Assembly (NCBI GenBank): GCA_022844015.1
Contig: JALHMO010000008.1
Span: forward strand, 1 to 64,000
Reading direction: 5' to 3'
Origin: Reyranella sp.
Lineage (GTDB): Bacteria; Pseudomonadota; Alphaproteobacteria; Reyranellales; Reyranellaceae
DNA: 64,000 nucleotides
The notes beneath the pieces were generated by a model. That model was not told where the DNA came from and searched no databases. It saw only the letters and a program-made list of their open reading frames with translations. Shown here in pieces: positions 1 through 64,000 of this stretch. Every line of letters begins with the position of its first letter. The stretch's first letter is position 1. A program made the position numbers and the translations under genes.

Positions 1-2
1 TC

Positions 3-794
3 CGCGGCACCCTGCCGGTGGATAACCTGTTCATCGGCCACACCGTGTGTCCCGGGTTCGGCGCGCTCGGTCGCAAACTCGAATGGTGGGCACAGGGCAA
101 GTTCCACGTCCCGGGGTACGACTACTTCCACGAGGCCGCGAATTTTCGCTACACCCCGGTCGACCTGGCGCCCCGGCGCTACACGCCGGTGCGGGTGTCG
201 GCGATGGAACGCGCCGCCGGTCGCGGCCGTGGCGGACGGATCGCCCTCGTCTATCGCAATCCAGTCGACCAGGCGGCGTCCTACTACCGCTACTGCCAGG
301 AGCACCGGGATACCGCCTACAGCATGGTGGCCGGCCGTCCACTTTCAGGCATGCCGTTTCGCGATTATCTGTTCGAGCTCGGGCTGCCTTCTTACGCACG
401 ACAGTTCATCTCCTTCCAGGAGATGGCGGCACGCCATCCCGCCCATGTTAAGCTGATGCCCTATGAGCGTCTGGTCGTGCATCCCGTCGAGGCGGTGGCC
501 GCCCTGCTCGATCACTTCGCGGGCAAGCGACGCGACTGGGCGCACCTGGCCGATGCCGTCTGGCTGGCCCGCCGCGAGCATATGAAGGCGATCGAGAGCG
601 ATCTCGGTCGCTCGCTCGACGGCACGCGCCGAGACGGCGGCAGCCACATCCGGCGCGATCCCACCAAGGCCGAGGGCCGCGGCGACCTCCAGCTCAGGCG
701 CGAGGCGTTGACCATGCTCGAGCGCCTGGGTGTGCAGACCGGGCTGCTCGATTGGCCAGCGGCCGCCGTACCCGCCGTCGCAAGCGCCGCCTGA
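3..794 (+). CDS. Sulfotransferase family protein, 5' end outside window
   Basis: The reading frame is open from the first bases, so the true N-terminus probably lies upstream; the first in-window start codon is a GTG at 18. The visible 258 residues contain [12 protein letters not shown] (about residues 81-92), which matches the 3'-phosphate-binding R-x-P-x-D-x-x-x-S pattern of PAPS-dependent sulfotransferases. The 5'-phosphosulfate loop usually near the N-terminus is not visible. The protein would transfer sulfate from PAPS to a sugar, lipid or other acceptor that cannot be read from the sequence. The stop codon lies one base before the chosen cysD start, and CysD/CysNC make PAPS, so supply and use of the donor appear to share one transcript. 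Confidence 0.72.
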
Positions 795-795
795 C

Positions 796-1698
796 GTGCC
801 AGCAGCCTGCCCCTGGCTCGACCGTCTCGAAGCCGAAAGCATCCATGTGCTGCGCGAGACGGCGGCGAGCTTTCGCCGACCGGTGATGCTCTATTCGATC
901 GGCAAGGATTCGTCGGTCCTGCTGCATCTGGCGCTGAAGGCATTCCATCCAGCGCGCCCGCCCTTCGCCCTGCTCCACGTCGACACGACCTGGAAGTTTC
1001 GCGACATGATCGAGTTTCGCGACCGGCGCATGCGCGAGCTCGGCCTGCCCCTACATGTGCACATCAACCCGGATGGGCTCGCACGCGGCATCAATCCCAT
1101 CGTGCACGGTGCAGCGATTCACACGGACATCATGAAGACCGAGGCGCTGAAGCAGGCGCTGGCGCTGCACCAGTTCGATGCGGCGATCGGCGGCGCACGG
1201 CGCGACGAGGAGCTGTCGCGCGCCAAGGAGCGCATCTTCTCCCTGCGCAGCGCCCATCATCGCTGGGACCCGCGCCATCAGCGGCCCGAGCTATGGCGAA
1301 TCTACAACGGCCGCCTGGGCCAAGGCGAGAGCATGCGGGTGTTCCCGCTGTCGAACTGGACAGAGCGCGACGTGTGGGCCTACATCGCGCGCGAGAAGAT
1401 CCCGGTGGTGCCGCTCTACTTTGCGGCCGTCCGGCCGGTGGTCGAGCGCAACGGCATGCTGATCATGGTCGACGACGAACGGCTGCCCCTTTTGCCCGGG
1501 GAAGTGCCGGAGCAGCGCCGGGTGCGCTTCCGCACCCTGGGCTGCTATCCCCTGACCGGAGCCATCGATTCGCGTGCCGAGAGTGTCGAAGCGATCCTCG
1601 ACGAGCTGGCCGTGGCACGCACCTCCGAGCGCCAAGGGCGTGCAATCGACCATGACGGCGATTCGATGGAGCGCAAGAAGCTCGAAGGCTACTTCTGA
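796..1698 (+). CDS. cysD: Sulfate adenylyltransferase subunit 2 (CysD)
   Basis: This is the small catalytic subunit of ATP sulfurylase, which makes adenosine 5'-phosphosulfate from sulfate and ATP in the cytoplasm together with CysN. The PP-loop SIGKDSS is at about residues 34-40, and the rest matches CysD throughout, including the arginine-rich region and the C-terminal ERKKLEGYF. An upstream in-frame GTG at 730 would overlap the sulfotransferase by 65 bases. The GTG at 796 gives 300 residues, the usual CysD length, and begins one base after the preceding stop, so it is preferred. The stop overlaps the next start as TGATG, which suggests coupled translation with cysNC. Confidence 0.95.
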
Positions 1699-3551
1699 TG
1701 CTGCGCGTCAGGGCCGGCGCCGGCGATTTGCTGCGCTTCATTACCTGCGGTAGCGTCGACGACGGCAAGAGCACTCTGATCGGCCGCCTGCTGGTGGATG
1801 CCGATGCCGTTCCGGACGACCACCGGCAGGCCGCCAACGGCGATCTCGCCCAGCTCGTCGACGGGCTACACGCCGAACGCGCGCAGGGCATCACGATCGA
1901 CGTTGGCTATCGCTATTTCACGACCGCGCGACGGCGCTTCGTGATCGCCGACACGCCGGGGCACGAGCAGTACACGCGCAACATGGCGACCGGCGCCTCG
2001 ACCGCCGACCTGGCGGTCATCCTCGTGGACGCCACCAAGGGCGTCCGGCGCCAGACCTACCGGCACAGCGCTATCGTGGCGCTGATGGGCATCCGCCAAG
2101 TGGTCCTCGCCGTCAACAAGATGGATCTCGTGGGCTGGCGACAGGAGGCGTTTTCGGCGATCGCTGCCACCTACCGCGCGCTGACCGAGCCGCTCGCTCT
2201 GCCCGCCGTCACGCCGATCCCGATGTCGGCGCATCTCGGCGACAATGTCATCGACCTCGGGAAGCACATGCCGTGGTACGACGGCCCGGCTCTGCTCGAG
2301 CACCTCGAATCGGTCGATGTCGCCCCGTCCCTTGGCGGACCGTTCCGTTTCGCCGTGCAGTGGATCACGCGCGACGAGGCAACACGCTTCCGGGGCTATG
2401 CCGGCACAGTGCTGGGCGGCAGTGTCCGTGCCGGCGAGGAGATCGTGGTGCTGCCCTCGGGGAGGCGGAACCGCATCGCGCGCATCGTCACTGCCGACGG
2501 CGACCTCGTGGAGGCAAGCGTCGGGCAGGCCGTGACGCTCACCCTCGCCGAAGAGATGGACGTTTCCCGAGGCGATCTGCTCGCGGCCGCCAACGACCTT
2601 ACGCCGCAGGTCGCCGATCAGATCGCCGCCCATCTGCTGTGGCTGGACGAGGCGCCGATGCTGCCCGGCCGGCCCTATCTGATGCAGCTCGGCCCGGCCA
2701 CGGTGACGGCCACCGTGAGCGAGCTCAAGCATCATCTCGATATCGACGACGGCACGTACAAGGCGGCCAAGCAATTGGCGGTCAACGAGATAGGCTTCGC
2801 CAACCTCGCGCTCGACCGGCCGATGCCGTTCGATCGCTACGACGACAATCGCGACACGGGCGGCTTCGTGCTGATCGATCGCCTGACCAATGCGACGGTC
2901 GGCGCCGGCATGATCCGCTTCCCGCTGCGCCGCGCCGCCAACCTCAGGTGGCACGATTTCACCGTCGATCGCGTGCAGCGCTCGGCGATCAAGGGCCATC
3001 GTCCGGCCGTCCTGTGGTTCACCGGCCTGTCGGGCGCCGGCAAGTCGACCATCGCCGACGGCGTCGAGAAGCGACTGCTCGCGCTCGGCCACCACACCTA
3101 TACGCTCGACGGCGACAATGTCCGGCACGGCCTCAACCGCGATCTCGGCTTCACCGCCGCCGACCGCGTCGAGAACATCCGTCGCGTGATCGAGACGGCC
3201 CATCTCATGGCGGATGCCGGCCTGATCGTCCTGGTCTCCTTCATCTCGCCCTTCCGCGCCGAACGGGCGCGGGCCAGGGAGCGTCTCGCCGCCAGCTTCT
3301 TCTTCGCCGAGATCTTCGTCGATGCCCCGTTCGACGAATGCGAGCGGCGCGACCCCAAGGGGCTCTACCGCAAGGCACGCGCCGGCAACCTGCAGAACTT
3401 CACCGGCCTCGATTCACCCTACGAGCCGCCGGAACACCCCGACCTCCACCTGCGCACCGCCGAGGCCGACGTCGAGGCCGAGGTCGACCTGGTGCTCGAC
3501 ATCCTGCGCGACCACGGCGTGCTGGATCGTCCTTCGTCGCCCCTCGCGTAA
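1698..3551 (+). CDS. cysNC: Bifunctional sulfate adenylyltransferase subunit 1 / adenylylsulfate kinase (CysNC)
   Basis: This 617-residue fusion carries two steps of sulfate activation. The N-terminal GTPase half (CysN) has the P-loop GSVDDGKST (about 18-26), DTPGHE (about 85-90) and NKMD (about 140-143), followed by elongation-factor-like beta-barrel domains. The C-terminal APS kinase half (CysC) has a second P-loop, GLSGAGKST (about 441-449), and the [15 protein letters not shown] segment typical of APS kinases. It drives APS formation by GTP hydrolysis and then phosphorylates APS to PAPS. The start codon overlaps the cysD stop. Fused CysNC is common where PAPS feeds sulfation as well as assimilation, and the upstream sulfotransferase supports that use here. 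Confidence 0.96.
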
Positions 3552-3586
3552 GGCCCCGCGCTATCGCCTGAACTTGAAGGCCCTGC

Positions 3587-4348
3587 TCACCATTTCTCCA
3601 GCCACGGACGCAGCACGATCTCGGACGCCCAGGTCGAGCGGTGCTGGCGATGGAGCTGCAGGTAGGTCTCCGCGATATGCTCGGGGTCGGCCATGTTGTC
3701 GTCGACGGCGGTGCCCGCCCGCCGATGCGCGCGGCTGCCGTCCTCCTGCGCGAAGCCGATCGCGGCGTCGATCGGCACGTTGGCGACGTGGATGCCCTGC
3801 GGCATCAGCTCGCGCGCCATGCTCTGGGCGAGGCCCGACTTGGCGTGACAGGCCATGGCGAAGGCGCCGCTGGCCGGGAAGCCCTTCAGCGCCGCGCTGG
3901 CGTTGGTGAAGATGATGGTTCCCCGAGCGCCGTTGGCGTTGGGCTTGTTCTCGCGCATCGCCAGCGCAGCCTGTTGCCCGACCAGGAACGCGCTGAACGC
4001 CGCGTTGCGCAGCGTCGCGAAGGCGTCGTCCGGCTGGGCCTCGGTGATGCCCTTGCGGAAGATGCCGGGCACGCGGCCGTCGATATTGTGCACGACCAGC
4101 GTCGGTGCGCCGAGATCGCGTCGCACGGCCTGGAACAGCTGCGCCACCGACGCCGGGTCCGCGGCATCGCAGGCGTAGCGGCGCACGCCGTGCTTCTCCT
4201 CCAGCGCCTGCAGGACCGGCTTGTCCGGCGTCCGGGCGGCGACGGCGACGCGCATGCCCTCTTTCGAAAAGAGCCTGGCACAGCTCGCGCTGATGCCGGG
4301 GCCGCCGCCGACGATGAGGGCAACGTCCTGGATACCGGGTTGGGTCAT
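3587..4348 (-). CDS. SDR-family protein lacking the catalytic tyrosine
   Basis: A 253-residue Rossmann protein of the short-chain dehydrogenase/reductase superfamily. The dinucleotide-binding glycine motif reads VGGGPGIS (13-20) and the usual NNAG is replaced by HNID (87-90). Lys170 is present, but the position of the catalytic Tyr (K minus 4) is Ala166. An SDR subgroup with the VGxGPG signature and a missing Tyr is known (the c10-type classical SDRs), so this is probably a real variant and not damage. The reaction is unknown. ATG 4348 was preferred over upstream in-frame codons because the Rossmann fold begins about ten residues later. It is divergent from a TetR gene across a region packed with palindromes, so it is the likely regulatory target. 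Confidence 0.82.
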   Translation of the reverse strand: MTQPGIQDVALIVGGGPGISASCARLFSKEGMRVAVAARTPDKPVLQALEEKHGVRRYACDAADPASVAQLFQAVRRDLGAPTLVVHNIDGRVPGIFRKGITEAQPDDAFATLRNAAFSAFLVGQQAALAMRENKPNANGARGTIIFTNASAALKGFPASGAFAMACHAKSGLAQSMARELMPQGIHVANVPIDAAIGFAQEDGSRAHRRAGTAVDDNMADPEHIAETYLQLHRQHRSTWASEIVLRPWLEKW

Positions 4349-4450
4349 GGTGCGGGCTCGCTTTTGTCGGGGTGTCAGGTGGACAGGCACATCTGCTCGT
4401 AGAGCGGCGGAGGGCATTCCGAACGGATGCTCATGAATGCCCCACGGCGC

Positions 4451-4493
4451 ATTGCACTATGCTCACATAGTGATATTATGGTCATAATGCAAT
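4451..4493. promoter_or_regulatory. Overlapping palindromic operators and promoter between SDR and tetR
   Basis: Two perfect inverted repeats lie side by side: CACTATG-CTCA-CATAGTG (4455-4472) and ATTATG-GT-CATAAT (4475-4488). The outermost half-sites also pair: ATTGCACTATG (4451-4461) with CATAATGCAAT (4483-4493), one mismatch. For the rightward gene a promoter fits inside: TTGCAC (4452-4457), 16 bases, TATTAT (4474-4479), about 34 bases before the tetR start. A TetR dimer bound here would block its own promoter and probably the leftward SDR promoter. The palindromes are read directly; the binding protein is inferred from position. Confidence 0.75.
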
Positions 4494-4512
4494 ATTCGAG
4501 ACGGGATAAGCC

Positions 4513-5085
4513 ATGCGCTACGAAAAGGGCCGCAAGGATGCTTCGCGCCGCCGCATCCTCGAAGTGGCGGCCGAACGGTTCCGCAGCGACGGCATCGCGG
4601 CGTCCGGCCTCGCTGGCATCATGGGTGAGGCCGGGCTGACCAACGGCGCGTTCTATCCGCACTTCAAGTCGAAGGGCGAGCTTGTCCGCGAAAGCGTTGG
4701 CGGGACGATCGCCGCCCAGTCGGACCAGCTGCGCGAGCGTCTGGACGCGGGCGGCCTCGAGGCCGTGATCGAGGCCTACCTGTCGCCGAAGCATCGTGAC
4801 GATCCGGCGAACGGCTGCGCCGCGGCGGCGCTGCTGCCCGAGCTGGCCCGCGAGCCGATCAAGACACGCCGCGTCTGCGCCGACCGCCTGGAAGCGACGG
4901 TGCGTACCCTGGCCGAGGCTCTTCCACCGGGGGCCGGCGATCGGGATGCTGCGGCTCTCGGCATCTATGCGACGCTGATCGGCGCGCTCCAGCTCGCCCG
5001 CGCCGCGAAGGGCACGCCGCTGTCGGATCGCATCCTCGCGGCCGGCGCCGCGGCGGCACGGACACTTGTGGCGCGGCGCGGGTAG
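4513..5085 (+). CDS. TetR/AcrR family transcriptional regulator
   Basis: A 190-residue TetR-type repressor. The N-terminal DNA-binding domain is typical: RRRILEVAAERFR, then the helix-turn-helix around residues 28-48 (GLAGIMGEAGLTNGAFYPHF), followed by FKSKGEL. The C-terminal ligand-binding domain is all-helical with no recognisable effector signature. ATG 4513 places the helix-turn-helix at the standard position and has a weak GGGATAAG ribosome site. The gene is divergent from an SDR-like gene and sits downstream of the double palindrome at 4451-4493, so autoregulation with control of the SDR gene is the simplest model. The inducer is unknown. Confidence 0.92.
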   Translation: MRYEKGRKDASRRRILEVAAERFRSDGIAASGLAGIMGEAGLTNGAFYPHFKSKGELVRESVGGTIAAQSDQLRERLDAGGLEAVIEAYLSPKHRDDPANGCAAAALLPELAREPIKTRRVCADRLEATVRTLAEALPPGAGDRDAAALGIYATLIGALQLARAAKGTPLSDRILAAGAAAARTLVARRG

Positions 5086-5124
5086 CAGCAGCGGCCAACG
5101 GCCTTTGTGCCCGATGCAAAGAGC

Positions 5125-5916
5125 CTACCCTGACGGAGGGTGAACAATCGCGGCCACCGACGGGTCGCGTGCGGCGACGACATCGCTGGCGATCGCGCGC
5201 GCGACCTGCACCAGCAGGCGGCCGAAGCGGCGCGCCGCCTCGACCTCGCTCAACGCCGAGTGCGGGAAGCGCATGGAGAGGCTGCCCAGCATGCGGCCAT
5301 CGCTGCGTATGGGGACGGCCATGCCGTGGATGCGCGAGCGCGTGCGCGCGGTGAAGGCCCAGCCGTCGCGCCGGATACGCGCCAGCATCACGTCGAGCCC
5401 GGCCGTCGCCCGTCCACCAAGACCGGTGCTTTCGCTGTCGCGCAAGATGGCGCCCCGTTCTTCCGGGCTGGAAAAGGCGAGCCAGACCCGGCCGAGCGCA
5501 CTCGGCAGCACCGACCGCCTGGTATTGAGCGCAGCCGCCTCGAAGGCCATCGGGCTTTCCGGCGCCGTCGAATGGCGGATGGTGATGGCGCCGCTGCTCA
5601 AGGTGGCGAGATAGAGCGGCCAGCCGTGATCGGCGGTGAAGCGGCTCATGTGCGGCATGGCGGCGTCGACCAGGTGATCGACGAAGCGGATCGACTCCGA
5701 CAGGCCCAGCACGCGGTCGGTCAGCCGCCAACCCTGCTCGCGCGACATCCTCTGCGCATAGCCCAGTGCCGCGAGCGTATGCAGCAAGCGGATCACGGTG
5801 GGTCGCGGCAGGCCGGTCTCGGAGACGAGCACCGACACGGTCGACGCGCGCCGGCGGCTCAGCGCCTCCAGAACCGCGAAGCTTCTCCGTACCGGCTCGA
5901 TCACGGTCTCTGCCAC
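5125..5916 (-). CDS. IclR family transcriptional regulator
   Basis: A 263-residue IclR-type regulator. A winged helix-turn-helix occupies residues 10-70 (VRRSFAVLEALS, then SETGLPRPTVIRLLHTLAALGYAQR), and a GAF-like effector domain follows, with the usual LPSALGRVWLAF and IHGMAVPIR segments. Such proteins usually sense a small aromatic or organic acid and control a neighbouring catabolic gene. It is divergent from a TauD/TfdA dioxygenase gene and a 19-base perfect palindrome lies 11 bases before its start codon, so it probably represses itself and controls the dioxygenase. It converges with tetR, 39 bases apart. Confidence 0.93.
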   Translation of the reverse strand: MAETVIEPVRRSFAVLEALSRRRASTVSVLVSETGLPRPTVIRLLHTLAALGYAQRMSREQGWRLTDRVLGLSESIRFVDHLVDAAMPHMSRFTADHGWPLYLATLSSGAITIRHSTAPESPMAFEAAALNTRRSVLPSALGRVWLAFSSPEERGAILRDSESTGLGGRATAGLDVMLARIRRDGWAFTARTRSRIHGMAVPIRSDGRMLGSLSMRFPHSALSEVEAARRFGRLLVQVARAIASDVVAARDPSVAAIVHPPSG

Positions 5917-5927
5917 GCCTTGAATGC

Positions 5928-5946
5928 TAGTCCGTATTACGGACTA
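5928..5946. promoter_or_regulatory. 19-base perfect palindrome, likely IclR operator
   Basis: TAGTCCGTA-T-TACGGACTA is a perfect inverted repeat with a single central base. It lies in the 94-base gap between iclR and the TauD-like gene. Length, symmetry and position suit the dimer site of the IclR protein encoded next to it. Binding is inferred. Confidence 0.8.
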
Positions 5947-6010
5947 TGTCGACTTTGCCCACGCCTGCCGCAGCGGTCGGCGTACACTCCGCGCCAAGGA
6001 GGAAACGCCA

Positions 6011-6850
6011 ATGGCCTATCAGACGATCGAGGTGCGCAAGCTGACGCCCACCATCGGCGCCGAGATTTTCGGGGTCGATCTCGCCCAACCGCTCGGCAAC
6101 CAGCAGTTCCAGGAGGTGCACGACGCGCTGATGGACAATCTGGTGATCTTCTTCCGCGACCAGAAGATGTCGATCGACCAGCACAAGGATTTCGGCCGCC
6201 GCTTCGGCCCGCTGCACACCCATCCCAACGCCCCGATCGCCTTTCCCGAGCATCCCGAGATCCTGGTCATCAAGGCCGACGAGAAGTCGAAGCACGTCGC
6301 CGGCGAGGAATGGCATTCCGACGTGAGCTGCGACCTCGAGCCGCCGATGGGCTCGATCCTCTACCTCACCGAGGTGCCGCCCGACGGCGGCGGCGACACG
6401 ATGTTCGCCAACATGTACCGCGCCTACGAGACGCTCTCCGAGCCGATCAGGAAGCTGCTGACCGGCCTCACCGCCCTGCACGACAGTTCCAAGGCCCACT
6501 ACTATCGCGTCAAGGCGACCGACCGCGACGACATCAAGTTCCCCAACGCCGAGCATCCGATCGTGCGTACCCATCCGGTGACCGGCAGGCAGGCGCTGTT
6601 CGTCAATCGCGGCTTCACCCTGCGCATCCCGCAGCTCAAGCGCTTCGAGAGCGACGCGATGCTCGAGATGCTCTATCGCCACATCGAGACGCCGGAGTTC
6701 CACTGCCGCTTCAAATGGCAGGCCAACTCGGTGGCGTTCTGGGACAACCGCGCCACCCAGCATCATGCTCTGTTCGACTATTTCCCGCACCGTCGTTACG
6801 GCCATCGCGTCACGGTGTGCGGCAACAAGCCGTTCTATCGCGCGGCATAG
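6011..6850 (+). CDS. TauD/TfdA family Fe(II)/2-oxoglutarate dioxygenase
   Basis: A 279-residue enzyme of the taurine/2,4-D dioxygenase family, which hydroxylates a substrate using oxygen and 2-oxoglutarate. The iron ligands are visible: H102 and D104 in EEWHSD, and H251 in WDNRATQH. R266 (HRVTV) is the expected 2-oxoglutarate anchor. An upstream in-frame start at 5924 would run through the operator, whereas ATG 6011 has a strong AAGGAGGA ribosome site seven bases before it. The substrate cannot be told from the sequence; family members act on sulfonates, aryloxyacids, carnitine precursors and others. Control by the divergent IclR gene is likely. Confidence 0.93.
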   Translation: MAYQTIEVRKLTPTIGAEIFGVDLAQPLGNQQFQEVHDALMDNLVIFFRDQKMSIDQHKDFGRRFGPLHTHPNAPIAFPEHPEILVIKADEKSKHVAGEEWHSDVSCDLEPPMGSILYLTEVPPDGGGDTMFANMYRAYETLSEPIRKLLTGLTALHDSSKAHYYRVKATDRDDIKFPNAEHPIVRTHPVTGRQALFVNRGFTLRIPQLKRFESDAMLEMLYRHIETPEFHCRFKWQANSVAFWDNRATQHHALFDYFPHRRYGHRVTVCGNKPFYRAA

Positions 6851-6901
6851 AGCGGGAAAAACCAACTTGCCAAGTGGGAAAAGAGAACCCAAATCTTGGC
6901 C

Positions 6902-7780
6902 ATGTCCGATTGTTCCTTCAGCGTCCTTTCTCATCGTGGGGTCATTGCCGTTTCCGGCGCCGACCGCGTCGAGTTCCTGCAAGGCCTGATTTCCAACGAC
7001 ACCACCAAGGTCGCGCCCGGCCACGCGGTGTGGGCCGCGCTGCTGACGCCACAGGGCCGCTTCCTCAACGACATGTTCGTCGCCGCCGACGGCGAGACGC
7101 TGTTGCTCGAGACCGAACGCGAGCGCGCGGCGGCGCTGGCGCGCAAGCTCTCGATCTACAAGCTTCGCTCCCAGGTGAAGGTCGAGGACCGCAACGCGAC
7201 AATGGAAGTCGCCGCCGTGTTCGGCGCCGGGATCGATGTGGCTGAGCTCTCGCGGGACGGGCTGGTGGCCTTCGCCGATCCGCGCTTGACCGAGCTCGGC
7301 GCGCGCGTGCTCGGCCCGGCTGGAAAGGTCGGGGCGTCACTCTCGGCTCATGGCTGCACCGAGCGGTCCCTCGCCGATTACGATGCGCTGCGCCTCTCTC
7401 TCGGCGTGCCCGACGGCAGCCGCGATCTCGTCGTCGAGAAGGCTCTGCTGCTCGAGAACGGCTTCGACGAGCTGAACGGCGTCGATTGGAAGAAGGGCTG
7501 CTACATGGGCCAGGAGCTGACGGCGCGCACCAAGTACCGGGCGCTGATCCGCAAGCGTCTGTTCCCGGTGCGGGTCGAAGGCACGCTGCCCGCGCCCGGC
7601 ACCATGATCCTCGATGGCAGCGACGAGGTTGGCGAGGTGCGATCGGGCGTCGATGGCCGCGCGCTCGCCATGCTGCGCCTCGACGCTGTCAGGCTTGGCC
7701 ACACGCTCACCGCCGGCGCAGCCCGCCTCGTGCCCGAGAAGCCCGCCTGGATGCGACTGGCGGAACCCGCCAACCCCTAG
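6902..7780 (+). CDS. ygfZ: YgfZ/GcvT-domain folate-binding protein
   Basis: A 292-residue homologue of YgfZ, a tetrahydrofolate-binding protein related to GcvT that assists maturation or repair of certain iron-sulfur enzymes. The family signature K-G-C-Y-x-G-Q-E is present (Lys199 to Glu205), with the conserved Cys200. The N-terminal GADRVEFLQGLISND segment is also typical. ATG 6902 is preferred over a TTG two codons upstream. It follows the dioxygenase by 51 bases on the same strand, but nothing else ties the two together. YgfZ is a housekeeping gene in most proteobacteria. Confidence 0.93.
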   Translation: MSDCSFSVLSHRGVIAVSGADRVEFLQGLISNDTTKVAPGHAVWAALLTPQGRFLNDMFVAADGETLLLETERERAAALARKLSIYKLRSQVKVEDRNATMEVAAVFGAGIDVAELSRDGLVAFADPRLTELGARVLGPAGKVGASLSAHGCTERSLADYDALRLSLGVPDGSRDLVVEKALLLENGFDELNGVDWKKGCYMGQELTARTKYRALIRKRLFPVRVEGTLPAPGTMILDGSDEVGEVRSGVDGRALAMLRLDAVRLGHTLTAGAARLVPEKPAWMRLAEPANP

Positions 7781-7852
7781 CCTCTGCCGCCACACGGGCC
7801 TAAGGTCCGGCCTTTGCAGCGCCCCCAAGGACAAGCGCAGGAGCAGAGGCCC

Positions 7853-9658
7853 GTGAGCCTGATCAATCCCAATCCCTTCACCACCCGGCCCGAGATCGTC
7901 GGCACGTTCGGCGTGGTCGCCTCGACCCATTGGATTGCCACCGCGGTCGGCATGGGCATCCTCGAGCGCGGCGGCAACGCCTTCGATGCCGCCGTCGCCA
8001 CCGCCTTCACACTGCAGGTCGTCGAGCCGCATCTCTGCGGCCCTGGCGGCGATGCGCCGCTGATCCTGCACGACACGCGCCGCGGCAAGACGGAGGTGAT
8101 CTGCGGTCAGGGCCCGATGCCGGCCGGGGCCACCATTGCGCACTATCGCGGCCTCGGTCTCGACCTTATTCCCGGCACTGGCCTGTTGCCGGCCTGCATC
8201 CCGGGCACGTTCGACGCCTACATGCTGGTGCTGCGCGACTACGGCACGATGCGTCTGCGCGACGTCATCAGCCCGGCCATCGGCTACCTGCAGATGGGCT
8301 TCCCTCTGGTCGAGCGCGCCTCGGCGACGATCGCCACCGTGGCGCAGCAGTTCCGTACCCACTGGCCGACCTCGGCCGCCGTGTTCATGCCCGGCAATGC
8401 GGTGCCCAAGCCGGGCGTGCTGTTCAGCAACCCGACGTTCGGCAATACCTATGCCCGCATCCTCGCCGAAGCCGAAGCGGGCAGCGGCGGTCGCGAGGCC
8501 GAGATCGAGCGCGCACGCAAGAGCTGGCGCCAGGGCTTCGTCGCCGAGGCTATCGACCAGTTTTGCCGCACCCAGGAGGTCATGGATGTCTCGGGCAAGC
8601 GCAATCGCGGCGTGCTGAACGGCGACGACATGGCGGGATGGCAGGCAACCGTCGAGGCACCGCTCGCCTACGACTACGGCCGGTACACGGTCTGCAAGGC
8701 GCACACCTGGACGCAGGGCCCGGTAGTCCTGCAGCAACTCGCCCTGCTCAAGGGCTACGACCTCGACGGCATCGACCCGACCAGCGCCGACTTCATCCAC
8801 CTGCAGGCAGAGTGCCTGAAGCTCGCCTATGCCGATCGCGAGGCGTTCTATGGCGACCCAGCCCACGTCGATGTGCCAATGAAGACCCTGCTGTCCGACG
8901 CCTACAACGCCGACCGCCGCAAGCTGGTCGATCCGCGACAGGCGTCGCTCGAGCAGCGGCCGGGCAAGGTCGAAGGCTATGGCGGCGTGGTCAAGCTGCG
9001 CCGCGCCGATGCCGCGCGCCTCGGCGTGGCGGCGAGCGGCGCCGGCGAACCCACCGTTGGCCGGGTCGGCCAGACGTCCGGCGACACGGTGCATTTCGAC
9101 ATCGTCGATCGCGACGGCAACATGATCTCGGCCACGCCCTCCGGCGGCTGGCTGCAGAGCTCGCCCGTGATTCCCGAGCTCGGCTTCCCCCTCGGCACAC
9201 GCGGCCAGATGTTCTGGCTCGAGGAAGGCCTGCCGGGCTCGCTGGCGCCGGGCAAGCGACCGCGCAGCACATTGACGCCCACCCTCGCGCATCGCGACGG
9301 CGAGCCATACATGGTCTGGGGCTCGCCGGGCGGCGACCAGCAGGACCAGTGGGTGACCCAGATGTTCCTGCGCCATGTCCATTGCGGCATGAACCTGCAG
9401 GAAGCGATCGACGCGCCGGCCTGGCACAGCGAGCACTTCCCCTCCTCCTTCTGGCCGCGCACCGCGCGCCCCGGCGTGCTCGTCCTGGAAGGCCGCGTGC
9501 CGGCCGAGACGGTGACCGAGCTGCGCAAGCGCGGCCACGAGGTCGAGGTCGGCGATGCGTGGTCGGAAGGCCGCCTCACCGCCGCGTCGCGCGAGGATCC
9601 GTGGCGCAAGGCGGCCGCCAACCCGCGCGGCATGCAGGGCTACGCCGCGGGACGCTGA
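7853..9658 (+). CDS. Gamma-glutamyltransferase family protein
   Basis: A 601-residue N-terminal-nucleophile hydrolase of the gamma-glutamyltransferase family. Members are made as one chain that cleaves itself before a threonine, which then acts as nucleophile on gamma-glutamyl or acyl-peptide bonds. The expected site is visible: Thr412 starts TVHFDIVDRDGN, the counterpart of the TTHYSVVDKDGN segment in E. coli Ggt. GTG 7853 has an AGGAG ribosome site at suitable spacing and starts just before the conserved region. No strong signal peptide is seen, so a cytoplasmic location is possible. It heads a block with a DUF1028 gene and a peptide ABC transporter, which suggests breakdown of an imported peptide or glutathione-like compound. 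Confidence 0.9.
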   Translation: MSLINPNPFTTRPEIVGTFGVVASTHWIATAVGMGILERGGNAFDAAVATAFTLQVVEPHLCGPGGDAPLILHDTRRGKTEVICGQGPMPAGATIAHYRGLGLDLIPGTGLLPACIPGTFDAYMLVLRDYGTMRLRDVISPAIGYLQMGFPLVERASATIATVAQQFRTHWPTSAAVFMPGNAVPKPGVLFSNPTFGNTYARILAEAEAGSGGREAEIERARKSWRQGFVAEAIDQFCRTQEVMDVSGKRNRGVLNGDDMAGWQATVEAPLAYDYGRYTVCKAHTWTQGPVVLQQLALLKGYDLDGIDPTSADFIHLQAECLKLAYADREAFYGDPAHVDVPMKTLLSDAYNADRRKLVDPRQASLEQRPGKVEGYGGVVKLRRADAARLGVAASGAGEPTVGRVGQTSGDTVHFDIVDRDGNMISATPSGGWLQSSPVIPELGFPLGTRGQMFWLEEGLPGSLAPGKRPRSTLTPTLAHRDGEPYMVWGSPGGDQQDQWVTQMFLRHVHCGMNLQEAIDAPAWHSEHFPSSFWPRTARPGVLVLEGRVPAETVTELRKRGHEVEVGDAWSEGRLTAASREDPWRKAAANPRGMQGYAAGR

Positions 9659-9665
9659 TCGGCCG

Positions 9666-10375
9666 ATGACCTGGTCGATCATCTTCCACGAGCGCGACAC
9701 CGGCCGCATCGCCATCGCGGTCGCGACGAAGTTTTTCGCCGTCGGTGCGCGCGTGCCCAGCATCGCGCCGACCAGGGGCGCGGTGTGCAGCCAGGCACTG
9801 TTCAACCCCCTCTACGGCCCGCGCGGCCTCCGGCTAATCTGCGAAGGCGTCGGCGCCGCCGACATCGTGCGCCTGCTGACCGAGTCCGATCCCGGCCGCG
9901 CCAGCCGTCAGCTCCACGTCCTGGGTGCCGACGGCGCGTTCGCCGCGCATACGGGGTCCGAGTGCGTGCCGTGGTGCGGCCACTGGATCGGCGAAGACAT
10001 GTCCGTCGCCGGCAACATGCTGGCCGGGCCGCAGGTGATCTCCGAGACGGTGCGCACGATGCGCGAGCGTGCCGGCCTGGCGCTGCCGCGCCGCCTCATC
10101 GAGGCGATGCGGGCCGGCGAGAGAGCGGGCGGCGACAAGCGCGGCAAGCAGTCGGCGGCGCTGTTGATCTACGGCGGCCAGGATTACTCCGAGCTCGACC
10201 TGCGGGTCGACGACCACGTCGAGCCGCTGATCGAGCTGTCGCGCCTGGAGCGGGTGAGCCGCGAGCACTGGACCCATTTCCGCTCCTTCCTCGCGACGCG
10301 CGACAATCCGGCCGGCACCTTCGATCGCGCCGAGCTGGAGGCCGGCATCGACAGGAGCCTGGCGGCGGAACCTTC

Positions 10376-10379
<4 letters not shown>
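9666..10379 (+). CDS. DUF1028 family Ntn-hydrolase-like protein
   Basis: A 237-residue protein that matches DUF1028 along its length: the N-terminal MTWSIIFHERDTGRIAIAVA, then NPLYGPRGL, and AGNMLAGPQV in the middle. Structures of the family resemble Ntn hydrolases, but no substrate is generally established. ATG 9666 follows the gamma-glutamyltransferase stop by seven bases; the longer in-frame extension overlaps that gene and lacks family similarity. The stop overlaps the next start as ATGA. DUF1028 genes often sit beside peptide transporters and gamma-glutamyltransferases, as here, which makes a role in degrading the transported compound likely. Confidence 0.88.
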
Positions 10380-11338
<959 letters not shown>

Positions 11339-11368
<30 letters not shown>

Positions 11369-11551
11369 TGGTGCACTTGAGCCACGCAACAACAACACCT
11401 CACCCTGAGGAGCGCCCGAAAGGCGCGTCTCGAAGTTTGCGGATCAGCCATGGTGCCCGTTGCCCATCCTTCGAGACGCTCGCTGAGCTCGCTCCTCATG
11501 ATGAGCTTGTTGTGTCGCCGCGCGCCGCCGGACACGGTGCGATGTTGGTGC
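11339..11551. repeat. 36-base direct repeats of the dppD 3' end flanking a palindromic element
   Basis: The last codons of dppD and the bases after them (11339-11374) recur at 11516-11551 with four mismatches. Between them lies an imperfect inverted repeat whose arms include CGTCTCGAAG (11426-11435) and CTTCGAGACG (11469-11478), with GAGGAGC near 11407 and GCTCCTC near 11491. The arrangement looks like insertion of a REP-like palindrome accompanied by a duplication of the gene end. Part of the 439-base gap in the dpp operon; no gene is seen here. Confidence 0.7.
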
Positions 11552-11604
11552 TCTGCCGTTCTTGTCATCCCTCCCGCTCCTCCTGTCGCCGTGAGCGCTC
11601 CTCC

Positions 11605-11700
11605 TGTCATCCTGAGCGCAAGCGAAGGATCTCTTCGCGAGGACGAACAGCCCTGGTGATTGCACTGGCGATGAGATCCTTCGCTCCGCTCAGGATGACA
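11605..11700. repeat. REP-like long inverted repeat
   Basis: The left arm (11605-11633, beginning TGTCATCCTGAGCG) and right arm (11673-11700, ending CGCTCAGGATGACA) are reverse complements apart from one extra base and one mismatch, separated by about 39 bases. Such paired CATCCTGAGCG palindromes occur between genes in many alphaproteobacterial genomes. It lies between dppD and dppF, where a transcript would fold into a strong hairpin that could protect or attenuate the mRNA. Confidence 0.8.
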
Positions 11701-11710
11701 ACGGGACGGC

Positions 11711-11783
11711 TCGAGATAAGGAGAGAGTTCGAGACAAGCGGAGGGGTCAAAACAAGCGGAGAGCTCGAGACAAGAGGCGCGCT
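11711..11783. repeat. Degenerate short tandem repeat, 18-19 base unit
   Basis: Four imperfect units follow one another, each built around CGAGACAAGCGGAG: 11711-11728, 11729-11747, 11748-11765 and 11766-11783. They end 24 bases before the dppF start. No coding sense is apparent. Confidence 0.6.
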
Positions 11784-11807
11784 CGGGCTGGCGGCGGGAG
11801 GCCCCGC

Positions 11808-12884
11808 ATGACCGCCCTACTCGCCGTCCGCGATCTCGCCAAGCACTTCCCGGTGCGGCGCGGCGCGTTCGGGCTGGTGTCGGGACACGTGCGGGCCGTC
11901 GATGGCGTCGACTTCGACCTCGCCGCCGGCGAGACGCTCGCCATCGTGGGCGAGTCGGGCTGTGGCAAGTCGACGGTCGGCCGGCTGGTGCTGCGACTGA
12001 TCGAGCCCTCGGTCGGCTCGGTGCGCTTCGAGGGCGAGGATCTCCTGGCGCTGAGCGACGGCGACATGCGGGCGCGCCGCCAGCACATGCAGGTGATCTT
12101 CCAGGACCCCTACGCCTCGCTCAATCCGCGCATGACGGTGGGCGCCATGCTGGGCGAGCCGTTGATGCTGCACGGCCTCGCCAAGGGCGAGGCGGCGCGC
12201 CGCGCCCGCACCGCCGAGCTGCTCGACCTGGTCGGCCTGCGTCCCGACCACGCCCGCCGCTACCCGCACGAGTTCTCCGGCGGCCAGCGCCAGCGCCTGG
12301 CGATCGCCCGCGCCCTCGCGGTCGAGCCCCGGCTGATCGTGGCCGACGAGCCGGTGTCTGCCCTCGACGTGTCGATCCAGGCCCAGGTGATCAACCTGAT
12401 GCGCGCCCTGCAGCGGCGCTTCGGGCTCGCCTACATCTTCATCAGCCACGATCTCGCGGTTGTGAAGCACATCGCCGATCGCATCGCCGTAATGTATCTC
12501 GGCAAGATCGTGGAGACGGCGACGACCGAGGAACTGTTCCGGCAGCCTCGCCATCCCTATACGCGCGCCCTGCTCGCCGCCGTGCCGGTGCCCGACCCGA
12601 CGGTGCAGCGCGAGCGCGCGCTGCTCGAAGGCGACCTGCCGAGCGCCATGGCGCCGCCGCCGGGCTGCCGCTTCCATACGCGCTGCCCGTTCTTGCGCGA
12701 TGGCTGCCGCAGCGACGTGCCGGCCCTCGCCGACGACGGCACGGGTCATGCTACCGCCTGCCCGTGGTGGCGCGAGTTTCCGCCGGCGCCGACGCTTGCC
12801 GCCGCGCGCGGTCCCGATCGGGATCGCGCCCGGCTCGAGCGGCTCCAGGCGGCGTTCGTATCGGCTCAGAGGGAGGCAACATGA
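11808..12884 (+). CDS. Peptide ABC transporter ATP-binding protein, DppF/OppF type
   Basis: A 358-residue ATPase, the second of the pair powering the peptide importer. Walker [10 protein letters not shown] is at 48-56; signature [15 protein letters not shown], Walker [15 protein letters not shown] and the H-loop (FISHDLAV) follow. The C-terminal cysteine-containing HPY extension ([11 protein letters not shown]) is present. The stop overlaps the start of the substrate-binding protein gene as ATGA. It is separated from dppD by 439 bases of repeats, unusual for two ATPases that must be made in equal amounts, so it may have its own promoter or rely on read-through. Confidence 0.95.
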
Positions 12885-14398
12885 GAAAGACGATAGGAGT
12901 GGCCGCACTCGCCCTGGCGCTCACCGCCGGCCTGGCCTGCGGTGCGTCGGCACAATCGCATCTGCGCATCGGCCTCGCAGAGGATCCCGATGTGCTCGAC
13001 CCGACGCTGGCCCGCACCTATGTCGGGCGCATCGTCTTCTCGTCGATCTGCGACAAGCTGTTCGACATCGACGAGAAGCTTTCGATCGTGCCGCAGCTCG
13101 CCTTGGGCCACGAGACCTCGGCCGACGGCAGGACGGTGACGATCAAGCTCCGCCCCAACGTCAAGTTCCACGACGGCGAGGCGCTCACCGCCGAGGCAGC
13201 CAAGTACAGCCTCGATCGCCACCTCACCATGAAGGGCTCGTTTCGCAGGCCCGAGATCGCCTCGGTCGACAGCGTCGAGGTGGTCGATCCGCTGACCATC
13301 AAGCTCAATCTCAAGGCCCCGTTCTCGCCGCTGCTGGCCCAGCTCACCGACCGTGCCGGCATGATGGTGTCGCCCAAGGCAGCCGAGGCAGCGGGCGACA
13401 AGTTCGGCCTGAAGCCGGTCTGTGCCGGTCCTTTCAAGTTCGTCGAACGGGTCCAGCAGGATCGCATCGTGGTCGAGAAGTTCGCCGACTACTGGAACAA
13501 GGACAACGTCTTCGTCGACAAGGTCACGTTCCTGCCGATCGTCGACAGCACGGTGCGGCTGGCCAACCTGAGGTCGGGCGGGCTCGACATGATCGAGCGC
13601 GTGCTGGCGACCGACATCAAGACGGTGCGCGACAGCCCGAAGCTCAAGCTGATCAGTGCGGTGGAGCTGGGTTATTTCGGCATCACCATGAACCTGAACA
13701 ACGGCCCCAAGGCGAACACGCCGTTCGGCAAGGACGCCCGGGTGCGGCGGGCCTTCGAGCTCAGCCTCGATCGCGACGCCATCAATCAGGTGGTCTTCAA
13801 CGGCGAGTTCGTGCCGGGCAACCAGTGGATCAACCCGACGAACCCCTACTACCAGCAGGCCTTCCCGATTCCCAAGCGCGACATCGCCAAGGCCAAGGCA
13901 CTCCTGAAGGAGGCCGGCGTCAGCGGCCCGCTCACCCTCGATTTCATGGTGCCTAACGGCCCGGAGACCCGGGCCGTCGCCGAGGTCGTCCAGTCGATGG
14001 CCGCCGAGGCGGGATTCGATCTCAAGATCAGGGTCACCGAGTTCGCGACCTCGTTGAAGCAAGCCGAGGATGGCGAGTTCCAGCTCTTTCTCATCGGCTG
14101 GAGCGGGCGCAGCGACCCGGACGGAAACTCCTTTGCGTTCCAGACCTGCGGCGCGCCGCAAAACAACGGCAAGTTCTGCGACAAGGAGGTCGACGCCGCA
14201 CATGCCGAGGCGCGCGCCAAGAGCAACCTCGCGGATCGCAAGAAGGCCTACGAGACCGTGGCCGCCAGGTTCCTGCCCAACGGCACGGTCGTCTACCTCT
14301 ATCATCGTCGCGTCCTGGTCGCCTTGTCCGACAAGGTCGACGGCTACAAGCAGATGCCCGACGGCCTGATCCGCGTGGTCGGCGTGAAGCTGAAGTGA
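12881..14398 (+). CDS. Peptide ABC transporter substrate-binding protein (family 5)
   Basis: A 505-residue periplasmic solute-binding protein of the DppA/OppA family (SBP_bac_5). It starts with a signal peptide: MRK, a hydrophobic stretch of about 18 residues, and a likely cleavage after GASA (about residue 24). The body has the family segments [16 protein letters not shown] and [20 protein letters not shown] 12881 overlaps the dppF stop and has a strong GAGGGAGG ribosome site. It captures a peptide or opine-like ligand outside the membrane and hands it to DppBC; the ligand is unknown, but the linked gamma-glutamyltransferase and DUF1028 genes point to a gamma-glutamyl or similar peptide. Confidence 0.95.
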
Positions 14399-14414
14399 GA
14401 GGTCAGCTCGCCTG

Positions 14415-14492
14415 CTGGGGGCGCGCCACTCAAGTGGCGCGATCCTCTTTTGGAGCGGGCAAAGACGCGCGACCGGAGTCGCGCGCCCCCAG
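14415..14492. repeat. Nested palindromic repeat (GCGCGCCACT type) inside the dpp operon
   Basis: The outer arms CTGGGGGCGCGC (14415-14426) and GCGCGCCCCCAG (14481-14492) pair perfectly. Inside are two more perfect hairpins: CGCGCCACT-CA-AGTGGCGCG (14422-14441) and GCGCGAC-CGGA-GTCGCGC (14467-14484). The same GCGCGCCACT core recurs at 33589-33695. In mRNA it would form a cloverleaf-like structure between the binding-protein and permease genes, where such repeats often set unequal expression. Confidence 0.82.
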
Positions 14493-14511
14493 CCCATGAC
14501 ACCTTGAGCCG

Positions 14512-15453
14512 ATGCTCGCTTTCCTCACCCAGCGGGTGCTGCAGATCATCCCGACCCTGATCCTGGTGTCGATGCTGATCTTCGGGCTGCAGCAGCTGCT
14601 GCCGGGCGATCCGGCGCTGATCATGGCGGGCGAGGAGCGCGATCCCCAGGTGCTGGAGGAGATCCGCGAGCAGTACCGGCTGAACGAGCCGATCCCGATC
14701 CAGTACCTCTACTGGATGAAGGGCGTGCTGTCCGGGAACCTGGGCGAATCGATGCGGCTCAAGAGCTCGGTTGCCTCGCTGGTCGCCGAGAAGCTGCCGG
14801 TGACCCTGCAGCTCGCCGGCATGGCGATCCTGGTGGCGCTGGGGATCGGCATCCCCGCGGGGATCGTCTCGGCGGTGAAGAAGGACACCGCCTGGGACTA
14901 CGGCGCCAACATCTTCGCGCTGTGGGGCATCAGCACGCCCAACTTCTGGCTCGGCATCCTGATGATATTCCTGTTCTCGGTGACCCTGGGATGGCTGCCG
15001 GCCTCGGGCTACGTGCGCCTCGGCGAGGACTGGCGCGCGAGCCTCGCCACGACGGTGATGCCGGCCTTCGTGCTGGGCAACGCCATCGCCGCCATCCTGA
15101 TGCGCCACACGCGCAGCGCCATGCTGCAGGCGATGAGCGCGGATTACGTGCGCACCGCCCGTGCCAAGGGCCTCTACGAGCGGCGCGTGGTGCTGAAGCA
15201 CGCGCTGCGCAATGCCATGACGCCGGTGATCACCCTGGGAGCGCTCGAGTTCGGCACCCTGCTCTCGGGTGCGGTGCTGACCGAGCAGATCTTCACCATC
15301 CCGGGCTTCGGCAAGCTGATCGTCGATGCGGTGTTCAACCGCGACTACGCCGTGGTGCAGGGCGTCGTCCTGGTGACCGCCACGACCTACATCGTGCTCA
15401 ACCTCCTGGCCGACATCGCCTACGTGCTGGTCAACCCGCGGCTGCGCGGATGA
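14512..15453 (+). CDS. Peptide ABC transporter permease, DppB type
   Basis: A 313-residue inner-membrane permease with six predicted helices. The first helix follows MLAFLTQRVLQIIPTLILVSMLIFGL, and the EAA loop that contacts the ATPases is around RTARAKGLYERRVVLKHALRNAM. The N-terminal QQLLPGDPA and central SLVAEKLPVTLQLAG segments are typical of DppB/OppB. It forms the channel with DppC; the stop overlaps the dppC start as ATGA. It is 113 bases after the binding-protein gene, the gap filled by a nested palindrome. Confidence 0.95.
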   Translation: MLAFLTQRVLQIIPTLILVSMLIFGLQQLLPGDPALIMAGEERDPQVLEEIREQYRLNEPIPIQYLYWMKGVLSGNLGESMRLKSSVASLVAEKLPVTLQLAGMAILVALGIGIPAGIVSAVKKDTAWDYGANIFALWGISTPNFWLGILMIFLFSVTLGWLPASGYVRLGEDWRASLATTVMPAFVLGNAIAAILMRHTRSAMLQAMSADYVRTARAKGLYERRVVLKHALRNAMTPVITLGALEFGTLLSGAVLTEQIFTIPGFGKLIVDAVFNRDYAVVQGVVLVTATTYIVLNLLADIAYVLVNPRLRG

Positions 15454-16334
15454 CCGCCGCGACCCTTCCCACCGCCGTGCCTGCCGAGAGCCAGGAGGAG
15501 AACCCGTGGGCGCGCGCCTGGCGCCGCTTGCGTCGCCGCAAAGGGGCGATGGTGGGGCTCGCGGTGGTGGCGCTGTTCGTGCTGCTCGCCGTCTTTGCGC
15601 CGCTGGTGGCCCCCTACGATCCGACGGCGACGAGCTGGAGCGCGGTGCGCAAGGCGCCGAGCTGGGCGCACTGGATGGGCACCGACGAGGTCGGCCGCGA
15701 CGTGCTGAGCCGCGTGCTGTACGGCGCGCGCGCGTCGCTCAGCGCCGGGCTGGTCTCGGTCGGCATCGCGCTCGGCATCGGCGTGCCCCTGGGGCTGCTG
15801 GCGGGCTACGCCGGCGGCTGGATCGACTCCGTGCTGTCGCGCATCGTCGATGCCATGCTGGCCGTGCCGTTCCTCATCCTGGCGATCGCGCTGGCGGCCT
15901 TCCTCGGCCCCAGCCTGACCAACGCCATGATCGCCATCGGCGTCACCGCGACGCCGATCTTCGTGCGGCTGACGCGCGGCCAGACCATCGCCGCCAAGGT
16001 CGAGGACTATGTCGAGGCGGCGCGCGCCGTCGGCAATCCGCACTGGCGGATCGCGCTGCGCCACGTGCTGCCCAACATCGTGCCGCCACTTCTGGTGCAG
16101 GCCTCGCTCGCCATCGCCGGCGCGATCATCGCGGAGGCGGCGCTCTCTTTCCTCGGGCTGGGCCAGCAGCCGCCGGCGCCCTCCTGGGGCAGCATGCTGA
16201 ACTCCGCCCAGCGCTTTCTCGCCAACGCGCCATGGATGGCGTTCTGGCCTGGCTTCGCCATCTTCTTCGCCGTGCTCTCCTTCAACCTTCTGGGCGACGG
16301 CCTGCGCGACGCGCTCGACCCGCGGCACAGGTAG
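15450..16334 (+). CDS. Peptide ABC transporter permease, DppC type
   Basis: A 294-residue permease, partner of DppB. An N-terminal cytoplasmic segment rich in Arg (WRRLRRRKGAMVG) precedes the first membrane helix (about 35-52), then PLVAPYDPT, MGTDEVGRDVLSRVLYGARASL and the EAA loop around EDYVEAARAVGNPHWRIALRHVLPN, all characteristic of DppC/OppC. The ATG overlaps the dppB stop. It is the last gene of the peptide block that begins at 7853. Confidence 0.95.
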   Translation: MTAATLPTAVPAESQEENPWARAWRRLRRRKGAMVGLAVVALFVLLAVFAPLVAPYDPTATSWSAVRKAPSWAHWMGTDEVGRDVLSRVLYGARASLSAGLVSVGIALGIGVPLGLLAGYAGGWIDSVLSRIVDAMLAVPFLILAIALAAFLGPSLTNAMIAIGVTATPIFVRLTRGQTIAAKVEDYVEAARAVGNPHWRIALRHVLPNIVPPLLVQASLAIAGAIIAEAALSFLGLGQQPPAPSWGSMLNSAQRFLANAPWMAFWPGFAIFFAVLSFNLLGDGLRDALDPRHR

Positions 16335-16401
16335 ACCTCGCCCCCTGGCCGGGAGCGCTCCCCCGACGGCGCTCATGGGATGTGCAATCCACGAGAGGAA
16401 C

Positions 16402-16437
16402 GCCACCGCCGGCGGAGTGAGCTCCGCCGCCGGTGGC
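16402..16437. terminator. Strong hairpin after the dpp operon
   Basis: GCCACCGCCGGCGGAG and CTCCGCCGCCGGTGGC pair with one mismatch over 16 bases around a 4-base loop. A second 12-base palindrome, GGGAGCGCTCCC, lies at 16351-16362. No T-tract follows, so this may be a Rho-assisted terminator or an mRNA-stabilising hairpin. The remainder of the 289-base gap up to 16623 shows no gene. Confidence 0.6.
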
Positions 16438-16623
16438 AAGCTTGCAGCGATAGCCTTCGCGTGATGGCAGCAACGGCGCCGCCCGTTGGCGCGCTCGGGT
16501 CGAGTGACATGCACTGGCGCAGGCTCGCTCCGGTGGACAGCGGTTGTACGTCGTGTTTCCTTGCACCCGCGATCGTGCTCGGGGCGGTGGGGCGGCGATC
16601 GTGGCGGAGCGATGAGGTGCGCC

Positions 16624-17043
16624 ATGAAGGATTTCAACCCCGAGCCTTGGGTGCGCAGCCTCCTGTGGCTGGCCCTCACGATCGCCGTTGTCATCGCCGT
16701 GGTGTTCGACAAGACGCCGGTCAAGATCGGCGGCGCCGGCGTGCAGGTCGAGATCGGCAAGCCGGGCGAGCCCGAGCGCGCCGCGGGCCCCACCGCGGTC
16801 ACACAGTCCGGCTCGCCGTCGGTCAGGCGCGGCCCCGGCTCGGTTTTCGCCTCGGCCTGCCCGCCGAGGACGCGGGCGATCGGCGGGAGCTGCGTCGTCA
16901 AGTCGGGAACCGGCTGGCTGCAGAACTTCGGCCCCGAGCGCGATGCCAACGGCACATGGCAGTTCATCTGCGTCTGGGCATGGACGAGCAACGCCAGCGT
17001 CGACGGCTGGGCCCAGGCGGTGTGCCTGCCCGACCCGGCTTAG
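16624..17043 (+). CDS. Small membrane-anchored protein of unknown function
   Basis: A 139-residue protein I do not recognise. Residues 11-27 (SLLWLALTIAVVIAVVF) form one membrane helix, so the rest probably faces the periplasm. The outer part has a Pro/Gly/Ser-rich linker followed by a compact C-terminal domain with four cysteines (ACPP, GSCVVKSG, FICVW, AVCLP) and several Trp, which suggests a small disulfide-bonded domain. ATG 16624 has GAGGTG upstream; ATG 16612 would add four residues. It stands alone and converges with the GNAT cluster. Confidence 0.6.
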   Translation: MKDFNPEPWVRSLLWLALTIAVVIAVVFDKTPVKIGGAGVQVEIGKPGEPERAAGPTAVTQSGSPSVRRGPGSVFASACPPRTRAIGGSCVVKSGTGWLQNFGPERDANGTWQFICVWAWTSNASVDGWAQAVCLPDPA

Positions 17044-17067
17044 AAGCGGGACGCCGCTCGAACCTTC

Positions 17068-17613
17068 TCAGCCGCGGGCGGCTCCTGCTGTCGGCGCGTC
17101 CTGGCGAATCGTGACGACTTCCGGCGCCTGATCGACAGTGGCGACCTTGCCTTCGGCCACCGGCCGGAACAACGCAACGGTGCCGTTCAGGGCCGGCGGC
17201 GCCTCGGGATCGAGCCGGCGCCAGCCCTGCTTCTCCCAGTAGGCCGTGTCGTTCGGCAGGACGTGGACGTAGAGCATGGTGCAGCCGCGGCTTTCGGCCA
17301 GGTTGCGGCAACGCTCGATCAGCAGGCGCCCCACGTCATGACCGCGAAAGCGCTGGATGACGCACAGCCGCTCGGGCATGGCGAAGGCCTGGAACCAGCG
17401 CATGCGCACGGTGCCTACCGGCTCCTCGCCCAGGTAGGCCACGACGTGGGTAGCGCCGAAATCGTGGCCGTCGAACTCCTCGGTGTACGGCACGTCGAGC
17501 TCGCCGATGAAGCAGGCCGCGCGCACGGCGAAGGCCTGCAGCGAGTCCTCCATCTTCATGGCGGTCCGGGTGGTGACGGGCACGCCGTCGATCGAAGCCG
17601 AGATCGTCGTCAT
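17068..17613 (-). CDS. GNAT-family acyltransferase, second of a tandem pair
   Basis: A 181-residue GNAT protein. It has the ElaA/YjcF-like opening AVRAACFIGELDVPYTEEFDGHDFGATHVVAYL, then EPVGTVRMRW and the acetyl-CoA loop near RFRGHDVGRLLIE, ending with YWEKQGWRRLD. It is clearly paralogous to the gene just upstream: both share EEFDGxDxxATHV, RxRWFQxF and EKxGxRR at the same spacing. ATG 17613 is preferred because AGGGGA lies at good distance; another ATG at 17619 is two codons earlier. It is the last gene of a three-gene leftward block with a membrane nucleotidyltransferase. The acyl acceptor is unknown. Confidence 0.85.
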   Translation of the reverse strand: MTTISASIDGVPVTTRTAMKMEDSLQAFAVRAACFIGELDVPYTEEFDGHDFGATHVVAYLGEEPVGTVRMRWFQAFAMPERLCVIQRFRGHDVGRLLIERCRNLAESRGCTMLYVHVLPNDTAYWEKQGWRRLDPEAPPALNGTVALFRPVAEGKVATVDQAPEVVTIRQDAPTAGAARG

Positions 17614-17624
17614 GGTCATTCCCC

Positions 17625-18254
17625 TCAGTTGGCGTGGCGTTCCGGACGCGGCGCGTGGGGCGCGTGCGGGTTGCTCGCGCCACGCTCCACCGACAGCTCG
17701 AGAACGCCTTCCTCGTCGAGGCGATCCTCCGGCCGGTTGACGACCATCGGCGCCGATTCGAGGGTGATGGCGTCCGCCGACGGCGCCAGGTCGCAGTAGA
17801 TGGCGTAGTACTCGTGGTCGGAGAACTTGAACACGGTGTCGTCGACGCGGCGGAAGCCCTCCTTCTCCATCATCGGCATGTGCCGCTTCTGCAGGTGGAT
17901 ATAGGCCCTGGTGTAGCCTTTGCGGCGGGCGAAATCCTTGCACCACGCGTTGAGCGCGTGGTGGATGCCGAGGCCGCGATAGCGGCGCAAGACCACGCAG
18001 CGCTCGAACTTGCAGAACGACTGGAACCAGCGCAGCCGCATCGAGCCCGCCGGCTCGCCGTCGACGTACATGATGACATGCGTCGCGGTGTAGTCGTTGC
18101 CGTCGAACTCCTCGTCGTACGGACATGCCTGCTCGCCCATGAACACGGCGGCCCGCAGCGCGTAGCACTGCAGCATCTCGTCCGACGTCGCGGCGATCTT
18201 GATGGTGACGACCGGCGTCAGGTCAGGCGGCGCCAGCGTCGATTGCATAGTCAT
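17625..18254 (-). CDS. GNAT-family acyltransferase, first of a tandem pair
   Basis: A 209-residue GNAT protein with the core ALRAAVFMGEQACPYDEEFDGND, EPAGSMRLRWFQ and the acetyl-CoA-binding RYRGLGIHHALNAW. VFxxEQ-xPY-EEFDG matches the ElaA/YjcF branch of GNATs. A C-terminal tail of about 55 residues (from ADAITLESAP) is absent from the shorter paralogue downstream and is rich in Glu, Pro and His. It starts one base after the nucleotidyltransferase stop and ends a few bases before the paralogue, so the three are almost certainly co-transcribed. Confidence 0.87.
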   Translation of the reverse strand: MTMQSTLAPPDLTPVVTIKIAATSDEMLQCYALRAAVFMGEQACPYDEEFDGNDYTATHVIMYVDGEPAGSMRLRWFQSFCKFERCVVLRRYRGLGIHHALNAWCKDFARRKGYTRAYIHLQKRHMPMMEKEGFRRVDDTVFKFSDHEYYAIYCDLAPSADAITLESAPMVVNRPEDRLDEEGVLELSVERGASNPHAPHAPRPERHAN

Positions 18255-18255
18255 G

Positions 18256-19503
18256 TCACTCCCCTTCGATCAGCACACCGTTGTCGTTCCGGAAGCGGCG
18301 GCCGCCGGCCGTCACCACCGGCAGATTCGCCGTCAATTGTCCCAGCACGTCGGTCACGACGGTCGATGTCATGCCCTTGGCGCCGCGCCGGATGGCGGTC
18401 GCCGAAACCTTGTCGCGGCGCAGGATGCGCCACGGGTAGATCCAGCCGCACTCGTCGTAGATGCCGCGCACCGTCATGCCGCCGGCATCGGTGCCGTGGA
18501 TTCCGTGCAGCCGTGCTCCCGGGTGACGCCGCCTGACCTCGGCAATCACGCCCTGGAAGCCCTTGACGTTGTAAATCTCCCGGTAAAAGACGACCTCGAC
18601 CTTCTCGCTGAGCCCGGCTTCGGCAACGGCGAGCTCGATCAAGGCACGCCGGGTCTCCGGCGGCAGGAACTGCTTGCCGGCGGGAAAGTAATCGACGTTC
18701 AGGTCGGCCTTGTCGGTCGTTTCGTAGATCTGAAATCCATTCTCGAGCCGGGCAACCCGGATCTGGCCCTTGCGGAGGGCGTCGGCATGCAGCCGCGGGA
18801 TCAAGGTCGGGTGAATGATCACCTTGTCGAGGCCGCGCTCCTCGATGGCGCGCTGGACGATCGTGAGATGGGTGTTGTGAAATGGATTGAAGGTTCCGAA
18901 GAAGACGCCGATTCCGCCCTTTGGCGCGACCTTCGAGCGGATGTCGGACAGCAGGCCAATGCCGAAAACCAGCACGCCGAAGCCGAGACCCACGACCAGG
19001 AAAGCCTCCCTGGCAAACGGCAGGCCAGCCGTGCCGAGCGCGCCCAGCACGGTGGTCGCCGACAGCCCGATCAGGACGTTGCGGTTCGCGTCGCCGAGAC
19101 CGCGTTGAAAGAGGTACAGGCCAATGTACTGGACGCCCTGGGAGGCGAGCGAGACGAGCAGCGCCGCGGCGGCGAAGCCGCCGACCGTTGCAATGCCATC
19201 GCGGTTGAGGGCGCCCCCTGCATACATGATCCAGAACACCGCCAGGTTGAACGCATACTGTGGGACGAAGCGCCCAAGCCGACCGGCTGTTACGAAACCG
19301 AAGCGGTTGTTGGCCCACAGTTCGGCTTTGTTGCTGAGCGTGGCGTAGCTTGGAAGGAATGCCCCCGTGAACACTGACACGCTTATCAGTGCGGGGTTAG
19401 TCCAACTGATATGCGCGTACGCATAACTCAGGTACGAAACCAGGGCGACCACGACCCCCAACCGGGTCGACGGGCTGCGAAAGTACTGGCCAATTTTCCG
19501 CAT
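18256..19503 (-). CDS. Membrane-anchored HIGH-type nucleotidyltransferase
   Basis: A 415-residue fusion. The N-terminal half has about six membrane helices (roughly 14-30, 38-55, 81-99, 104-131, 142-160 and 168-187). The C-terminal half, from about 197, is a soluble nucleotidyltransferase of the NadD/cytidylyltransferase type: GTFNPFHNTH (203-212) is the nucleotide-binding GxFxPxHxxH motif and VSATAIR (366-372) corresponds to the ISxTxIR motif. It should join a nucleotide to a phosphorylated or acidic substrate at the inner membrane face; the substrate is unknown. ATG 19503 is preferred; a GTG at 19584 would add 27 residues, and neither has a good ribosome site. It heads a block with two GNATs and is divergent from a LysR gene. 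Confidence 0.8.
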   Translation of the reverse strand: MRKIGQYFRSPSTRLGVVVALVSYLSYAYAHISWTNPALISVSVFTGAFLPSYATLSNKAELWANNRFGFVTAGRLGRFVPQYAFNLAVFWIMYAGGALNRDGIATVGGFAAAALLVSLASQGVQYIGLYLFQRGLGDANRNVLIGLSATTVLGALGTAGLPFAREAFLVVGLGFGVLVFGIGLLSDIRSKVAPKGGIGVFFGTFNPFHNTHLTIVQRAIEERGLDKVIIHPTLIPRLHADALRKGQIRVARLENGFQIYETTDKADLNVDYFPAGKQFLPPETRRALIELAVAEAGLSEKVEVVFYREIYNVKGFQGVIAEVRRRHPGARLHGIHGTDAGGMTVRGIYDECGWIYPWRILRRDKVSATAIRRGAKGMTSTVVTDVLGQLTANLPVVTAGGRRFRNDNGVLIEGE

Positions 19504-19793
19504 CAGAAGGGGGAAATTGGGAGATCTGCGCTCGGAATCGATGGCTGCCACCGGATCACCTACCCAACAAAGGATTGGCCTCACTGCTCAAGAGGTTTCG
19601 TCAAGCCTCTGGAAAAAAAGAGAAATTCGTACTTTACATTGAGGACTGGGCGATACCCCACCGTCAGTGAGGGAAATCACAAAGCCACAAAGAAGACGAC
19701 GTAGCCGACATCTTGCCGATAATGCTGTAGGATGTTGCACTGCTACCTGTCATTCAAGCTTCAAGCCGCACCTTTACATTATTGCATGTCACG

Positions 19794-20753
19794 ATGAATA
19801 CGACCTCTGACGGCAAGAGCAAGATTCCGAACATCCTGGGCGACTGGGATGACGTCCGGTTTTTCCTTGCGGTTGCAAAGACCGGCAGCTTCAGCGCCGC
19901 CGCGACGCAGCTCAACACCAAGCAGACGACGGTCGGCCGTCGCATCCAGGCGCTCGAGCGCCGCCTCGGCGCCAAGCTGTTCGACCGCCATCGCCACGGG
20001 ATGGAGGTGACGCCCGCGGCGCGCGGTGTCCTCGCCCAGGCGGAATCGATGCAGTCGAATGCTTCGTCGATCGAGCGACACCTCGCGGGGCTGGACCGCG
20101 AGATGGCCGGCGTCGTGCGCGTTGCCGTGACCGAGGGTCTGGCCGCGCAGTGGCTGGTGCCGCGCCTGACCGAGCTGCGGCGCCGGCATGCCGACATTCT
20201 CGTGCAGGTGATCGTCGGCGATCAGGTCCTCGACCTGGCGACACGCCAGACCGATCTGGCCATCCGCTTCTTCCGGCCGACCTCGAGCCAGCTCGTGGCG
20301 GCGCGTGTCGGTCAGTTCAGGCAGTCGGTTTTCGCCGCGCCAGCCTACATCGAGCAGTTCGGCATGCCCCGGCAGCTCGACGATCTGCACGAGCACCACA
20401 TCGTCGACCACACGACCCTGCACAATCTGCCGGCGATGAGGCCGTGGAGCGAGATCGTCGAACGCAGCACGCGCGTGGTGCTGCGGACCAACTCGTCGCA
20501 TTCGGCGATGGAGGCCGTCAAGGCGGCCTGGGGCCTGTCGATCTTCCCGAGCTACAGCAGCAAGACGGCGAACATCGTCGAGGCGCCCATCGACCTCGAC
20601 ATCTCGCGCGACATCTGGCTGGTCTCGCACGAGGAGACGAACAAGGGCGCACGCATTCGCGCCGTGATCGACTACATCCGCGACCAGTTCCGCCAGGACG
20701 AGCGCGAGTGGTTCTCCCTCTCGCACCCTTCAAACGACACTGAGGCGGCGTAG
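19794..20753 (+). CDS. LysR family transcriptional regulator
   Basis: A 319-residue LysR-type regulator. The helix-turn-helix lies near residues 15-60 (WDDVRFFLAVAKTGSFSAAATQL, then TTVGRRIQALERRLGAKLFDRH), followed by a periplasmic-binding-protein-like effector domain. ATG 19794 gives the standard distance to the helix-turn-helix; a TTG at 19782 is four codons earlier. The gap upstream (19504-19793 or 19585-19793) is unusually AT-rich for this window and must hold the divergent promoters; no clear T-N11-A palindrome stood out. The nearest likely target is the nucleotidyltransferase-GNAT block. Confidence 0.92.
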   Translation: MNTTSDGKSKIPNILGDWDDVRFFLAVAKTGSFSAAATQLNTKQTTVGRRIQALERRLGAKLFDRHRHGMEVTPAARGVLAQAESMQSNASSIERHLAGLDREMAGVVRVAVTEGLAAQWLVPRLTELRRRHADILVQVIVGDQVLDLATRQTDLAIRFFRPTSSQLVAARVGQFRQSVFAAPAYIEQFGMPRQLDDLHEHHIVDHTTLHNLPAMRPWSEIVERSTRVVLRTNSSHSAMEAVKAAWGLSIFPSYSSKTANIVEAPIDLDISRDIWLVSHEETNKGARIRAVIDYIRDQFRQDEREWFSLSHPSNDTEAA

Positions 20754-20781
20754 CCCGGCAAAGGCTGCCTGCGCCGGGCGG

Positions 20782-21237
20782 TCAACCGCCCAGCCGGCGT
20801 CTCACGTCGGCCGGGATGGGCAGCGATCGCAGCGAGCTCGCATCGCCTTCCTTGCGCGCCCAGATGCGCGTCTCCGTTCCTTCCGCGGCGATTCCGCCAG
20901 CGCCGTCGCGGAAGACGTGGCTGATGGTGAAGGAACTGCGACCGAACCGCGAGATGTGGCTCTCGACGACCAGCTTCTCGCCAGGCTGGGAGGCCCGCCT
21001 GAAGGAGCACTCCGCGGCGACCAGCGGAATTCCCTCGGTCCATCGCCCGCCCGTCGTGCCCTCGCGCATCGCACCGGCATTGTGAAACAGCCGGTGCGTC
21101 GCCTGATCGATCCAGCGGAAATAGGAAGGATAGTAGACGATGCCGGCAGGATCGCAGTCGCCCCACTCGACGGTGACCTCGTGGCGACTGAGAAAGGGCG
21201 TTGTGGCCGCTTCGGCGGACGACGGGGCGCTGCTCAT
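20782..21237 (-). CDS. Acyl-CoA thioesterase, 4HBT/YbgC-like
   Basis: A 151-residue hot-dog-fold thioesterase. The motif VEWGDCDPAGIVYYPSYFRWID (about 22-43) contains the catalytic Asp of the 4-hydroxybenzoyl-CoA thioesterase/YbgC group. Family members hydrolyse aromatic or short-chain acyl-CoA esters in the cytoplasm. The N-terminal 20 residues are Ala/Ser-rich and probably disordered. It ends near the LysR gene (convergent) and is upstream of the DTW-domain gene on the opposite side, 57 bases from it on the same strand; a functional link to either is not evident. Confidence 0.88.
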   Translation of the reverse strand: MSSAPSSAEAATTPFLSRHEVTVEWGDCDPAGIVYYPSYFRWIDQATHRLFHNAGAMREGTTGGRWTEGIPLVAAECSFRRASQPGEKLVVESHISRFGRSSFTISHVFRDGAGGIAAEGTETRIWARKEGDASSLRSLPIPADVRRRLGG

Positions 21238-21294
21238 GGCCCGACGTTACCCCGACGCAGCGCGCGCTGGCGAGATCGATGAGCCGGGGCTTCC

Positions 21295-21912
21295 CTAGCG
21301 CCGCGCCCGGCGGTCGCGCTTGGAATCGCGGATGCCGGCCTTGCGCGCCGCAACGACCATCTCGCGGAACGGTTGCAGCATCTTCTCGCCGATCGCCGGG
21401 TCGTCCTCCAGGACGCAAAGCGCCTGGGCGACGGCTTCGAGGGTCGAGACGGCACCGGCCCTCGCCTCCCGCCGCAAATCCCCGTAGAGCGACGGGCCGG
21501 AGGGAACGACCACGAAGCGGCGAAGCCTGGTCAACCACGCGTTGCGCCACCACAGGGCCTTGGCCTGGGCCCAGTTGCCGTCGAGCGCCACCAGCCCGAC
21601 AAGGCCGGCGCGCTCGGCCGGCTGGTCGGCCAGCGGCGCACCCTTCTCGTCGACGGCGATCAGGGAGCCGCTACCCTTCGGCAGGTCGAGCACGCGAGAC
21701 GACCCGAGATAGAGCACGCCCCAGTCGCGCGGCTGCGCAGGCGCAGCCAGCGCATGGCCGAGATTGCGCCAGGACAGGCCGACGACGACGCGCGCACTGG
21801 ACAGCGTATCCGCGACAAGCCGGGCTGTCCCGAGCACCCGGTCCCGCTCCTGCGGATGCTGCAGGATCAGGATGGCGATCTTGTTGTCGACCCTTGGCGG
21901 CGCATCGGGCAT
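21295..21912 (-). CDS. DTW-domain protein, probable tRNA-uridine aminocarboxypropyltransferase
   Basis: A 205-residue member of the DTW family (TapT/YfiP-like), which places a 3-amino-3-carboxypropyl group on uridine in tRNA using S-adenosylmethionine. It has the opening IAILILQHPQERDR, the motif DGNW (111-114, the counterpart of DTW) with WAQAKALWWRNAWL, and YGDLRREARAGAVSTLEAVA. The N-terminal zinc-cysteine cluster seen in some members is absent. The middle Thr of DTW is replaced by Gly-Asn. It is 23 bases downstream of a MATE transporter gene. A broken copy of its first 190 bases lies on the far side of that gene at 23581-23773. Confidence 0.82.
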   Translation of the reverse strand: MPDAPPRVDNKIAILILQHPQERDRVLGTARLVADTLSSARVVVGLSWRNLGHALAAPAQPRDWGVLYLGSSRVLDLPKGSGSLIAVDEKGAPLADQPAERAGLVGLVALDGNWAQAKALWWRNAWLTRLRRFVVVPSGPSLYGDLRREARAGAVSTLEAVAQALCVLEDDPAIGEKMLQPFREMVVAARKAGIRDSKRDRRARR

Positions 21913-21935
21913 TGGCGAGCCTAAAAGCTGCAAGA

Positions 21936-23339
21936 CTACGCCATTTGCTCCTTGGCCGCGACGCGCCAATTCGCAGGATTCAGGATCGCGGCGGCAATAA
22001 TGCCCTGCACGGCATAGGCGCTGGCCATCATCAGGGCTATCGCGCCCATTGTGTCGGGAAATCCGAAGAGCCCCGTCGCACAGATCGCGACTATCGCAAA
22101 GCGTCCTGCCGTCCCCCAGAAGGTCCATCGCATTTGACCTCTTGCCTGCCCGACGAAGAGCAAGGCAGATCCACCTGCCCCCAGGGCATAGGCCAGCCCC
22201 ACGATGCGCAGATAGCGCTCTCCCTCGAGGAGGACGGCGGCATCGTCGCTGAAGTGGACCAGCCAAAGGTCCGGCCGGATTGCCACCAGGAGCCCGAGCG
22301 CACCGCCGATCGCGGTCGCCAACAGCGTCCCGGCAACGGCCACCCGGTAAGACCGCTCGGTATTCCGCGCACCAAGGTTGGCGCCGACCATCGCCAGGAT
22401 CGATATCCCCAGGCCATAAAGCAGAGAGATGAAGGTCAGATCCAGGCGGGACGCGATGCCGTAGCCGGCAATCGCGACATCTCCGAGCCGGCCAACGCAG
22501 TACGTGGCCGCCAGGCTCGCCCCTATCGACAGGACTGTTCGGGTCGACGACAGAAGCGCCACGCGGGCGGTCTCGCGGACCAGCTTCCGGCACCACCAGC
22601 GATCGACGAGAGCAATTCGAGTGCCCTTTCCCATTCTCTGCATGTAGTAGAGCAATGCGATCGTCGATGCCGCATAGCCGGCGACGAAGGCGATCGCGGC
22701 ACCTGCGAGGCCAAGGCCCGGTTCGCCGAACGCGCCGAGTGTCAGCATCGGATAAAGCGGAAAGCTCCCGAGCGAGCTCGCCATGATGATGACCGACGGT
22801 GCGAATGTCTCACCCCTGCCCCGCAAGGTGGCGGCCAGGAGATTGGTCATCCACATGAGCGCTCCACCGCAAAACACGATTCGCCCATAGGAGATGGCTT
22901 CCTCGAGGACCCGACCATTTCCTCCGAGAAAGCGATAGAGAGCGGGTCCTCCAAGATACTCGATGGTCGCGAACAGCAGTCCGAGGAACAGGCTGCAGAC
23001 GACAGCGTAGAGCACCAGTCGCCGAAGATCCTCGGTTTCGTTCGCGCCTCTCGCACGGGCCGTCGCAGCGCTTATCGCCCCTCCGACATCGGCGGCCGAC
23101 AGCAACTGCATCGCCAGCACGAGGGGAGCCACGAGGGTCAGAGCGGCCAACGGCTCGATGCCGAGAAGACCGACATAGTGCACCTGCGCGAGAGTGACGA
23201 ACAGCTGCACCAGCGTCGACGCCGTCGGCGGCAAGGAGAGCGACAGCATCGTCCGGACGATGGGGCCGCCGATGAGGCGCTCCCGAATTTCCTGTGACGC
23301 TACGCGAGGTGTACCGACCAGCATTCGCCTGAAGATCAT
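21936..23339 (-). CDS. MATE family efflux transporter
   Basis: A 467-residue integral membrane protein with 12 predicted helices in two similar halves, matching the MATE family: IGGPIVRTMLSLSLPPTASTLVQL at the start and AIAGYGIASRLDLTFISLLYGLGISILAMVGANLGARN in the second half. MATE proteins export cationic drugs or metabolites in exchange for protons or sodium. The start overlaps the stop of a 61-codon reading frame as ATGA and has GAGAGG upstream. It lies between a complete DTW gene and a fragment of the same gene. Confidence 0.92.
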   Translation of the reverse strand: MIFRRMLVGTPRVASQEIRERLIGGPIVRTMLSLSLPPTASTLVQLFVTLAQVHYVGLLGIEPLAALTLVAPLVLAMQLLSAADVGGAISAATARARGANETEDLRRLVLYAVVCSLFLGLLFATIEYLGGPALYRFLGGNGRVLEEAISYGRIVFCGGALMWMTNLLAATLRGRGETFAPSVIIMASSLGSFPLYPMLTLGAFGEPGLGLAGAAIAFVAGYAASTIALLYYMQRMGKGTRIALVDRWWCRKLVRETARVALLSSTRTVLSIGASLAATYCVGRLGDVAIAGYGIASRLDLTFISLLYGLGISILAMVGANLGARNTERSYRVAVAGTLLATAIGGALGLLVAIRPDLWLVHFSDDAAVLLEGERYLRIVGLAYALGAGGSALLFVGQARGQMRWTFWGTAGRFAIVAICATGLFGFPDTMGAIALMMASAYAVQGIIAAAILNPANWRVAAKEQMA

Positions 23340-23521
23340 GCAACCTCTCGATCGTGGCCCGAGCCGTGCTGCAACTGACGGTTAGTCAGGGCGAGGCTGC
23401 CACGGCAGGTAGCCGGATGGAAGGGGTCATCGCCGACGAGCGCGATGCTTCCCGCCGGGATGTAACCGCACCGCGCCAGGGTGCGCCACTCCTGGTTGAT
23501 CACGATCGAGTTGGATCCCAT
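23336..23521 (-). CDS. Possible small protein coupled to the MATE gene
   Basis: A 61-codon frame starting at ATG 23521 and ending with a TGA that overlaps the MATE start codon (ATGA). It has no signature I recognise; the sequence begins MGSNSIVINQEWRTLARCGY and has a short hydrophobic patch (AGSIALVGDD). The overlap favours translation, but there is no good ribosome site and it lies next to a decayed gene, so it may be a relic. Confidence 0.3.
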   Translation of the reverse strand: MGSNSIVINQEWRTLARCGYIPAGSIALVGDDPFHPATCRGSLALTNRQLQHGSGHDREVA

Positions 23522-23580
23522 GGCATGGTGGCCCGAGCGCCGACCACGGGCGAGGCCCGTTACAGGTGGCGAAGCAAGCC

Positions 23581-23773
23581 TCAATCGCGCGGTTGCGCCG
23601 GCGCAGCCAGCGCATGGCCGAGGTTGCGGCACCACAGGCCGACGACGACGCGCGCACCGGCCCGCATGCCCGCGATCAGCCCGGCAGTCCCGGGCGCCGG
23701 TCCTGCTGCCGCGGAATCAGGATGGCGATCCTGTTGTCGCCCCTGTCGTCCCCCTTGGCGGCGCCTTCGCCAT
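23581..23773 (-). pseudogene. Broken duplicate of the DTW gene 5' end
   Basis: This stretch closely resembles the 5' part of the DTW gene at 21721-21912. Both encode DN(K/R)IAILI near the start and ARVVVGL...RNLGHALAAPAQPRD further in. In this copy the two parts are in different frames, the first frame ends in a stop after about 20 residues, and the similarity ends at the base matching 21721, so only about a third of the gene remains. A MATE gene separates the copies. This is a local duplication or a remnant of a replaced gene. Confidence 0.85.
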
Positions 23774-23810
23774 GGGCGAACATGCAGGTTGGAAACACCG
23801 ATCCTGCGCC

Positions 23811-24617
23811 ATGACCGTTGCCGTCATCGTCCTTCCCAGCGTCACCAAGCTGCCTCCCGAAACCGATGGCGCCGTGGTCGTCGGCGGCTCGCACGGCGCC
23901 GTCTATGCAGCCTACCTCTCGGCCAAGGCCGGGGCGCGAGCCGCGATCCACAACGACGCCGGCATTGGCCGCGACGAGGCCGGCGTGAGCGGGTTGGCCT
24001 GGGCGGAGGCGCTCGGCATGGCCATGGCCGCGGTGTCGAGCAGCAGTGCGCGTATCGGCGACGGCGAGGACATGGTGCGTCGAGGCATCATCAGTCGCGC
24101 CAATGCCATCGCCCGGGCCTGTGGCGTTGCACCGGGCCTGTCGGCCAGGGAAGCGGTCGAGCGGTTGAAGTCGGCGCCGCGGCCACATGGTGAGGCGGCG
24201 CCGTTGACCGAAGGTCGCTCGATCGCCGGCCGGGTCGTTTGTGTCGATTCAATTTCCCTGGCCGATGGACGGGATCGTGGACGGGTCGTCGCCAGCGGCA
24301 GCCATGGCGGCGTCCCGGCAGGGGAAACTGCCGCCGCCTTCGCGCCGAAACTGGCGCTCTTCAACGATGCGGGTTTCGGGATGGAGCATGCCGGCGTGGC
24401 AGGCTTGGCCATTCTCGACAGGGCCGGCATCGCGGGGGCCGCCGTGTCGACCATGTCGGCACGCATCGGCGATGGCCGCTCCACCCTGGTCGACGGCTTC
24501 CTCTCGGAAGTAAATCAGACCGCATACCGGCTCGGCGCACGCATCGGAGGCTCCGCCCTTGCGCTGGCCCTCGCCGTGGCAGAAAAAGGCTCGCTGGCGT
24601 CTGGATCGGAGGAATGA
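23811..24617 (+). CDS. Protein of unknown function with two internal repeats
   Basis: A 268-residue protein I cannot assign. It consists of two related halves: residues 21-106 and 158-245 share the pattern GSHGx-V, NDAGxG, AGVxGLA, AAVSxxSARIGDG, and a closing IS/LS-xxN. The paired SHG, NDAG and SARIGDG blocks are rich in small residues and polar side chains, as in active-site loops, so an enzyme built by gene duplication or an internal dimer is plausible. No signal peptide or membrane helix is seen. It is followed after seven bases by a lone biotin-carrier gene, which hints at a carboxylation or decarboxylation pathway, but no reaction can be assigned. Confidence 0.72.
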   Translation: MTVAVIVLPSVTKLPPETDGAVVVGGSHGAVYAAYLSAKAGARAAIHNDAGIGRDEAGVSGLAWAEALGMAMAAVSSSSARIGDGEDMVRRGIISRANAIARACGVAPGLSAREAVERLKSAPRPHGEAAPLTEGRSIAGRVVCVDSISLADGRDRGRVVASGSHGGVPAGETAAAFAPKLALFNDAGFGMEHAGVAGLAILDRAGIAGAAVSTMSARIGDGRSTLVDGFLSEVNQTAYRLGARIGGSALALALAVAEKGSLASGSEE

Positions 24618-24624
24618 GCGGGGT

Positions 24625-24846
24625 ATGGCGGTCGTCAACGTGAAGTCTGAGATCGCGGGCAACGTCTGGAAGATCCAGACCAAGCCCGGTGACCGGGTCG
24701 AGTTCGAGGGTGAGATCATGATCCTCGAATCGATGAAAATGGAAATCCCCGTGCTCGCCCCCAGGGCGGGCGTCATCAAGGAGATCAAGGTCAGCGAGGG
24801 CGAGACGATCGGCGAAGGGCAACTCGTCGCCGTCCTGGATGTCTAG
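24625..24846 (+). CDS. Biotin carboxyl carrier protein, stand-alone
   Basis: A 73-residue biotinyl/lipoyl carrier domain. The biotin attachment motif ESMKMEIP is present with the Lys in MKM at about residue 37, followed by the hairpin V-APRAGVIKEIKVSEGETIGEGQLVAVLDV. It is a bare domain without the N-terminal extension of AccB and with no carboxylase or carboxyltransferase gene beside it, so it must serve an enzyme encoded elsewhere or work with the upstream two-repeat protein. The start is ATG 24625; a GGAGG lies 12 bases upstream. Confidence 0.92.
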   Translation: MAVVNVKSEIAGNVWKIQTKPGDRVEFEGEIMILESMKMEIPVLAPRAGVIKEIKVSEGETIGEGQLVAVLDV

Positions 24847-24849
24847 CGC

Positions 24850-25845
24850 CTAGGTGCCCGGCTTGGTGCCGGTCGCCCGAACTACCTCGCCCCAGGTGTC
24901 GATTTCCTTCTTGATGAACTCGGCGAACTGGATCGGCGAGCCGGGCGCCGGCATGGCCGCCCTCTGCTCGATCTGCCGGATGATCTCGGGGTCGTTGAGC
25001 AAGGCCTGAAGGTCGCGACTGACCTTGGCGACGATCTCCAGCGGCGTGCGCGCCGGCGCGGCGAGGCCCGACCATCCGGCGGCGTCGAAACCAGGCAGCG
25101 TGTCGGCGATCGGTGGGATCTTGTCGAGCGGCGGCGCAGCACGGCGCGCCGTGGTGAGGGCCAGCGCCTTGATGCGGCCGCCGCTGATCGGGCCAAGCGC
25201 CGCCGCTGTGCTGTCCATCATCAGCTTTACGTGGCCGCCCAGCAGGTCGGCCATCGCCGGACCGCTGCCCTTGTACGGGACATGAACGATATCGAGACCC
25301 GCCTTGAGCTTGAACAGCTCCATCGAAAGATGCTGCGAGGTGCCGGGCCCGGCCGATGCGTAGGAGTACTTGCCGGGCTCCTTGCGGGCGAGCGCGATCA
25401 GCTCCGCAAGCGTATTGGCCGGAAAGCTCGGATGCGCCACGATCACCAGCGGGACGAGGAATATGTTGGAGATCGGCAGGAAATCGACGAGCGGCCGATA
25501 GGGCAAGTCCGGAAAGAGGCTGGGATTGACGCCGAACGTGCCGCTCGACACGACCATCAGCGTGTAGCCGTCGGGCGGCGCGTTCTTTGCATGCTCGGTC
25601 GCCGGAATGCCGCTGCCGCCCGCCTTGTTCTCGACGATGACCTGCTGCTTCCAGACGTCCGTCAGCTTCTCCGCCATCAACCGGGCGAAGATGTCGGCCG
25701 CCTGGCCCGGCGGGAACGGCACGATGAAGCGCACCGGCTTGGCCGGCCACGCTGCCTGCGCCGTTGCCGGCCGGATTATCGATGGCGCAGCCATCGCCGT
25801 GGCGGCGAGGCCGAGCGCCTGGCGCCGCTTCAGATCGCCCGTCAT
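24850..25845 (-). CDS. Bug family (tripartite tricarboxylate transporter) substrate-binding protein
   Basis: A 331-residue periplasmic receptor of the Bug/TctC family. The signal sequence carries twin arginines (LKRRQALGLAATAMAAP), so Tat export is possible, with a probable cut near ATAQA. The body has the expected WPAKPVRFIVPFPPGQAADIFAR, VENKAGGSGIPATEHA and YSYASAGPGTSQHLSMELFK segments. No membrane TctA/TctB partners are encoded nearby, as is usual for orphan Bug receptors; the ligand is unknown. GGGAGG precedes the ATG. It converges with the biotin-carrier gene, three bases apart. Confidence 0.93.
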   Translation of the reverse strand: MTGDLKRRQALGLAATAMAAPSIIRPATAQAAWPAKPVRFIVPFPPGQAADIFARLMAEKLTDVWKQQVIVENKAGGSGIPATEHAKNAPPDGYTLMVVSSGTFGVNPSLFPDLPYRPLVDFLPISNIFLVPLVIVAHPSFPANTLAELIALARKEPGKYSYASAGPGTSQHLSMELFKLKAGLDIVHVPYKGSGPAMADLLGGHVKLMMDSTAAALGPISGGRIKALALTTARRAAPPLDKIPPIADTLPGFDAAGWSGLAAPARTPLEIVAKVSRDLQALLNDPEIIRQIEQRAAMPAPGSPIQFAEFIKKEIDTWGEVVRATGTKPGT

Positions 25846-25905
25846 TGCTTGCCTCCCATCACCTTTGCATGACAGGTTACCACACCCCTCAGGCAATCGA
25901 ACCGC

Positions 25906-26409
25906 ATGAAAACCACCTCCAGCATCGCGATTGGGCCGCCCAGCAAGCCGGCCGACTTCGAGGCCATCAAGGCATTGGTCATCGAGTACGTCGATTCGCT
26001 GGGCGTTTCGCTCGCCCACGAGGAGTTGGATGCCGAGCTCGCCGATCTTGCCGGCAAGTACTCCTCGCCAGGCGGAGCGTTGCTGCTCGCCCGCAGCGAT
26101 GACGGCACGCCGGCCGGCGCCGTGGCGCTGCGCAAGGTCGCGCCGGAAATCTGCGAGATGAAGCGCCTCTATGTGCGACCGTCGTTTCGCGGCCAGCGAA
26201 CTGCCGATGGCGTCTCGATCGGCCGCGCGCTGGCCGAGGGCATCGTCGCCAGGGCCCGCAGCCAAGGCTATCGGCGGGTCAGGCTGGACACGATCGCGAG
26301 CAAGATGGGGGTGGCGATGAGCCTCTATCGCTCGATGGGTTTCGTCTCCATTCCACCCTACTACGCCAGCCCGTTGGCCGACACCGCCTACATGGAACTG
26401 ACGCTTTGA
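25906..26409 (+). CDS. GNAT-family N-acetyltransferase
   Basis: A 167-residue GNAT protein. The core EMKRLYVRPSFRGQ...GRALAEGIVARARSQGYRRVRLDT contains the acetyl-CoA-binding beta-bulge and R-G-x-x-x-x-G/A loop, and the C-terminal MSLYRSMGFVSIPPYY is typical. The acceptor is unknown. The gene is divergent from the Bug receptor and its stop overlaps the start of the MaoC gene as TTGA, so the two are translated together. Confidence 0.9.
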   Translation: MKTTSSIAIGPPSKPADFEAIKALVIEYVDSLGVSLAHEELDAELADLAGKYSSPGGALLLARSDDGTPAGAVALRKVAPEICEMKRLYVRPSFRGQRTADGVSIGRALAEGIVARARSQGYRRVRLDTIASKMGVAMSLYRSMGFVSIPPYYASPLADTAYMELTL

Positions 26410-26870
26410 GCGGTCGGTACTTCGAGGATTTCAAGGTCGGCGACCGCTTCGAGAGCGGCGGCATGACGATCACCGAATCGGCCATCCTCGATTTTGCGCG
26501 GCAGTGGGATCCGCAGCCCTTTCACATCGATGTCGAGTTCGCCAGGACATGGCATTTCGGCGGCCTCATTGCGTCGGGCCTGCACACGATGTCTGCCACG
26601 CTCCGGCTGTGGCTCGACCAGGGCGTGTTCAAGGCCTGCTGCCTGGGCGCGGGCGGTCTCGGCCCGGTGACCTTTGCACGGCCAGTCCGACCCGGTGACA
26701 CCCTGCACGTCACGACGGAGATCGTCGAGCTGCGCCCGTCGGCCTCGAAGCCGGATCGCGGCCTCGCCAAGATCAGGCAGGTGACTTTCAATCAGCGCGA
26801 CGAACCGGTGATGGAGCAGGACACGGCGGTGTTTCTGAAGCGACGCCGAGTTTTCTCGCCTCCCCCGTAA
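26406..26870 (+). CDS. MaoC-like hot-dog-fold dehydratase
   Basis: A 154-residue MaoC-domain protein. The catalytic region ILDFARQWDPQPFHIDVEFA carries the Asp and His of (R)-specific enoyl-CoA hydratases, followed by FGGLIASGLHTMSATLRLW. Such proteins hydrate or dehydrate short 3-hydroxyacyl-CoA or related thioesters. The start is a TTG overlapping the GNAT stop (TTGA). The stop codon is inside the terminator hairpin shared with the converging NUDIX gene. Confidence 0.87.
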   Translation: MSGRYFEDFKVGDRFESGGMTITESAILDFARQWDPQPFHIDVEFARTWHFGGLIASGLHTMSATLRLWLDQGVFKACCLGAGGLGPVTFARPVRPGDTLHVTTEIVELRPSASKPDRGLAKIRQVTFNQRDEPVMEQDTAVFLKRRRVFSPPP

Positions 26871-26881
26871 TCGGGGGAGGC
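26858..26881. terminator. Bidirectional hairpin between converging genes
   Basis: GCCTCCCCCG-TAAT-CGGGGGAGGC is a perfect 10-base-pair stem with a 4-base loop. It overlaps the MaoC stop codon and lies 11 bases past the end of the NUDIX gene on the other strand. A run of T (TTTTCTC) precedes it, which serves as the T-tract for the leftward transcript. Confidence 0.8.
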
Positions 26882-26891
26882 AAGGAGATTC

Positions 26892-27521
26892 TCAACGCCA
26901 GGCGAAGACCGGCTGCTCGTAGTGGTCGACGCGGGTGTCGCGGCCGGCCAAGGCGACCTCGCGGAACTGGAAGAGGACGGCCGCGGTTGGCGCATTCACC
27001 GTCGACACCGACAATGGCAGGCGGATGATCGGTCGATCCGATTCCTCGATGGCGACAATCTCTGGCGAGCCGTCCCGGAACAGCTCGGCGCATTCGATGC
27101 GATAGGCGGCCGCGACCTCTCCGGGATTGGGGGTCACCGTCACGCCCGGCGCCCACACCACGACCGGCGCGATCATGTAGCCGGACCGGGTCGGATAGTC
27201 GTCGAGCGTGCCCAGGATATCGTCGGTCGAGGCCAGCACGCCCAGTTCCTCGTGCAACTCGCGCAAAGCCGTCTGCTCGATGGTCTCGCCGGGATCGACC
27301 CGTCCTCCCGGCAAAGCCCACTGGCCGCCATGCGCCCTGAGCCGCGGCGTGCGCTTGGTAAGAAGGAACGCGGCTTGCCCCGTGCGATCGGCTTCGACCA
27401 CGACGACGGCGACCGCCGCTCGCTTGAGACCCGCCGGATTGGGATTGCGGCGCAGCGAGAAGCGACCGAGATGACTCGTGATCTCCGCTCGCAGCGCGTC
27501 GTCGAAGCGAAAGGCATTCAC
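26892..27521 (-). CDS. NUDIX hydrolase, probable CoA pyrophosphatase-like
   Basis: A 209-residue NUDIX protein. The box GGRVDPGETIEQTALRELHEELG matches the consensus Gx5Ex7REUxEExGU, so it should hydrolyse a nucleoside diphosphate linked to another moiety with metal help. The preceding TKRTPRLRAHGGQWALPGG resembles the NudL/CoA diphosphatase group. GTG 27521 overlaps the stop of the upstream methyltransferase gene as GTGA, and no closer ATG is available. Confidence 0.88.
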   Translation of the reverse strand: MNAFRFDDALRAEITSHLGRFSLRRNPNPAGLKRAAVAVVVVEADRTGQAAFLLTKRTPRLRAHGGQWALPGGRVDPGETIEQTALRELHEELGVLASTDDILGTLDDYPTRSGYMIAPVVVWAPGVTVTPNPGEVAAAYRIECAELFRDGSPEIVAIEESDRPIIRLPLSVSTVNAPTAAVLFQFREVALAGRDTRVDHYEQPVFAWR

Positions 27522-28117
27522 GCGGCCGGCGACCTCCGGAACGTCCAAACGATCGCAGGCGGCACGTTGCGCCACACCCGCTTGCCGTGGGTGCCGACCA
27601 AGCGAAGCCGCTCGCGCAGGCCGCGCGGCACCGGCGGCTTCGGCCCATACGTGAACTGCACGAGGGGACTGCCACTCGGCAAGACCTCGAACACGCCGCC
27701 GACGATCCCGTTCACCACCTCGGCCGGCAAGGACAGCAATGGGAGGCTCGACACGACGGCGGCAACGGGAGCAAGGCCGTGATCGCCGACCAGGCGCGGC
27801 AATCGAGCCGCGTCGCCCTCGACGATCTGCAGGCCGGGAAAATGGCGGCGCAGGAAGATCGCCAGCTCCGGATCCCGCTCCACCAGGGCCAGGCGGCGCG
27901 GCGGAATGCCGGCCGCCAGCAGGGCCTTGGTCACCTCGCCGGTGCCGGCCCCGAGCTCGACGACAGTTCCCGAGCGCGTGCCGAGCGCGGCCAGCGTGGC
28001 GCGGGCCATCTCCTCGGCCAGCAGGCGGCCGCTCGGCACCACCGCGCCCATGGCGAAGGGACGACGCAGCCAGCGCTTGAGGAAGAGGGTCGTGCCGGCG
28101 TGCGCGGGCTGGGGCAT
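27518..28117 (-). CDS. SAM methyltransferase, PmtA-like phospholipid N-methyltransferase
   Basis: A 199-residue class I methyltransferase. The N-terminal FLKRWLRRPFAMGAVVPSGRLLAEEMA and motif I VVELGAGTGEVTKALL (about 51-66) match the PmtA/phosphatidylethanolamine N-methyltransferase group of alphaproteobacteria, which makes phosphatidylcholine at the inner membrane face. Related proteins are also annotated as rRNA adenine methylases, so the substrate is not certain. The stop overlaps the NUDIX start. Confidence 0.82.
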   Translation of the reverse strand: MPQPAHAGTTLFLKRWLRRPFAMGAVVPSGRLLAEEMARATLAALGTRSGTVVELGAGTGEVTKALLAAGIPPRRLALVERDPELAIFLRRHFPGLQIVEGDAARLPRLVGDHGLAPVAAVVSSLPLLSLPAEVVNGIVGGVFEVLPSGSPLVQFTYGPKPPVPRGLRERLRLVGTHGKRVWRNVPPAIVWTFRRSPAA

Positions 28118-28170
28118 GGTCGAACGCTATCAGACCGTGACGTCGAGTCGACGGGGAAAACCGCGTGGCC

Positions 28171-30966
28171 CTACTGCGCCGGCTGCATTGCCGGCGCCGG
28201 CCTCGAGATGCCCTCGGGTGCCGGCTCGAAGAGAGCCCGCGCGTGACGCATCTGCTCGAGCGCATTCACCATCGAGACGTAGACGGCGGCGGCGAAGGGC
28301 AGCGACTGCACGATCATGAACGCCGCCCACAGGCGCGCCTCGGGGTCGATCTGGCCATTGGTGAACCACAGCACGGCTGCACCCAGCCACAGCAACACCG
28401 CCAGCACAGCCTCGCCGCGCGCCATGCCGAGGGCCATGCCGAGCGTGGCACGCTCGTCCATCTTGGGGGTGCGCATGAAGGGCAGGCGGCTGGTCGCCAG
28501 GCCGTAGATGACGGCGCGCCCGACCGTGTAGGTCAGCGCCAGGCCGGCCAACGACGCACCGATGCTCTGGCGGAACGTGCAACGCACGCGATCGAAGTAG
28601 AGCCCGAACGAATAGAGCAGCTTGAAGACGAAGATGCCGATGGTCGGCAGGATGAACTCCGCAGGCGGCAGGCCGACCGGCTTGATGCCGAACAGCGGCG
28701 GCACGAGCACCGCGAGCAGCCAGGCGAGGCCCGCCCAGGTGAAGATCAGGTTCAGCGCGTCGGCAAACCACGGCATCCAGCCGGCGACGAAATGATACTT
28801 CTGCCAGAAGGTGAGCTTGGTGCTGTTGCCGAGCATCTTGCCGGCATGCGCCTTCATGATCTGCATGGCGCCGTAGGCCCAGCGGAAGCGCTGCTTCTTG
28901 TAGCCGGCGAAATGGTCGGGCGTCAGGCCGTGGCCGAAACGCTCGCGGCTGTACATCGCGCCGTAGCCCTTCTCCATGAGGCGCAGGCCGAGCTCGGTGT
29001 CCTCGGTGATGCACCAGGTCGCCCAGCCGCCCATCTCCTCCATGCGGTCGCGGCGCACCAGGGTCATGGTGCCATGCTGGATGATCGCGTCGTACTCGTT
29101 GCGCAGGCACATGCCGATGTCGAAGAAGCCGGCATACTCCCAGTTCAGCATCTCCTTGAAGCGGTCGCCCTTCCAGTCGCGATGGTCCTGCGGCCCCTGC
29201 ACGTAGCTGATCTTGTCGTCGTCGAAATAGGGGATCAGCGCCTTCAGCCAGTCGGGGCGCACCACGTAGTCGCTGTCGATGACGCCGATGACGCGCGCAT
29301 CCGGCGCGGTCTGGCTCAGCACGTAATTGAGCGCGCCGGCCTTGAAGCCCTTCATGACGTCGAAATGGAAGAAGCGGAAGCGCTCGCCGAGCTGGGCGCA
29401 GTGTTCCTGCACCGGGCGCCACACCGCCGGGTCCTTGGTGTTGTTGTCGATGACGATGACCTCGTAGTCCGGATAATCGAGCGCCGCCAGCGAATCGAGC
29501 GTCTGGATCACCATCGCCGGCGGCTCGTTGCAGATCGCCAGATGCAGCGACACTTTCGGCCAGACACGATCCGCCGGCTGGCGGGCGATCATGTCGGACG
29601 CCGGGAGCGCCTCGCGCCGCCACCGCCCGCGCCAGATCGTCTCCGCCATCTCGAGCGCCTGAACCAGGGCCATGGCGAGGCTCAGCACCAGGAAGAAGGC
29701 GAGCACCGCCCAGCCGACCATCTCGCCGACCAGCATGTAAGTGCCGGCCGCCACCGAAGCGCCGTACACCAGCGCGCTCGTCGACAGGGCCACCAACCCG
29801 GCGAAGCCCACCTGCCCCATCATGCCGATGCCTGGCCAGCGCCACAGGAACAACAGGATCACCGGAAGGGCGAGCACCAGCGACCAGGCGGCCGCAGCGC
29901 TCCACTGCGGGAAGCGATCAATGCTGCCGGTCCAGGCGAACTTGGGCTGGCGGTCGGCATTCCAAAGTCCCCAGTAGCCGCCGGCCTTGCCTTCGAGATC
30001 GTACGACTTCCAGGGCTGGTCGACCGCCTCGACGACGAAGTGATCGATGTTCTGCGAGCGCAACCAGGCTACGGCATCGCGGATGTTCTTGGCCTGCTCG
30101 GCCGGCGTCGCATACTTCACCAGGCCGCTGCCGGGGCTGCGCCGCGCCGCGCCGTTCGACGGCCAGCCGACCTCGGTGACGATGATGTTCTTGTTGGGAT
30201 AGGCCTGCTTCAACATGCCGATCCGGCTCTTGAGGTACTCGAGCGGAGTCTCGTCGGACTTCTCGTCCCAGTAGGGCAGGATGTGGACGGCGAGGTAGTC
30301 GACCTCGCGCGCCAGCTCGGGATAGTGCAGCCAGACGTGCCACGGCTCGGCCGTGCTGACCGGCACCTTGACGTTGCGCTTGACGTTGCGGATCTCGCGG
30401 ATCAGCTGGGCCGGGCTGGTGGCGTTGGGATCGCGCAGATGCTTCTGGCCATCCCAGCGCAGGATGTTCTCGTTGCCGACCAGCACGCGCTCGATGCTGG
30501 GGTTCTGGTTGGCCATGCGAATCAGCGCGCGAGTCTCCTCGGCATTGACCTCGCCGGCCTCCCGGCCAAATTGCTGCTTGGCTTCGGGGGCGCTGTAGAT
30601 CCAGGCGCCGGGCACCAGCTTCAGGCCGTTTCTCGCAGCGATCTCCGGCATGACGTCGCCGCCATCCGACGCACGATAGGTTCGGACGTTGTTGACCTTG
30701 CCCGAGAGCATGCGGAAGTCACGCTCGATCTGCTCCTTGCGCGGCTTGACCGGCGGTGGCGGCGTATCGGTGAAGGCGGTGCGCAGGAAGCTCACGACCC
30801 CGCTCGACTTGGCCTCGATGGGGTCCTGGTCCTTTGCCCATGGCGCATAGGTGACGCCATGCAGGGGACCTTCGATGTTCGCCGCGTCGATCCGGGAATC
30901 GAGCAGTCGCCAGCCCGCCAGCGTCGCCGCTGCAACAGTGAGAAGAACCAAGGCCTGGCGGATCAT
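28171..30966 (-). CDS. GH17-GT2 fusion, beta-glucan synthase-like membrane protein
   Basis: A 931-residue protein. After one membrane helix, residues about 35-345 form a GH17-type beta-1,3-glucan domain with the acid/base Glu166 (VGNEN) and nucleophile Glu265 (VTEVGWPSNG). Several helices follow, then a GT2 domain with DSD (about 564-566), TEDTE and KKQRFRW, as in processive synthases, and further membrane helices to the end. The layout resembles NdvB-type cyclic beta-glucan synthases of Bradyrhizobium and Pseudomonas, in which the GH17 part acts as a transglycosylase on the chain the GT2 part makes. ATG 30966 is preferred over a TTG 31 codons upstream because the membrane helix follows at once. 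The 235-base gap upstream shows no further gene. Confidence 0.88.
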   Translation of the reverse strand: MIRQALVLLTVAAATLAGWRLLDSRIDAANIEGPLHGVTYAPWAKDQDPIEAKSSGVVSFLRTAFTDTPPPPVKPRKEQIERDFRMLSGKVNNVRTYRASDGGDVMPEIAARNGLKLVPGAWIYSAPEAKQQFGREAGEVNAEETRALIRMANQNPSIERVLVGNENILRWDGQKHLRDPNATSPAQLIREIRNVKRNVKVPVSTAEPWHVWLHYPELAREVDYLAVHILPYWDEKSDETPLEYLKSRIGMLKQAYPNKNIIVTEVGWPSNGAARRSPGSGLVKYATPAEQAKNIRDAVAWLRSQNIDHFVVEAVDQPWKSYDLEGKAGGYWGLWNADRQPKFAWTGSIDRFPQWSAAAAWSLVLALPVILLFLWRWPGIGMMGQVGFAGLVALSTSALVYGASVAAGTYMLVGEMVGWAVLAFFLVLSLAMALVQALEMAETIWRGRWRREALPASDMIARQPADRVWPKVSLHLAICNEPPAMVIQTLDSLAALDYPDYEVIVIDNNTKDPAVWRPVQEHCAQLGERFRFFHFDVMKGFKAGALNYVLSQTAPDARVIGVIDSDYVVRPDWLKALIPYFDDDKISYVQGPQDHRDWKGDRFKEMLNWEYAGFFDIGMCLRNEYDAIIQHGTMTLVRRDRMEEMGGWATWCITEDTELGLRLMEKGYGAMYSRERFGHGLTPDHFAGYKKQRFRWAYGAMQIMKAHAGKMLGNSTKLTFWQKYHFVAGWMPWFADALNLIFTWAGLAWLLAVLVPPLFGIKPVGLPPAEFILPTIGIFVFKLLYSFGLYFDRVRCTFRQSIGASLAGLALTYTVGRAVIYGLATSRLPFMRTPKMDERATLGMALGMARGEAVLAVLLWLGAAVLWFTNGQIDPEARLWAAFMIVQSLPFAAAVYVSMVNALEQMRHARALFEPAPEGISRPAPAMQPAQ

Positions 30967-31294
30967 GAACAGGCGATCGCTCCAACGAAGGCGCCAGCGG
31001 CACTTGCTGTCGTCGGGTGCGCGGTCGCATGTCTCCTGCGGACGAGAAACTCGGCGCAAGGACCGTGCAGGACCGACTCAACCGACGAGCCGATTACCAC
31101 GCAGTGCGGCTGACCTCTGTGAGGTTTCCTTGCGCCCGTTTTTCCTCCCCTGCGACCCGTCGCAGGGGGTGCGGCGACCGACGCGAGATATAGCCTCGCG
31201 GGTACAAGTGGTAAAGGGACCGCAGGCAACTTCGCTAAAATGCCCAAATCTGCACTGGTGTTACGCCACCGCCTTCGTCAAAACGCCGCCCTGG

Positions 31295-32263
31295 ATGATC
31301 GTTGAAGACCTGTCCGCGGCGCCGGCCGCCAAGCCTGCAACCGGGACCGAGACCTATGTCGAGGCCGATCGGTATGGCTTCCTGATGCGTGACGGCGCCC
31401 GGCTGCGCTTCGCCACCTGGCAGGCGCCCAGCCCGGCTCGCGGCACCGTCGTGCTGCTTACCGGTCGCGGCGAGTTCATCGAGAAGTACGCCACGGAAGT
31501 CGTGGGCGAGCTGCGCGCCCGCGGCTGGGCGGTCATGGCGATCGACTGGCGCGGCCAAGGACTGTCGGATCGGCCGCTGGCCGATCGCGGCAAAGGCCAT
31601 ATCGACAATTTCACGACCTACATGGCCGACCTGCGGGCGTTCCTCGACGAGGTGGTGGTTCCGGCAGCGCCGCGGCCGATCGTGGCGCTCTGCCATTCGA
31701 TGGGGGCGCACATCGTGATGCGAGAGGTCGCCGAGAACGGATCGGCCCCCTTCTCCGCCGGCGTCTTCGTTTCCCCAATGACCGGCCTCAGGCGCGAGGC
31801 GATGCTGCGCTCGGTCCTGATGCTGATGCCCGAGGTGCCGGCCGTCGAGGAGCGCTATCTGTTCGGCACCGGGCCGTTCATCCTGCTGGCGCGCGAGTTC
31901 CATTCCAACTTCGTGACCCACGACGAGCGCCGCTACCGCTTCACCGACGACTGGTTCGCTGCCGACCCGCGCCTCATCCTGGGAGGGCCGACCCTCGGCT
32001 GGGGCCGGCAGGCGGCGCGATCGATGACGGCCGCCCTGGCCCCCGGCTATCTGGAGCGCATCGACCTGCCGCTTCTCCTGATGACCGCGGGCGAGGACCG
32101 CCTGGTCGACCCGCGCACGCATGGGCCAGTCGCGGCACGGCTGCGCCGCGGCGAGCATTTCACGGTCGCCAGCGCGCGCCACGAGATCATGATGGAGACG
32201 GACGACCTGCGCGCGCTGTTCTGGGAGGGCTTCGACCGGCTGACCCGCGGCGTGCTCGGCTGA
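31295..32263 (+). CDS. Alpha/beta hydrolase, lysophospholipase-like
   Basis: A 322-residue serine hydrolase resembling PldB/monoacylglycerol lipase. The nucleophile elbow reads CHSMG, with Ser about residue 137, so the first Gly of GxSxG is Cys. Other parts of the fold are normal: the oxyanion region VVLLTGRGEFIEKY, the DWRGQGLSDRP strand, the acid in AGEDRLVD and the His in SARHEIMMET. It likely cleaves lysophospholipids or monoacylglycerols. The stop overlaps the TauE start as TGATG. ATG 31295 begins just before the conserved domain; the upstream in-frame extension is not coding-like. Confidence 0.88.
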   Translation: MIVEDLSAAPAAKPATGTETYVEADRYGFLMRDGARLRFATWQAPSPARGTVVLLTGRGEFIEKYATEVVGELRARGWAVMAIDWRGQGLSDRPLADRGKGHIDNFTTYMADLRAFLDEVVVPAAPRPIVALCHSMGAHIVMREVAENGSAPFSAGVFVSPMTGLRREAMLRSVLMLMPEVPAVEERYLFGTGPFILLAREFHSNFVTHDERRYRFTDDWFAADPRLILGGPTLGWGRQAARSMTAALAPGYLERIDLPLLLMTAGEDRLVDPRTHGPVAARLRRGEHFTVASARHEIMMETDDLRALFWEGFDRLTRGVLG

Positions 32264-33000
32264 TGACGCTGACCCAGATCCTGGTGATTGCCGCCGCCTT
32301 CGTCATCGCCGGCATCGCCAAGGGTGCGATCGGCATGGGACTGCCGCCGATCGCGCTCGGCATCATGAGCTTCGCAGTGCCCATGGAAAGCGCGCTCGCC
32401 CTGATGGTCGTGCCGACCATGGTGACCAACGTGTGGCAGGCAATCTATGGTCGCGGCTTCGCGGTGCTGCTGGGCCGGTTCTGGACGATGGCCGCCACCT
32501 CGATCGTCGGGTTGATGGTCGTCGCCCTGGCCTTCGGCAGCCTGGGCTCGCACGGCGCCACGGCGTGGGTGGGCGTGATCCTGGTAGTCTATTCAGCCCT
32601 CGCCCTGACTGCCTGGCGGCCGCGCGTGCCGCGCTCGGCGGAGCGCTGGGCGAATCCCCTGGTCGGGCTGGCGAGCGGCGCAGTGGCCGGCGCGACCGGT
32701 GTCGCAGCGGTGCCATTCCTGCCCTACATGCAGTCGCTCGAGATGAGCCGGCACGAGCTGGTTCAGGCACTCGGCGTCATGTTCATCTTCATCATCGGTG
32801 CCCTCACCCTCGCGCTGGCGATCAAGGGAGCGTTCGACACGACCAACCTGATCGGCGCCATCCTCGTGATCGCACCGACCATGGCCGGCGTCTGGATCGG
32901 CCAGAAAACCCGCAATTCGGTAACGCCGGAGACGTTCCGGCGCATCTTCCTGATCGGCATGTTCGCCATCGGCCTCCAAATGGCCTCCAGCCTCCTGTAG
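32263..33000 (+). CDS. TauE/SafE family anion transporter
   Basis: A 245-residue membrane protein with seven to eight helices, matching the TauE/SafE (DUF81) family. Typical features are AGIAKGAIGMGLPPIAL near the start and GLASGAVAGATGVAAVPFLPYMQ in the middle. Members move sulfite, sulfoacetate or related small organic anions out of or into the cell. The start overlaps the hydrolase stop, and the phosphatase gene follows after 11 bases, so the three genes are probably one operon. Confidence 0.9.
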   Translation: MTLTQILVIAAAFVIAGIAKGAIGMGLPPIALGIMSFAVPMESALALMVVPTMVTNVWQAIYGRGFAVLLGRFWTMAATSIVGLMVVALAFGSLGSHGATAWVGVILVVYSALALTAWRPRVPRSAERWANPLVGLASGAVAGATGVAAVPFLPYMQSLEMSRHELVQALGVMFIFIIGALTLALAIKGAFDTTNLIGAILVIAPTMAGVWIGQKTRNSVTPETFRRIFLIGMFAIGLQMASSLL

Positions 33001-33011
33001 AAGCTTCCTCC

Positions 33012-33566
33012 ATGCCCCTCCCGAGTCACAAGGTCACGATCTGCGGCATCCCCGAGCTGGCGCAGCATTGCGCGGTCGGCGTGAGCCACGTCCTGTCGAT
33101 CATCGACACCCACGAGCCGCGGCCGCCCGCGCTCGACGACTACGTCGAGATCGACCACGAGCTGATCCGTTTCGACGACATCGTCGCCGAGTATCCCGGC
33201 TTCGAAGCCTGCACGCCGGCGCACATCGAGACGGTCCTGCGGTTCGGCGAACGCGCGCACGCCAGGGCCGGCAGCCACGTGCTGGTGCATTGCCACGCCG
33301 GCGTGTCGCGCTCGACGGCAGCAGCGGCGATCCTGATGTGCCAGCACGCGCCCGGTCGCGAGGAGGAGGCCTTCCTCAAGCTCCTGGGGCTGCGCAAGCA
33401 CGGCTGGCCGAATACCCGCATGGTCGAGTTCGCCGACCAGCTGATGGGGCGCAACGGCGCGCTGCTGAGCGGCCTCGTCGCCTACCGGCGGGCGCTGCTG
33501 CAGGCCAAGCCGCACCTGAGCGAGATCATCCGCAACATCGGCCGCGGCCACGAGCTGCCGAAATAG
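33012..33566 (+). CDS. Tyrosine/dual-specificity phosphatase family protein
   Basis: A 184-residue protein tyrosine phosphatase of the compact dual-specificity type. The active-site loop is HCHAGVSRS with Cys94 and Arg100 (C-x5-R). The general acid would be an Asp in the EIDHELIRFDDIV region. The organisation resembles bacterial DSP-like enzymes such as those acting on phosphotyrosine or inositol phosphates; the substrate is unknown. It ends the short operon begun by the alpha/beta hydrolase. ATG 33012 is the first start after the TauE stop. Confidence 0.85.
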   Translation: MPLPSHKVTICGIPELAQHCAVGVSHVLSIIDTHEPRPPALDDYVEIDHELIRFDDIVAEYPGFEACTPAHIETVLRFGERAHARAGSHVLVHCHAGVSRSTAAAAILMCQHAPGREEEAFLKLLGLRKHGWPNTRMVEFADQLMGRNGALLSGLVAYRRALLQAKPHLSEIIRNIGRGHELPK

Positions 33567-33588
33567 GTTCTTTGCCGGGGAGCGTCTT

Positions 33589-33695
33589 CGCCGGGAGCGC
33601 GCCACTGGCCAGTAGGAAGCCACCGGAAGCGCGCCACTGGATGAGGACTCTGCGTGATCAGCGAGAAGAGCGCCACTCGTGGCGCGCTCCCGGCG
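33589..33695. repeat. Palindromic repeat, GCGCGCCACT type
   Basis: CGCCGGGAGCGCGCCAC (33589-33605) pairs perfectly with GTGGCGCGCTCCCGGCG (33679-33695), 17 bases. Between them, GCGCGCCACTGG occurs twice (from 33598 and 33633), so the unit has been copied. The same core is found at 14415-14492. It separates a rightward and a leftward gene end and could act as a terminator for both. Confidence 0.78.
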
Positions 33696-33701
33696 CACAG
33701 G

Positions 33702-34502
33702 TCAGCGCGGCTTCATCGGCAGCATGCCGAGATGGGTGCCGGCATCGACGATCAGGAACTCGCCGGTGATGTTGGAGGCGCTGGTCAGGAAGAACAGCGC
33801 CGCCTCCGCCATCTGCTCGGTGGTGCCGGCCTGGCGCAGCGGCGCACTCTGCTCCTGCGATTGCTTGAGCTTGTTGTAGTTCTCCTCGCCCAGCCCCCCC
33901 AGCAGCCAGCGCGTCTGGATGAAGCCGGGGCAGATCGTGTTGACGCGCACCGCCGGCGCCAGCTGGCGGGCCAGCGCCAAGGTCAGCGTGTTCAGCGCGC
34001 CCTTGGAGCAGCCATAGGGAATCGAGCTGCCGATTCCCATGACGCCGGCGATCGACGAGACGTGCACGATCGAGCCGCGCTCCTGCTTTCCCTCCCACTG
34101 CTTTTTCATCGCCGGATAGACGGCGCGGCTCATCATGTAGGGGCCGGTGACGTTGATCCGGAAAATGTTGTCGAAGTCCTCGGGCGTCACGCCCTCGAGA
34201 TCGCCCTGGGCCTGGAACTTGGTGGTGCCGGCGTTGTTGATCAGGCCGTCGATGCGACCCCACTTCTTCAGCGTCTCGGCGGCCAGCCGGCGGCAGTCGG
34301 CATCCTCGCCCATGTTGGCCTGCACCAGGATTGCCTCGACGCCCTTGGCTGTCACGGCCGCGTAGGTCTCGTCGGCTTCCTTCCGGCTCTTGGTGTAGTT
34401 GATCGCAACGTTCCAGCCCTTATCGGCCAGATCGATGGCACAGGTCGCTCCCAACCCGGTGGCCGAGCCGGTCACGATCGCCACCTTGCCTGATTTCGCC
34501 AT
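33702..34502 (-). CDS. SDR-family NAD(P)-dependent oxidoreductase
   Basis: A 266-residue classical short-chain dehydrogenase. The cofactor motif TGSATGLG (11-18) and NNAG (about 91-94) are intact, and the catalytic Ser (SSIAG) and Tyr-x-x-x-Lys (YGCSK) are present. The end (ITGEFLIVDAGTHLGM) is typical of FabG-like enzymes. The substrate is unknown. It is divergent from another SDR gene across 71 bases, so the two are probably expressed under one control region. Confidence 0.92.
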   Translation of the reverse strand: MAKSGKVAIVTGSATGLGATCAIDLADKGWNVAINYTKSRKEADETYAAVTAKGVEAILVQANMGEDADCRRLAAETLKKWGRIDGLINNAGTTKFQAQGDLEGVTPEDFDNIFRINVTGPYMMSRAVYPAMKKQWEGKQERGSIVHVSSIAGVMGIGSSIPYGCSKGALNTLTLALARQLAPAVRVNTICPGFIQTRWLLGGLGEENYNKLKQSQEQSAPLRQAGTTEQMAEAALFFLTSASNITGEFLIVDAGTHLGMLPMKPR

Positions 34503-34573
34503 GCTTCTCCCCCCGGGGTTCCGTCAGGTCTCTCATAGGCTAGGATCGTCCCGGGAGGCAAAGCGAACGCGAC

Positions 34574-35338
34574 ATGGCCGATCTGTTTTCGATGAAGAAC
34601 CGCGTGGTGCTGCTGACCGGCGCCTCGCGCGGGCTGGGGCGCGACATGGCGCTCACCCTGGCCGCTGCCGGCGCTACCGTGCTGTGCGCCGGCCGCACGG
34701 TGAAAGAGCTGGAGTCGACAGCCCGGGCGATCGCCCGCAAGGGCGGCAAGGCGCAGGTGGTGCCGATCGACATCACCGACGAGGCCCAGGTGCGCGAGCA
34801 GGTCGAGGCAGTCGTGCGCCGCCACCGCCGGATCGACGTGCTGGTCAACAATGCCGGCATCATCTACCGCGAGGCGATCGTCGACACGCCGACCGACACC
34901 TTCCGCAAGGCGATCGAGACCGACCTGACTGGCCAGTTCGTGATGGCGCGCGAGGTCGGGCGCCACATGCTGGCGCGCAAGTACGGCCGCATCGTCAACA
35001 TTTCCTCGGTGATGGCGATCCTCGGCCGCGCCTCGGTGGCTGGCTATGTCGCGGCCAAGCACGGGCTGGTGGGGCTCACCAAGAACCTCGCCGCCGAGTT
35101 CGGCCCGCACGTCACCGCCAACGCCATAGCGCCGGGCTACATCCGCACCGAGCTCAACGTGCCGCTGCAGCAGAATGCCGCCTTCAACGCCATGCTCGAG
35201 CAGCGCACCGCGGCCCATCGCTGGGGCAAGCCGGAAGACCTGCGCGGCCCCCTGCTGCTGCTTTCCTCCGACGCCGGTGCCTACATGACCGGCCATACGC
35301 TGGTCGTCGATGGCGGCCTGACGACGATCCTGGCGTGA
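34574..35338 (+). CDS. SDR-family oxidoreductase, gluconate 5-dehydrogenase-like
   Basis: A 254-residue classical SDR with TGASRGLG (15-22), NNAG (about 90-93), catalytic Ser in NISSVMA and Tyr-Lys in YVAAK, and the end GGLTTILA. The pattern, with NVPLQQNAAFNAML and HRWGKPEDL, resembles gluconate 5-dehydrogenase and related sugar-acid reductases, but the substrate cannot be fixed. It starts at ATG 34574, 71 bases from the divergent SDR gene, and is followed by an aldehyde dehydrogenase gene after 141 bases. Confidence 0.9.
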   Translation: MADLFSMKNRVVLLTGASRGLGRDMALTLAAAGATVLCAGRTVKELESTARAIARKGGKAQVVPIDITDEAQVREQVEAVVRRHRRIDVLVNNAGIIYREAIVDTPTDTFRKAIETDLTGQFVMAREVGRHMLARKYGRIVNISSVMAILGRASVAGYVAAKHGLVGLTKNLAAEFGPHVTANAIAPGYIRTELNVPLQQNAAFNAMLEQRTAAHRWGKPEDLRGPLLLLSSDAGAYMTGHTLVVDGGLTTILA

Positions 35339-35479
35339 CTGCGTCCCGGACGAGGGGCACGAGTGCGGTCGCTCCCTCGAGGTGGCCCCGGCCACGAGCA
35401 CGAAGGGGGCTCGCCCGATGACTTCGTCAAGCCTTCCGGGCTAGTGTCCGCCGCAACCCGCCAACCCGGAGAACAAGAC

Positions 35480-36979
35480 ATGAGCGCCCAGCTTTCGCGC
35501 GACGATTGGAGAAGCCGCGCCGGCGGTCTCAGCTACCGCAACCAGGCCTTCATCGCCGGCAAGTTCACGCCCTCGCTCACCGGCAAGACCTTCGACTGCG
35601 TCAATCCGGCGACCGGCCAGGTGCTGACCAAGGTCGCGGCTTGCGAGCAGGCCGACGTCGACGCCGCCGTCAAGGCCGCGCGCGCCGCCTTCGACAAAGG
35701 CACGTGGGCCAACATGCCACCGGCCAATCGCAAGCGCATCATGCTGAAGCTCGCCGAGCTGATGATGAAGAACCGCGACGAGCTGGCGCTGCTCGAGACC
35801 CTCGATATGGGCAAGCCGATCGCCTACTCGACCCGCGTCGACATCCCGGGCTCGGCCAACACCGTGCAGTGGTTCGGCGAGGCGATCGACAAGATCTACG
35901 ACGAGGTCGCGCCGACGCCGGGCAACGTCGTCGCCATGATCACGCGCGAGCCGGCCGGCGTCGTGGCCGCCGTCGTGCCGTGGAACTTTCCGCTTCTGAT
36001 GGCGTGCTGGAAGATTTCGCCGGCGCTCGCAGCCGGCAACTCGGTGATCCTGAAGCCGGCCGAGCAGTCGCCCCTCACCGCCATCCGCCTGGCCGAGCTG
36101 GCCGCCGAGGCCGGAATCCACGAGGGCGTGTTCAGCGTGCTACCGGGCTTCGGCGAGACCGCCGGCCAGGCGCTCGGCCGCCACATGGACGTCGACGTCC
36201 TGGCCTTCACCGGCTCGACCGAGGTCGGCAAGTACTTCCTGAAGTACTCGGGCGAGTCCAACATGAAGCAGGTCTGGCTCGAGTGCGGCGGCAAGTCGCC
36301 CAACATCGTGCTGGGCGACGCGCCCGATCTCGACGTCGCGGCCCAGCGCACCGCCTTCGGCATCTGGTTCAACCAGGGCGAGGTCTGCACTGCCGGTAGC
36401 CGCCTAATCGTCGAGGACAAGATCAAGGACCAGTTCCTCGAGAAGGTCATGGCGATCGGCCAGAAGATGATGCCGGGCGATCCGCTCGACCCCGCGACCC
36501 AGATGGGCGCCATGGTCGACGAGGTCCAGACCAGGCGCGTCATGGGCTACATCGAGGCCGGCCAGAAGGAAGGCGCCAGGCTCAAGATGGGCGGCAAGCA
36601 GGTCCATGTCGACAATGCCGGCTCCTTCATCGAGCCGACGGTGTTCGACCAGGTCGACAACAAGATGAAGATCGCCCAGGAGGAGATTTTCGGCCCGGTG
36701 CTGTCGGTCATCCCGGTCAAGGATGCCGACCAGGCGCTGGCCGTCGCCAACGACACGATCTACGGCCTCGCCTCGGCGATCTTCACCGCCGACATCAACA
36801 AGGCCTTCAGGTTCGCCAAGGGCCTCCGCACCGGCTCGGTATGGGTCAACACCTACGACGGCGGCGACATCACGACCCCGTTCGGCGGCTACAAGCAGTC
36901 CGGCATCGGTCGCGACAAGTCGCTGCACGCCTTCGACAAGTTCACCCAGGTCAAGACGACCTGGATCCAGCTCGGCTAG
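35480..36979 (+). CDS. Aldehyde dehydrogenase, PuuC-like
   Basis: A 499-residue NAD(P)-dependent aldehyde dehydrogenase. Catalytic Glu268 lies in LECGGKSPNIV and nucleophile Cys303 in NQGEVCTAG; VPWNFPLLMACWK and FTGSTEVGKY are also standard. The overall sequence resembles gamma-glutamyl-gamma-aminobutyraldehyde and betaine aldehyde dehydrogenases (PuuC/BetB group). Glu268 sits in LECGGKS where many members have LELGGKS. ATG 35480 is the start; upstream in-frame codons extend into non-conserved sequence. It may work on an aldehyde produced by the neighbouring SDR enzymes. Confidence 0.94.
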   Translation: MSAQLSRDDWRSRAGGLSYRNQAFIAGKFTPSLTGKTFDCVNPATGQVLTKVAACEQADVDAAVKAARAAFDKGTWANMPPANRKRIMLKLAELMMKNRDELALLETLDMGKPIAYSTRVDIPGSANTVQWFGEAIDKIYDEVAPTPGNVVAMITREPAGVVAAVVPWNFPLLMACWKISPALAAGNSVILKPAEQSPLTAIRLAELAAEAGIHEGVFSVLPGFGETAGQALGRHMDVDVLAFTGSTEVGKYFLKYSGESNMKQVWLECGGKSPNIVLGDAPDLDVAAQRTAFGIWFNQGEVCTAGSRLIVEDKIKDQFLEKVMAIGQKMMPGDPLDPATQMGAMVDEVQTRRVMGYIEAGQKEGARLKMGGKQVHVDNAGSFIEPTVFDQVDNKMKIAQEEIFGPVLSVIPVKDADQALAVANDTIYGLASAIFTADINKAFRFAKGLRTGSVWVNTYDGGDITTPFGGYKQSGIGRDKSLHAFDKFTQVKTTWIQLG

Positions 36980-37057
36980 CCCATCTTTCACCAAGCGAGG
37001 ACGGGCTCAGCAAGGATTCCCGCAAGCTGGGCATTGGTATCCTGGGAGAGCCGACAT

Positions 37058-37939
37058 TTGAGTGATCCAGAGTCCTGCCTGCCCCCAGGCTTTGCGCCCA
37101 GGGACCCGCTGTCGAGCTGGGTGCTGGCGGAACCGCGGCCCGGGCTGCGACTGTGGGTCGATCTCGGTGACTACGGCGTGTCGCGGCCGTGCATGACCAA
37201 TACCTACGAACCGCACGAGACTGCATTCGTCGAAGGTTATCTGCGCCCCGGCATGTCGTTCGTCGACGTCGGGGCAAACATCGGCTGGTTCTCGTTGATC
37301 GCCGCGCAGCGTGTCGGTCCGACAGGTCGCGTGATCGCGATCGAGCCGCGCCCGGACTCGGCGAGCCGGCTTGCCATGTCTGCCGCGGAGAACGGGCTCT
37401 CGCAAATTGCCGTCCACCGGGTCGCGACCGGTGCCGCGCCGGGTCGCATGAAGGTGGGGGCGCTCATCGCCGGACACAACACCGGCGGCACCTGGTTGCT
37501 CACGACCGAGAGCCTGCTGCAGCGGACCTCGGTCGGGCACCAGCTTTTCGACGTCGATGTCGTGCGCCTCGACGACATGGCGATCGGCCGGTGCGATCTG
37601 CTGAAGCTCGACATCGAGGGCGCCGAATACCTGGCGCTGCAGGGCGCGCGCGACACCATCCGGCGCTGTCGGCCAGTAGTCCTCACGGAGATCAATGGAC
37701 CGGTCCTGCGCCTCGTCTCGCAGGTCCCCGCAGCGGCCTATGTCCAGCTGTTGCGCGAGCTCGGCTATCGACCGCATGAGCTTGCTGCCACCGGCCTGGG
37801 CCGGCCCTTGGGCGACGATGAGCTTTCGTCGGTCGACGCCTCGTTCAACGTGATTTTCCTGCCCCGTGAACCGGGGTTCTCACCCCGGCGAGCCGATGTC
37901 GAGCAAGGCTCTACCGCGGCACATCGCCCTCCAGCATGA
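37058..37939 (+). CDS. FkbM family methyltransferase
   Basis: A 293-residue SAM-dependent methyltransferase of the FkbM family. SAM motif I is SFVDVGANIGWFSL, followed by IAIEPRPDSASRL and the LKLDIEGAEYLALQGA segment characteristic of FkbM. These enzymes methylate hydroxyls of sugars and secondary metabolites. TTG 37058 is preferred because GGGAGAG lies seven bases upstream; a TTG at 37034 is also in frame. Its last 29 bases overlap the end of the converging TauD gene. Confidence 0.87.
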   Translation: MSDPESCLPPGFAPRDPLSSWVLAEPRPGLRLWVDLGDYGVSRPCMTNTYEPHETAFVEGYLRPGMSFVDVGANIGWFSLIAAQRVGPTGRVIAIEPRPDSASRLAMSAAENGLSQIAVHRVATGAAPGRMKVGALIAGHNTGGTWLLTTESLLQRTSVGHQLFDVDVVRLDDMAIGRCDLLKLDIEGAEYLALQGARDTIRRCRPVVLTEINGPVLRLVSQVPAAAYVQLLRELGYRPHELAATGLGRPLGDDELSSVDASFNVIFLPREPGFSPRRADVEQGSTAAHRPPA

Positions 37940-38744
37940 CGCGGTAGAGATAGCGCGTCTGGGCCATGTCGTAGTCGCCGTTGGCCTTGTGCAGCAGGCA
38001 GCGATTGTCCCACATCACGAGATCGCCCGGCTTCCAGGCGTGGCGATACTGGAAGCGCTCGGCCGTCGCGTGGGTGAGCAGGCCGTCGAGCAGCGGCAGC
38101 GCCTCCCTGTGATCGAGGCCGAGGATGCCCTCGATGCGGATCGGGTTGATGTAGATCGACCTCGCGCCGCTTTCCGGATGGGTGCGGACCAGCGGGTGCA
38201 GCGCGGCGTTGGGAACGCGCTCCTTGTCGGTGTCGCTCAATCCCATCAGCTTCCGCGCGCTGTGGCTGCTTTGATAGACGTGGATGCCCATCAGCGGCGC
38301 GATGCGTTCCTTCACGGCTCCCGGCAGAGCCTCGTAGGCCGCCGCCATGTTGGCGTATTGCGTGTCGCCGCCCTTGTCCGGCAATTGAACGGCATGCAAG
38401 GCCGTCGCCTTGGGCGGACTCGCGGCATTGGAATGGTCGGTGTGCCAACCCTCGCCGGGAATATAGCGACGGCCGTCGGGATAGCTGTCCTGGTTGGACA
38501 CGTAGTGGATCTGCGGGCAGTCGGCGATCGCGAACCGCGAATTGTGCTGAACCAGGGTGGTTCCGAACAGCTCGATCGCCTGGGCCAGCTGCGGCGGCTT
38601 CAGCGCCTGGTCGCGCACGACCAGAACGCCGCGCGCGACAAAGGCACGGTACATCGCGTCGCGGTCGGCGTCCGCCACCGGTCGCGTGAGGTCGGCGCCC
38701 AATACCTCGGCGCCGGTATGCGTGCTCAAAGGCCTGATTTCCAT
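37911..38744 (-). CDS. TauD/TfdA family Fe(II)/2-oxoglutarate dioxygenase
   Basis: A 277-residue dioxygenase. The iron ligands are H101 and D103 (GEGWHTDHS) and H252 (DNRCLLHKANGD), with an Arg in the RYLYRVML segment for 2-oxoglutarate. It is unlike the dioxygenase at 6011-6850 in detail. It lies 37 bases downstream of a phosphatase/phosphodiesterase-type gene on the same strand, so an operon is likely: the pair might release phosphorus or sulfur from an organic ester. ATG 38744 is chosen as the first codon of the conserved domain. Confidence 0.9.
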   Translation of the reverse strand: MEIRPLSTHTGAEVLGADLTRPVADADRDAMYRAFVARGVLVVRDQALKPPQLAQAIELFGTTLVQHNSRFAIADCPQIHYVSNQDSYPDGRRYIPGEGWHTDHSNAASPPKATALHAVQLPDKGGDTQYANMAAAYEALPGAVKERIAPLMGIHVYQSSHSARKLMGLSDTDKERVPNAALHPLVRTHPESGARSIYINPIRIEGILGLDHREALPLLDGLLTHATAERFQYRHAWKPGDLVMWDNRCLLHKANGDYDMAQTRYLYRVMLEGDVPR

Positions 38745-38781
38745 GACCGCCTCGCTATCCTCCGACTGCGCGAAAGCCCTC

Positions 38782-40050
38782 TCACCGACGGGGCAGGGGC
38801 GATCCGTCGAACCCACCGGTCGGCAGCCCGAGGAAATCGACGATGGTGGGCGCGATGTCCACCAGGCTGGTCGGGCGCGACTCCGATCCCACCGAACGCC
38901 CGGCATCGTTGATCATCAGGAATGGCCGCGTCTCGTCCGGTCCCCAGCCGCCATGCTGGCCACTGCCGATCGGCGCCGGCTTGCCCCCTTCCAGGGCCAC
39001 CCAGCGCCGGCCCGGAACGCCGTAGGGGTTGGCTTCGCCCCGGCGTGCCATGTTCACCGCGGCGACGACCCCGCCCCTCGGCTCGAAGCGCTGTCTGGCG
39101 AGGCCGTCGCCGGCCAGCACGTCGCTCGCCCATGGCATGCGGCGCATGTCGTCGAGGACGCCGAGCAACGCGCCGCGTCCGCGGTCCGTCGCATAGAGCA
39201 GCGCCGCCGTCCCCTGGCCTGCGACCGCCACGTCGCCCTTCGCCAGCAGCTCCTCGAGACCGTTGGCCACCAGCCACCCCTCGATCGCCACGCCCTCGCC
39301 GATGGTTTCCTGGCCATGGTCGGACCCGATCAGCAGGAGGATCTCGTCGCCCTCGCCACGCAGCCGCTCGACGGTGCGCACGACCTCGGCGACGCAGCGC
39401 TCGGCGCCGCGCAAGGCGTCGGCATGCGCCGGCGAGCCGAGCGGCACGCCATGCAGGGTGTGGTCGGGATCGCAAAGCCAGAGCAGCGCGACCGCCGGCT
39501 GGCGCTCGCACAACACCGCGGCGCAGAAGCGCTGCGTCATGGCCCAGTCGCCCGCCGCATCGTGGCTGACCTCGAGGGCATCGCTGCCCTCCAGGCGCCG
39601 GCCTCCCGGGGCGAACGAGCCTGCCCGATGATAGACGTGGCCGAAATGCTCGGGGTCGAGGAAATAAGCGGCGCCCGGCGAGACGTTCGAGAAGGCGATG
39701 CAGCCGCCGTGGCCGGCAACCCGCTCGGCCAGCGCCGGAACCAGCAGCGTGCCCCCGGTAGCGCTGCGCATGTGGTGGCGAAAGTCCGGGCTGCCGACAT
39801 CGCGCACGACGATCCGGCCCTGCTCGAGCAGGCCCATCCGGTTGCCATGCAGGCCATGGCGCGCGGGGAAGCAGCCGGTCGTCACCGACGCCGCCGACAC
39901 ACGGGTGACCGACGGGAACACCGCACTATGCTCGGCGCACCACAGGCTGGCGCGCGCAAGGTCGTGCAATACGGGCGTCGTGTCCGCGCGCACCCAGTCG
40001 CGACCGAGTCCGTCGCAACACACGAACACCACTCGCCGCGATCTCGCCAT
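38782..40050 (-). CDS. Alkaline phosphatase superfamily protein, nucleotide pyrophosphatase/phosphodiesterase-like
   Basis: A 422-residue metalloenzyme. The metal-binding Asp13 (VFVCCDGLGRDW) and nucleophile Thr49 (FPSVTRVSAAS) are in place, followed by LLWLCDPDHTLHG, SDHGQET and a C-terminal GSGQHGGWG with a further metal-binding His. Spacing and the Thr nucleophile fit the NPP/type I phosphodiesterase branch. No signal peptide is seen, so a cytoplasmic location is likely. It would hydrolyse a phosphodiester or phosphonate ester; the substrate is unknown. It precedes the TauD-like dioxygenase gene. Confidence 0.88.
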   Translation of the reverse strand: MARSRRVVFVCCDGLGRDWVRADTTPVLHDLARASLWCAEHSAVFPSVTRVSAASVTTGCFPARHGLHGNRMGLLEQGRIVVRDVGSPDFRHHMRSATGGTLLVPALAERVAGHGGCIAFSNVSPGAAYFLDPEHFGHVYHRAGSFAPGGRRLEGSDALEVSHDAAGDWAMTQRFCAAVLCERQPAVALLWLCDPDHTLHGVPLGSPAHADALRGAERCVAEVVRTVERLRGEGDEILLLIGSDHGQETIGEGVAIEGWLVANGLEELLAKGDVAVAGQGTAALLYATDRGRGALLGVLDDMRRMPWASDVLAGDGLARQRFEPRGGVVAAVNMARRGEANPYGVPGRRWVALEGGKPAPIGSGQHGGWGPDETRPFLMINDAGRSVGSESRPTSLVDIAPTIVDFLGLPTGGFDGSPLPRR

Positions 40051-40167
40051 GGCTCGAGTTCCTTCACGCGATGGCAGCGTCTCGCGTTCCGGCAGGCATG
40101 CATGCCCGCCCCCTTGCGCCGCCGGCCTAATGGTAGTCGACTTCGGCCGACAACTCAGGAGGAAACG

Positions 40168-41274
40168 ATGCAGCTCGGATATTTCGCAATGCCGTCGCAT
40201 CCGCCCGAACGTCCTCTCAAGGACGGGCACGACTGGGATCTGCAAGTGCTGCGCTGGCTCGACGAGCTGGGCTACACCGAGGCGTGGATCGGCGAGCACC
40301 ACACGGCGCCGTGGGAGCCGCATCCCTCGCCCGACCTGCTGGTGGCGCAGGCGCTGATGCAGACCAAGAACATCCGGCTCGGTCCGGGCGGCTTCCTGCT
40401 GCCCTATCACCATCCCGCGGAGCTCGCCAACCGGGTCGCCATGCTCGACCACATGTCGGGCGGCCGGCTCAATTTCGGCGTCGCGGCGTCCGGCCTGCCG
40501 AGTGACTGGGCGATGTTCAACGTCGATGGCATGTCGGGTGTCAATCGCGACATGACCCGTGAGGCGCTCGACATCATCCTGAAGCTGTGGAGCGCCACGG
40601 AGCCGTTCGAGTACAAGGGCAAGTTCTGGCACGTCAATCGGCCGGGCGAGATGTTCGGCGTGCTGCGCCCCCATCTCAAGCCGTTGCAGAGCCCGCATCC
40701 GCCGATCGGCGTGGCCGGCCTCAGCAAGGGCTCCGACACCCTGAAGCTCGCCGGCGAGAAGGGTTACCTGCCGATGAGCCTCAACCTCAACCCGGCCTAT
40801 GTCGCCAGCCATTGGGAAGCGGTCGAGATCGGCGCAGCCAAGGCCGGCCGCACCCCCGACCGCGGCGAATGGCGCATGGTCCGCGAGGTGTTCGTGGCCG
40901 ACACCGACGAGGAGGCGATGCGGCTCTCGGCCGGCTCCTCCATGGGCCGCATGATGCGCGAGTATTTCCTGCCGTTGCTCGGCCAGTTCGGCTTCCTCGA
41001 GTACCTCAAGCACGATCAGAGCGTCCCCGACTCCGACGTCACGCCGGACTACTGCGCCCGCCACAACTGGATCATCGGCTCGCCCAGGACCGTCGCCGAG
41101 AAGATCGAGAAGATCTACCACGACGTCGGCGGCTTCGGTCAGCTTCTGGTGTTCGGCTTCGACTATGTCGACAACCCCAAGGCGTGGCGCCACTCGCTGG
41201 AGCTACTCGCCAAGGAGGTCCTGCCCAAGGTGCAGCATCTCAAGCCGACCAAGGCCAAGCTCGCGGCGGAGTAA
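40168..41274 (+). CDS. LLM-class flavin-dependent monooxygenase
   Basis: A 368-residue bacterial-luciferase-like oxidoreductase. It has the N-terminal MQLGYFAMPSHPPERP, then GEHHTAPWEPHPSPDLL, and the closing FGFDYVDNPKAW, as in limonene 1,2-monooxygenase and related enzymes. It uses reduced flavin and oxygen to oxidise a terpene, long-chain alkane or similar compound. The start ATG 40168 has a perfect AGGAGG ribosome site. An AraC regulator gene follows 64 bases later on the same strand. The substrate is not certain. Confidence 0.9.
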   Translation: MQLGYFAMPSHPPERPLKDGHDWDLQVLRWLDELGYTEAWIGEHHTAPWEPHPSPDLLVAQALMQTKNIRLGPGGFLLPYHHPAELANRVAMLDHMSGGRLNFGVAASGLPSDWAMFNVDGMSGVNRDMTREALDIILKLWSATEPFEYKGKFWHVNRPGEMFGVLRPHLKPLQSPHPPIGVAGLSKGSDTLKLAGEKGYLPMSLNLNPAYVASHWEAVEIGAAKAGRTPDRGEWRMVREVFVADTDEEAMRLSAGSSMGRMMREYFLPLLGQFGFLEYLKHDQSVPDSDVTPDYCARHNWIIGSPRTVAEKIEKIYHDVGGFGQLLVFGFDYVDNPKAWRHSLELLAKEVLPKVQHLKPTKAKLAAE

Positions 41275-41338
41275 CCTGCCCGCGCTTCGGCCCCGGATCA
41301 ATCCTCCCGCCACTGCGTTGGGTCGCCTCAACGCAGTG

Positions 41339-42190
41339 ATGGGTGGCCTGTACCCCTATTCCTCCAGGCGCCGCCCGTTGCATCAGGCGGTGGATTTCGA
41401 AGGGCCGCTGTCGCTCAAGGTCGTCCTGCAGGGCCAGGGAGTCTGGCGCACGGGAGCGCGGCGATACACGGTCGACGCCGGTCGCTGTCTCGTGCTCAAT
41501 CGGGGCGAAAGCTATTCGCTGGCTTTCGAAGCCGCCGAGCCGGTCGAGACATTCTGTCCATTCTTCGCTAACGGTTTCGTGGACGACGCCTTGAGAGCCC
41601 TCGTTGCGAGCGACGAAGCGCTGCTCGATAGCCCGACCGTGACAGCGAGCGAGCTCGCCGTGACGCCGCATGTGCGGCCGCTCGAGCCCATCCTGGCCGT
41701 GCCACTGCGCACGTTGCGCCGTCTTGCGCGCACCACGGAGCCCGCCGACCTGAACTGGGATGACGCCTTCTTCAATCTCGCGCTGGCTCTGGCGCGTGCG
41801 ACTGCGGGTTGGCGTACGGAACATGGCGGCCGCAGCCGTCGCGCCTCGACGCGTGCGGAGCTCACACGGCGATTGAATCGCGCCCGCGATTTCATCCATG
41901 ACGAGGCCCACCGGCGGCTCGTCCTTGCAGACATCGCCGACGTCGCGTGCCTCTCGCCTCACCATTTCCATCGATTGTTCACGACCGCCTTCCGGGCAAG
42001 CCCCGCCGCCTACGTGACGGACCTGCGCCTCGAGCGCGCGGCGCGGCGGATCGCGGCGACGGATGCGCCGATCACCGACATCTGCCTGTCGACCGGGTTC
42101 GAGAGCCTCGGCAGCTTCTCGACCCGCTTCCGGCGGTCGTTCGGCGCTTCCCCGGGAGCCTGGCGCAGAATCGCAAGATCGGAGAAGTAG
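41339..42190 (+). CDS. AraC family transcriptional regulator
   Basis: A 283-residue regulator. The C-terminal 100 residues hold two helix-turn-helix motifs (LADIADVACLSPHHFHRLFTTAF and ITDICLSTGFESLGSFSTRFRRSFGASPGAW). The N-terminal part resembles a small cupin-like sensing domain. ATG 41339 is preceded by an in-frame GTG at 41336, so the start could shift by one codon. It follows the LLM monooxygenase and is likely to control it or a nearby gene. Confidence 0.88.
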   Translation: MGGLYPYSSRRRPLHQAVDFEGPLSLKVVLQGQGVWRTGARRYTVDAGRCLVLNRGESYSLAFEAAEPVETFCPFFANGFVDDALRALVASDEALLDSPTVTASELAVTPHVRPLEPILAVPLRTLRRLARTTEPADLNWDDAFFNLALALARATAGWRTEHGGRSRRASTRAELTRRLNRARDFIHDEAHRRLVLADIADVACLSPHHFHRLFTTAFRASPAAYVTDLRLERAARRIAATDAPITDICLSTGFESLGSFSTRFRRSFGASPGAWRRIARSEK

Positions 42191-42220
42191 GCGATCCCGC
42201 TTCGTGCCTAAGGTCGGCCC

Positions 42221-42766
42221 ATGGTCGATATTGTCCAGGCGCGCTCGTTCATCGTGCTCGCCGACTGCCACATCCATCCGGCGCAAGGCATCGACTGGCC
42301 ACGAGCGGCACTCGATTCCTTCGACGGCGCCGATCTGTTCGTGACCCTGGGCGACATGGGTGAAAGAGCCGGCCTCGATGCCCTGGCCAGGCTCGCCCCG
42401 GTCATCGGCGTACGGGGTCGCGACGACGAGGACGACCCCCGCACGGCGCCGCGTCTGCGCGTGCTCGAGGCGGCAGGACTACGCCTGGGCTGCGTGTTCG
42501 ACCCGATAGAGGCCGACGTCGCCCTTCAGGTCGACCCGCTGGTCTGCGCTTCCTCGCAAACCCTGGAGAGCTTGTTCGGCTCTCAGCTGGATGCCCTGCT
42601 CTGGGCGTCTACGCACACGCCCTCGCTCGAACGCGCCGTGGGACGCCTGCACATCAACCCAGGCAGCGTCACATTGCCCAGCAAGGGAGCTCCGGCAAGC
42701 TTCGCGAGATTGATCGTTGCAAACGGCGGCATCGAAGCTGAGATCGTCTATTTCCAGCGACCTTGA
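42221..42766 (+). CDS. YfcE/MJ0936-like metallophosphoesterase, degenerate motifs
   Basis: A 181-residue calcineurin-like phosphoesterase. The first metal motif reads ADCHIH (in place of D-x-H-G), then LGDMGER, GVRGRDDED (usually GNCD) and the late HINPGSVTLP. The general fold matches the YfcE family, but the first and third motifs are atypical, so catalysis may differ. It follows the AraC gene by 30 bases. The start is ATG 42221. Confidence 0.77.
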   Translation: MVDIVQARSFIVLADCHIHPAQGIDWPRAALDSFDGADLFVTLGDMGERAGLDALARLAPVIGVRGRDDEDDPRTAPRLRVLEAAGLRLGCVFDPIEADVALQVDPLVCASSQTLESLFGSQLDALLWASTHTPSLERAVGRLHINPGSVTLPSKGAPASFARLIVANGGIEAEIVYFQRP

Positions 42767-42772
42767 CGTCCC

Positions 42773-43084
42773 TCAGACGCCGAGGAACATCCAATCAATC
42801 GCAGCAATGATCCGGTCGCGAGATGCCGCCAAGTTTGCGACCGGGACACGTAGTTCGCTGGCCGGTACATTGGTAATCGATGGCATAAGCAGGACGAATT
42901 CCCGTCCTCCAATCTCGACGACCGGCATGAGCTTTCCACCTACCGGTCCGATTTGCGTCCTTCCAGCCAGAAAAGCAATGACGCGTTCGCGTCCTGAGGC
43001 CGCCAGGTCAGCCTGCAGGACAACGACGTATGGGAACGCACGGCGCGCCCGCGCCAGAGGATTGGGGTAGACGTCAAGCTGCAT
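42773..43084 (-). CDS. ccdB: CcdB-type toxin
   Basis: A 103-residue CcdB homologue, a gyrase-poisoning toxin. The family segments FPYVVVLQADLAA, VPASELRVPVANLAASRDRIIAAIDWMFLGV are present, ending with the hydrophobic C-terminal residues needed for gyrase contact in F-plasmid CcdB. The start overlaps the ccdA end by 11 bases, as usual for toxin-antitoxin pairs. Confidence 0.9.
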   Translation of the reverse strand: MQLDVYPNPLARARRAFPYVVVLQADLAASGRERVIAFLAGRTQIGPVGGKLMPVVEIGGREFVLLMPSITNVPASELRVPVANLAASRDRIIAAIDWMFLGV

Positions 43085-43346
43085 CGTCGCGGTCGGCGAG
43101 ATGGTCGCGCAACATCTCAGCCGGGGAACCGTGTTTGTCTACGTAGGCGTTGTAGGCCGCGAGGTCCATTTCGATGTCGGCCCGAATCTCGTCGGCCTCC
43201 CGCGCTGCCAACGCTGCTGCAAGGGCGGCTTCGGCAACCTGCGAGGCGTTGATGCCGCGAGCTTTGGCCTTGGCGTAAAGATCGCCGTTCAAGGTAAGGC
43301 TGACGGTCTTTTTCCTGGCAGACGGATCGAAAAGAGGTCGACGCAT
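43074..43346 (-). CDS. ccdA: CcdA-type antitoxin
   Basis: A 90-residue antitoxin. The ribbon-helix-helix part includes KKTVSLTLNGDLYAKAKARGINASQVAEAAL, and the acidic, flexible C-terminus (ADIEMDLAAYNAYVDKHG) binds CcdB. ATG 43346 has GGGTGA upstream. It is the first gene of the pair and probably represses the operon with CcdB. Confidence 0.9.
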   Translation of the reverse strand: MRRPLFDPSARKKTVSLTLNGDLYAKAKARGINASQVAEAALAAALAAREADEIRADIEMDLAAYNAYVDKHGSPAEMLRDHLADRDDAA

Positions 43347-43404
43347 TGTCAATTCACCCGGCAAATGACACGTGTGAACAGCATGGGTAGGTGGCGCGGC
43401 CTCG

Positions 43405-44634
43405 TCAAGCCGACCGCTTCGACAGCAGCGCCGCCGCTGCGAAGCCGCACGCGGCAACCAGCATGATGCCGGCGAGCCCCCACAGCACGGGCGTGTAGCC
43501 GCCGAAGGCACCCCAGGCGAGCGAGGCCAGGATGGGTCCCGCGGCGCGCATGATATTGGTCGGCATGGTGAGTGCGCCGGAGACCACGCCATAGCCTTCC
43601 GGACCGATGAATTCCGGCACGGCCATGCCGCGCAGGATGGTGATCAGCCCATTGGCCACGCCATAGACGATGGCAAACAGGATCAGGCCGTAGACGTCGC
43701 TGACGCCGAGCGCGAGCATCGCCATCGAGATGGGGAAGGCGAAGTAGATGCCGGCGCCGAGCTGGATGGTGGTGATGTGCTGCTGGCCGACCATCAGCAG
43801 CACGCGGCCCACAACCTGCATGGGACCGATCAGGGCGATGATGGCCATCACCACCCCGGTCGGCACGCCGCGATCGTCGAGCAGCGGGATCAGGTGGAAG
43901 CTCATCGCCGAGAAGGCGAGCCCGTAGCCTGCGAAGGCCACGACCAGTCCCCAGAAGGCCGGCACGCGCACCGCCGCGGCGAGCGGGCTCTTCTTCTGCG
44001 CTCCATCGGTCGGCGGCCTGGTCTCGGCGATCGGCACCGGCTTTTCTTTCGGGCCGGGAATGAACAGCCAGTGGATCACGGCGAGCGCACCATTGATGGC
44101 GGCCAGCACCTCCAGGCTCGACTGCCAGCCGACGCGCTCGATCAGGAACTGCGTGAAGGGAATGCCGAAGGTGCTGGCGAGGCCGCCGACGAAGGTCATC
44201 AGCAGGATCGCCTGCCGGTAGCGCGGGCCATAGACCCGCGTGATGATGGCGAAGGCCGGCTCGTAGAGCAGGACGGCCTGGCAGGCGCCCAGGCCCAGCC
44301 ACAGCACATAGAACAGCGGCAGCGATTCGATGCGCGGCCACCAGAGCAGGAGGCCGGCTGCCAGCAGCGAGCCGCCGGTCATCAGCTTGCGGCCGTGCCC
44401 GCGGTCGATCCAGGCGCCGACCGCGATCGAGCTGAGACCGGCCACCATGAGTCCGGCCGAGAGCGCGCCGAACATGCCGCTGCGCGACCAGCCGAGCTCC
44501 TCGCCCATCGGTCCCACGAACAGCGGAAAGGTGTAGTAGATGAGGCCCCAGGAGATGAGCTGGCCGAACGACAGCATCCACAGGATCGTCACAGGGCGTT
44601 TTCGCCACGGTCCCGCCGCCGCATCCTTGGCCAT
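43405..44634 (-). CDS. MFS transporter
   Basis: A 409-residue major-facilitator protein with 12 helices. The loop 2-3 motif is GAWIDRGHGRKLMTGG, a variant of GxxxDRxGRR. Resembles the OFA/monocarboxylate-type permeases with a long central loop (PKEKPVPIAETRPPTDGAQKK). It may export or import a carboxylate. It is divergent from the patatin-like gene. Confidence 0.9.
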   Translation of the reverse strand: MAKDAAAGPWRKRPVTILWMLSFGQLISWGLIYYTFPLFVGPMGEELGWSRSGMFGALSAGLMVAGLSSIAVGAWIDRGHGRKLMTGGSLLAAGLLLWWPRIESLPLFYVLWLGLGACQAVLLYEPAFAIITRVYGPRYRQAILLMTFVGGLASTFGIPFTQFLIERVGWQSSLEVLAAINGALAVIHWLFIPGPKEKPVPIAETRPPTDGAQKKSPLAAAVRVPAFWGLVVAFAGYGLAFSAMSFHLIPLLDDRGVPTGVVMAIIALIGPMQVVGRVLLMVGQQHITTIQLGAGIYFAFPISMAMLALGVSDVYGLILFAIVYGVANGLITILRGMAVPEFIGPEGYGVVSGALTMPTNIMRAAGPILASLAWGAFGGYTPVLWGLAGIMLVAACGFAAAALLSKRSA

Positions 44635-44702
44635 AATGGCGCCGCCATGCCCTCGTTACAGAACGGTGACAGTAGCGTCGCGCCGGCCGGGAGCCCAGCA
44701 GC

Positions 44703-45728
44703 ATGAGTTCGACCAAGCGGATCAATCTCGCCCTGCAGGGTGGCGGCTCGCACGGCGCGTTCACCTGGGGCGTCCTCGATGCACTGATCGAGGATGGGCG
44801 GCTGGAAATCGAGGCGGTCAGCGGCACCAGCGCGGGCGCCATGAATGCCGCGATCCTGCTGCAGGGTTGGTCGCAGGGCGGCGGCCCGGGCGCGCGCGAG
44901 GCGCTGCGCCGCTTCTGGCGCGAGCTCGGCGCGATGTCGATCGCCAGCCCGATCCGCCGCACGCCGTTCGACCGGCTCCGGGGCAACTGGAACCTCGACG
45001 ATTCGCCAGGTGCGCTGTGGGCAGACCTCGTCCAGCGCACGCTCTCGCCGTGGCAGCGCAACCCGCTGAAATTCGATCCCCTGCGCGACCTCCTGGTCCG
45101 TCACTTCGACGAGAAGGCCGTGCGCGCCTGCCACAACATCAAGGCCTTCATCGCCGCGACCAACGTGCAGACCGGCAAGGTGCGGATCTTCACCCGCGAC
45201 GAGCTGTCGATCGATGCCTTGCTCGCCTCGGCCTGCCTGCCCAACGTCCACGATGCCGTGGTGATCGACGGCGTGCCCTACTGGGATGGCGGCTTTCGCG
45301 GCAATCCGCCGATCTGGCCGTTCATCTACCATTGCGGCAGCGCCGACGTCGTCGTGGTCGAGGTCGATCCGCCCGAGCGTCCCGGTATCCCGACATCCAA
45401 CGCCGAGATCGCCGACCGGCTGAACGAGATCACCTTCGGCGGCGCACTGATGGCGGAGATGCGGGCCATCGCCTTCGTCCAGGAGCTGATCGCCAAGGAC
45501 GCCGTCAGCGTCGACTTCGGCAGGCGGCTCAAGAACGTCCTGGTCCATTCGATCGCCGACCCGGCCTCCCTGGCGCCGCTCGGCTCCGTCAGCAAGTTCA
45601 ACATCGAGCCCGATTTCCTTGAGCATCTGTTCGGCCTCGGACGCAAGGCCGCAACCTCATGGCTCGCTTCGACGTTCGAGTCCGTCGGCGTCATCAGCAG
45701 CCTCGACATTCGGGCGCGCTTTCTGTGA
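44703..45728 (+). CDS. Patatin-like phospholipase
   Basis: A 341-residue patatin-domain protein. The oxyanion loop NLALQGGGSHGAF is at 8-20, nucleophile Ser43 lies in GTSAG, and catalytic Asp195 in YWDGGF, completing the Ser-Asp dyad. It likely hydrolyses phospholipid or acylglycerol acyl chains near the membrane. It lacks a signal peptide. ATG 44703 is directly upstream of the domain; the ROK kinase gene follows after 12 bases. Confidence 0.91.
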   Translation: MSSTKRINLALQGGGSHGAFTWGVLDALIEDGRLEIEAVSGTSAGAMNAAILLQGWSQGGGPGAREALRRFWRELGAMSIASPIRRTPFDRLRGNWNLDDSPGALWADLVQRTLSPWQRNPLKFDPLRDLLVRHFDEKAVRACHNIKAFIAATNVQTGKVRIFTRDELSIDALLASACLPNVHDAVVIDGVPYWDGGFRGNPPIWPFIYHCGSADVVVVEVDPPERPGIPTSNAEIADRLNEITFGGALMAEMRAIAFVQELIAKDAVSVDFGRRLKNVLVHSIADPASLAPLGSVSKFNIEPDFLEHLFGLGRKAATSWLASTFESVGVISSLDIRARFL

Positions 45729-45740
45729 AGTAGGAGGATC

Positions 45741-46646
45741 ATGAGAATAGGCATCGATCTCGGCGGTACCAAGATCGAGGGCATCGTGCTCGACGACGCC
45801 GGCGAGGAACGGGCGCGCATGCGCGTGAAAACCCCGCCAGGCAGCTACGAGGAAACCGTGCGCGCCGTGGCGGACGTCGTCCACGCGCTCGAGGCACGCG
45901 TCGGCGTGCGCTGCCGGGTGGGCGTCGGCCATCCCGGCGCCCTCTCGCCGGCGACCGGCCTCGTCAAGAATGCCAACTCCACGCACCTCAACGGCCATCC
46001 GCTCGACCGCGACCTGCGCTTGGCGCTGGCGCGCGAGGAGGTCAAGCTGTCCAACGACGCGAACTGCTTCGCCGTCTCGGAGGCCGCCGATGGCGCCGCG
46101 CGGCTGGCCCCCATCGTCTTCGGCGTCATTCTCGGCACCGGCGTAGGCGGCGGGGTCGTCATCGACGGGCGACCCCTGCTCGGTGCGCAGGCGATCGCCG
46201 GGGAATGGGGCCACAACGCGCTCCCCCTGCCGCGAGACGACGAGCGGCCTGGCCCGCCATGCTATTGCGGCCGCCGGGGCTGCGTCGAGGCGTGGCTGAG
46301 CGGGCCTGCCTTCCAGGCGCAATACGCCAAACGCACGGGCCGGCAGATGATCGCCACCGACATTGCGGCCGCAGCCGAGTCGGGGGATCGCGAGGCGCTT
46401 GATTGCCTGGAGCAGTATTGTGACCGCTTGGCGCGCTCGCTCGCCAATGTCGTCAACCTGATCGACCCGCACGTCATCGTGCTGGGCGGCGGCCTGTCGA
46501 AGATGCAACCGATCTACCGGCGCGTCCCGGAGCTTTGGAAGCGCTACATCTTCTCCGAGGCGGACAGCATCGCCACCAGGCTCGAGCCGCCCGTCCACGG
46601 CGACTCGAGCGGCGTGCGCGGGGCCGCCTGGCTGTGGCCGATCTGA
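45741..46646 (+). CDS. ROK family sugar kinase, fructokinase/glucokinase-like
   Basis: A 301-residue ROK kinase. The nucleotide-phosphate-binding segment IGIDLGGTKIEG opens the protein, and the ROK zinc motif GEWGHN...CYCGRRGCVEAWLSGP is intact, as in Mak-type fructokinase. ATP-dependent phosphorylation of glucose or fructose is likely. AGGAGGATC precedes the ATG at good spacing. A perfect hairpin follows the stop. Confidence 0.92.
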   Translation: MRIGIDLGGTKIEGIVLDDAGEERARMRVKTPPGSYEETVRAVADVVHALEARVGVRCRVGVGHPGALSPATGLVKNANSTHLNGHPLDRDLRLALAREEVKLSNDANCFAVSEAADGAARLAPIVFGVILGTGVGGGVVIDGRPLLGAQAIAGEWGHNALPLPRDDERPGPPCYCGRRGCVEAWLSGPAFQAQYAKRTGRQMIATDIAAAAESGDREALDCLEQYCDRLARSLANVVNLIDPHVIVLGGGLSKMQPIYRRVPELWKRYIFSEADSIATRLEPPVHGDSSGVRGAAWLWPI

Positions 46647-46653
46647 CTTCCTC

Positions 46654-46680
46654 CTCCTCCCCAGCTTCGCTGGGGAGGAG
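46654..46680. terminator. Bidirectional hairpin between ROK and amn genes
   Basis: CTCCTCCCCAGC-TTC-GCTGGGGAGGAG is a perfect 12-base-pair stem with a 3-base loop, located between two converging genes. It is well placed to end transcription from both sides. Confidence 0.82.
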
Positions 46681-46686
46681 TATGAG

Positions 46687-48162
46687 TCACCTGAACGGCG
46701 GCTCGTCGAAGCTGCGGAGCTTGCGCGAGTGCAGCGAACCCAGCTCGCTGCGCAGCAGGTCCAGGGTCTCCAGACCGATGCGCAGGTGCTCGCCGACCGC
46801 GCGCTGGTAGAAGCGCGTCGCCGCCCCCGGCAGCTTGATCTCGCCGTGCAGGGGCTTGTCGGATACGCAGAGCAAGGTCCCGTAGGGCACGCGCAGGCGA
46901 TAGCCCTGGGTCGCCAGCGCCGAGCTTTCCATGTCGACGGCGATGGCGCGCCCGTGATTGATGCGACGCCGCTCCTGCGACCAGCGCAGCTCCCAATTGC
47001 GATCGTCGTAGCTCACCACGGTTCCGGTGCGCAGCCGGCGCTTCAGCGCGTCGCCGCGCTCGCCGGTAACCCGTTCGGCGGCCTGCTGCAGCGCCACCTG
47101 GACTTCCGCCAGGGCGGGCACCGGAACCTCCGGCGGCACCAGCTCGTCGAGGATTCGATCGCGCCGCATGTAGGCGTGCGCCAGCACGTAGTCGCCGATG
47201 GTCTGCGACTGCCGCAGGCCGCCGCAATGGCCGATCATCAGCCAGCAATGGGGGCGCAGCACCGCCAGATGGTCGGTTGCGTTCTTGGCATTGGAAGGCC
47301 CGACGCCGATGTTTACGATCGTCACCCCGCCCAGCCGGTCGGAACGCAGGAGGCTGTAGGCCGGCATCTGGAAGCGATGCCACGACGTCGCGGCGACGGC
47401 GGCATCGGCCGCCGGCAGCACATCGCCGCGCCGCATCACGGCGCCACCCGGCAGCACGAGCTGGGTGTAGGGGCTGCCCGGCCTGCCCAGCTCCTCGATC
47501 GCCCAGGTGACGAAATGCTCGACGTAGCGCTGATAGTTGGTGAAGAGGATCCACGGCTGGATGGTGCGCCAGTCCGTGCCGGTGTAGTGCACGAGACGGC
47601 GCAGCGAGAAATCGACCCGCACGGCATCGAACAGCGCGAGCGGCCGCGACCGCCGGTCCTCGAACACCCATGTTCCGTCGGCGATCTCATCGCCGACATT
47701 GGCGAGCACCGGCGTCGGGAAATGGCGGGCCAGCTCGGCAACCGACAGCTCGCCGTGGATGAACTCGTCGCCCTCTTCCGTGACGAATGGATAGGGAATT
47801 TCCTGGCCGCTCGCGACGACGTCGAGGCGGGCACCGAACTCGTCGACCAGCGGCCGCAATTGCTCGAGCAGGTATTCGCGGAAATAGGCCGGTTGCGTCA
47901 CCGTCGTCGAATAGAGCCCCGGCGTCTGGAACTTGGCCCAGGCACGCCGGGTGAAGCGGACGGCGCCGGCGGGGCGCCAGTCGACCCGCAGCTCGGGATA
48001 GCGGAAGCGGCTGCGTTCCTCGGGCGACGGTTCGACGCCCGAGCGCACGAACCGCGCCAGAGCCTCGCGCAGTGCCGCACTCGCGGCCGAATGCAGCAGC
48101 TCGAGCCGGTCCACGGCCTGGTCGGGCGTCAGGCCGGCGTCCAGGGCATCGCCATCCGTCAC
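46687..48162 (-). CDS. amn: AMP nucleosidase
   Basis: A 491-residue enzyme that splits AMP into adenine and ribose 5-phosphate. It has the Amn N-terminal regulatory part (RFRYPELRVDWRP, TQPAYFREYLLEQLRPL) and the phosphorylase-like catalytic half with VNIGVGPSNAKNATDH, MIGHCGGLR and the substrate-binding VDMESSALATQGYRLRVPYG. GTG 48162 gives a length close to E. coli Amn (484) and begins 7 bases after the upstream stop; an ATG at 48243 would add 27 residues and overlap that gene. Confidence 0.92.
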   Translation of the reverse strand: MTDGDALDAGLTPDQAVDRLELLHSAASAALREALARFVRSGVEPSPEERSRFRYPELRVDWRPAGAVRFTRRAWAKFQTPGLYSTTVTQPAYFREYLLEQLRPLVDEFGARLDVVASGQEIPYPFVTEEGDEFIHGELSVAELARHFPTPVLANVGDEIADGTWVFEDRRSRPLALFDAVRVDFSLRRLVHYTGTDWRTIQPWILFTNYQRYVEHFVTWAIEELGRPGSPYTQLVLPGGAVMRRGDVLPAADAAVAATSWHRFQMPAYSLLRSDRLGGVTIVNIGVGPSNAKNATDHLAVLRPHCWLMIGHCGGLRQSQTIGDYVLAHAYMRRDRILDELVPPEVPVPALAEVQVALQQAAERVTGERGDALKRRLRTGTVVSYDDRNWELRWSQERRRINHGRAIAVDMESSALATQGYRLRVPYGTLLCVSDKPLHGEIKLPGAATRFYQRAVGEHLRIGLETLDLLRSELGSLHSRKLRSFDEPPFR

Positions 48163-48169
48163 GGAACGG

Positions 48170-48979
48170 TCACTTGCAGTCCGGTTTGGGCAAGGCCTCC
48201 AGTCGCGTGATGCGATACTCGATGCCGCCTTCGCCTTCCTCATGCGTGCCGTAGAGCTCGATGCCGTTGTCGAGGGTGACGCTGCTCATCTCGAAGGCCG
48301 GCTCGCCCGCCCCCTTGGACTGGGCATCGAAGAAACCGGCGCGATAGTAGATGCGCCCGCGGCCATCGACGAGCGATTCCGCCCCGTCGGGAATCTTCAC
48401 GTCGGCCAGGCGCCTGGGCACCTTGCCGATCAGGATGTTGACCAGTTGCGGCGGCTTCACCTTGTCGCCGAAGAAGAACAACGCTTCGAAGCCGCTCTCG
48501 CCGGCCTTGGCCTGGCGGATGGTCTCGCGCGAGATCGCCACCGGGAACATCGTGCGGACCGGCAAGGCGACAGACTGTCCGCTCGGCTCGGAGAAGCGCG
48601 CCTCTCCGCTGCCATCGTCGCCGAGCATGGCCTCGCCCTTGAACACGGTGCTTTGCCGGCCGCTCACCGACGTCCGATGCTCGAAGCGCAGCCGTTTGCC
48701 GTCGCGGCTCTCGGTCATCTGCGATTGCTGCTCGTTGGCGACCGAGGCGCGCGGCCCCGCGACCTCGAGCCTGAGACGCTGGTTGATGGCATAACCCTCG
48801 CAGGTCAGGCGCAGCTCGTAGGCGTAGGTACCGGGTGTGCCGGCGCCCGGCTTGCCGCGCTCCAGCGCGACCACCGAATAGGCGGCGCGATGCGGCGCGA
48901 TCTCCTGCGCAGCGGACGGCGCGACCTGGGCCGCCAAGGCGGCCAAGACGGCGGGAATCGTCGAACGGGCTTTCAGCAT
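48170..48979 (-). CDS. EipB-type envelope protein (DUF1849), shorter paralogue
   Basis: A 269-residue periplasmic protein. After a signal peptide (to about SAAQ, residue 24), the segments APHRAAYSV, GTYAYELRLTCEGYAINQRLRLEV match the DUF1849 family, whose Brucella member EipB is needed for envelope integrity. Two cysteines (CEGY and the penultimate residue) sit at the expected places for a disulfide. It overlaps the end of its paralogue by seven bases and is followed by amn. Confidence 0.85.
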   Translation of the reverse strand: MLKARSTIPAVLAALAAQVAPSAAQEIAPHRAAYSVVALERGKPGAGTPGTYAYELRLTCEGYAINQRLRLEVAGPRASVANEQQSQMTESRDGKRLRFEHRTSVSGRQSTVFKGEAMLGDDGSGEARFSEPSGQSVALPVRTMFPVAISRETIRQAKAGESGFEALFFFGDKVKPPQLVNILIGKVPRRLADVKIPDGAESLVDGRGRIYYRAGFFDAQSKGAGEPAFEMSSVTLDNGIELYGTHEEGEGGIEYRITRLEALPKPDCK

Positions 48980-49833
48980 CGCGGCCTCGGCAAGGCTTGA
49001 AGTTGGACCAGACGAGCATCGATGGCAAAGTCGCCGTAGTCGAGCAGCATCGAGCGCGCGATGCCGTTGGCAAGCAGGTCGAGTGCCAATTCATACTCGG
49101 GATGGGCGCTGCCTTGATCGCCGGCGGCGAAGAAGGCGAGCCGCACGTTCCAGGAAGGCTGGTTGCGTAGCAGGCCGACATCGCCGCGCACCGGCGGGCC
49201 GGTCGCGCGCGGCGCGCGACCGATCACGGCATTGACCTGGAAGGCGCCGTCGAGGCGGGCGCCGTCGAACACGCTGTAGGAGGCCGACTGATCGCCGCTT
49301 CGCGCATGCTGGATGATCAGGACGAGATGGCTGGTCGGGAACAGGGTGCCGGCCGGCAACTCGAAGCTGCGCGCCTCCGGCAGGGTGAAAGACGCGCGGC
49401 CGGTCGCTCCCTGGCCTTGCAACTCGGCCTGTCCCCGCAGTTCCTCCTCGACCTCGTCGTTCTGGATGTTGCGCACGCTGAAGCTCAATCTGAGCCCGTC
49501 TTTGGACTCATAGCTGCTGAAGCTCGAATCGGTGTCGAACTCCTCGCCATCGTTGCGCAGGAACTTGAGCTTGATGCGCTGCTTCACTTCCCAGCCATCG
49601 CAGGAATCGACGGTCTCCAGCACCATGCGGCCGTTCACGTCGACGATCCCGCTGTTGGGACGGGAGACCGAGAGCTTCATGTCGTAGGTCGCACGATGCG
49701 GCACCAGGACGACGTCCGGCGGCTGCTGCGCGTCGACCGCCGTTATCCACAGGCCCAACAGCAATGCAATGCCGATGGCGGCGACAGAGGCCGCGATCGG
49801 GTCGCGAGAACGGCGAAAACTAAGCTTGATCAA
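48973..49833 (-). CDS. EipB-type envelope protein (DUF1849), first paralogue
   Basis: A 286-residue periplasmic protein. The signal peptide runs through IAASVAAIGIALLLGLWITAVDA, and the body matches DUF1849/EipB strongly: LVPHRATYDMKLSV, DSCDGWEVKQRIKLKFL, SSFSSYESKDGLRLSF. Cys in CDGW and the final residue are the likely disulfide pair. TTG 49833 is preferred since it starts right before the signal sequence and the longer frame is not conserved in character. The gene lies immediately upstream of its paralogue. Confidence 0.86.
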   Translation of the reverse strand: MIKLSFRRSRDPIAASVAAIGIALLLGLWITAVDAQQPPDVVLVPHRATYDMKLSVSRPNSGIVDVNGRMVLETVDSCDGWEVKQRIKLKFLRNDGEEFDTDSSFSSYESKDGLRLSFSVRNIQNDEVEEELRGQAELQGQGATGRASFTLPEARSFELPAGTLFPTSHLVLIIQHARSGDQSASYSVFDGARLDGAFQVNAVIGRAPRATGPPVRGDVGLLRNQPSWNVRLAFFAAGDQGSAHPEYELALDLLANGIARSMLLDYGDFAIDARLVQLQALPRPRC

Positions 49834-49946
49834 CGGGCAATGGCGTGAGGCTAGGCCTTGTAGCCGGACTGCCAAGCGTAATATCCATGCCTGCGGAATG
49901 CCACAATGATCGCCTGCGGCAGGGCTGCACAGGGAGAGGGACGCAC

Positions 49947-50924
49947 ATGACGATCGCCAAACCGAAGGTCCTCGCCACACGGCACTTTCCGCCCGACGTC
50001 GAGGCCCGTCTTGCTGCCAACTTCGATGCCGTCCTGAACCCCGAGGACCGACTCTATGACGGTCCGGAACTGGTCGCCGCGACCGCCGGCTGCGATGCCA
50101 TCATGTGCGCCGCGGGCGACCCTTTGACTGCGCAAACAATCGCCGCCCTGCCGGCGTCGGTGCGCATGATTGCGACCTTTTCCGTGGGCTACGAGCATGT
50201 CGACGTGGCCGCCGCCGCCAAGCGCGGCATCGCCGTCAGCAACACACCGGATGTCCTGACCGACGCCACGGCGGATATCACCTTGCTCTGCCTGCTCGGG
50301 GCAGCCCGCCGGGCGCATGAAGGCGCCCACATGCTGAGGACCCGCAACTGGACCGGTTGGACGCCGACCCAGCTGATGGGCGTCCACGTCACCGGCAAGC
50401 GTCTGGGCATCCTCGGCATGGGCCGCATCGGCCAGGCGGTGGCCGACCGGGCGCGGGCCTTTCGCATGCAGATCCACTACAGCAACCGCAATCGGCTGCC
50501 CCCCGACCTCGAGAAGGGCGCCGTCTTCCATGCCGATCCCGAGGCGATGCTGCCACATTGCGACTTCCTGTCGATCAACGCCCCGATGAGCCCGGCGACC
50601 CGCAAGTGGGTCAATGCCGAGCGCATCGCCAGGCTGCCGCCGGGGGCGATCGTGGTGAACACGGCGCGCGGCGGGGTAGTCGACGACGAGGCACTGATCG
50701 GCGCCCTCAGGTCGGGCCGCCTCGCTGCGGCCGGCCTCGACGTGTTCGAGGGCGAACCCACGATCCATCCGGACTATCACGACATCCCCAACGCGTTCCT
50801 GATCCCGCACATGGGCTCCGCAACGGTCGAGACGAGGAACGCCATGGGCTTCAAGGCGCTCGACAATCTCGAGGCCTTCCTGCTCAGGAACCAGACGCCG
50901 CCCGACCTCGTGAAGCTTTCCTAG
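49947..50924 (+). CDS. D-isomer-specific 2-hydroxyacid dehydrogenase, glyoxylate/hydroxypyruvate reductase-like
   Basis: A 325-residue D-2-hydroxyacid dehydrogenase. NAD(P)-binding GMGRIGQAVADRA is central; the catalytic triad is Arg in NTARGG, Glu in FEGEP and His in PHMGSAT. It resembles glyoxylate/hydroxypyruvate reductases (GyaR/GhrA-type). GGGAGAGG lies before ATG 49947. The last 41 bases overlap the end of the converging lipoprotein gene, with its repeats starting further in. Confidence 0.92.
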   Translation: MTIAKPKVLATRHFPPDVEARLAANFDAVLNPEDRLYDGPELVAATAGCDAIMCAAGDPLTAQTIAALPASVRMIATFSVGYEHVDVAAAAKRGIAVSNTPDVLTDATADITLLCLLGAARRAHEGAHMLRTRNWTGWTPTQLMGVHVTGKRLGILGMGRIGQAVADRARAFRMQIHYSNRNRLPPDLEKGAVFHADPEAMLPHCDFLSINAPMSPATRKWVNAERIARLPPGAIVVNTARGGVVDDEALIGALRSGRLAAAGLDVFEGEPTIHPDYHDIPNAFLIPHMGSATVETRNAMGFKALDNLEAFLLRNQTPPDLVKLS

Positions 50925-51642
50925 CCGGCTTGGTCTTCGCCTTCTTGACCAGCGTGGCCGGCTTGGCCGCAGGCGGCGGCATCGACGCCGGGTCGGCCAC
51001 CACAGCCTTCGCGGTGGCACCAGCCGGCGGCGGCATCGACGCTGCCGGAGCCATTGGCGCCGGGTCGGCCACTGCAGCCTTCGCGGTGGCACCAGCCGGC
51101 GGCGGCCTCGCCTCTGACGGAGCCATCGGCGCCGGGTCGGCCACTGCAGCCTTCGCGGTGGTACCAGCCGGCGGCGGCCTCGCCGCTGCCGGATCCATTG
51201 GCGCCGGATGGGCCAGCGCCGCAGGCAGCGCAGCCTGCGGGGTGGCGGGAGGCGAACCCGGCGGCGGCGCCGACGCATATGCGGCGGCATCCCAGCTCGC
51301 CCCCGGAACACCGGGACCGGATCGCAGCGGCGCGACATATTGCACGCCGTCCTCCGCGACCATGCGCTGGGGTTGGGCATAGTCGACTTCGTACGGGTCG
51401 TGACCGTCCTCCCGCTCGGTGCACACCGGGCGACCGCGGAAGACCCGCCACATGGCGCAATCCTTCTTGGAGACCATCGACATCAGATGGTCGGTCGACG
51501 TCTTGTCGCTGGCGGCGAGCAAGCCGCCGTCGGCGGCATAGCTCGCTCCCACGATCAGCGGAGGCGCACCGCACCCGGCCGTCGCGAGGGCCAGGCCGAC
51601 GAGCATGGGCAAGGACAGAAACGCGAGCCTGAAATAGCTCAT
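50884..51642 (-). CDS. Lipoprotein with Pro/Ala-rich tandem repeats
   Basis: A 252-residue lipoprotein: the lipobox is LATAGC with Cys24. The N-terminal part (to about residue 105) contains ASYAADGGLLAASDKTSTDHLMSMVSKKDCAMW and RVFRGRPVC, typical of a conserved alphaproteobacterial lipoprotein family of unknown role. Then three 24-residue repeats of the type DPAPMxPxxxRPPPAGATAKAAVA form a flexible stalk, followed by a Lys/Arg-rich tail (KKAKTKPARKASRGRA) that could bind anionic surfaces such as peptidoglycan or nucleic acid. Its end overlaps the 2-hydroxyacid dehydrogenase gene. The AT-rich inverted repeat at 51647-51692 lies just before the start, and no ribosome site is visible. Confidence 0.85.
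   Translation of the reverse strand: MSYFRLAFLSLPMLVGLALATAGCGAPPLIVGASYAADGGLLAASDKTSTDHLMSMVSKKDCAMWRVFRGRPVCTEREDGHDPYEVDYAQPQRMVAEDGVQYVAPLRSGPGVPGASWDAAAYASAPPPGSPPATPQAALPAALAHPAPMDPAAARPPPAGTTAKAAVADPAPMAPSEARPPPAGATAKAAVADPAPMAPAASMPPPAGATAKAVVADPASMPPPAAKPATLVKKAKTKPARKASRGRAASGS
50987..51202. repeat. Three 72-base tandem repeats in the lipoprotein gene
   Basis: Units begin with GCCGGGTCGGCC at 50987, 51059 and 51131, with a partial fourth from 51203. Each is exactly 72 bases and preserves the frame (24 codons), and they are near-identical, so recent slippage or unequal exchange is likely. Number of units may vary among strains. Confidence 0.9.
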
Positions 51643-51646
51643 GAAT

Positions 51647-51692
51647 CACTTAATCAAATAAATGTAATTCCCTGAATTTATTCGATTAAGTG
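51647..51692. promoter_or_regulatory. AT-rich long inverted repeat before the lipoprotein gene
   Basis: The arms (51647-51663, beginning CACTTAATC, and 51676-51692, ending GATTAAGTG) are 17 bases each and pair with one mismatch around a 12-base spacer. In a very GC-rich window this is striking. It sits four bases upstream of the lipoprotein start codon, and 33 bases after the aspS stop. It may be the aspS terminator, an operator, or an RNA hairpin that controls initiation at the lipoprotein start. Confidence 0.75.
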
Positions 51693-51725
51693 AGCCAGGT
51701 CAAAGGCCCAAGGCGGCTACTACCC

Positions 51726-53531
51726 CTAGTCCTTGCGGGGTTGCGGCAGGCGCAACCCGATGTGCAGCTCGCGCAGCTTCTCCGGCAGCAGCTCGGTCGG
51801 CGCGTCCATCATCAGGTCGACCGCCTGCTGGTTCATCGGGAAGCAGATGACCTCGCGGATGTTGGGTTCGTCGGCGAGCAGCATGACGATGCGGTCGACG
51901 CCGGGTGCGGCGCCGCCGTGCGGCGGGGCGCCGTAGCGGAAGGCGTTGAGCATGCCGCCGAACCGGCGCTCGACCTCCTCGTTGCTGTAGCCGGCAATGC
52001 CGAAGGCCTTGAACATGATGTCCGGGCGGTGATTTCGGATGGCGCCGGAGCAGAGCTCGATGCCGTTGCAGACGATGTCGTACTGCCAGGCGTTGATGGT
52101 CAGCGGGTCCTGGGTTTCCAGCGCCTCCAGGCCACCTTGGGGCATCGAGAACGGGTTGTGGCTGAAGTCGATCTTCTTCGCCGTCTCGTCGTACTCGAAC
52201 ATCGGAAAGTCGACGATCCAGCAGAACTCGAAGGCGCCTTCGGCGATCAGCCCGAGTTCCTGGCCGACCTTGGTGCGGACATGGCCGGCGAACTTCCAGG
52301 CGGCCTCGGGCTTGTCGGCGACGAAGAACACCGCGTCACCGTCCTCCGCCCCGGTCAGGGCCTTCAGGCGGGCAAGTCGCTGGTCGGTGACGAACTTGGC
52401 GATCGGGCCGCGGCCGGCGCCGTCCTCCAGCACGATGTAGCCCAGTCCGGGCTTGCCCTCGGCCTGGGCCCAGGAATTGAGCTTGTCGAAGAAGCTCCTG
52501 GGCTGGGAGGCTGCCTTGGGTGCCCGCAGCGCGCGCACCACGCCGCCGCCCGCCACGATGCCGGCGAACACCTTGAAGTCGGAGCCGGCGAAGACCTCGC
52601 CGGCATCGACGATGCGCAGCGGGTTGCGCAGGTCGGGCTTGTCGGTGCCGTAGGTCAGCAGCGCCTCGGCATAGGGGATGCGCGGGAACGGGAAGCGCGT
52701 CACCGTGCGCGGCGCCTCGCGGCCGAAGCCGGCGAACTCCTCGAACACGCCGCCCAGCACCGGCTCGATGGCGGCGAAAACGTCCTCCTGGGTGACGAAG
52801 CTCATCTCGAAATCGAGCTGGTAGAACTCGCCCGGGGCGCGGTCGGCGCGGGCGTCCTCGTCGCGAAAGCACGGCGCGATCTGGAAGTAACGGTCGAAGC
52901 CCGACACCATCAGCAGCTGCTTGAACATCTGCGGCGCCTGCGGCAGGGCGTAGAACTTGCCGGGATGCAGGCGGCTCGGCACGACATAGGACCGGGCACC
53001 CTCCGGACTATCCGCCGTCAAGATCGGTGTCTGGAACTCCATGAAGCCCTGCTCGATCATGCGCCGGCGCAGCGAGGCGATGACCTGGCTGCGCAGCACG
53101 ATGTTGCGGTGCAGCTTGTCCTTGCGCAGGTCGAGGAAACGGTACTTCAGCCGCAGTTCCTCAGGCGAGGTGTCGTTCTCGATGTGAACCGGGATAGGCA
53201 GCGTCTCGGCCATCGACTGCACGACCATCTCGGCGGCGTCGAGCTCGATCTGGCCGGTGGCAAGTCGCGGATTCACGGTCGCTGGCTCGCGCGCCACGAC
53301 CTTGCCGCTCACCGTGATCACACTCTCGTTCCGCACCGCTTCGGCGACCTCGAAGACCGGGCTGGCGACGTCGAGCACCACCTGGGTCACGCCATAGTGG
53401 TCGCGCAGGTCGATGAACAGCAGATTGCCGTGGTCGCGCTTGCGCTGGACCCAGCCGGACAGGCGGACCTGCTGGCCGACATGCTCGGACCGCAACTGGC
53501 CACACGTATGGGTTCGGTAGGGGGAAGACAT
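51726..53531 (-). CDS. aspS: Aspartate--tRNA ligase
   Basis: A 601-residue class II aminoacyl-tRNA synthetase. The N-terminal OB-fold ([28 protein letters not shown]), motif 2 region ([25 protein letters not shown]) with [14 protein letters not shown], and the GAD insertion and motif 3 ([15 protein letters not shown]) are all present, as in bacterial AspRS. ATG 53531 is chosen since the conserved tRNA-binding domain begins a few residues later; the longer frame extends into the region shared with rnd's promoter. Confidence 0.97.
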
Positions 53532-53549
53532 TGCTGATTGTCCGGATTC

Positions 53550-53584
53550 TGGCGGGCCGGCAAGAGGCACGGATTGGCCCGCCA
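53550..53584. promoter_or_regulatory. Inverted repeat between divergent aspS and rnd
   Basis: TGGCGGGCC (53550-53558) and GGCCCGCCA (53576-53584) pair perfectly around 17 bases, in the 118-base gap between the two divergent genes. It could be a protein-binding site or a mere GC-rich coincidence. Confidence 0.35.
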
Positions 53585-53649
53585 AGTCAAGCCGACCGGG
53601 CATCCCCGGCTTTGCCGGAAGCGTTCGCGCCGGCTATACATCGAGATCA

Positions 53650-54810
53650 ATGAAGCTGATTACCACGACCGACCAGTTGGCGGCCTTCTGCAAGCCCCTG
53701 GCGACGACCGAGTTCATCGCCGTCGACACCGAGTTCATGCGCGAGCGCACCTACTGGCCAAGGCTCTGCCTGGCCCAGGTGGCGGGCCCCGACGAGGCGG
53801 CCGCGATCGATTCCCTGGCCGAGGGCATCGACCTCGCCCCGCTGGAAGAGCTGATGGCCAACCCGGCGGTCCTGAAGGTCTTCCATGCGGCACGACAGGA
53901 CATCGAGATCTTCTACCAGCGCATGAACCAGGTGCCGCAGCCCCTGTTCGACACCCAGGTGGCGGCCATGGTGTGCGGCCACGGTGAGGCGGCGTCGTAC
54001 GAATCGCTGGCCGCCCGCCTCGCCAAGGCCAAGATCGACAAGTCGAGCCGCTTCACCGACTGGAGCCGCCGGCCGCTCAGCGAACGCCAGATCACCTATG
54101 CACTGTCCGACGTCACTCATCTGCGGGTGGTCTACGAGAAGCTGAAGCGCCAGCTCGAGAAGACTGGCCGCTTGTCGTGGATCGCCGAGGAGATGGCGGT
54201 GCTGAACGACCCGGCGACCTACCGGGCCGATCCCGACCTGGCATGGCGCAGGCTGAAGCCGCGCAGCGCCTCGCCGCGCATGCTGGCGACGCTCAGGGAG
54301 ATCGCGGCATGGCGCGAGCGCACCGCCCAGCGGATCGACATCCCGCGCCAGCGCCTGCTGCGCGACGAGCAGCTGCTCGAGATCGCCAGCCACGCGCCGC
54401 GCAGCCTCGAGGAGCTCGCCATCACGCGCGGCCTCGGCCGCGGCTTCGCCGAGGGCTGGCAGGGCCGCGAGATCCTGGAGGCGGTCGAGCGGGCACGTCA
54501 GATTCCCGACGCCGAGTTGCCGGCGCGCGACCGCCAGGGCGAGCAGCTGCGCGCACCCGCGCCCGTCGTCGACCTGCTGCGTACCCTGCTGCGCCTCAAG
54601 GCCGACGAGGCCGGCGTCGCCGCCCGCCTGGTGGCGAGCGCCGACGAGCTCGACCGCCTGGCCGCCGGCCGGCGCGACATCCACGCCCTGCGCGGCTGGC
54701 GGCGCGAGATCTTCGGCGCCGATGCCATCGACCTGATCGAGGGCCGGCTGGCGCTCGCCCTGTCCGGCGAGCAGGCCCGGCTGATCCCGACACCCATCGT
54801 GGCGGCGTAG
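53650..54810 (+). CDS. rnd: Ribonuclease D
   Basis: A 386-residue 3'-5' exoribonuclease that trims tRNA and other RNA ends. The DEDD catalytic residues are visible: Asp26 and Glu28 in VDTEF, Asp in ARQDIEIFY and the YALSDVTHL motif with the final Asp and preceding Tyr (DEDDy type). The HRDC domain follows (about 215-290). ATG 53650 starts at the domain. It is divergent from aspS. Confidence 0.95.
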   Translation: MKLITTTDQLAAFCKPLATTEFIAVDTEFMRERTYWPRLCLAQVAGPDEAAAIDSLAEGIDLAPLEELMANPAVLKVFHAARQDIEIFYQRMNQVPQPLFDTQVAAMVCGHGEAASYESLAARLAKAKIDKSSRFTDWSRRPLSERQITYALSDVTHLRVVYEKLKRQLEKTGRLSWIAEEMAVLNDPATYRADPDLAWRRLKPRSASPRMLATLREIAAWRERTAQRIDIPRQRLLRDEQLLEIASHAPRSLEELAITRGLGRGFAEGWQGREILEAVERARQIPDAELPARDRQGEQLRAPAPVVDLLRTLLRLKADEAGVAARLVASADELDRLAAGRRDIHALRGWRREIFGADAIDLIEGRLALALSGEQARLIPTPIVAA

Positions 54811-54851
54811 CCCCCCTCTCCTCCCCGTGTGCATCTCCCCCGCAAGACGGG

Positions 54852-55068
54852 CAGGGCATGCGCATATGGAACATTTCTCCGTCATCCCGAGCGGAGCCGC
54901 CTGAAAGGCGCTGGTTACAGCGCCATTGGCGGCGCAGTCGAGGGACCTCTCTTGCCCGTGCCGAAACAAGAACGGTCCCTCCACTACGCCTCCCTTCGAC
55001 TGAGCTCAGGGCAGGCGCTGCGCTCGGCTTCGGTCGGGATGACGGCATCTTCTGCCATGAATGCCCTG
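54852..55068. repeat. MITE-like palindromic element, copy 1
   Basis: Starts with CAGGGCAT (54852-54859) and ends with its complement ATGCCCTG (55061-55068). Inside are further inverted arms: GTCATCCCGAGCGGAGCCG (54881-54899) and its near complement (55025-55043). The core GCGCCATTGGCGGC...GTCGAGGGACC is shared with copies at 56737-56835 and 63748-63940. It carries no transposase and lies between rnd and ppx. Confidence 0.78.
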
Positions 55069-55090
55069 GCAGGACGGGACGACGCGGACC

Positions 55091-56614
55091 CTACGCCTCC
55101 GCCACAATCACAGGCCGGAGGTCGAAGGCTTCCGCGGCGTTTTCCAGGCGGCGGGATGTCACGTCGCCCAGGCTGCCGTTGGCGGTCGACGGCACGATCA
55201 GGCGCAGCTCGCGCTCGACGCGGCGCAGGCGGACCTGGGTCAGCAGGCCAGGTGCGCCGCCCGACAGGTTGTAGGCCAGCCTGAGGCAGGCGCCGAGGCG
55301 GCGGGCGAAGGTCCGCCCCCGGCCGTCGGACAGGCGTAGCGCCGTGCCGAGCATCGCCGAGCGCGGGTCGCTCTTGTAGCGATAGGCCAGCGCCATCGCC
55401 AGCACCGCCCGCTCGTGATGGCTCATGCCGGGCGCCGGCAGATGGAGCACGCGCACGTAGGCCTGCTCGGCGCGGTAGTCTGGGTGGTCGTCCCACGAGA
55501 TGTCGCTGAGATGGCAGGCCGCGGTACGCAGCACGCGCTCGGTCTCGGTCTCGCCGTGGAACACCGGCGTCAGCCAGTCGAAGATCTCCGATGGCTCGAG
55601 GTCGAAGCGGCGCCAGCCGGCGCCCTGCTCCTCGGCGAAGGCGATCAGGGGATGGCGCATCCGCTCGGCCTCGCCGAGCCGTGAGTAATAGAAGCCCTCG
55701 CGCAGGCCGAACGCCGAGAACACGACGCTGCGCGGCTTCAGCACGGCGAGCAGGCGGTCGAGCGCCAGGCAGGCCAGCGGCAGGGTGTCGACGCGGCGGC
55801 GCGACACACCCGGCATCTTCTCGAGCGATCGCGCGCTCTGCACGGCGATCAGCCGGGCGACGGCGCGGGCCTCCTCGGCGGCGATCTCGTAGTGGTGGAT
55901 GATGTGCAGCGGGTAGCCCGCCTGCTCCATGTGCAGGCGGGCGAAGGAGCGCCACGCCCCGCCCACGGCATAGAAGGTCTCGCCGGTCTCCTCGCGCAGC
56001 CAGCGCACGCTCTCGATCGCCTCCAGCACGACGCGCGAGGGATCGCTCCTGCCCGACGACATCAGCCGGAGCGGCCCGACCGGCAGGGTCGTCGACGAGC
56101 CCAGCCGCCCGCCATGCAGCGCCACCAGCTCGAGGCTGCCGCCGCCCAGGTCGCCCATCACGCCGGCCGCCGCGGGAATGCCGCAGATCACGCCGTAGCC
56201 CGAGTAGCGCGCCTCGTCGTGGCCGCTCACGACATGCGCCTCGATGCCGGGCCGGCTCGCCAGCGCGCGCATGAAATCGGCGCCGTCGGCGGCATCGCGA
56301 ACCGCTGCGGTCGCCAGGAGATCGAGCGACTCGACCTTCATGTTGTGGGCCAGCGTGTGGAAACGATCGATGTTGGCCAGCGCCATGGCGACGCCTTCGG
56401 AATTGAGCCGGCCGGTGGCGTCCAGCCCGCGCGCCAAGCCGCACATGACCTTCTCGTTGAACACCGGCAGGGGCGCCCGGCTCTTGCGCTCGTAGACGAC
56501 GAGGCGGATCGAGTTGGAGCCGACGTCGATGATCCCGACTCTCCCCTTGCCCGTGGCCGCGCGCGAGGCGACGGCGTCAGGGGCGGGACTGTCCAGGGTG
56601 GCTTCGCCGTCCAT
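55091..56614 (-). CDS. ppx: Exopolyphosphatase, Ppx/GppA family
   Basis: A 507-residue sugar-kinase-fold phosphatase. IIDVGSNSIRLVVYE near the N-terminus, AVRDAADGADF, and GDLGGGSLELV are diagnostic of Ppx/GppA. It removes terminal phosphate from polyphosphate, or converts pppGpp to ppGpp. The first ~22 residues are a divergent tail. It is downstream of ppk on the same strand, separated by a 220-base repeat-filled gap, so both enzymes of polyphosphate turnover are together. Confidence 0.94.
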   Translation of the reverse strand: MDGEATLDSPAPDAVASRAATGKGRVGIIDVGSNSIRLVVYERKSRAPLPVFNEKVMCGLARGLDATGRLNSEGVAMALANIDRFHTLAHNMKVESLDLLATAAVRDAADGADFMRALASRPGIEAHVVSGHDEARYSGYGVICGIPAAAGVMGDLGGGSLELVALHGGRLGSSTTLPVGPLRLMSSGRSDPSRVVLEAIESVRWLREETGETFYAVGGAWRSFARLHMEQAGYPLHIIHHYEIAAEEARAVARLIAVQSARSLEKMPGVSRRRVDTLPLACLALDRLLAVLKPRSVVFSAFGLREGFYYSRLGEAERMRHPLIAFAEEQGAGWRRFDLEPSEIFDWLTPVFHGETETERVLRTAACHLSDISWDDHPDYRAEQAYVRVLHLPAPGMSHHERAVLAMALAYRYKSDPRSAMLGTALRLSDGRGRTFARRLGACLRLAYNLSGGAPGLLTQVRLRRVERELRLIVPSTANGSLGDVTSRRLENAAEAFDLRPVIVAEA

Positions 56615-56736
56615 GCGCGCTCCCTCTAGCCCACTCCGCGCCGGTTTGCAGCGCCGATCGATGCGCGACGTGACGCCGCTGCCCGGGCCTCTCCCCCCGA
56701 GTGCGCCGACACGTCGCCAACTTTGCCGTCATCGGG

Positions 56737-56835
56737 CAGGGCATTCGCCTGTGACGGGCCCGAGCGGAACTGCCTGATCAGCCGCTGTTTGCAGCGCCAT
56801 TGGCGGCACGGTCGAAGGGACCGTTCGACCCTGCT
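56737..56835. repeat. MITE-like element, truncated copy 2
   Basis: Begins with CAGGGCATTC (56737-56746) and has the core GCGCCATTGGCGGC (near 56798) followed by GTCGAAGGGACC, as in the other copies. The right part is missing: similarity fades before the ppk stop at 56836, so it is one half of the palindrome next to the ppk end. The gap 56615-56736 shows no gene. Confidence 0.7.
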
Positions 56836-59013
56836 CTACGAGCTCAGCACCAGCCTCGGCACTGCGCCGGAAAGCTTAAGGGCGCTGCCGCGGCCCGACA
56901 GCGACGGGTTCGTCATGAAATAGTCATGGGCGATGAAGGGCTCCTTGCCGATCGGCGGCCGGCTGTAACCGCCGTCGGGTCCCATCACCCAGCTCTGCCC
57001 GTCGTCCTTGAGGTTGGCCACCATGATCTGGTCGAGCACCTGCTCGTGCACTGTCGGGTTCTCGACCGGGCAGAACAGCTCGACGCGGCGATCGAGGTTG
57101 CGCGGCATCCAGTCGGCCGACGAGATGAACACCTTGGCCTCGGGCGACGGCAGGGTCTTGCCGTTGCCGAAGCAGAAGATGCGGGCATGCTCGAGGAAGC
57201 GGCCGATCATGCTCTTGACCCGGATGTGCTCGCTCAGGCCCTTGACGCCCGGACGCAGGCAGCAGATGCCGCGCACCACCAGGTCGATCTGGACGCCCGC
57301 CCGGGACGCGGCATAGAGCCGGTCGATCAGCGGCGCATCGACCAGCGAGTTGAGCTTGGCCCAGATCGCCGCCGGCCGGCCCGCCCTGGCGTTGTCGATC
57401 TCCGACTCGATCAGGCCGTACAGGGTCTTGCGCAGCGTCGCCGGCGCGTAGGCGATCTTCTCCATCTTCTCCGGCCTGGCATAGCCCGTCATGTAGTTGA
57501 ACAGGCGTGCCGCATCGCGCCCCATCGCCGGATCGCAGGTGAAGAACGACAGGTCGGTGTAGAGCCGCGCCGTGATCGGATGATAGTTGCCGGTGCCGAA
57601 ATGCACGTAGGTGCGCGTCGACTGCGCCTCGCGCCGCACCACCATCGACACCTTGGCGTGAGTCTTGAGATCGATGAAGCCGTAGACCACCTGCACGCCG
57701 GCGCGCTCGAGGTCGCGCGCCCAGCGGATGTTGGCTTCCTCGTCGAAGCGCGCCTTGAGCTCGACCAGCGCCGTCACCGTCTTGCCCGCCTCGGCCGCCG
57801 CGATCAGCTCCTTGACGATCGGCGAATCGTGGCTGGTGCGGTAGAGCGTCTGCTTGATCGCCACCACCGCGGGGTCGCGCGCCGCCTGGCGCAGGAACTG
57901 CACGACGACGTCGAAGCTCTCGTAGGGGTGATGGACGACGATGTCCTTGGCGCGGATGGCGGCGAAGCAGTCGCCGCCGAAATCGCGGATGCGCTCGGGG
58001 AAACGCACGTTGTAGGGCACGAACTTGAGGTCGGGCCGGTCGTCGACGATCACCGCCTTGACGTCGACGATGTTGAGCATGCGGTCGAGGTGGAAGATGT
58101 GCACCGTCTGGGACTGCGCCGTGACCTCGAGCTGGTCGAACAGGAAATCGCGCAGCTCGGCCGGCATCGCGCTGTTGACCGAGATCGAGATCAGGTCGCC
58201 GCGGCGCCGGCGCTTCAGCGCGCTCTCGTAGAGCAGGACGAGATCCTCGGCCTCCTCGTTGATCTCGACGTCGCTGTCGCGGATCAGGCGGAACACCGCC
58301 TGCTCGATCACCTCGTAGCCCGGGAACAGCCGTGGCAGGGCGATGTCGACCAGGTCCTCGAGCGACAGGAAGCGGATCGCCGGCCCGGGCAGGCGGATGA
58401 AGCGGTCGAGCTGCGGCGGCAGCGGCAGCAGGGCCATCAGCGGCCGGCGGTCGTCGCGCCGCTGCAGCTTGAGGATGGCCGAGAAGCTGCCGTTGGGCAG
58501 GAACGGGAAGGGATGCGCCGGATCGATGGCGAGCGGCGTCAGGATGGGGAAGACCTGGTCGATGAAGTATTGGTCGAGCCAGGTTCGCTCGGCGTCGCTC
58601 AGCTCGCCAACTTCCAGCACGGCGACGCCTGCCTCGCGCAGGTCGCCTTGCAGCGCCGCCCAGGTCTCCTGCTGGTGCGCCATCAGCACCGAGGCGCGCT
58701 CGCGGATGGCGGAGAGCTGCTCGGCCGGCGTCATGCCGTCGTCGCTGCGCAGCGTGCCGCGCGTCTGCAGCATGTCGACCAGGCCGGCGACGCGCACCAT
58801 GTAGAACTCGTCGAGGATGTCGGCCGAGATCGACAGGAAGCGCACGCGCTCGAGCAGCGGATGACGCTTGTTGCTCGCCTCCTCCAGCACGCGGGCGTTG
58901 AAGGAAAGCCAGGACAGCTCGCGATTGATGAAGCGCTGCGGGTTGTCGGATGCTATCTCGAGACCCAGAGGGTGGCTCGGTGTCGGTGTCGGAGCTGGGG
59001 TGAGGGCATCCAT
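56836..59013 (-). CDS. ppk: Polyphosphate kinase 1
   Basis: A 725-residue enzyme that makes polyphosphate from ATP reversibly. The family opening [20 protein letters not shown], the autophosphorylated His in [10 protein letters not shown], and the second His in RFLEHARI together with the phospholipase D-like halves are clear. ATG 59013 has AGAGG upstream at six bases and starts just before the conserved segment; the longer frame is divergent with the sixA-like gene. It is followed by a truncated repeat and ppx. Confidence 0.96.
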
Positions 59014-59133
59014 CGTCGACCTCTGAGGGGGCGTGGGCCTGAAACGGTTCACGGCGACGGTAACGCTTCTGCCTGTGCGAGTCATGGCAATTAACCAGAG
59101 GCTTGTTATGACTGCCTTTTTCGGGTTCGGCAC

Positions 59134-59661
59134 TTGACCCGTACGCTTCTCCTCCTGCGGCATGCGAAATCGGCCTGGAGCGATCCACGGCTCGACGACC
59201 ACGACCGTCCCCTCAACCGCCGCGGCGAGCGCGCCGCCAAGGCGATGGCCGACCATTTCGCCCGCCTCGGCCTGCGGCCCGACCTGATCCTGTGCTCGAC
59301 CGCTCTCAGGACCCGCCAGACCCTGGCCCCGATCGTGGCCACGCTGGCTGCCCCGGCCCCGCCGATCAACCTCAGCAAGGACCTGTACCTCGCATCGGAG
59401 GATGTGCTGCTGGCCCAGCTCCAGGCGGTCGGCGACGATGCGGCAACGGTCCTGCTGATCGGCCACAATGACGGCATCTGGCATTTCGCGACGGCGCTGG
59501 CCGGCGACGGCCCGCCCGCGGAGCTCGCCGCGCTGCGCGACAAGTTCCCGACCGGCGCGCTGGCCACGCTCGCCCTGCGCGACGGGCCGTGGCGCACGCT
59601 GGGCTCCGGTGCTGCCCGACTTGTCTCCTTCGTCCGCCCGCGCGATCTCGGCATCGTCTGA
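59134..59661 (+). CDS. SixA-like phosphohistidine phosphatase
   Basis: A 175-residue histidine phosphatase of the SixA type. The catalytic LLLRHAKS motif (His10) and the distal His in LIGHNDGIW are in place, plus STALRTRQT. SixA removes phosphate from phosphohistidine in a phosphotransfer protein. The start is TTG 59134. It is divergent from ppk across 120 bases; whether it acts on a polyphosphate-related signal is unknown. Confidence 0.88.
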
Positions 59662-60689
59662 GCCGGCGCCACACGGCGGCGCGGGCAAAGGCAGTGGGCC
59701 CTGATACCTGCGTCCCCGGCGTCCCGCCGCACGGTCACCAGTCTCACCGGCACCCTGCCATGCTCCGGCGTGACGACCGGATTGCCCATCGATACGGAGA
59801 GTCCCCGAGCAAAATACGGCCGAGCCCGGGAAAGTGCCGTGGGTCGAGGCTTTTGGCGCCGTTCGACAACGCCGAACAGGGAAAATTATCAGGGAATTGC
59901 GCACACCAGATCAGGCAATTCGAGCCATCGAAGCAGGGAAGTCGAAGCAGCGGACCAGGGAAGCCGGCGCATCGGACGGACACTGGAGCACACCGGGGCT
60001 GGCGGCGCGTGGCGCGCCGGCCCACAAAGTAAATCGACCTGCGATTCTTGCGGTCGGTGCGGTCGCTTGCGGTCGCAGCCTTTGGAATCAAGGGGTTGGC
60101 CCGACCGCAAGAACCGGTCGCCGACCCCTGGTGCGGTCGCACCCGCCGTCTTGCGGTCGCATCCGCCGTCCTGGGGTCGCCGTCGTCCGACTCCCGCTCC
60201 GTCGCGACGTCGCCTCGCCCCTTCCACGAGCGGTCCTGAAAAGGGGGCGCCGATTCTTGCGTCATTTGCGTCATTGCGTCATTGCCCTTTGCGTTCAAGG
60301 ACTTGGCGGTGTCGCACCGGATGGACGTTGCGTCGGCGGAGGGTTGGCGTGCGTCGGTGGGGGCGATCACGGTGGTGTCCTTCGCATCGCGTGGAGACGA
60401 CTCACCGGCTGTCACGACACCGCACGCGCGGGCAGAGGCAGCAGCCGGATTGGCTCTCTTCTGCGGCCACGATTCGAATGCGCATTCGCACAGCAATAGC
60501 GACATCGTCCGAGAGTCCGCGCCGGCGCCGCTCTCCGCCTTGGCTTCGCCCCCGCAGGGTATCAATGCCGAGGCATGGCGGCGGTGACCGTCGCGGGCAT
60601 CCGAAGGCGGCCCAGCTCGGGACTTTCACCAGGATCAGCCCGCCGAGCGCGAGCGCGTTGACCTTCAGGATGTAGAGCACATCCTAGTG
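59662..60689. other. About 1 kb with no convincing gene, rich in short repeats
   Basis: Open frames exist on both strands, but none resembles a protein and their composition is Arg/Gly/Pro-biased as in shadow frames of GC-rich DNA. From about 60048 to 60180 the motif GCGGTCG, often TTGCGGTCG, recurs many times on both strands. At 60257-60282 TTGCGTCAT occurs three times at 9- and 8-base steps. On the minus strand, from 60680, a frame begins MLYILKVNALALGGLILVKV, which may be the start of a truncated membrane protein. The stretch may be a decayed gene or a regulatory/structural region. Confidence 0.5.
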
Positions 60690-60719
60690 ATTTGACCTAT
60701 TCTACGATTCCTGTCAAAT
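60690..60719. promoter_or_regulatory. Inverted repeat upstream of vapBC
   Basis: ATTTGAC (60690-60696) and GTCAAAT (60713-60719) pair perfectly around 16 bases in an AT-rich stretch about 48 bases before the vapB start. A VapBC complex operator is a reasonable guess from position. Confidence 0.5.
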
Positions 60720-60766
60720 TCATTGACCTTGCCATGCTTTTAGTTCTGTGACACTGAATCTAGTGC

Positions 60767-61012
60767 ATGCCAATGACGCTTACGATTGCAGCCAACGGCC
60801 GGGTCGTCATCCCGGCCGACATTCGTGCTGAGCTAGGCCTGAAGGGCGGCGATAAGCTGGTTGTCCATGTGGTCGACGGAGCCGTCGTGCTGGAGCCCGT
60901 GCATACGGCAATCCGTCGGGCACGCGTGGCCTTCCGGAAGTACGTACCATCCGGTACGTCCCTCGCCACCGAGCTGATCGAGGAGCGACGGCGAGCCGCC
61001 GCCGATGAGTGA
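60767..61012 (+). CDS. vapB: AbrB-type antitoxin (VapB)
   Basis: An 81-residue antitoxin of the AbrB/MazE/SpoVT swapped-hairpin family: LTIAANGRVVIPADIRAELGLKGGDKLVVHVVDGAVVLEP is the DNA-binding domain, and the C-terminal tail (SLATELIEERRRAAADE) binds the toxin. ATG 60767 or ATG 60773 are both possible. Its end overlaps the vapC start by eight bases. Confidence 0.92.
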   Translation: MPMTLTIAANGRVVIPADIRAELGLKGGDKLVVHVVDGAVVLEPVHTAIRRARVAFRKYVPSGTSLATELIEERRRAAADE

Positions 61013-61385
61013 CGTCGTTCTCGACAGTTCCGCCATCCTCGCTCTCCTGGCAGATGAGCCCGGCAGCGACGCGGTGGTGGCAACTCTGCCCGGCGCACTG
61101 TTGTCCACGGTCAATCTGGCCGAGATCGTCGCCAAGCTCTGCGAGCGTGGCATGCCGGCGGAAGAGTCAACCTCCTTGATCTACTCGATAGGCGTCGAAG
61201 TGGCTGATTTCGACGCCGATCAGGCCACGCGTTCCGGGAGCCTCCGGGCATCCACTCGGAGCGCTGGCCTATCCTTGGGGGATCGTGCCTGCCTCGCACT
61301 TGCCCAATTGCGAAAGCTGCCGGTCCTGACGGCAGACGCCGCGTGGGCCCGACTCGACAACCTCGACGTACGACTCATCCGCTGA
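61005..61385 (+). CDS. vapC: PIN-domain toxin (VapC)
   Basis: A 126-residue PIN-domain endoribonuclease. Acidic active-site residues are visible: Asp in VVLDSSAILALL (Asp7), Glu in NLAEIV (about Glu40), Asp in LSLGDRACLALA (about Asp93) and a final Asp in LTADAAW. VapC toxins cleave specific RNAs, often initiator tRNA. It overlaps vapB by eight bases. Confidence 0.93.
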   Translation: MSDVVLDSSAILALLADEPGSDAVVATLPGALLSTVNLAEIVAKLCERGMPAEESTSLIYSIGVEVADFDADQATRSGSLRASTRSAGLSLGDRACLALAQLRKLPVLTADAAWARLDNLDVRLIR

Positions 61386-61415
61386 CCGCGCGTGTGGTCG
61401 CCGACAGCCGCACGC

Positions 61416-63725
61416 TCAGGCGTGGCCCTCGACGGTCGCGTCGGCCGTTCTCATGCCAATCAGCAGCGTCTGGGGATCCGACGTTACCGGGCCAAGCAGT
61501 GCCCTGGCGGCTGCCAGGTCGGCAGCACCGTTCCATTGCATGTCGTGCTCCTGCTGCTGGTGTACGTAGTGAAGGCCGACGGCCACCTTGCTCATCAAGG
61601 TCGTGATGTCCTCGCCAGCCGCCGAGTCCTGCGCACCGCTCATGATATCGACCACCACCGATCCGACGAGCTTCCCGGATGCCAGCAGCGCCTTGACCTG
61701 GCTGACCCAATAGGTCTCCCCCTCGGCATCGGGAGCGCGGTTGAACAGGTTATCGTAGACGGTACCGAGGAAGGTGCTGATCTGAGCGTCGGTCGCGCCG
61801 AGCGGGTCGACGAGGAAGGGATGGAGCGCCGTGGCTTCGTCGCTGACTGCGAACGAGTTGGCGATTCCGGCGAGCAGGGCCGAGGTCGCCTGCGTCGTCT
61901 TGCCAAGGTTGAGCGTGTTGACCCAGAACTCGAAGCCATCGTCGTCGCCGCCACGGCCCAGGAAGGCGACGTAGGTCGCGGCGACCTGCTCCTCCGCCGA
62001 CAGCGCCACCAGATCGAGGGTCGTCGTCGCCCCGGCCTGCACGGGAATGACATAGATCAGGGCGCGCGCATCGTCCGCGCCATTCGCACCGCTCGCGTGA
62101 TAGGTGAAGCTGTCGATGCCGGCGAAGCCGGTGCTCGGGCTGTAGGAGACGGCACCATCGGCGCTCACCAGCAATTGGCCGTGCGCCGCCGCGCCCTGCA
62201 CCATCGCCGGCGGCAAGACGCTGTCGTTGGCCAGCACTCCGGCTGACGCCTGGACCGCGATGGTGTGGCCCTGGAGGATCACATAGGCATCGTCATGCGC
62301 CCTGACGCCGTTGTTCGGAGCCGTGGATGCGAAGTCACCCCTGGTGAGAGACGTTCTCGAGACACCCGACAGGGTCAAGGTGTCGCCCCCGCCGAAATCC
62401 ATGACTGCGCCCGCTTCCGCCTGGGTGGTTATGCCGAGAATGGCGGGAAGGAAAAGTAGGGCACTGCCAATGAAGGCGAGGGCGATGGGCGTGCCCAGCG
62501 CGAGCTGGTCAGCACCTGGCTCGAAATCGACGATGACGGTTGCGCCGTTGCCGGCAGCATAGGCAAAGACATCGGCGCCGGGACCACCGATCATGGCGGC
62601 GCCGCCGGCCGGGTCGACAAGGGTGTCGCTGCCTGCCGTGCCGATGATCAGCTGATCCTCGCCGGCAAGGGCTGCGATCAGCGACGCGCTGAACGAGCTG
62701 CTGCTGAAGAACAGTGGCTGCGCGACGGAGGTAAAGGTGTTGCCGTGAATCTCGATGTCGTTCAGCAGATCGATGCCGGCATCGACCGGGTTGCCGACGC
62801 CGTCGGTCCAGCGCTGGAAGGCGATCGCGCCATCGGGCGTCGAGATATTGCTGAAGGCGTTGCCCGTCACTGTCACGTTGGAGACGCTGTTCCCGCCGCC
62901 CCACCACGCGTTCTCGAACGTCAGGCCGCGGCGATGCTCGCCGTTGGCCGTGAAGGTCCCGTCGATGTTGCGGAAAGTGTTGCCCGCGACGGTGGCGTTC
63001 TCGACGCCGTTCAGCGCGATGCCTTGCCCGTTGAAGTCGTTGCCCTCGATCGTCACGTCGGTAAAGGCGGAGACATAGAAATTGCCGCCGCCCGACGTCT
63101 GCGAGTCGATGAGACTGAGCGCGCCCGGCAGTCCGCCGGTTTCCATGTTCCACTGGGCGCCCTGACCGCCCGCCGCGACCGTGCCCGACAGGTCCACGCC
63201 GTCGAGCACCAGCCTGGCACCATGCATGGTCAGGTAGGCCAGCACGTTGCCGTCCGGGTTCGTCACCGTGTGGCCGTTTGATTTCGCCGTGACGTCGCGG
63301 AACGTGAGGCCCGCGCCGTCGCCGTCATGGTCGACCAGCGCGATCGAGACGCCGTCGTCCCCGTTGCCGATCGGTGGCGTCTGATCGTGCGCGAGGTCCC
63401 GCGTGACGCTGAAGGTCACATGGTCGAAAACGACATCGGACAGCGTGCTCGTGCCCCGGAGGTCGAGCAGCAAGCTCGTCTCGCTTGCGCTCTCGACCGT
63501 CAGGTGGCTGACCGTGACGCCGCTCATCGTCGCCGGCGCGATCACCGTGCCGACCAGCGTGACGACACCTTCGCCCGCGCCCTGGATGTCGACGCCGTCC
63601 TTCAGCGTCACGGTCCCGGTGTACGCTCCCGCCGCGATCAGAACGGTGTCGCCGGCCACCGCCGCATCGATTGCGGCCTGGATCGTGCCAAAGGCCAGCC
63701 CGGCACCAACTTCGAGAACTGCCAT
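61416..63725 (-). CDS. Secreted beta-helix protein with RTX-like motif and DUF4214
   Basis: A 769-residue protein with no classical signal peptide. Residues about 1-370 form a right-handed beta-helix (pectate-lyase-like coils; repeated GNTF/GNDF and N-x-T-x-x-G-N motifs). A single RTX-like calcium-binding patch follows (IGGPGADVFAYAAGN, about 385-400), then a cadherin/VCBS-like module (VLANDSV...YSPSTGFAGIDSFTYHASG, about 500-555) and a DUF4214 domain (AATYVAFLGRGGDDDGFEFWVNTL...NLFNRAPDAEGETYW). This architecture is typical of type I secreted surface or polysaccharide-binding proteins. ATG 63725 has GGAG seven bases upstream; a GTG at 63737 is also in frame. The ligand is unknown. Confidence 0.86.
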   Translation of the reverse strand: MAVLEVGAGLAFGTIQAAIDAAVAGDTVLIAAGAYTGTVTLKDGVDIQGAGEGVVTLVGTVIAPATMSGVTVSHLTVESASETSLLLDLRGTSTLSDVVFDHVTFSVTRDLAHDQTPPIGNGDDGVSIALVDHDGDGAGLTFRDVTAKSNGHTVTNPDGNVLAYLTMHGARLVLDGVDLSGTVAAGGQGAQWNMETGGLPGALSLIDSQTSGGGNFYVSAFTDVTIEGNDFNGQGIALNGVENATVAGNTFRNIDGTFTANGEHRRGLTFENAWWGGGNSVSNVTVTGNAFSNISTPDGAIAFQRWTDGVGNPVDAGIDLLNDIEIHGNTFTSVAQPLFFSSSSFSASLIAALAGEDQLIIGTAGSDTLVDPAGGAAMIGGPGADVFAYAAGNGATVIVDFEPGADQLALGTPIALAFIGSALLFLPAILGITTQAEAGAVMDFGGGDTLTLSGVSRTSLTRGDFASTAPNNGVRAHDDAYVILQGHTIAVQASAGVLANDSVLPPAMVQGAAAHGQLLVSADGAVSYSPSTGFAGIDSFTYHASGANGADDARALIYVIPVQAGATTTLDLVALSAEEQVAATYVAFLGRGGDDDGFEFWVNTLNLGKTTQATSALLAGIANSFAVSDEATALHPFLVDPLGATDAQISTFLGTVYDNLFNRAPDAEGETYWVSQVKALLASGKLVGSVVVDIMSGAQDSAAGEDITTLMSKVAVGLHYVHQQQEHDMQWNGAADLAAARALLGPVTSDPQTLLIGMRTADATVEGHA

Positions 63726-63747
63726 CCCGATCTCCACCTTCTACCTG

Positions 63748-63940
63748 GGGCATTCGCAGTTGATATCAAAAGCCGTCATTCCGAGCGAACCGCCTGGTTA
63801 GCCGCTGTTCATGGCGCCCTTGGCGGCGAAGTCGAGGGACCTTTCTTGGCGATGCTGCAGCAAGAAAGGTCCCTCCACTACGCCTCGCTACGCTCGGCTC
63901 CGGTCGGGACCACGGTGTTTCTTGGCACTTGTGAATGCCC
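63748..63940. repeat. MITE-like palindromic element, copy 3
   Basis: Bounded by GGGCATTC (63748-63755) and GAATGCCC (63933-63940), with inner arms around GTCATTCCGAGCG and CGGCTCCGGTCGGGAC. The core (GTCGAGGGACC...GGTCCCTCCACTACGCCTC) matches copy 1 closely. It lies upstream of the beta-helix gene, so it could carry its promoter or end an adjoining transcript. The remaining 60 bases to the window end show nothing. Confidence 0.78.
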
Positions 63941-64000
63941 TGCTGTTCCACTCATTCCCGCCGATCGCGGCACCGATTGTCGGGAACTAGTACGTCCCCG

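What the first reader, a model, noticed from the sequence alone, without database searches (positions are those of the whole stretch)
17068..19584. Membrane-anchored nucleotidyltransferase coupled to two paralogous GNAT acyltransferases
Three leftward genes in tight array join a protein with six membrane helices and a HIGH-type nucleotidyltransferase domain (GTFNPFHNTH, VSATAIR) to two clearly duplicated ElaA/YjcF-like GNATs, with a LysR gene divergent. NadD-type domains are normally soluble; placing one on the membrane with two acyltransferases suggests activation and acylation of a lipid- or membrane-linked precursor. I know of no described pathway with this set. Of everything in the window this looks most like an undescribed system.
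Basis: partly seen in the sequence, partly recalled or inferred. Interest (0 to 1): 0.72.

Follow-up and report, generated by a model that had tools for sequence, protein, structure and literature searches.

The report
Membrane nucleotidyltransferase with paired acyltransferases
A soil bacterium carries a small, strictly conserved operon in which a nucleotide-transferring enzyme is built into the membrane and always travels with acyltransferase genes, most likely as the core of an undescribed pathway that makes an amino-acid-derived small molecule.

Summary
Window 17068-19551 (-) encodes a six-helix membrane protein with a cytoplasmic NadD-fold nucleotidyltransferase (NT) domain, then two paralogous ElaA-type GNATs (42% identical), with a divergent LysR gene. 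The NT domain looks active: HxxH, GxD and SATAIR motifs are invariant in 17 diverse homologues, and the model matches NadD at Z 15.6. It is not the housekeeping NadD, which lies elsewhere in complete relatives. The cluster is not incidental. Within the family the same 63 of 75 genomes hold both NT and GNAT. Of 47 distinct NT loci, 41 have a GNAT directly downstream; the other six are explained (contig end, GNAT just upstream, or FeeM-like gene in that slot). In Marininema the two are fused. Outside the genus the pair joins an M20 acylase and isochorismatase-fold hydrolase (Pseudomonas, Jeongeupia, Marininema), or a HalD-like oxygenase, flavin oxidoreductase, exporter and LuxR regulator (Methylovorus). 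I read it as the core of an undescribed amino-acid-derived small-molecule pathway: GNAT acylates an amine, the NT nucleotidylates it at the membrane's inner face. Fold, motifs, topology and co-occurrence are computed; substrates and products are inferred.

The parts
18256..19551 (-). Membrane nucleotidyltransferase gene (431 codons plus stop from GTG 19551; ATG 19503 is the alternative start, giving 415 aa)
   Evidence: conserved GTG position in relatives (ORF list)
18925..19503 (-). Six-helix membrane domain; N-in/C-in topology; invariant R78, S121, G123, G137, N142, D187
18256..18924 (-). Cytoplasmic NadD-fold nucleotidyltransferase domain: GTFNPFHNTH, HGIHGTD, VSATAIR
17625..18254 (-). GNAT 1 (ElaA-type acyltransferase, 209 aa), with a C-terminal tail shared by the out-of-genus GNATs
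17068..17619 (-). GNAT 2 (paralogue, 183 aa), seen only in Reyranella and its nearest relatives
19794..20753 (+). Divergent LysR-type regulator, probable regulator of the operon
   Evidence: divergent LysR found beside 32 of 47 distinct NT loci
19552..19793 (.). Divergent promoter region between LysR and NT; conserved among relatives, diverged in this genome

Best explanation
The operon encodes the core of a LysR-controlled biosynthetic route to a small amino-acid-derived metabolite. (1) A GNAT uses acyl-CoA, probably acetyl-CoA, to cap the amino group of an amino acid or amino-acid-like amine [inferred from ElaA/SACOL1063 kinship and from the M20 acylase partner]. (2) The membrane NT uses ATP or CTP to transfer NMP to the phosphate (or another acid group) of this capped substrate at the cytoplasmic face of the membrane [chemistry inferred from the intact NadD-type active site; location supported by topology]. 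(3) In the wider versions the conjugate is exported and uncapped by a secreted M20 acylase and processed by an isochorismatase-fold amidase, or oxidised by HalD-like and flavin enzymes [inferred from gene neighbours]. In Reyranella the partner hydrolases are not in the operon and the GNAT is duplicated, suggesting two acylation events or two acceptors. Shown by computation: domains, fold, motifs, topology, tight co-occurrence, fusion, partner genes. Inferred: every substrate and product.
For: NT fold and intact catalytic motifs. Positive-inside count 168 K/R in inner loops against 14 in outer loops over 17 homologues, putting the NT domain in the cytoplasm. Identical presence/absence of NT and GNAT in 75 family genomes. 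GNAT directly downstream in 41 of 47 distinct NT loci, the rest explained. NT-GNAT fusion of 660 aa in Marininema. Correlated divergence of NT and GNAT1 over 36 loci, Spearman 0.85. M20 plus isochorismatase partners in Pseudomonas, Jeongeupia, Marininema and L068; HalD, FAD, EamA and LuxR partners in Methylovorus and G433. GNAT profile hits ElaA and SACOL1063; [quoted passage not shown] Housekeeping NadD is separate.
Against: No substrate, NTP preference or product is known. No kinase gene recurs that would make a phosphorylated acceptor. The partner enzymes differ between clades, so the end products may too. The Reyranella operon lacks the M20 and isochorismatase genes. Correlated divergence partly reflects shared species ancestry: within Reyranella it falls to 0.57 for NT-GNAT1, similar to the LysR values. 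Both GNATs depart by one glycine from the usual acyl-CoA loop in some or all relatives.
Confidence: 0.42

Rival explanations
1. Activation of a lipid- or membrane-linked precursor: the GNATs acylate and the NT makes a CDP- or ADP-activated amphipathic head group that stays in the membrane.
For: The membrane domain is not a bare anchor: R78, S121, G123, G137, N142 and D187 are invariant across Firmicutes and Proteobacteria. Its best, weak Foldseek match is a CDP-alcohol phosphotransferase (5d92, E 0.058). A FeeM-like acyltransferase candidate occupies the GNAT slot in Paenibacillus.
Against: The CDP-alcohol phosphotransferase motif is absent in all 17 homologues; that structural match has TM-score 0.31; no lipid or glycan transfer genes recur nearby; ElaA-type GNATs are not known to use long acyl chains (from memory).
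Confidence: 0.22
2. A quorum-type signal: the GNAT (or FeeM-like) enzyme is a signal synthase, the NT modifies the signal, and the adjacent LysR or LuxR protein senses it.
For: A LuxR with autoinducer-binding domain lies beside the Methylovorus cluster; a divergent LysR is found beside 32 of 47 distinct loci; the Paenibacillus partner weakly matches FeeM.
Against: The GNATs are ElaA-type, not LuxI-type; LysR regulators commonly sense pathway intermediates; oxygenases and hydrolases suggest a metabolite rather than a simple signal.
Confidence: 0.15
3. A variant NAD- or coenzyme-type salvage route: the NT still adenylylates a pyridine or pantetheine-like nucleotide.
For: Closest folds are NadD (Z 15.6) and PPAT (Z about 14); isochorismatase-fold partners include nicotinamidases as a class.
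Against: A separate full-length NadD is present in complete relatives; profile matches to NadD are confined to the first ~45 residues; the NadD tryptophan eight residues after GAD (seen in L089-L093) is not conserved here.
Confidence: 0.12
4. A phosphonate pathway: the NT makes a CMP-phosphonate and the GNAT N-acetylates it, as in FR-900098-type routes (that comparison from memory).
For: PF01467-type nucleotidyltransferases are common in phosphonate clusters (PMC6697681).
Against: No PEP mutase in any neighbourhood; G433, which has the cluster, has no match to the PEP mutase family at all, and in Reyranella the matches stay below the cut-off and lie elsewhere.
Confidence: 0.04

Closest known systems
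NadD / NMNAT family (nicotinate-nucleotide adenylyltransferase)
   Same: Same nucleotidyltransferase fold (Z 15.6, 2.6 A over 151 residues, 21% identity to M. tuberculosis NadD) and the HxxH and SxTxxR motifs
   Different: Carries a six-helix membrane domain; family-wide HGxHGxDxGG and YFPxG motifs; profile similarity only at the N-terminal ~45 residues; NadD tryptophan not conserved; housekeeping NadD present separately
ElaA / YjcF / SACOL1063 GNAT acetyltransferases
   Same: Best PDB matches of the GNAT profile (E 4e-27 to 5e-25)
   Different: Paired with the NT; extra C-terminal tail; duplicated in Reyranella; acyl-CoA loop varies by one glycine
Nucleotidyltransferases of phosphonate and cell-surface tailoring clusters (Fom1 CyTase, PntC; PMC6697681)
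   Same: Nucleotidyl activation embedded in a biosynthetic cluster; Fom1 CyTase shares PF01467
   Different: No PEP mutase, no Lic genes; membrane-integral NT
CDP-alcohol phosphotransferases and their cytidylyltransferase fusions (e.g. PIP synthase 5d92)
   Same: Six-helix membrane domain beside a nucleotidyltransferase; weak best Foldseek match (E 0.058)
   Different: Catalytic DxxDGxxAR...GxxxDxxxD motif absent in all 17; structural match poor (TM 0.31)
FeeM N-acyl amino acid synthases
   Same: Paenibacillus partner protein matches FeeM weakly (2e-4, below cut-off)
   Different: The window GNATs are ElaA-type; P0002 matches FeeM only at 0.003, below cut-off

Membership tests
HIGH-superfamily nucleotidyltransferase (PF01467 fold) | Rossmann-like fold of NadD/PPAT | tested here: met
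   Z 15.6 to NadD over 151 residues; model pLDDT 88.9
HIGH-superfamily nucleotidyltransferase (PF01467 fold) | HxxH and SxTxxR catalytic motifs | tested here: met
   Present in all 17 homologues
HIGH-superfamily nucleotidyltransferase (PF01467 fold) | NTP-dependent nucleotidyl transfer | not testable with these tools
   Needs biochemistry
NadD (nicotinate-nucleotide adenylyltransferase) | Full-length match above the curated NCBIfam cut-off | tested here: not met
   27 bits against a cut-off of 112, over 41 of 194 positions
NadD (nicotinate-nucleotide adenylyltransferase) | Being the genome's only NaMN adenylyltransferase candidate | tested here: not met
   Separate full-length NadD-type gene in 5 of 5 relatives, E about 1e-27, 96-100 bits, somewhat under the cut-off of 112
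NadD (nicotinate-nucleotide adenylyltransferase) | Tryptophan eight residues after GAD (ring stacking, role from memory) | tested here: not met
   Present in Reyranella NadD (L089-L093); that position is G, S, R and others here (alignment)
ElaA-type GNAT | Profile match to ElaA/YjcF structures | tested here: met
   E 2e-26 to ElaA
ElaA-type GNAT | Acyl-CoA binding loop [QR]xxGx[GA] | tested here: inconclusive
   Met by window GNAT1 and most out-of-genus homologues; GNAT2 has RGHD/RGHN and some GNAT1 have RSMG
CDP-alcohol phosphotransferase | DxxDGxxARx8GxxxDxxxD motif | tested here: not met
   Absent in all 17
Phosphonate biosynthesis cluster | PEP mutase gene in the cluster | tested here: not met
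   None nearby; G433 has no match in the whole genome
Anti-phage defence system | Match to a PADLOC model | tested here: not met
   No match for any of the four proteins

The most novel reading that the evidence does not exclude
A previously undescribed family of membrane-integral nucleotidyltransferases whose membrane domain binds the acceptor, working with a dedicated GNAT as a portable two-enzyme module that builds nucleotidylated, N-acylated amino-acid derivatives at the inner membrane of Proteobacteria and Firmicutes.
Probability: 0.25. Interest if true: 0.75.

Novelty: new variant of a known kind. Interest (0 to 1): 0.55.

Why it matters
NadD-fold transferases act in core metabolism (NAD, CoA) and are normally soluble. 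A membrane-built branch that keeps every catalytic motif, is found in most sampled Reyranella genomes and recurs in Pseudomonas and Firmicutes beside amino-acid-tailoring enzymes points to an unexplored small-molecule pathway. The conserved module gives a clear handle for finding its product, and the separate NT domain makes substrate screening direct.

Tried and rejected
Housekeeping NadD: rejected, a separate NadD-type gene exists in complete relatives; in the window's own genome only a fragment at a contig edge was seen. CDP-alcohol phosphotransferase domain: motif absent, structural match weak; VIA rows for the membrane domain (best Z 6.4, to soluble glypican structures) are at noise level. 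Pfam scan of the membrane domain: only stray hits, none shared by members. Phosphonate pathway: no PEP mutase nearby. Defence system: no PADLOC match. Plasmid-borne copies: none. Reyranella isochorismatase partner: no match in the incomplete own genome; only one distant ~30% paralogue per genome elsewhere in relatives, so not counted as part. Literature: no described pathway with this set was found in ten full-text searches; subscription papers are largely absent from that library. The joint NT+GNAT alignment for folding the Marininema fusion (A3) misaligned the GNATs and was not used. Wider searches: 3 of 398 genomes across the phylum, two of which are Reyranella, and 1 of 369 in the class of G433 have the NT, so it is sporadic outside Reyranella.

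Full report
What is there. The window lies in a Reyranella-type alphaproteobacterium (the nearest named contigs are Reyranella and Enhydrobacter aerosaccus). Three leftward genes with gaps of 1 and 5 nt encode a 415-431 aa membrane nucleotidyltransferase (NT, 18256-19551), GNAT1 (17625-18254) and GNAT2 (17068-17619). A LysR gene starts in the other direction at 19794. The start of the NT is better placed at GTG 19551 than at 19584, because relatives have a GTG at the same distance from the first aligned residue.

The NT domain. Pfam and NCBIfam find only the first 33-48 residues of the domain. The AlphaFold2 model (pLDDT 88.9) aligns over residues 193-393 with NadD (Z 15.6, rmsd 2.6 over 151 residues) and PPAT (Z about 14). 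In 17 homologues ranging down to 33% identity, the HxxH motif, the aspartate of GxD and SATAIR are invariant, along with a family-specific set including H231, H336 and R346. The NadD tryptophan that follows GAD by eight residues, seen in the separate Reyranella NadD (L089-L093), is not conserved. Complete Reyranella genomes have that separate full-length NadD. So the domain should be catalytic, but probably not on NaMN.

The membrane domain. Modelled alone it gives six long helices with pLDDT 92.2. K and R in the predicted inner and outer loops number 168 and 14 over 17 homologues, which puts both ends and the NT domain in the cytoplasm. R78, S121, G123, G137, N142 and D187 are invariant, more than a bare anchor would need. 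No convincing structural relative was found: the best Foldseek match is a CDP-alcohol phosphotransferase at E 0.058 and TM-score 0.31, and its catalytic motif is absent.

The GNATs. They are paralogues (42% identity over 137 aa), and their profile's best solved relatives are PA0115, ElaA, SACOL1063 and 1q2y. [quoted passage not shown] GNAT2 orthologues were found only in Reyranella and close relatives. Both depart by a glycine from the usual acyl-CoA loop in some or all orthologues, though the rest is well conserved.

Linkage test. In 75 genomes of the family, NT and GNAT are present in the same 63 and absent from the same 12. Among 47 distinct NT loci, 41 have a GNAT homologue directly downstream on the same strand. 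Of the other six, L059 ends at the contig edge; L072 and L074 have a GNAT directly upstream; L069 and L071 have a mutually homologous protein in that slot, the L069 one weakly FeeM-like; and L070 has the start of the L071-type gene, broken in that copy. In Marininema NT and GNAT are one 660 aa protein. NT and GNAT1 divergence correlate at 0.85 over 36 loci, but within the genus only at 0.57, no better than with LysR, so that part is weak evidence. In most Reyranella the block sits beside other genes (HIT-type protein, pyruvate phosphate dikinase) than the thioesterase found here, yet stays together.

Wider neighbours. Pseudomonas (L064, L065), Jeongeupia (L066), L068 and Marininema (L067) show NT, GNAT, a CPG2-type M20 hydrolase (in several with an apparent signal peptide) and, in most, an isochorismatase-fold hydrolase; alphaproteobacterial L058 and L061 have NT, GNAT and isochorismatase. 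Methylovorus (L072) and G433 have HalD-like oxygenase, GNAT, NT, flavin oxidoreductase, EamA exporter, a further 2OG oxygenase, M20 hydrolase and a LuxR with autoinducer-binding domain; Paraburkholderia (L074) keeps HalD, GNAT, NT and flavin enzyme (the G433 genes are named by resemblance to those of L072). The shared theme is amino acid and amide chemistry. Outside Reyranella the NT is sporadic (3 of 398 across the phylum, two of them Reyranella), which suggests horizontal spread.

How it most likely works. GNAT caps an amino group; the NT, at the inner face of the membrane, moves NMP from an NTP to an acid or phosphate group of the capped molecule; in fuller clusters an exported acylase and an amidase, or oxygenases, finish the product. 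The fold, motifs, topology and gene linkage are computed results; every substrate and product is inferred. The lipid-precursor idea is not excluded, and the invariant membrane residues leave room for it.

Novelty. No described pathway with this set was found in the held library. Domains are known kinds; the membrane-integral NT bound to a GNAT is an undescribed variant as far as these searches reach.

Noticed in passing
L072:3374-4090 and L094:12251-12967: A LuxR protein with an autoinducer-binding domain lies beside the NT cluster in Methylovorus (Pfam), and a look-alike by sequence in G433, with no LuxI-like gene noticed in the stretch.
   Followed up: partly
L067:7977-9959: NT and GNAT are fused in a single 660 aa protein in Marininema halotolerans, a Firmicute.
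   Followed up: yes
L069:7196-9977 and L071:7992-10607: Paenibacillus and Enterococcus have the NT with a weakly FeeM-like or unassigned protein and a metallo-beta-lactamase-fold hydrolase in place of GNAT and M20.
   Followed up: partly
L058:6122-7387: The NT reading frame is interrupted by a stop codon near its start in this contig.
   Followed up: no
window:19552-19793: The LysR/NT intergenic region, with conserved blocks in relatives (e.g. TAACAATCGATACAAT next to the LysR start), is diverged in this genome, whose upstream flank also differs from most relatives.
   Followed up: partly
window:12764-16334: A dipeptide-type ABC transporter converges on the operon; 12 of 21 relatives show a matching permease region in the same place, judged from shadow reading frames.
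   Followed up: partly
window:21298-23339: A DTW-domain protein and a MATE-type transporter lie beyond the thioesterase gene upstream of LysR.
   Followed up: no
L079 (G000:C50:1-204): The housekeeping nadD of this genome is cut at a contig end in the assembly.
   Followed up: yes
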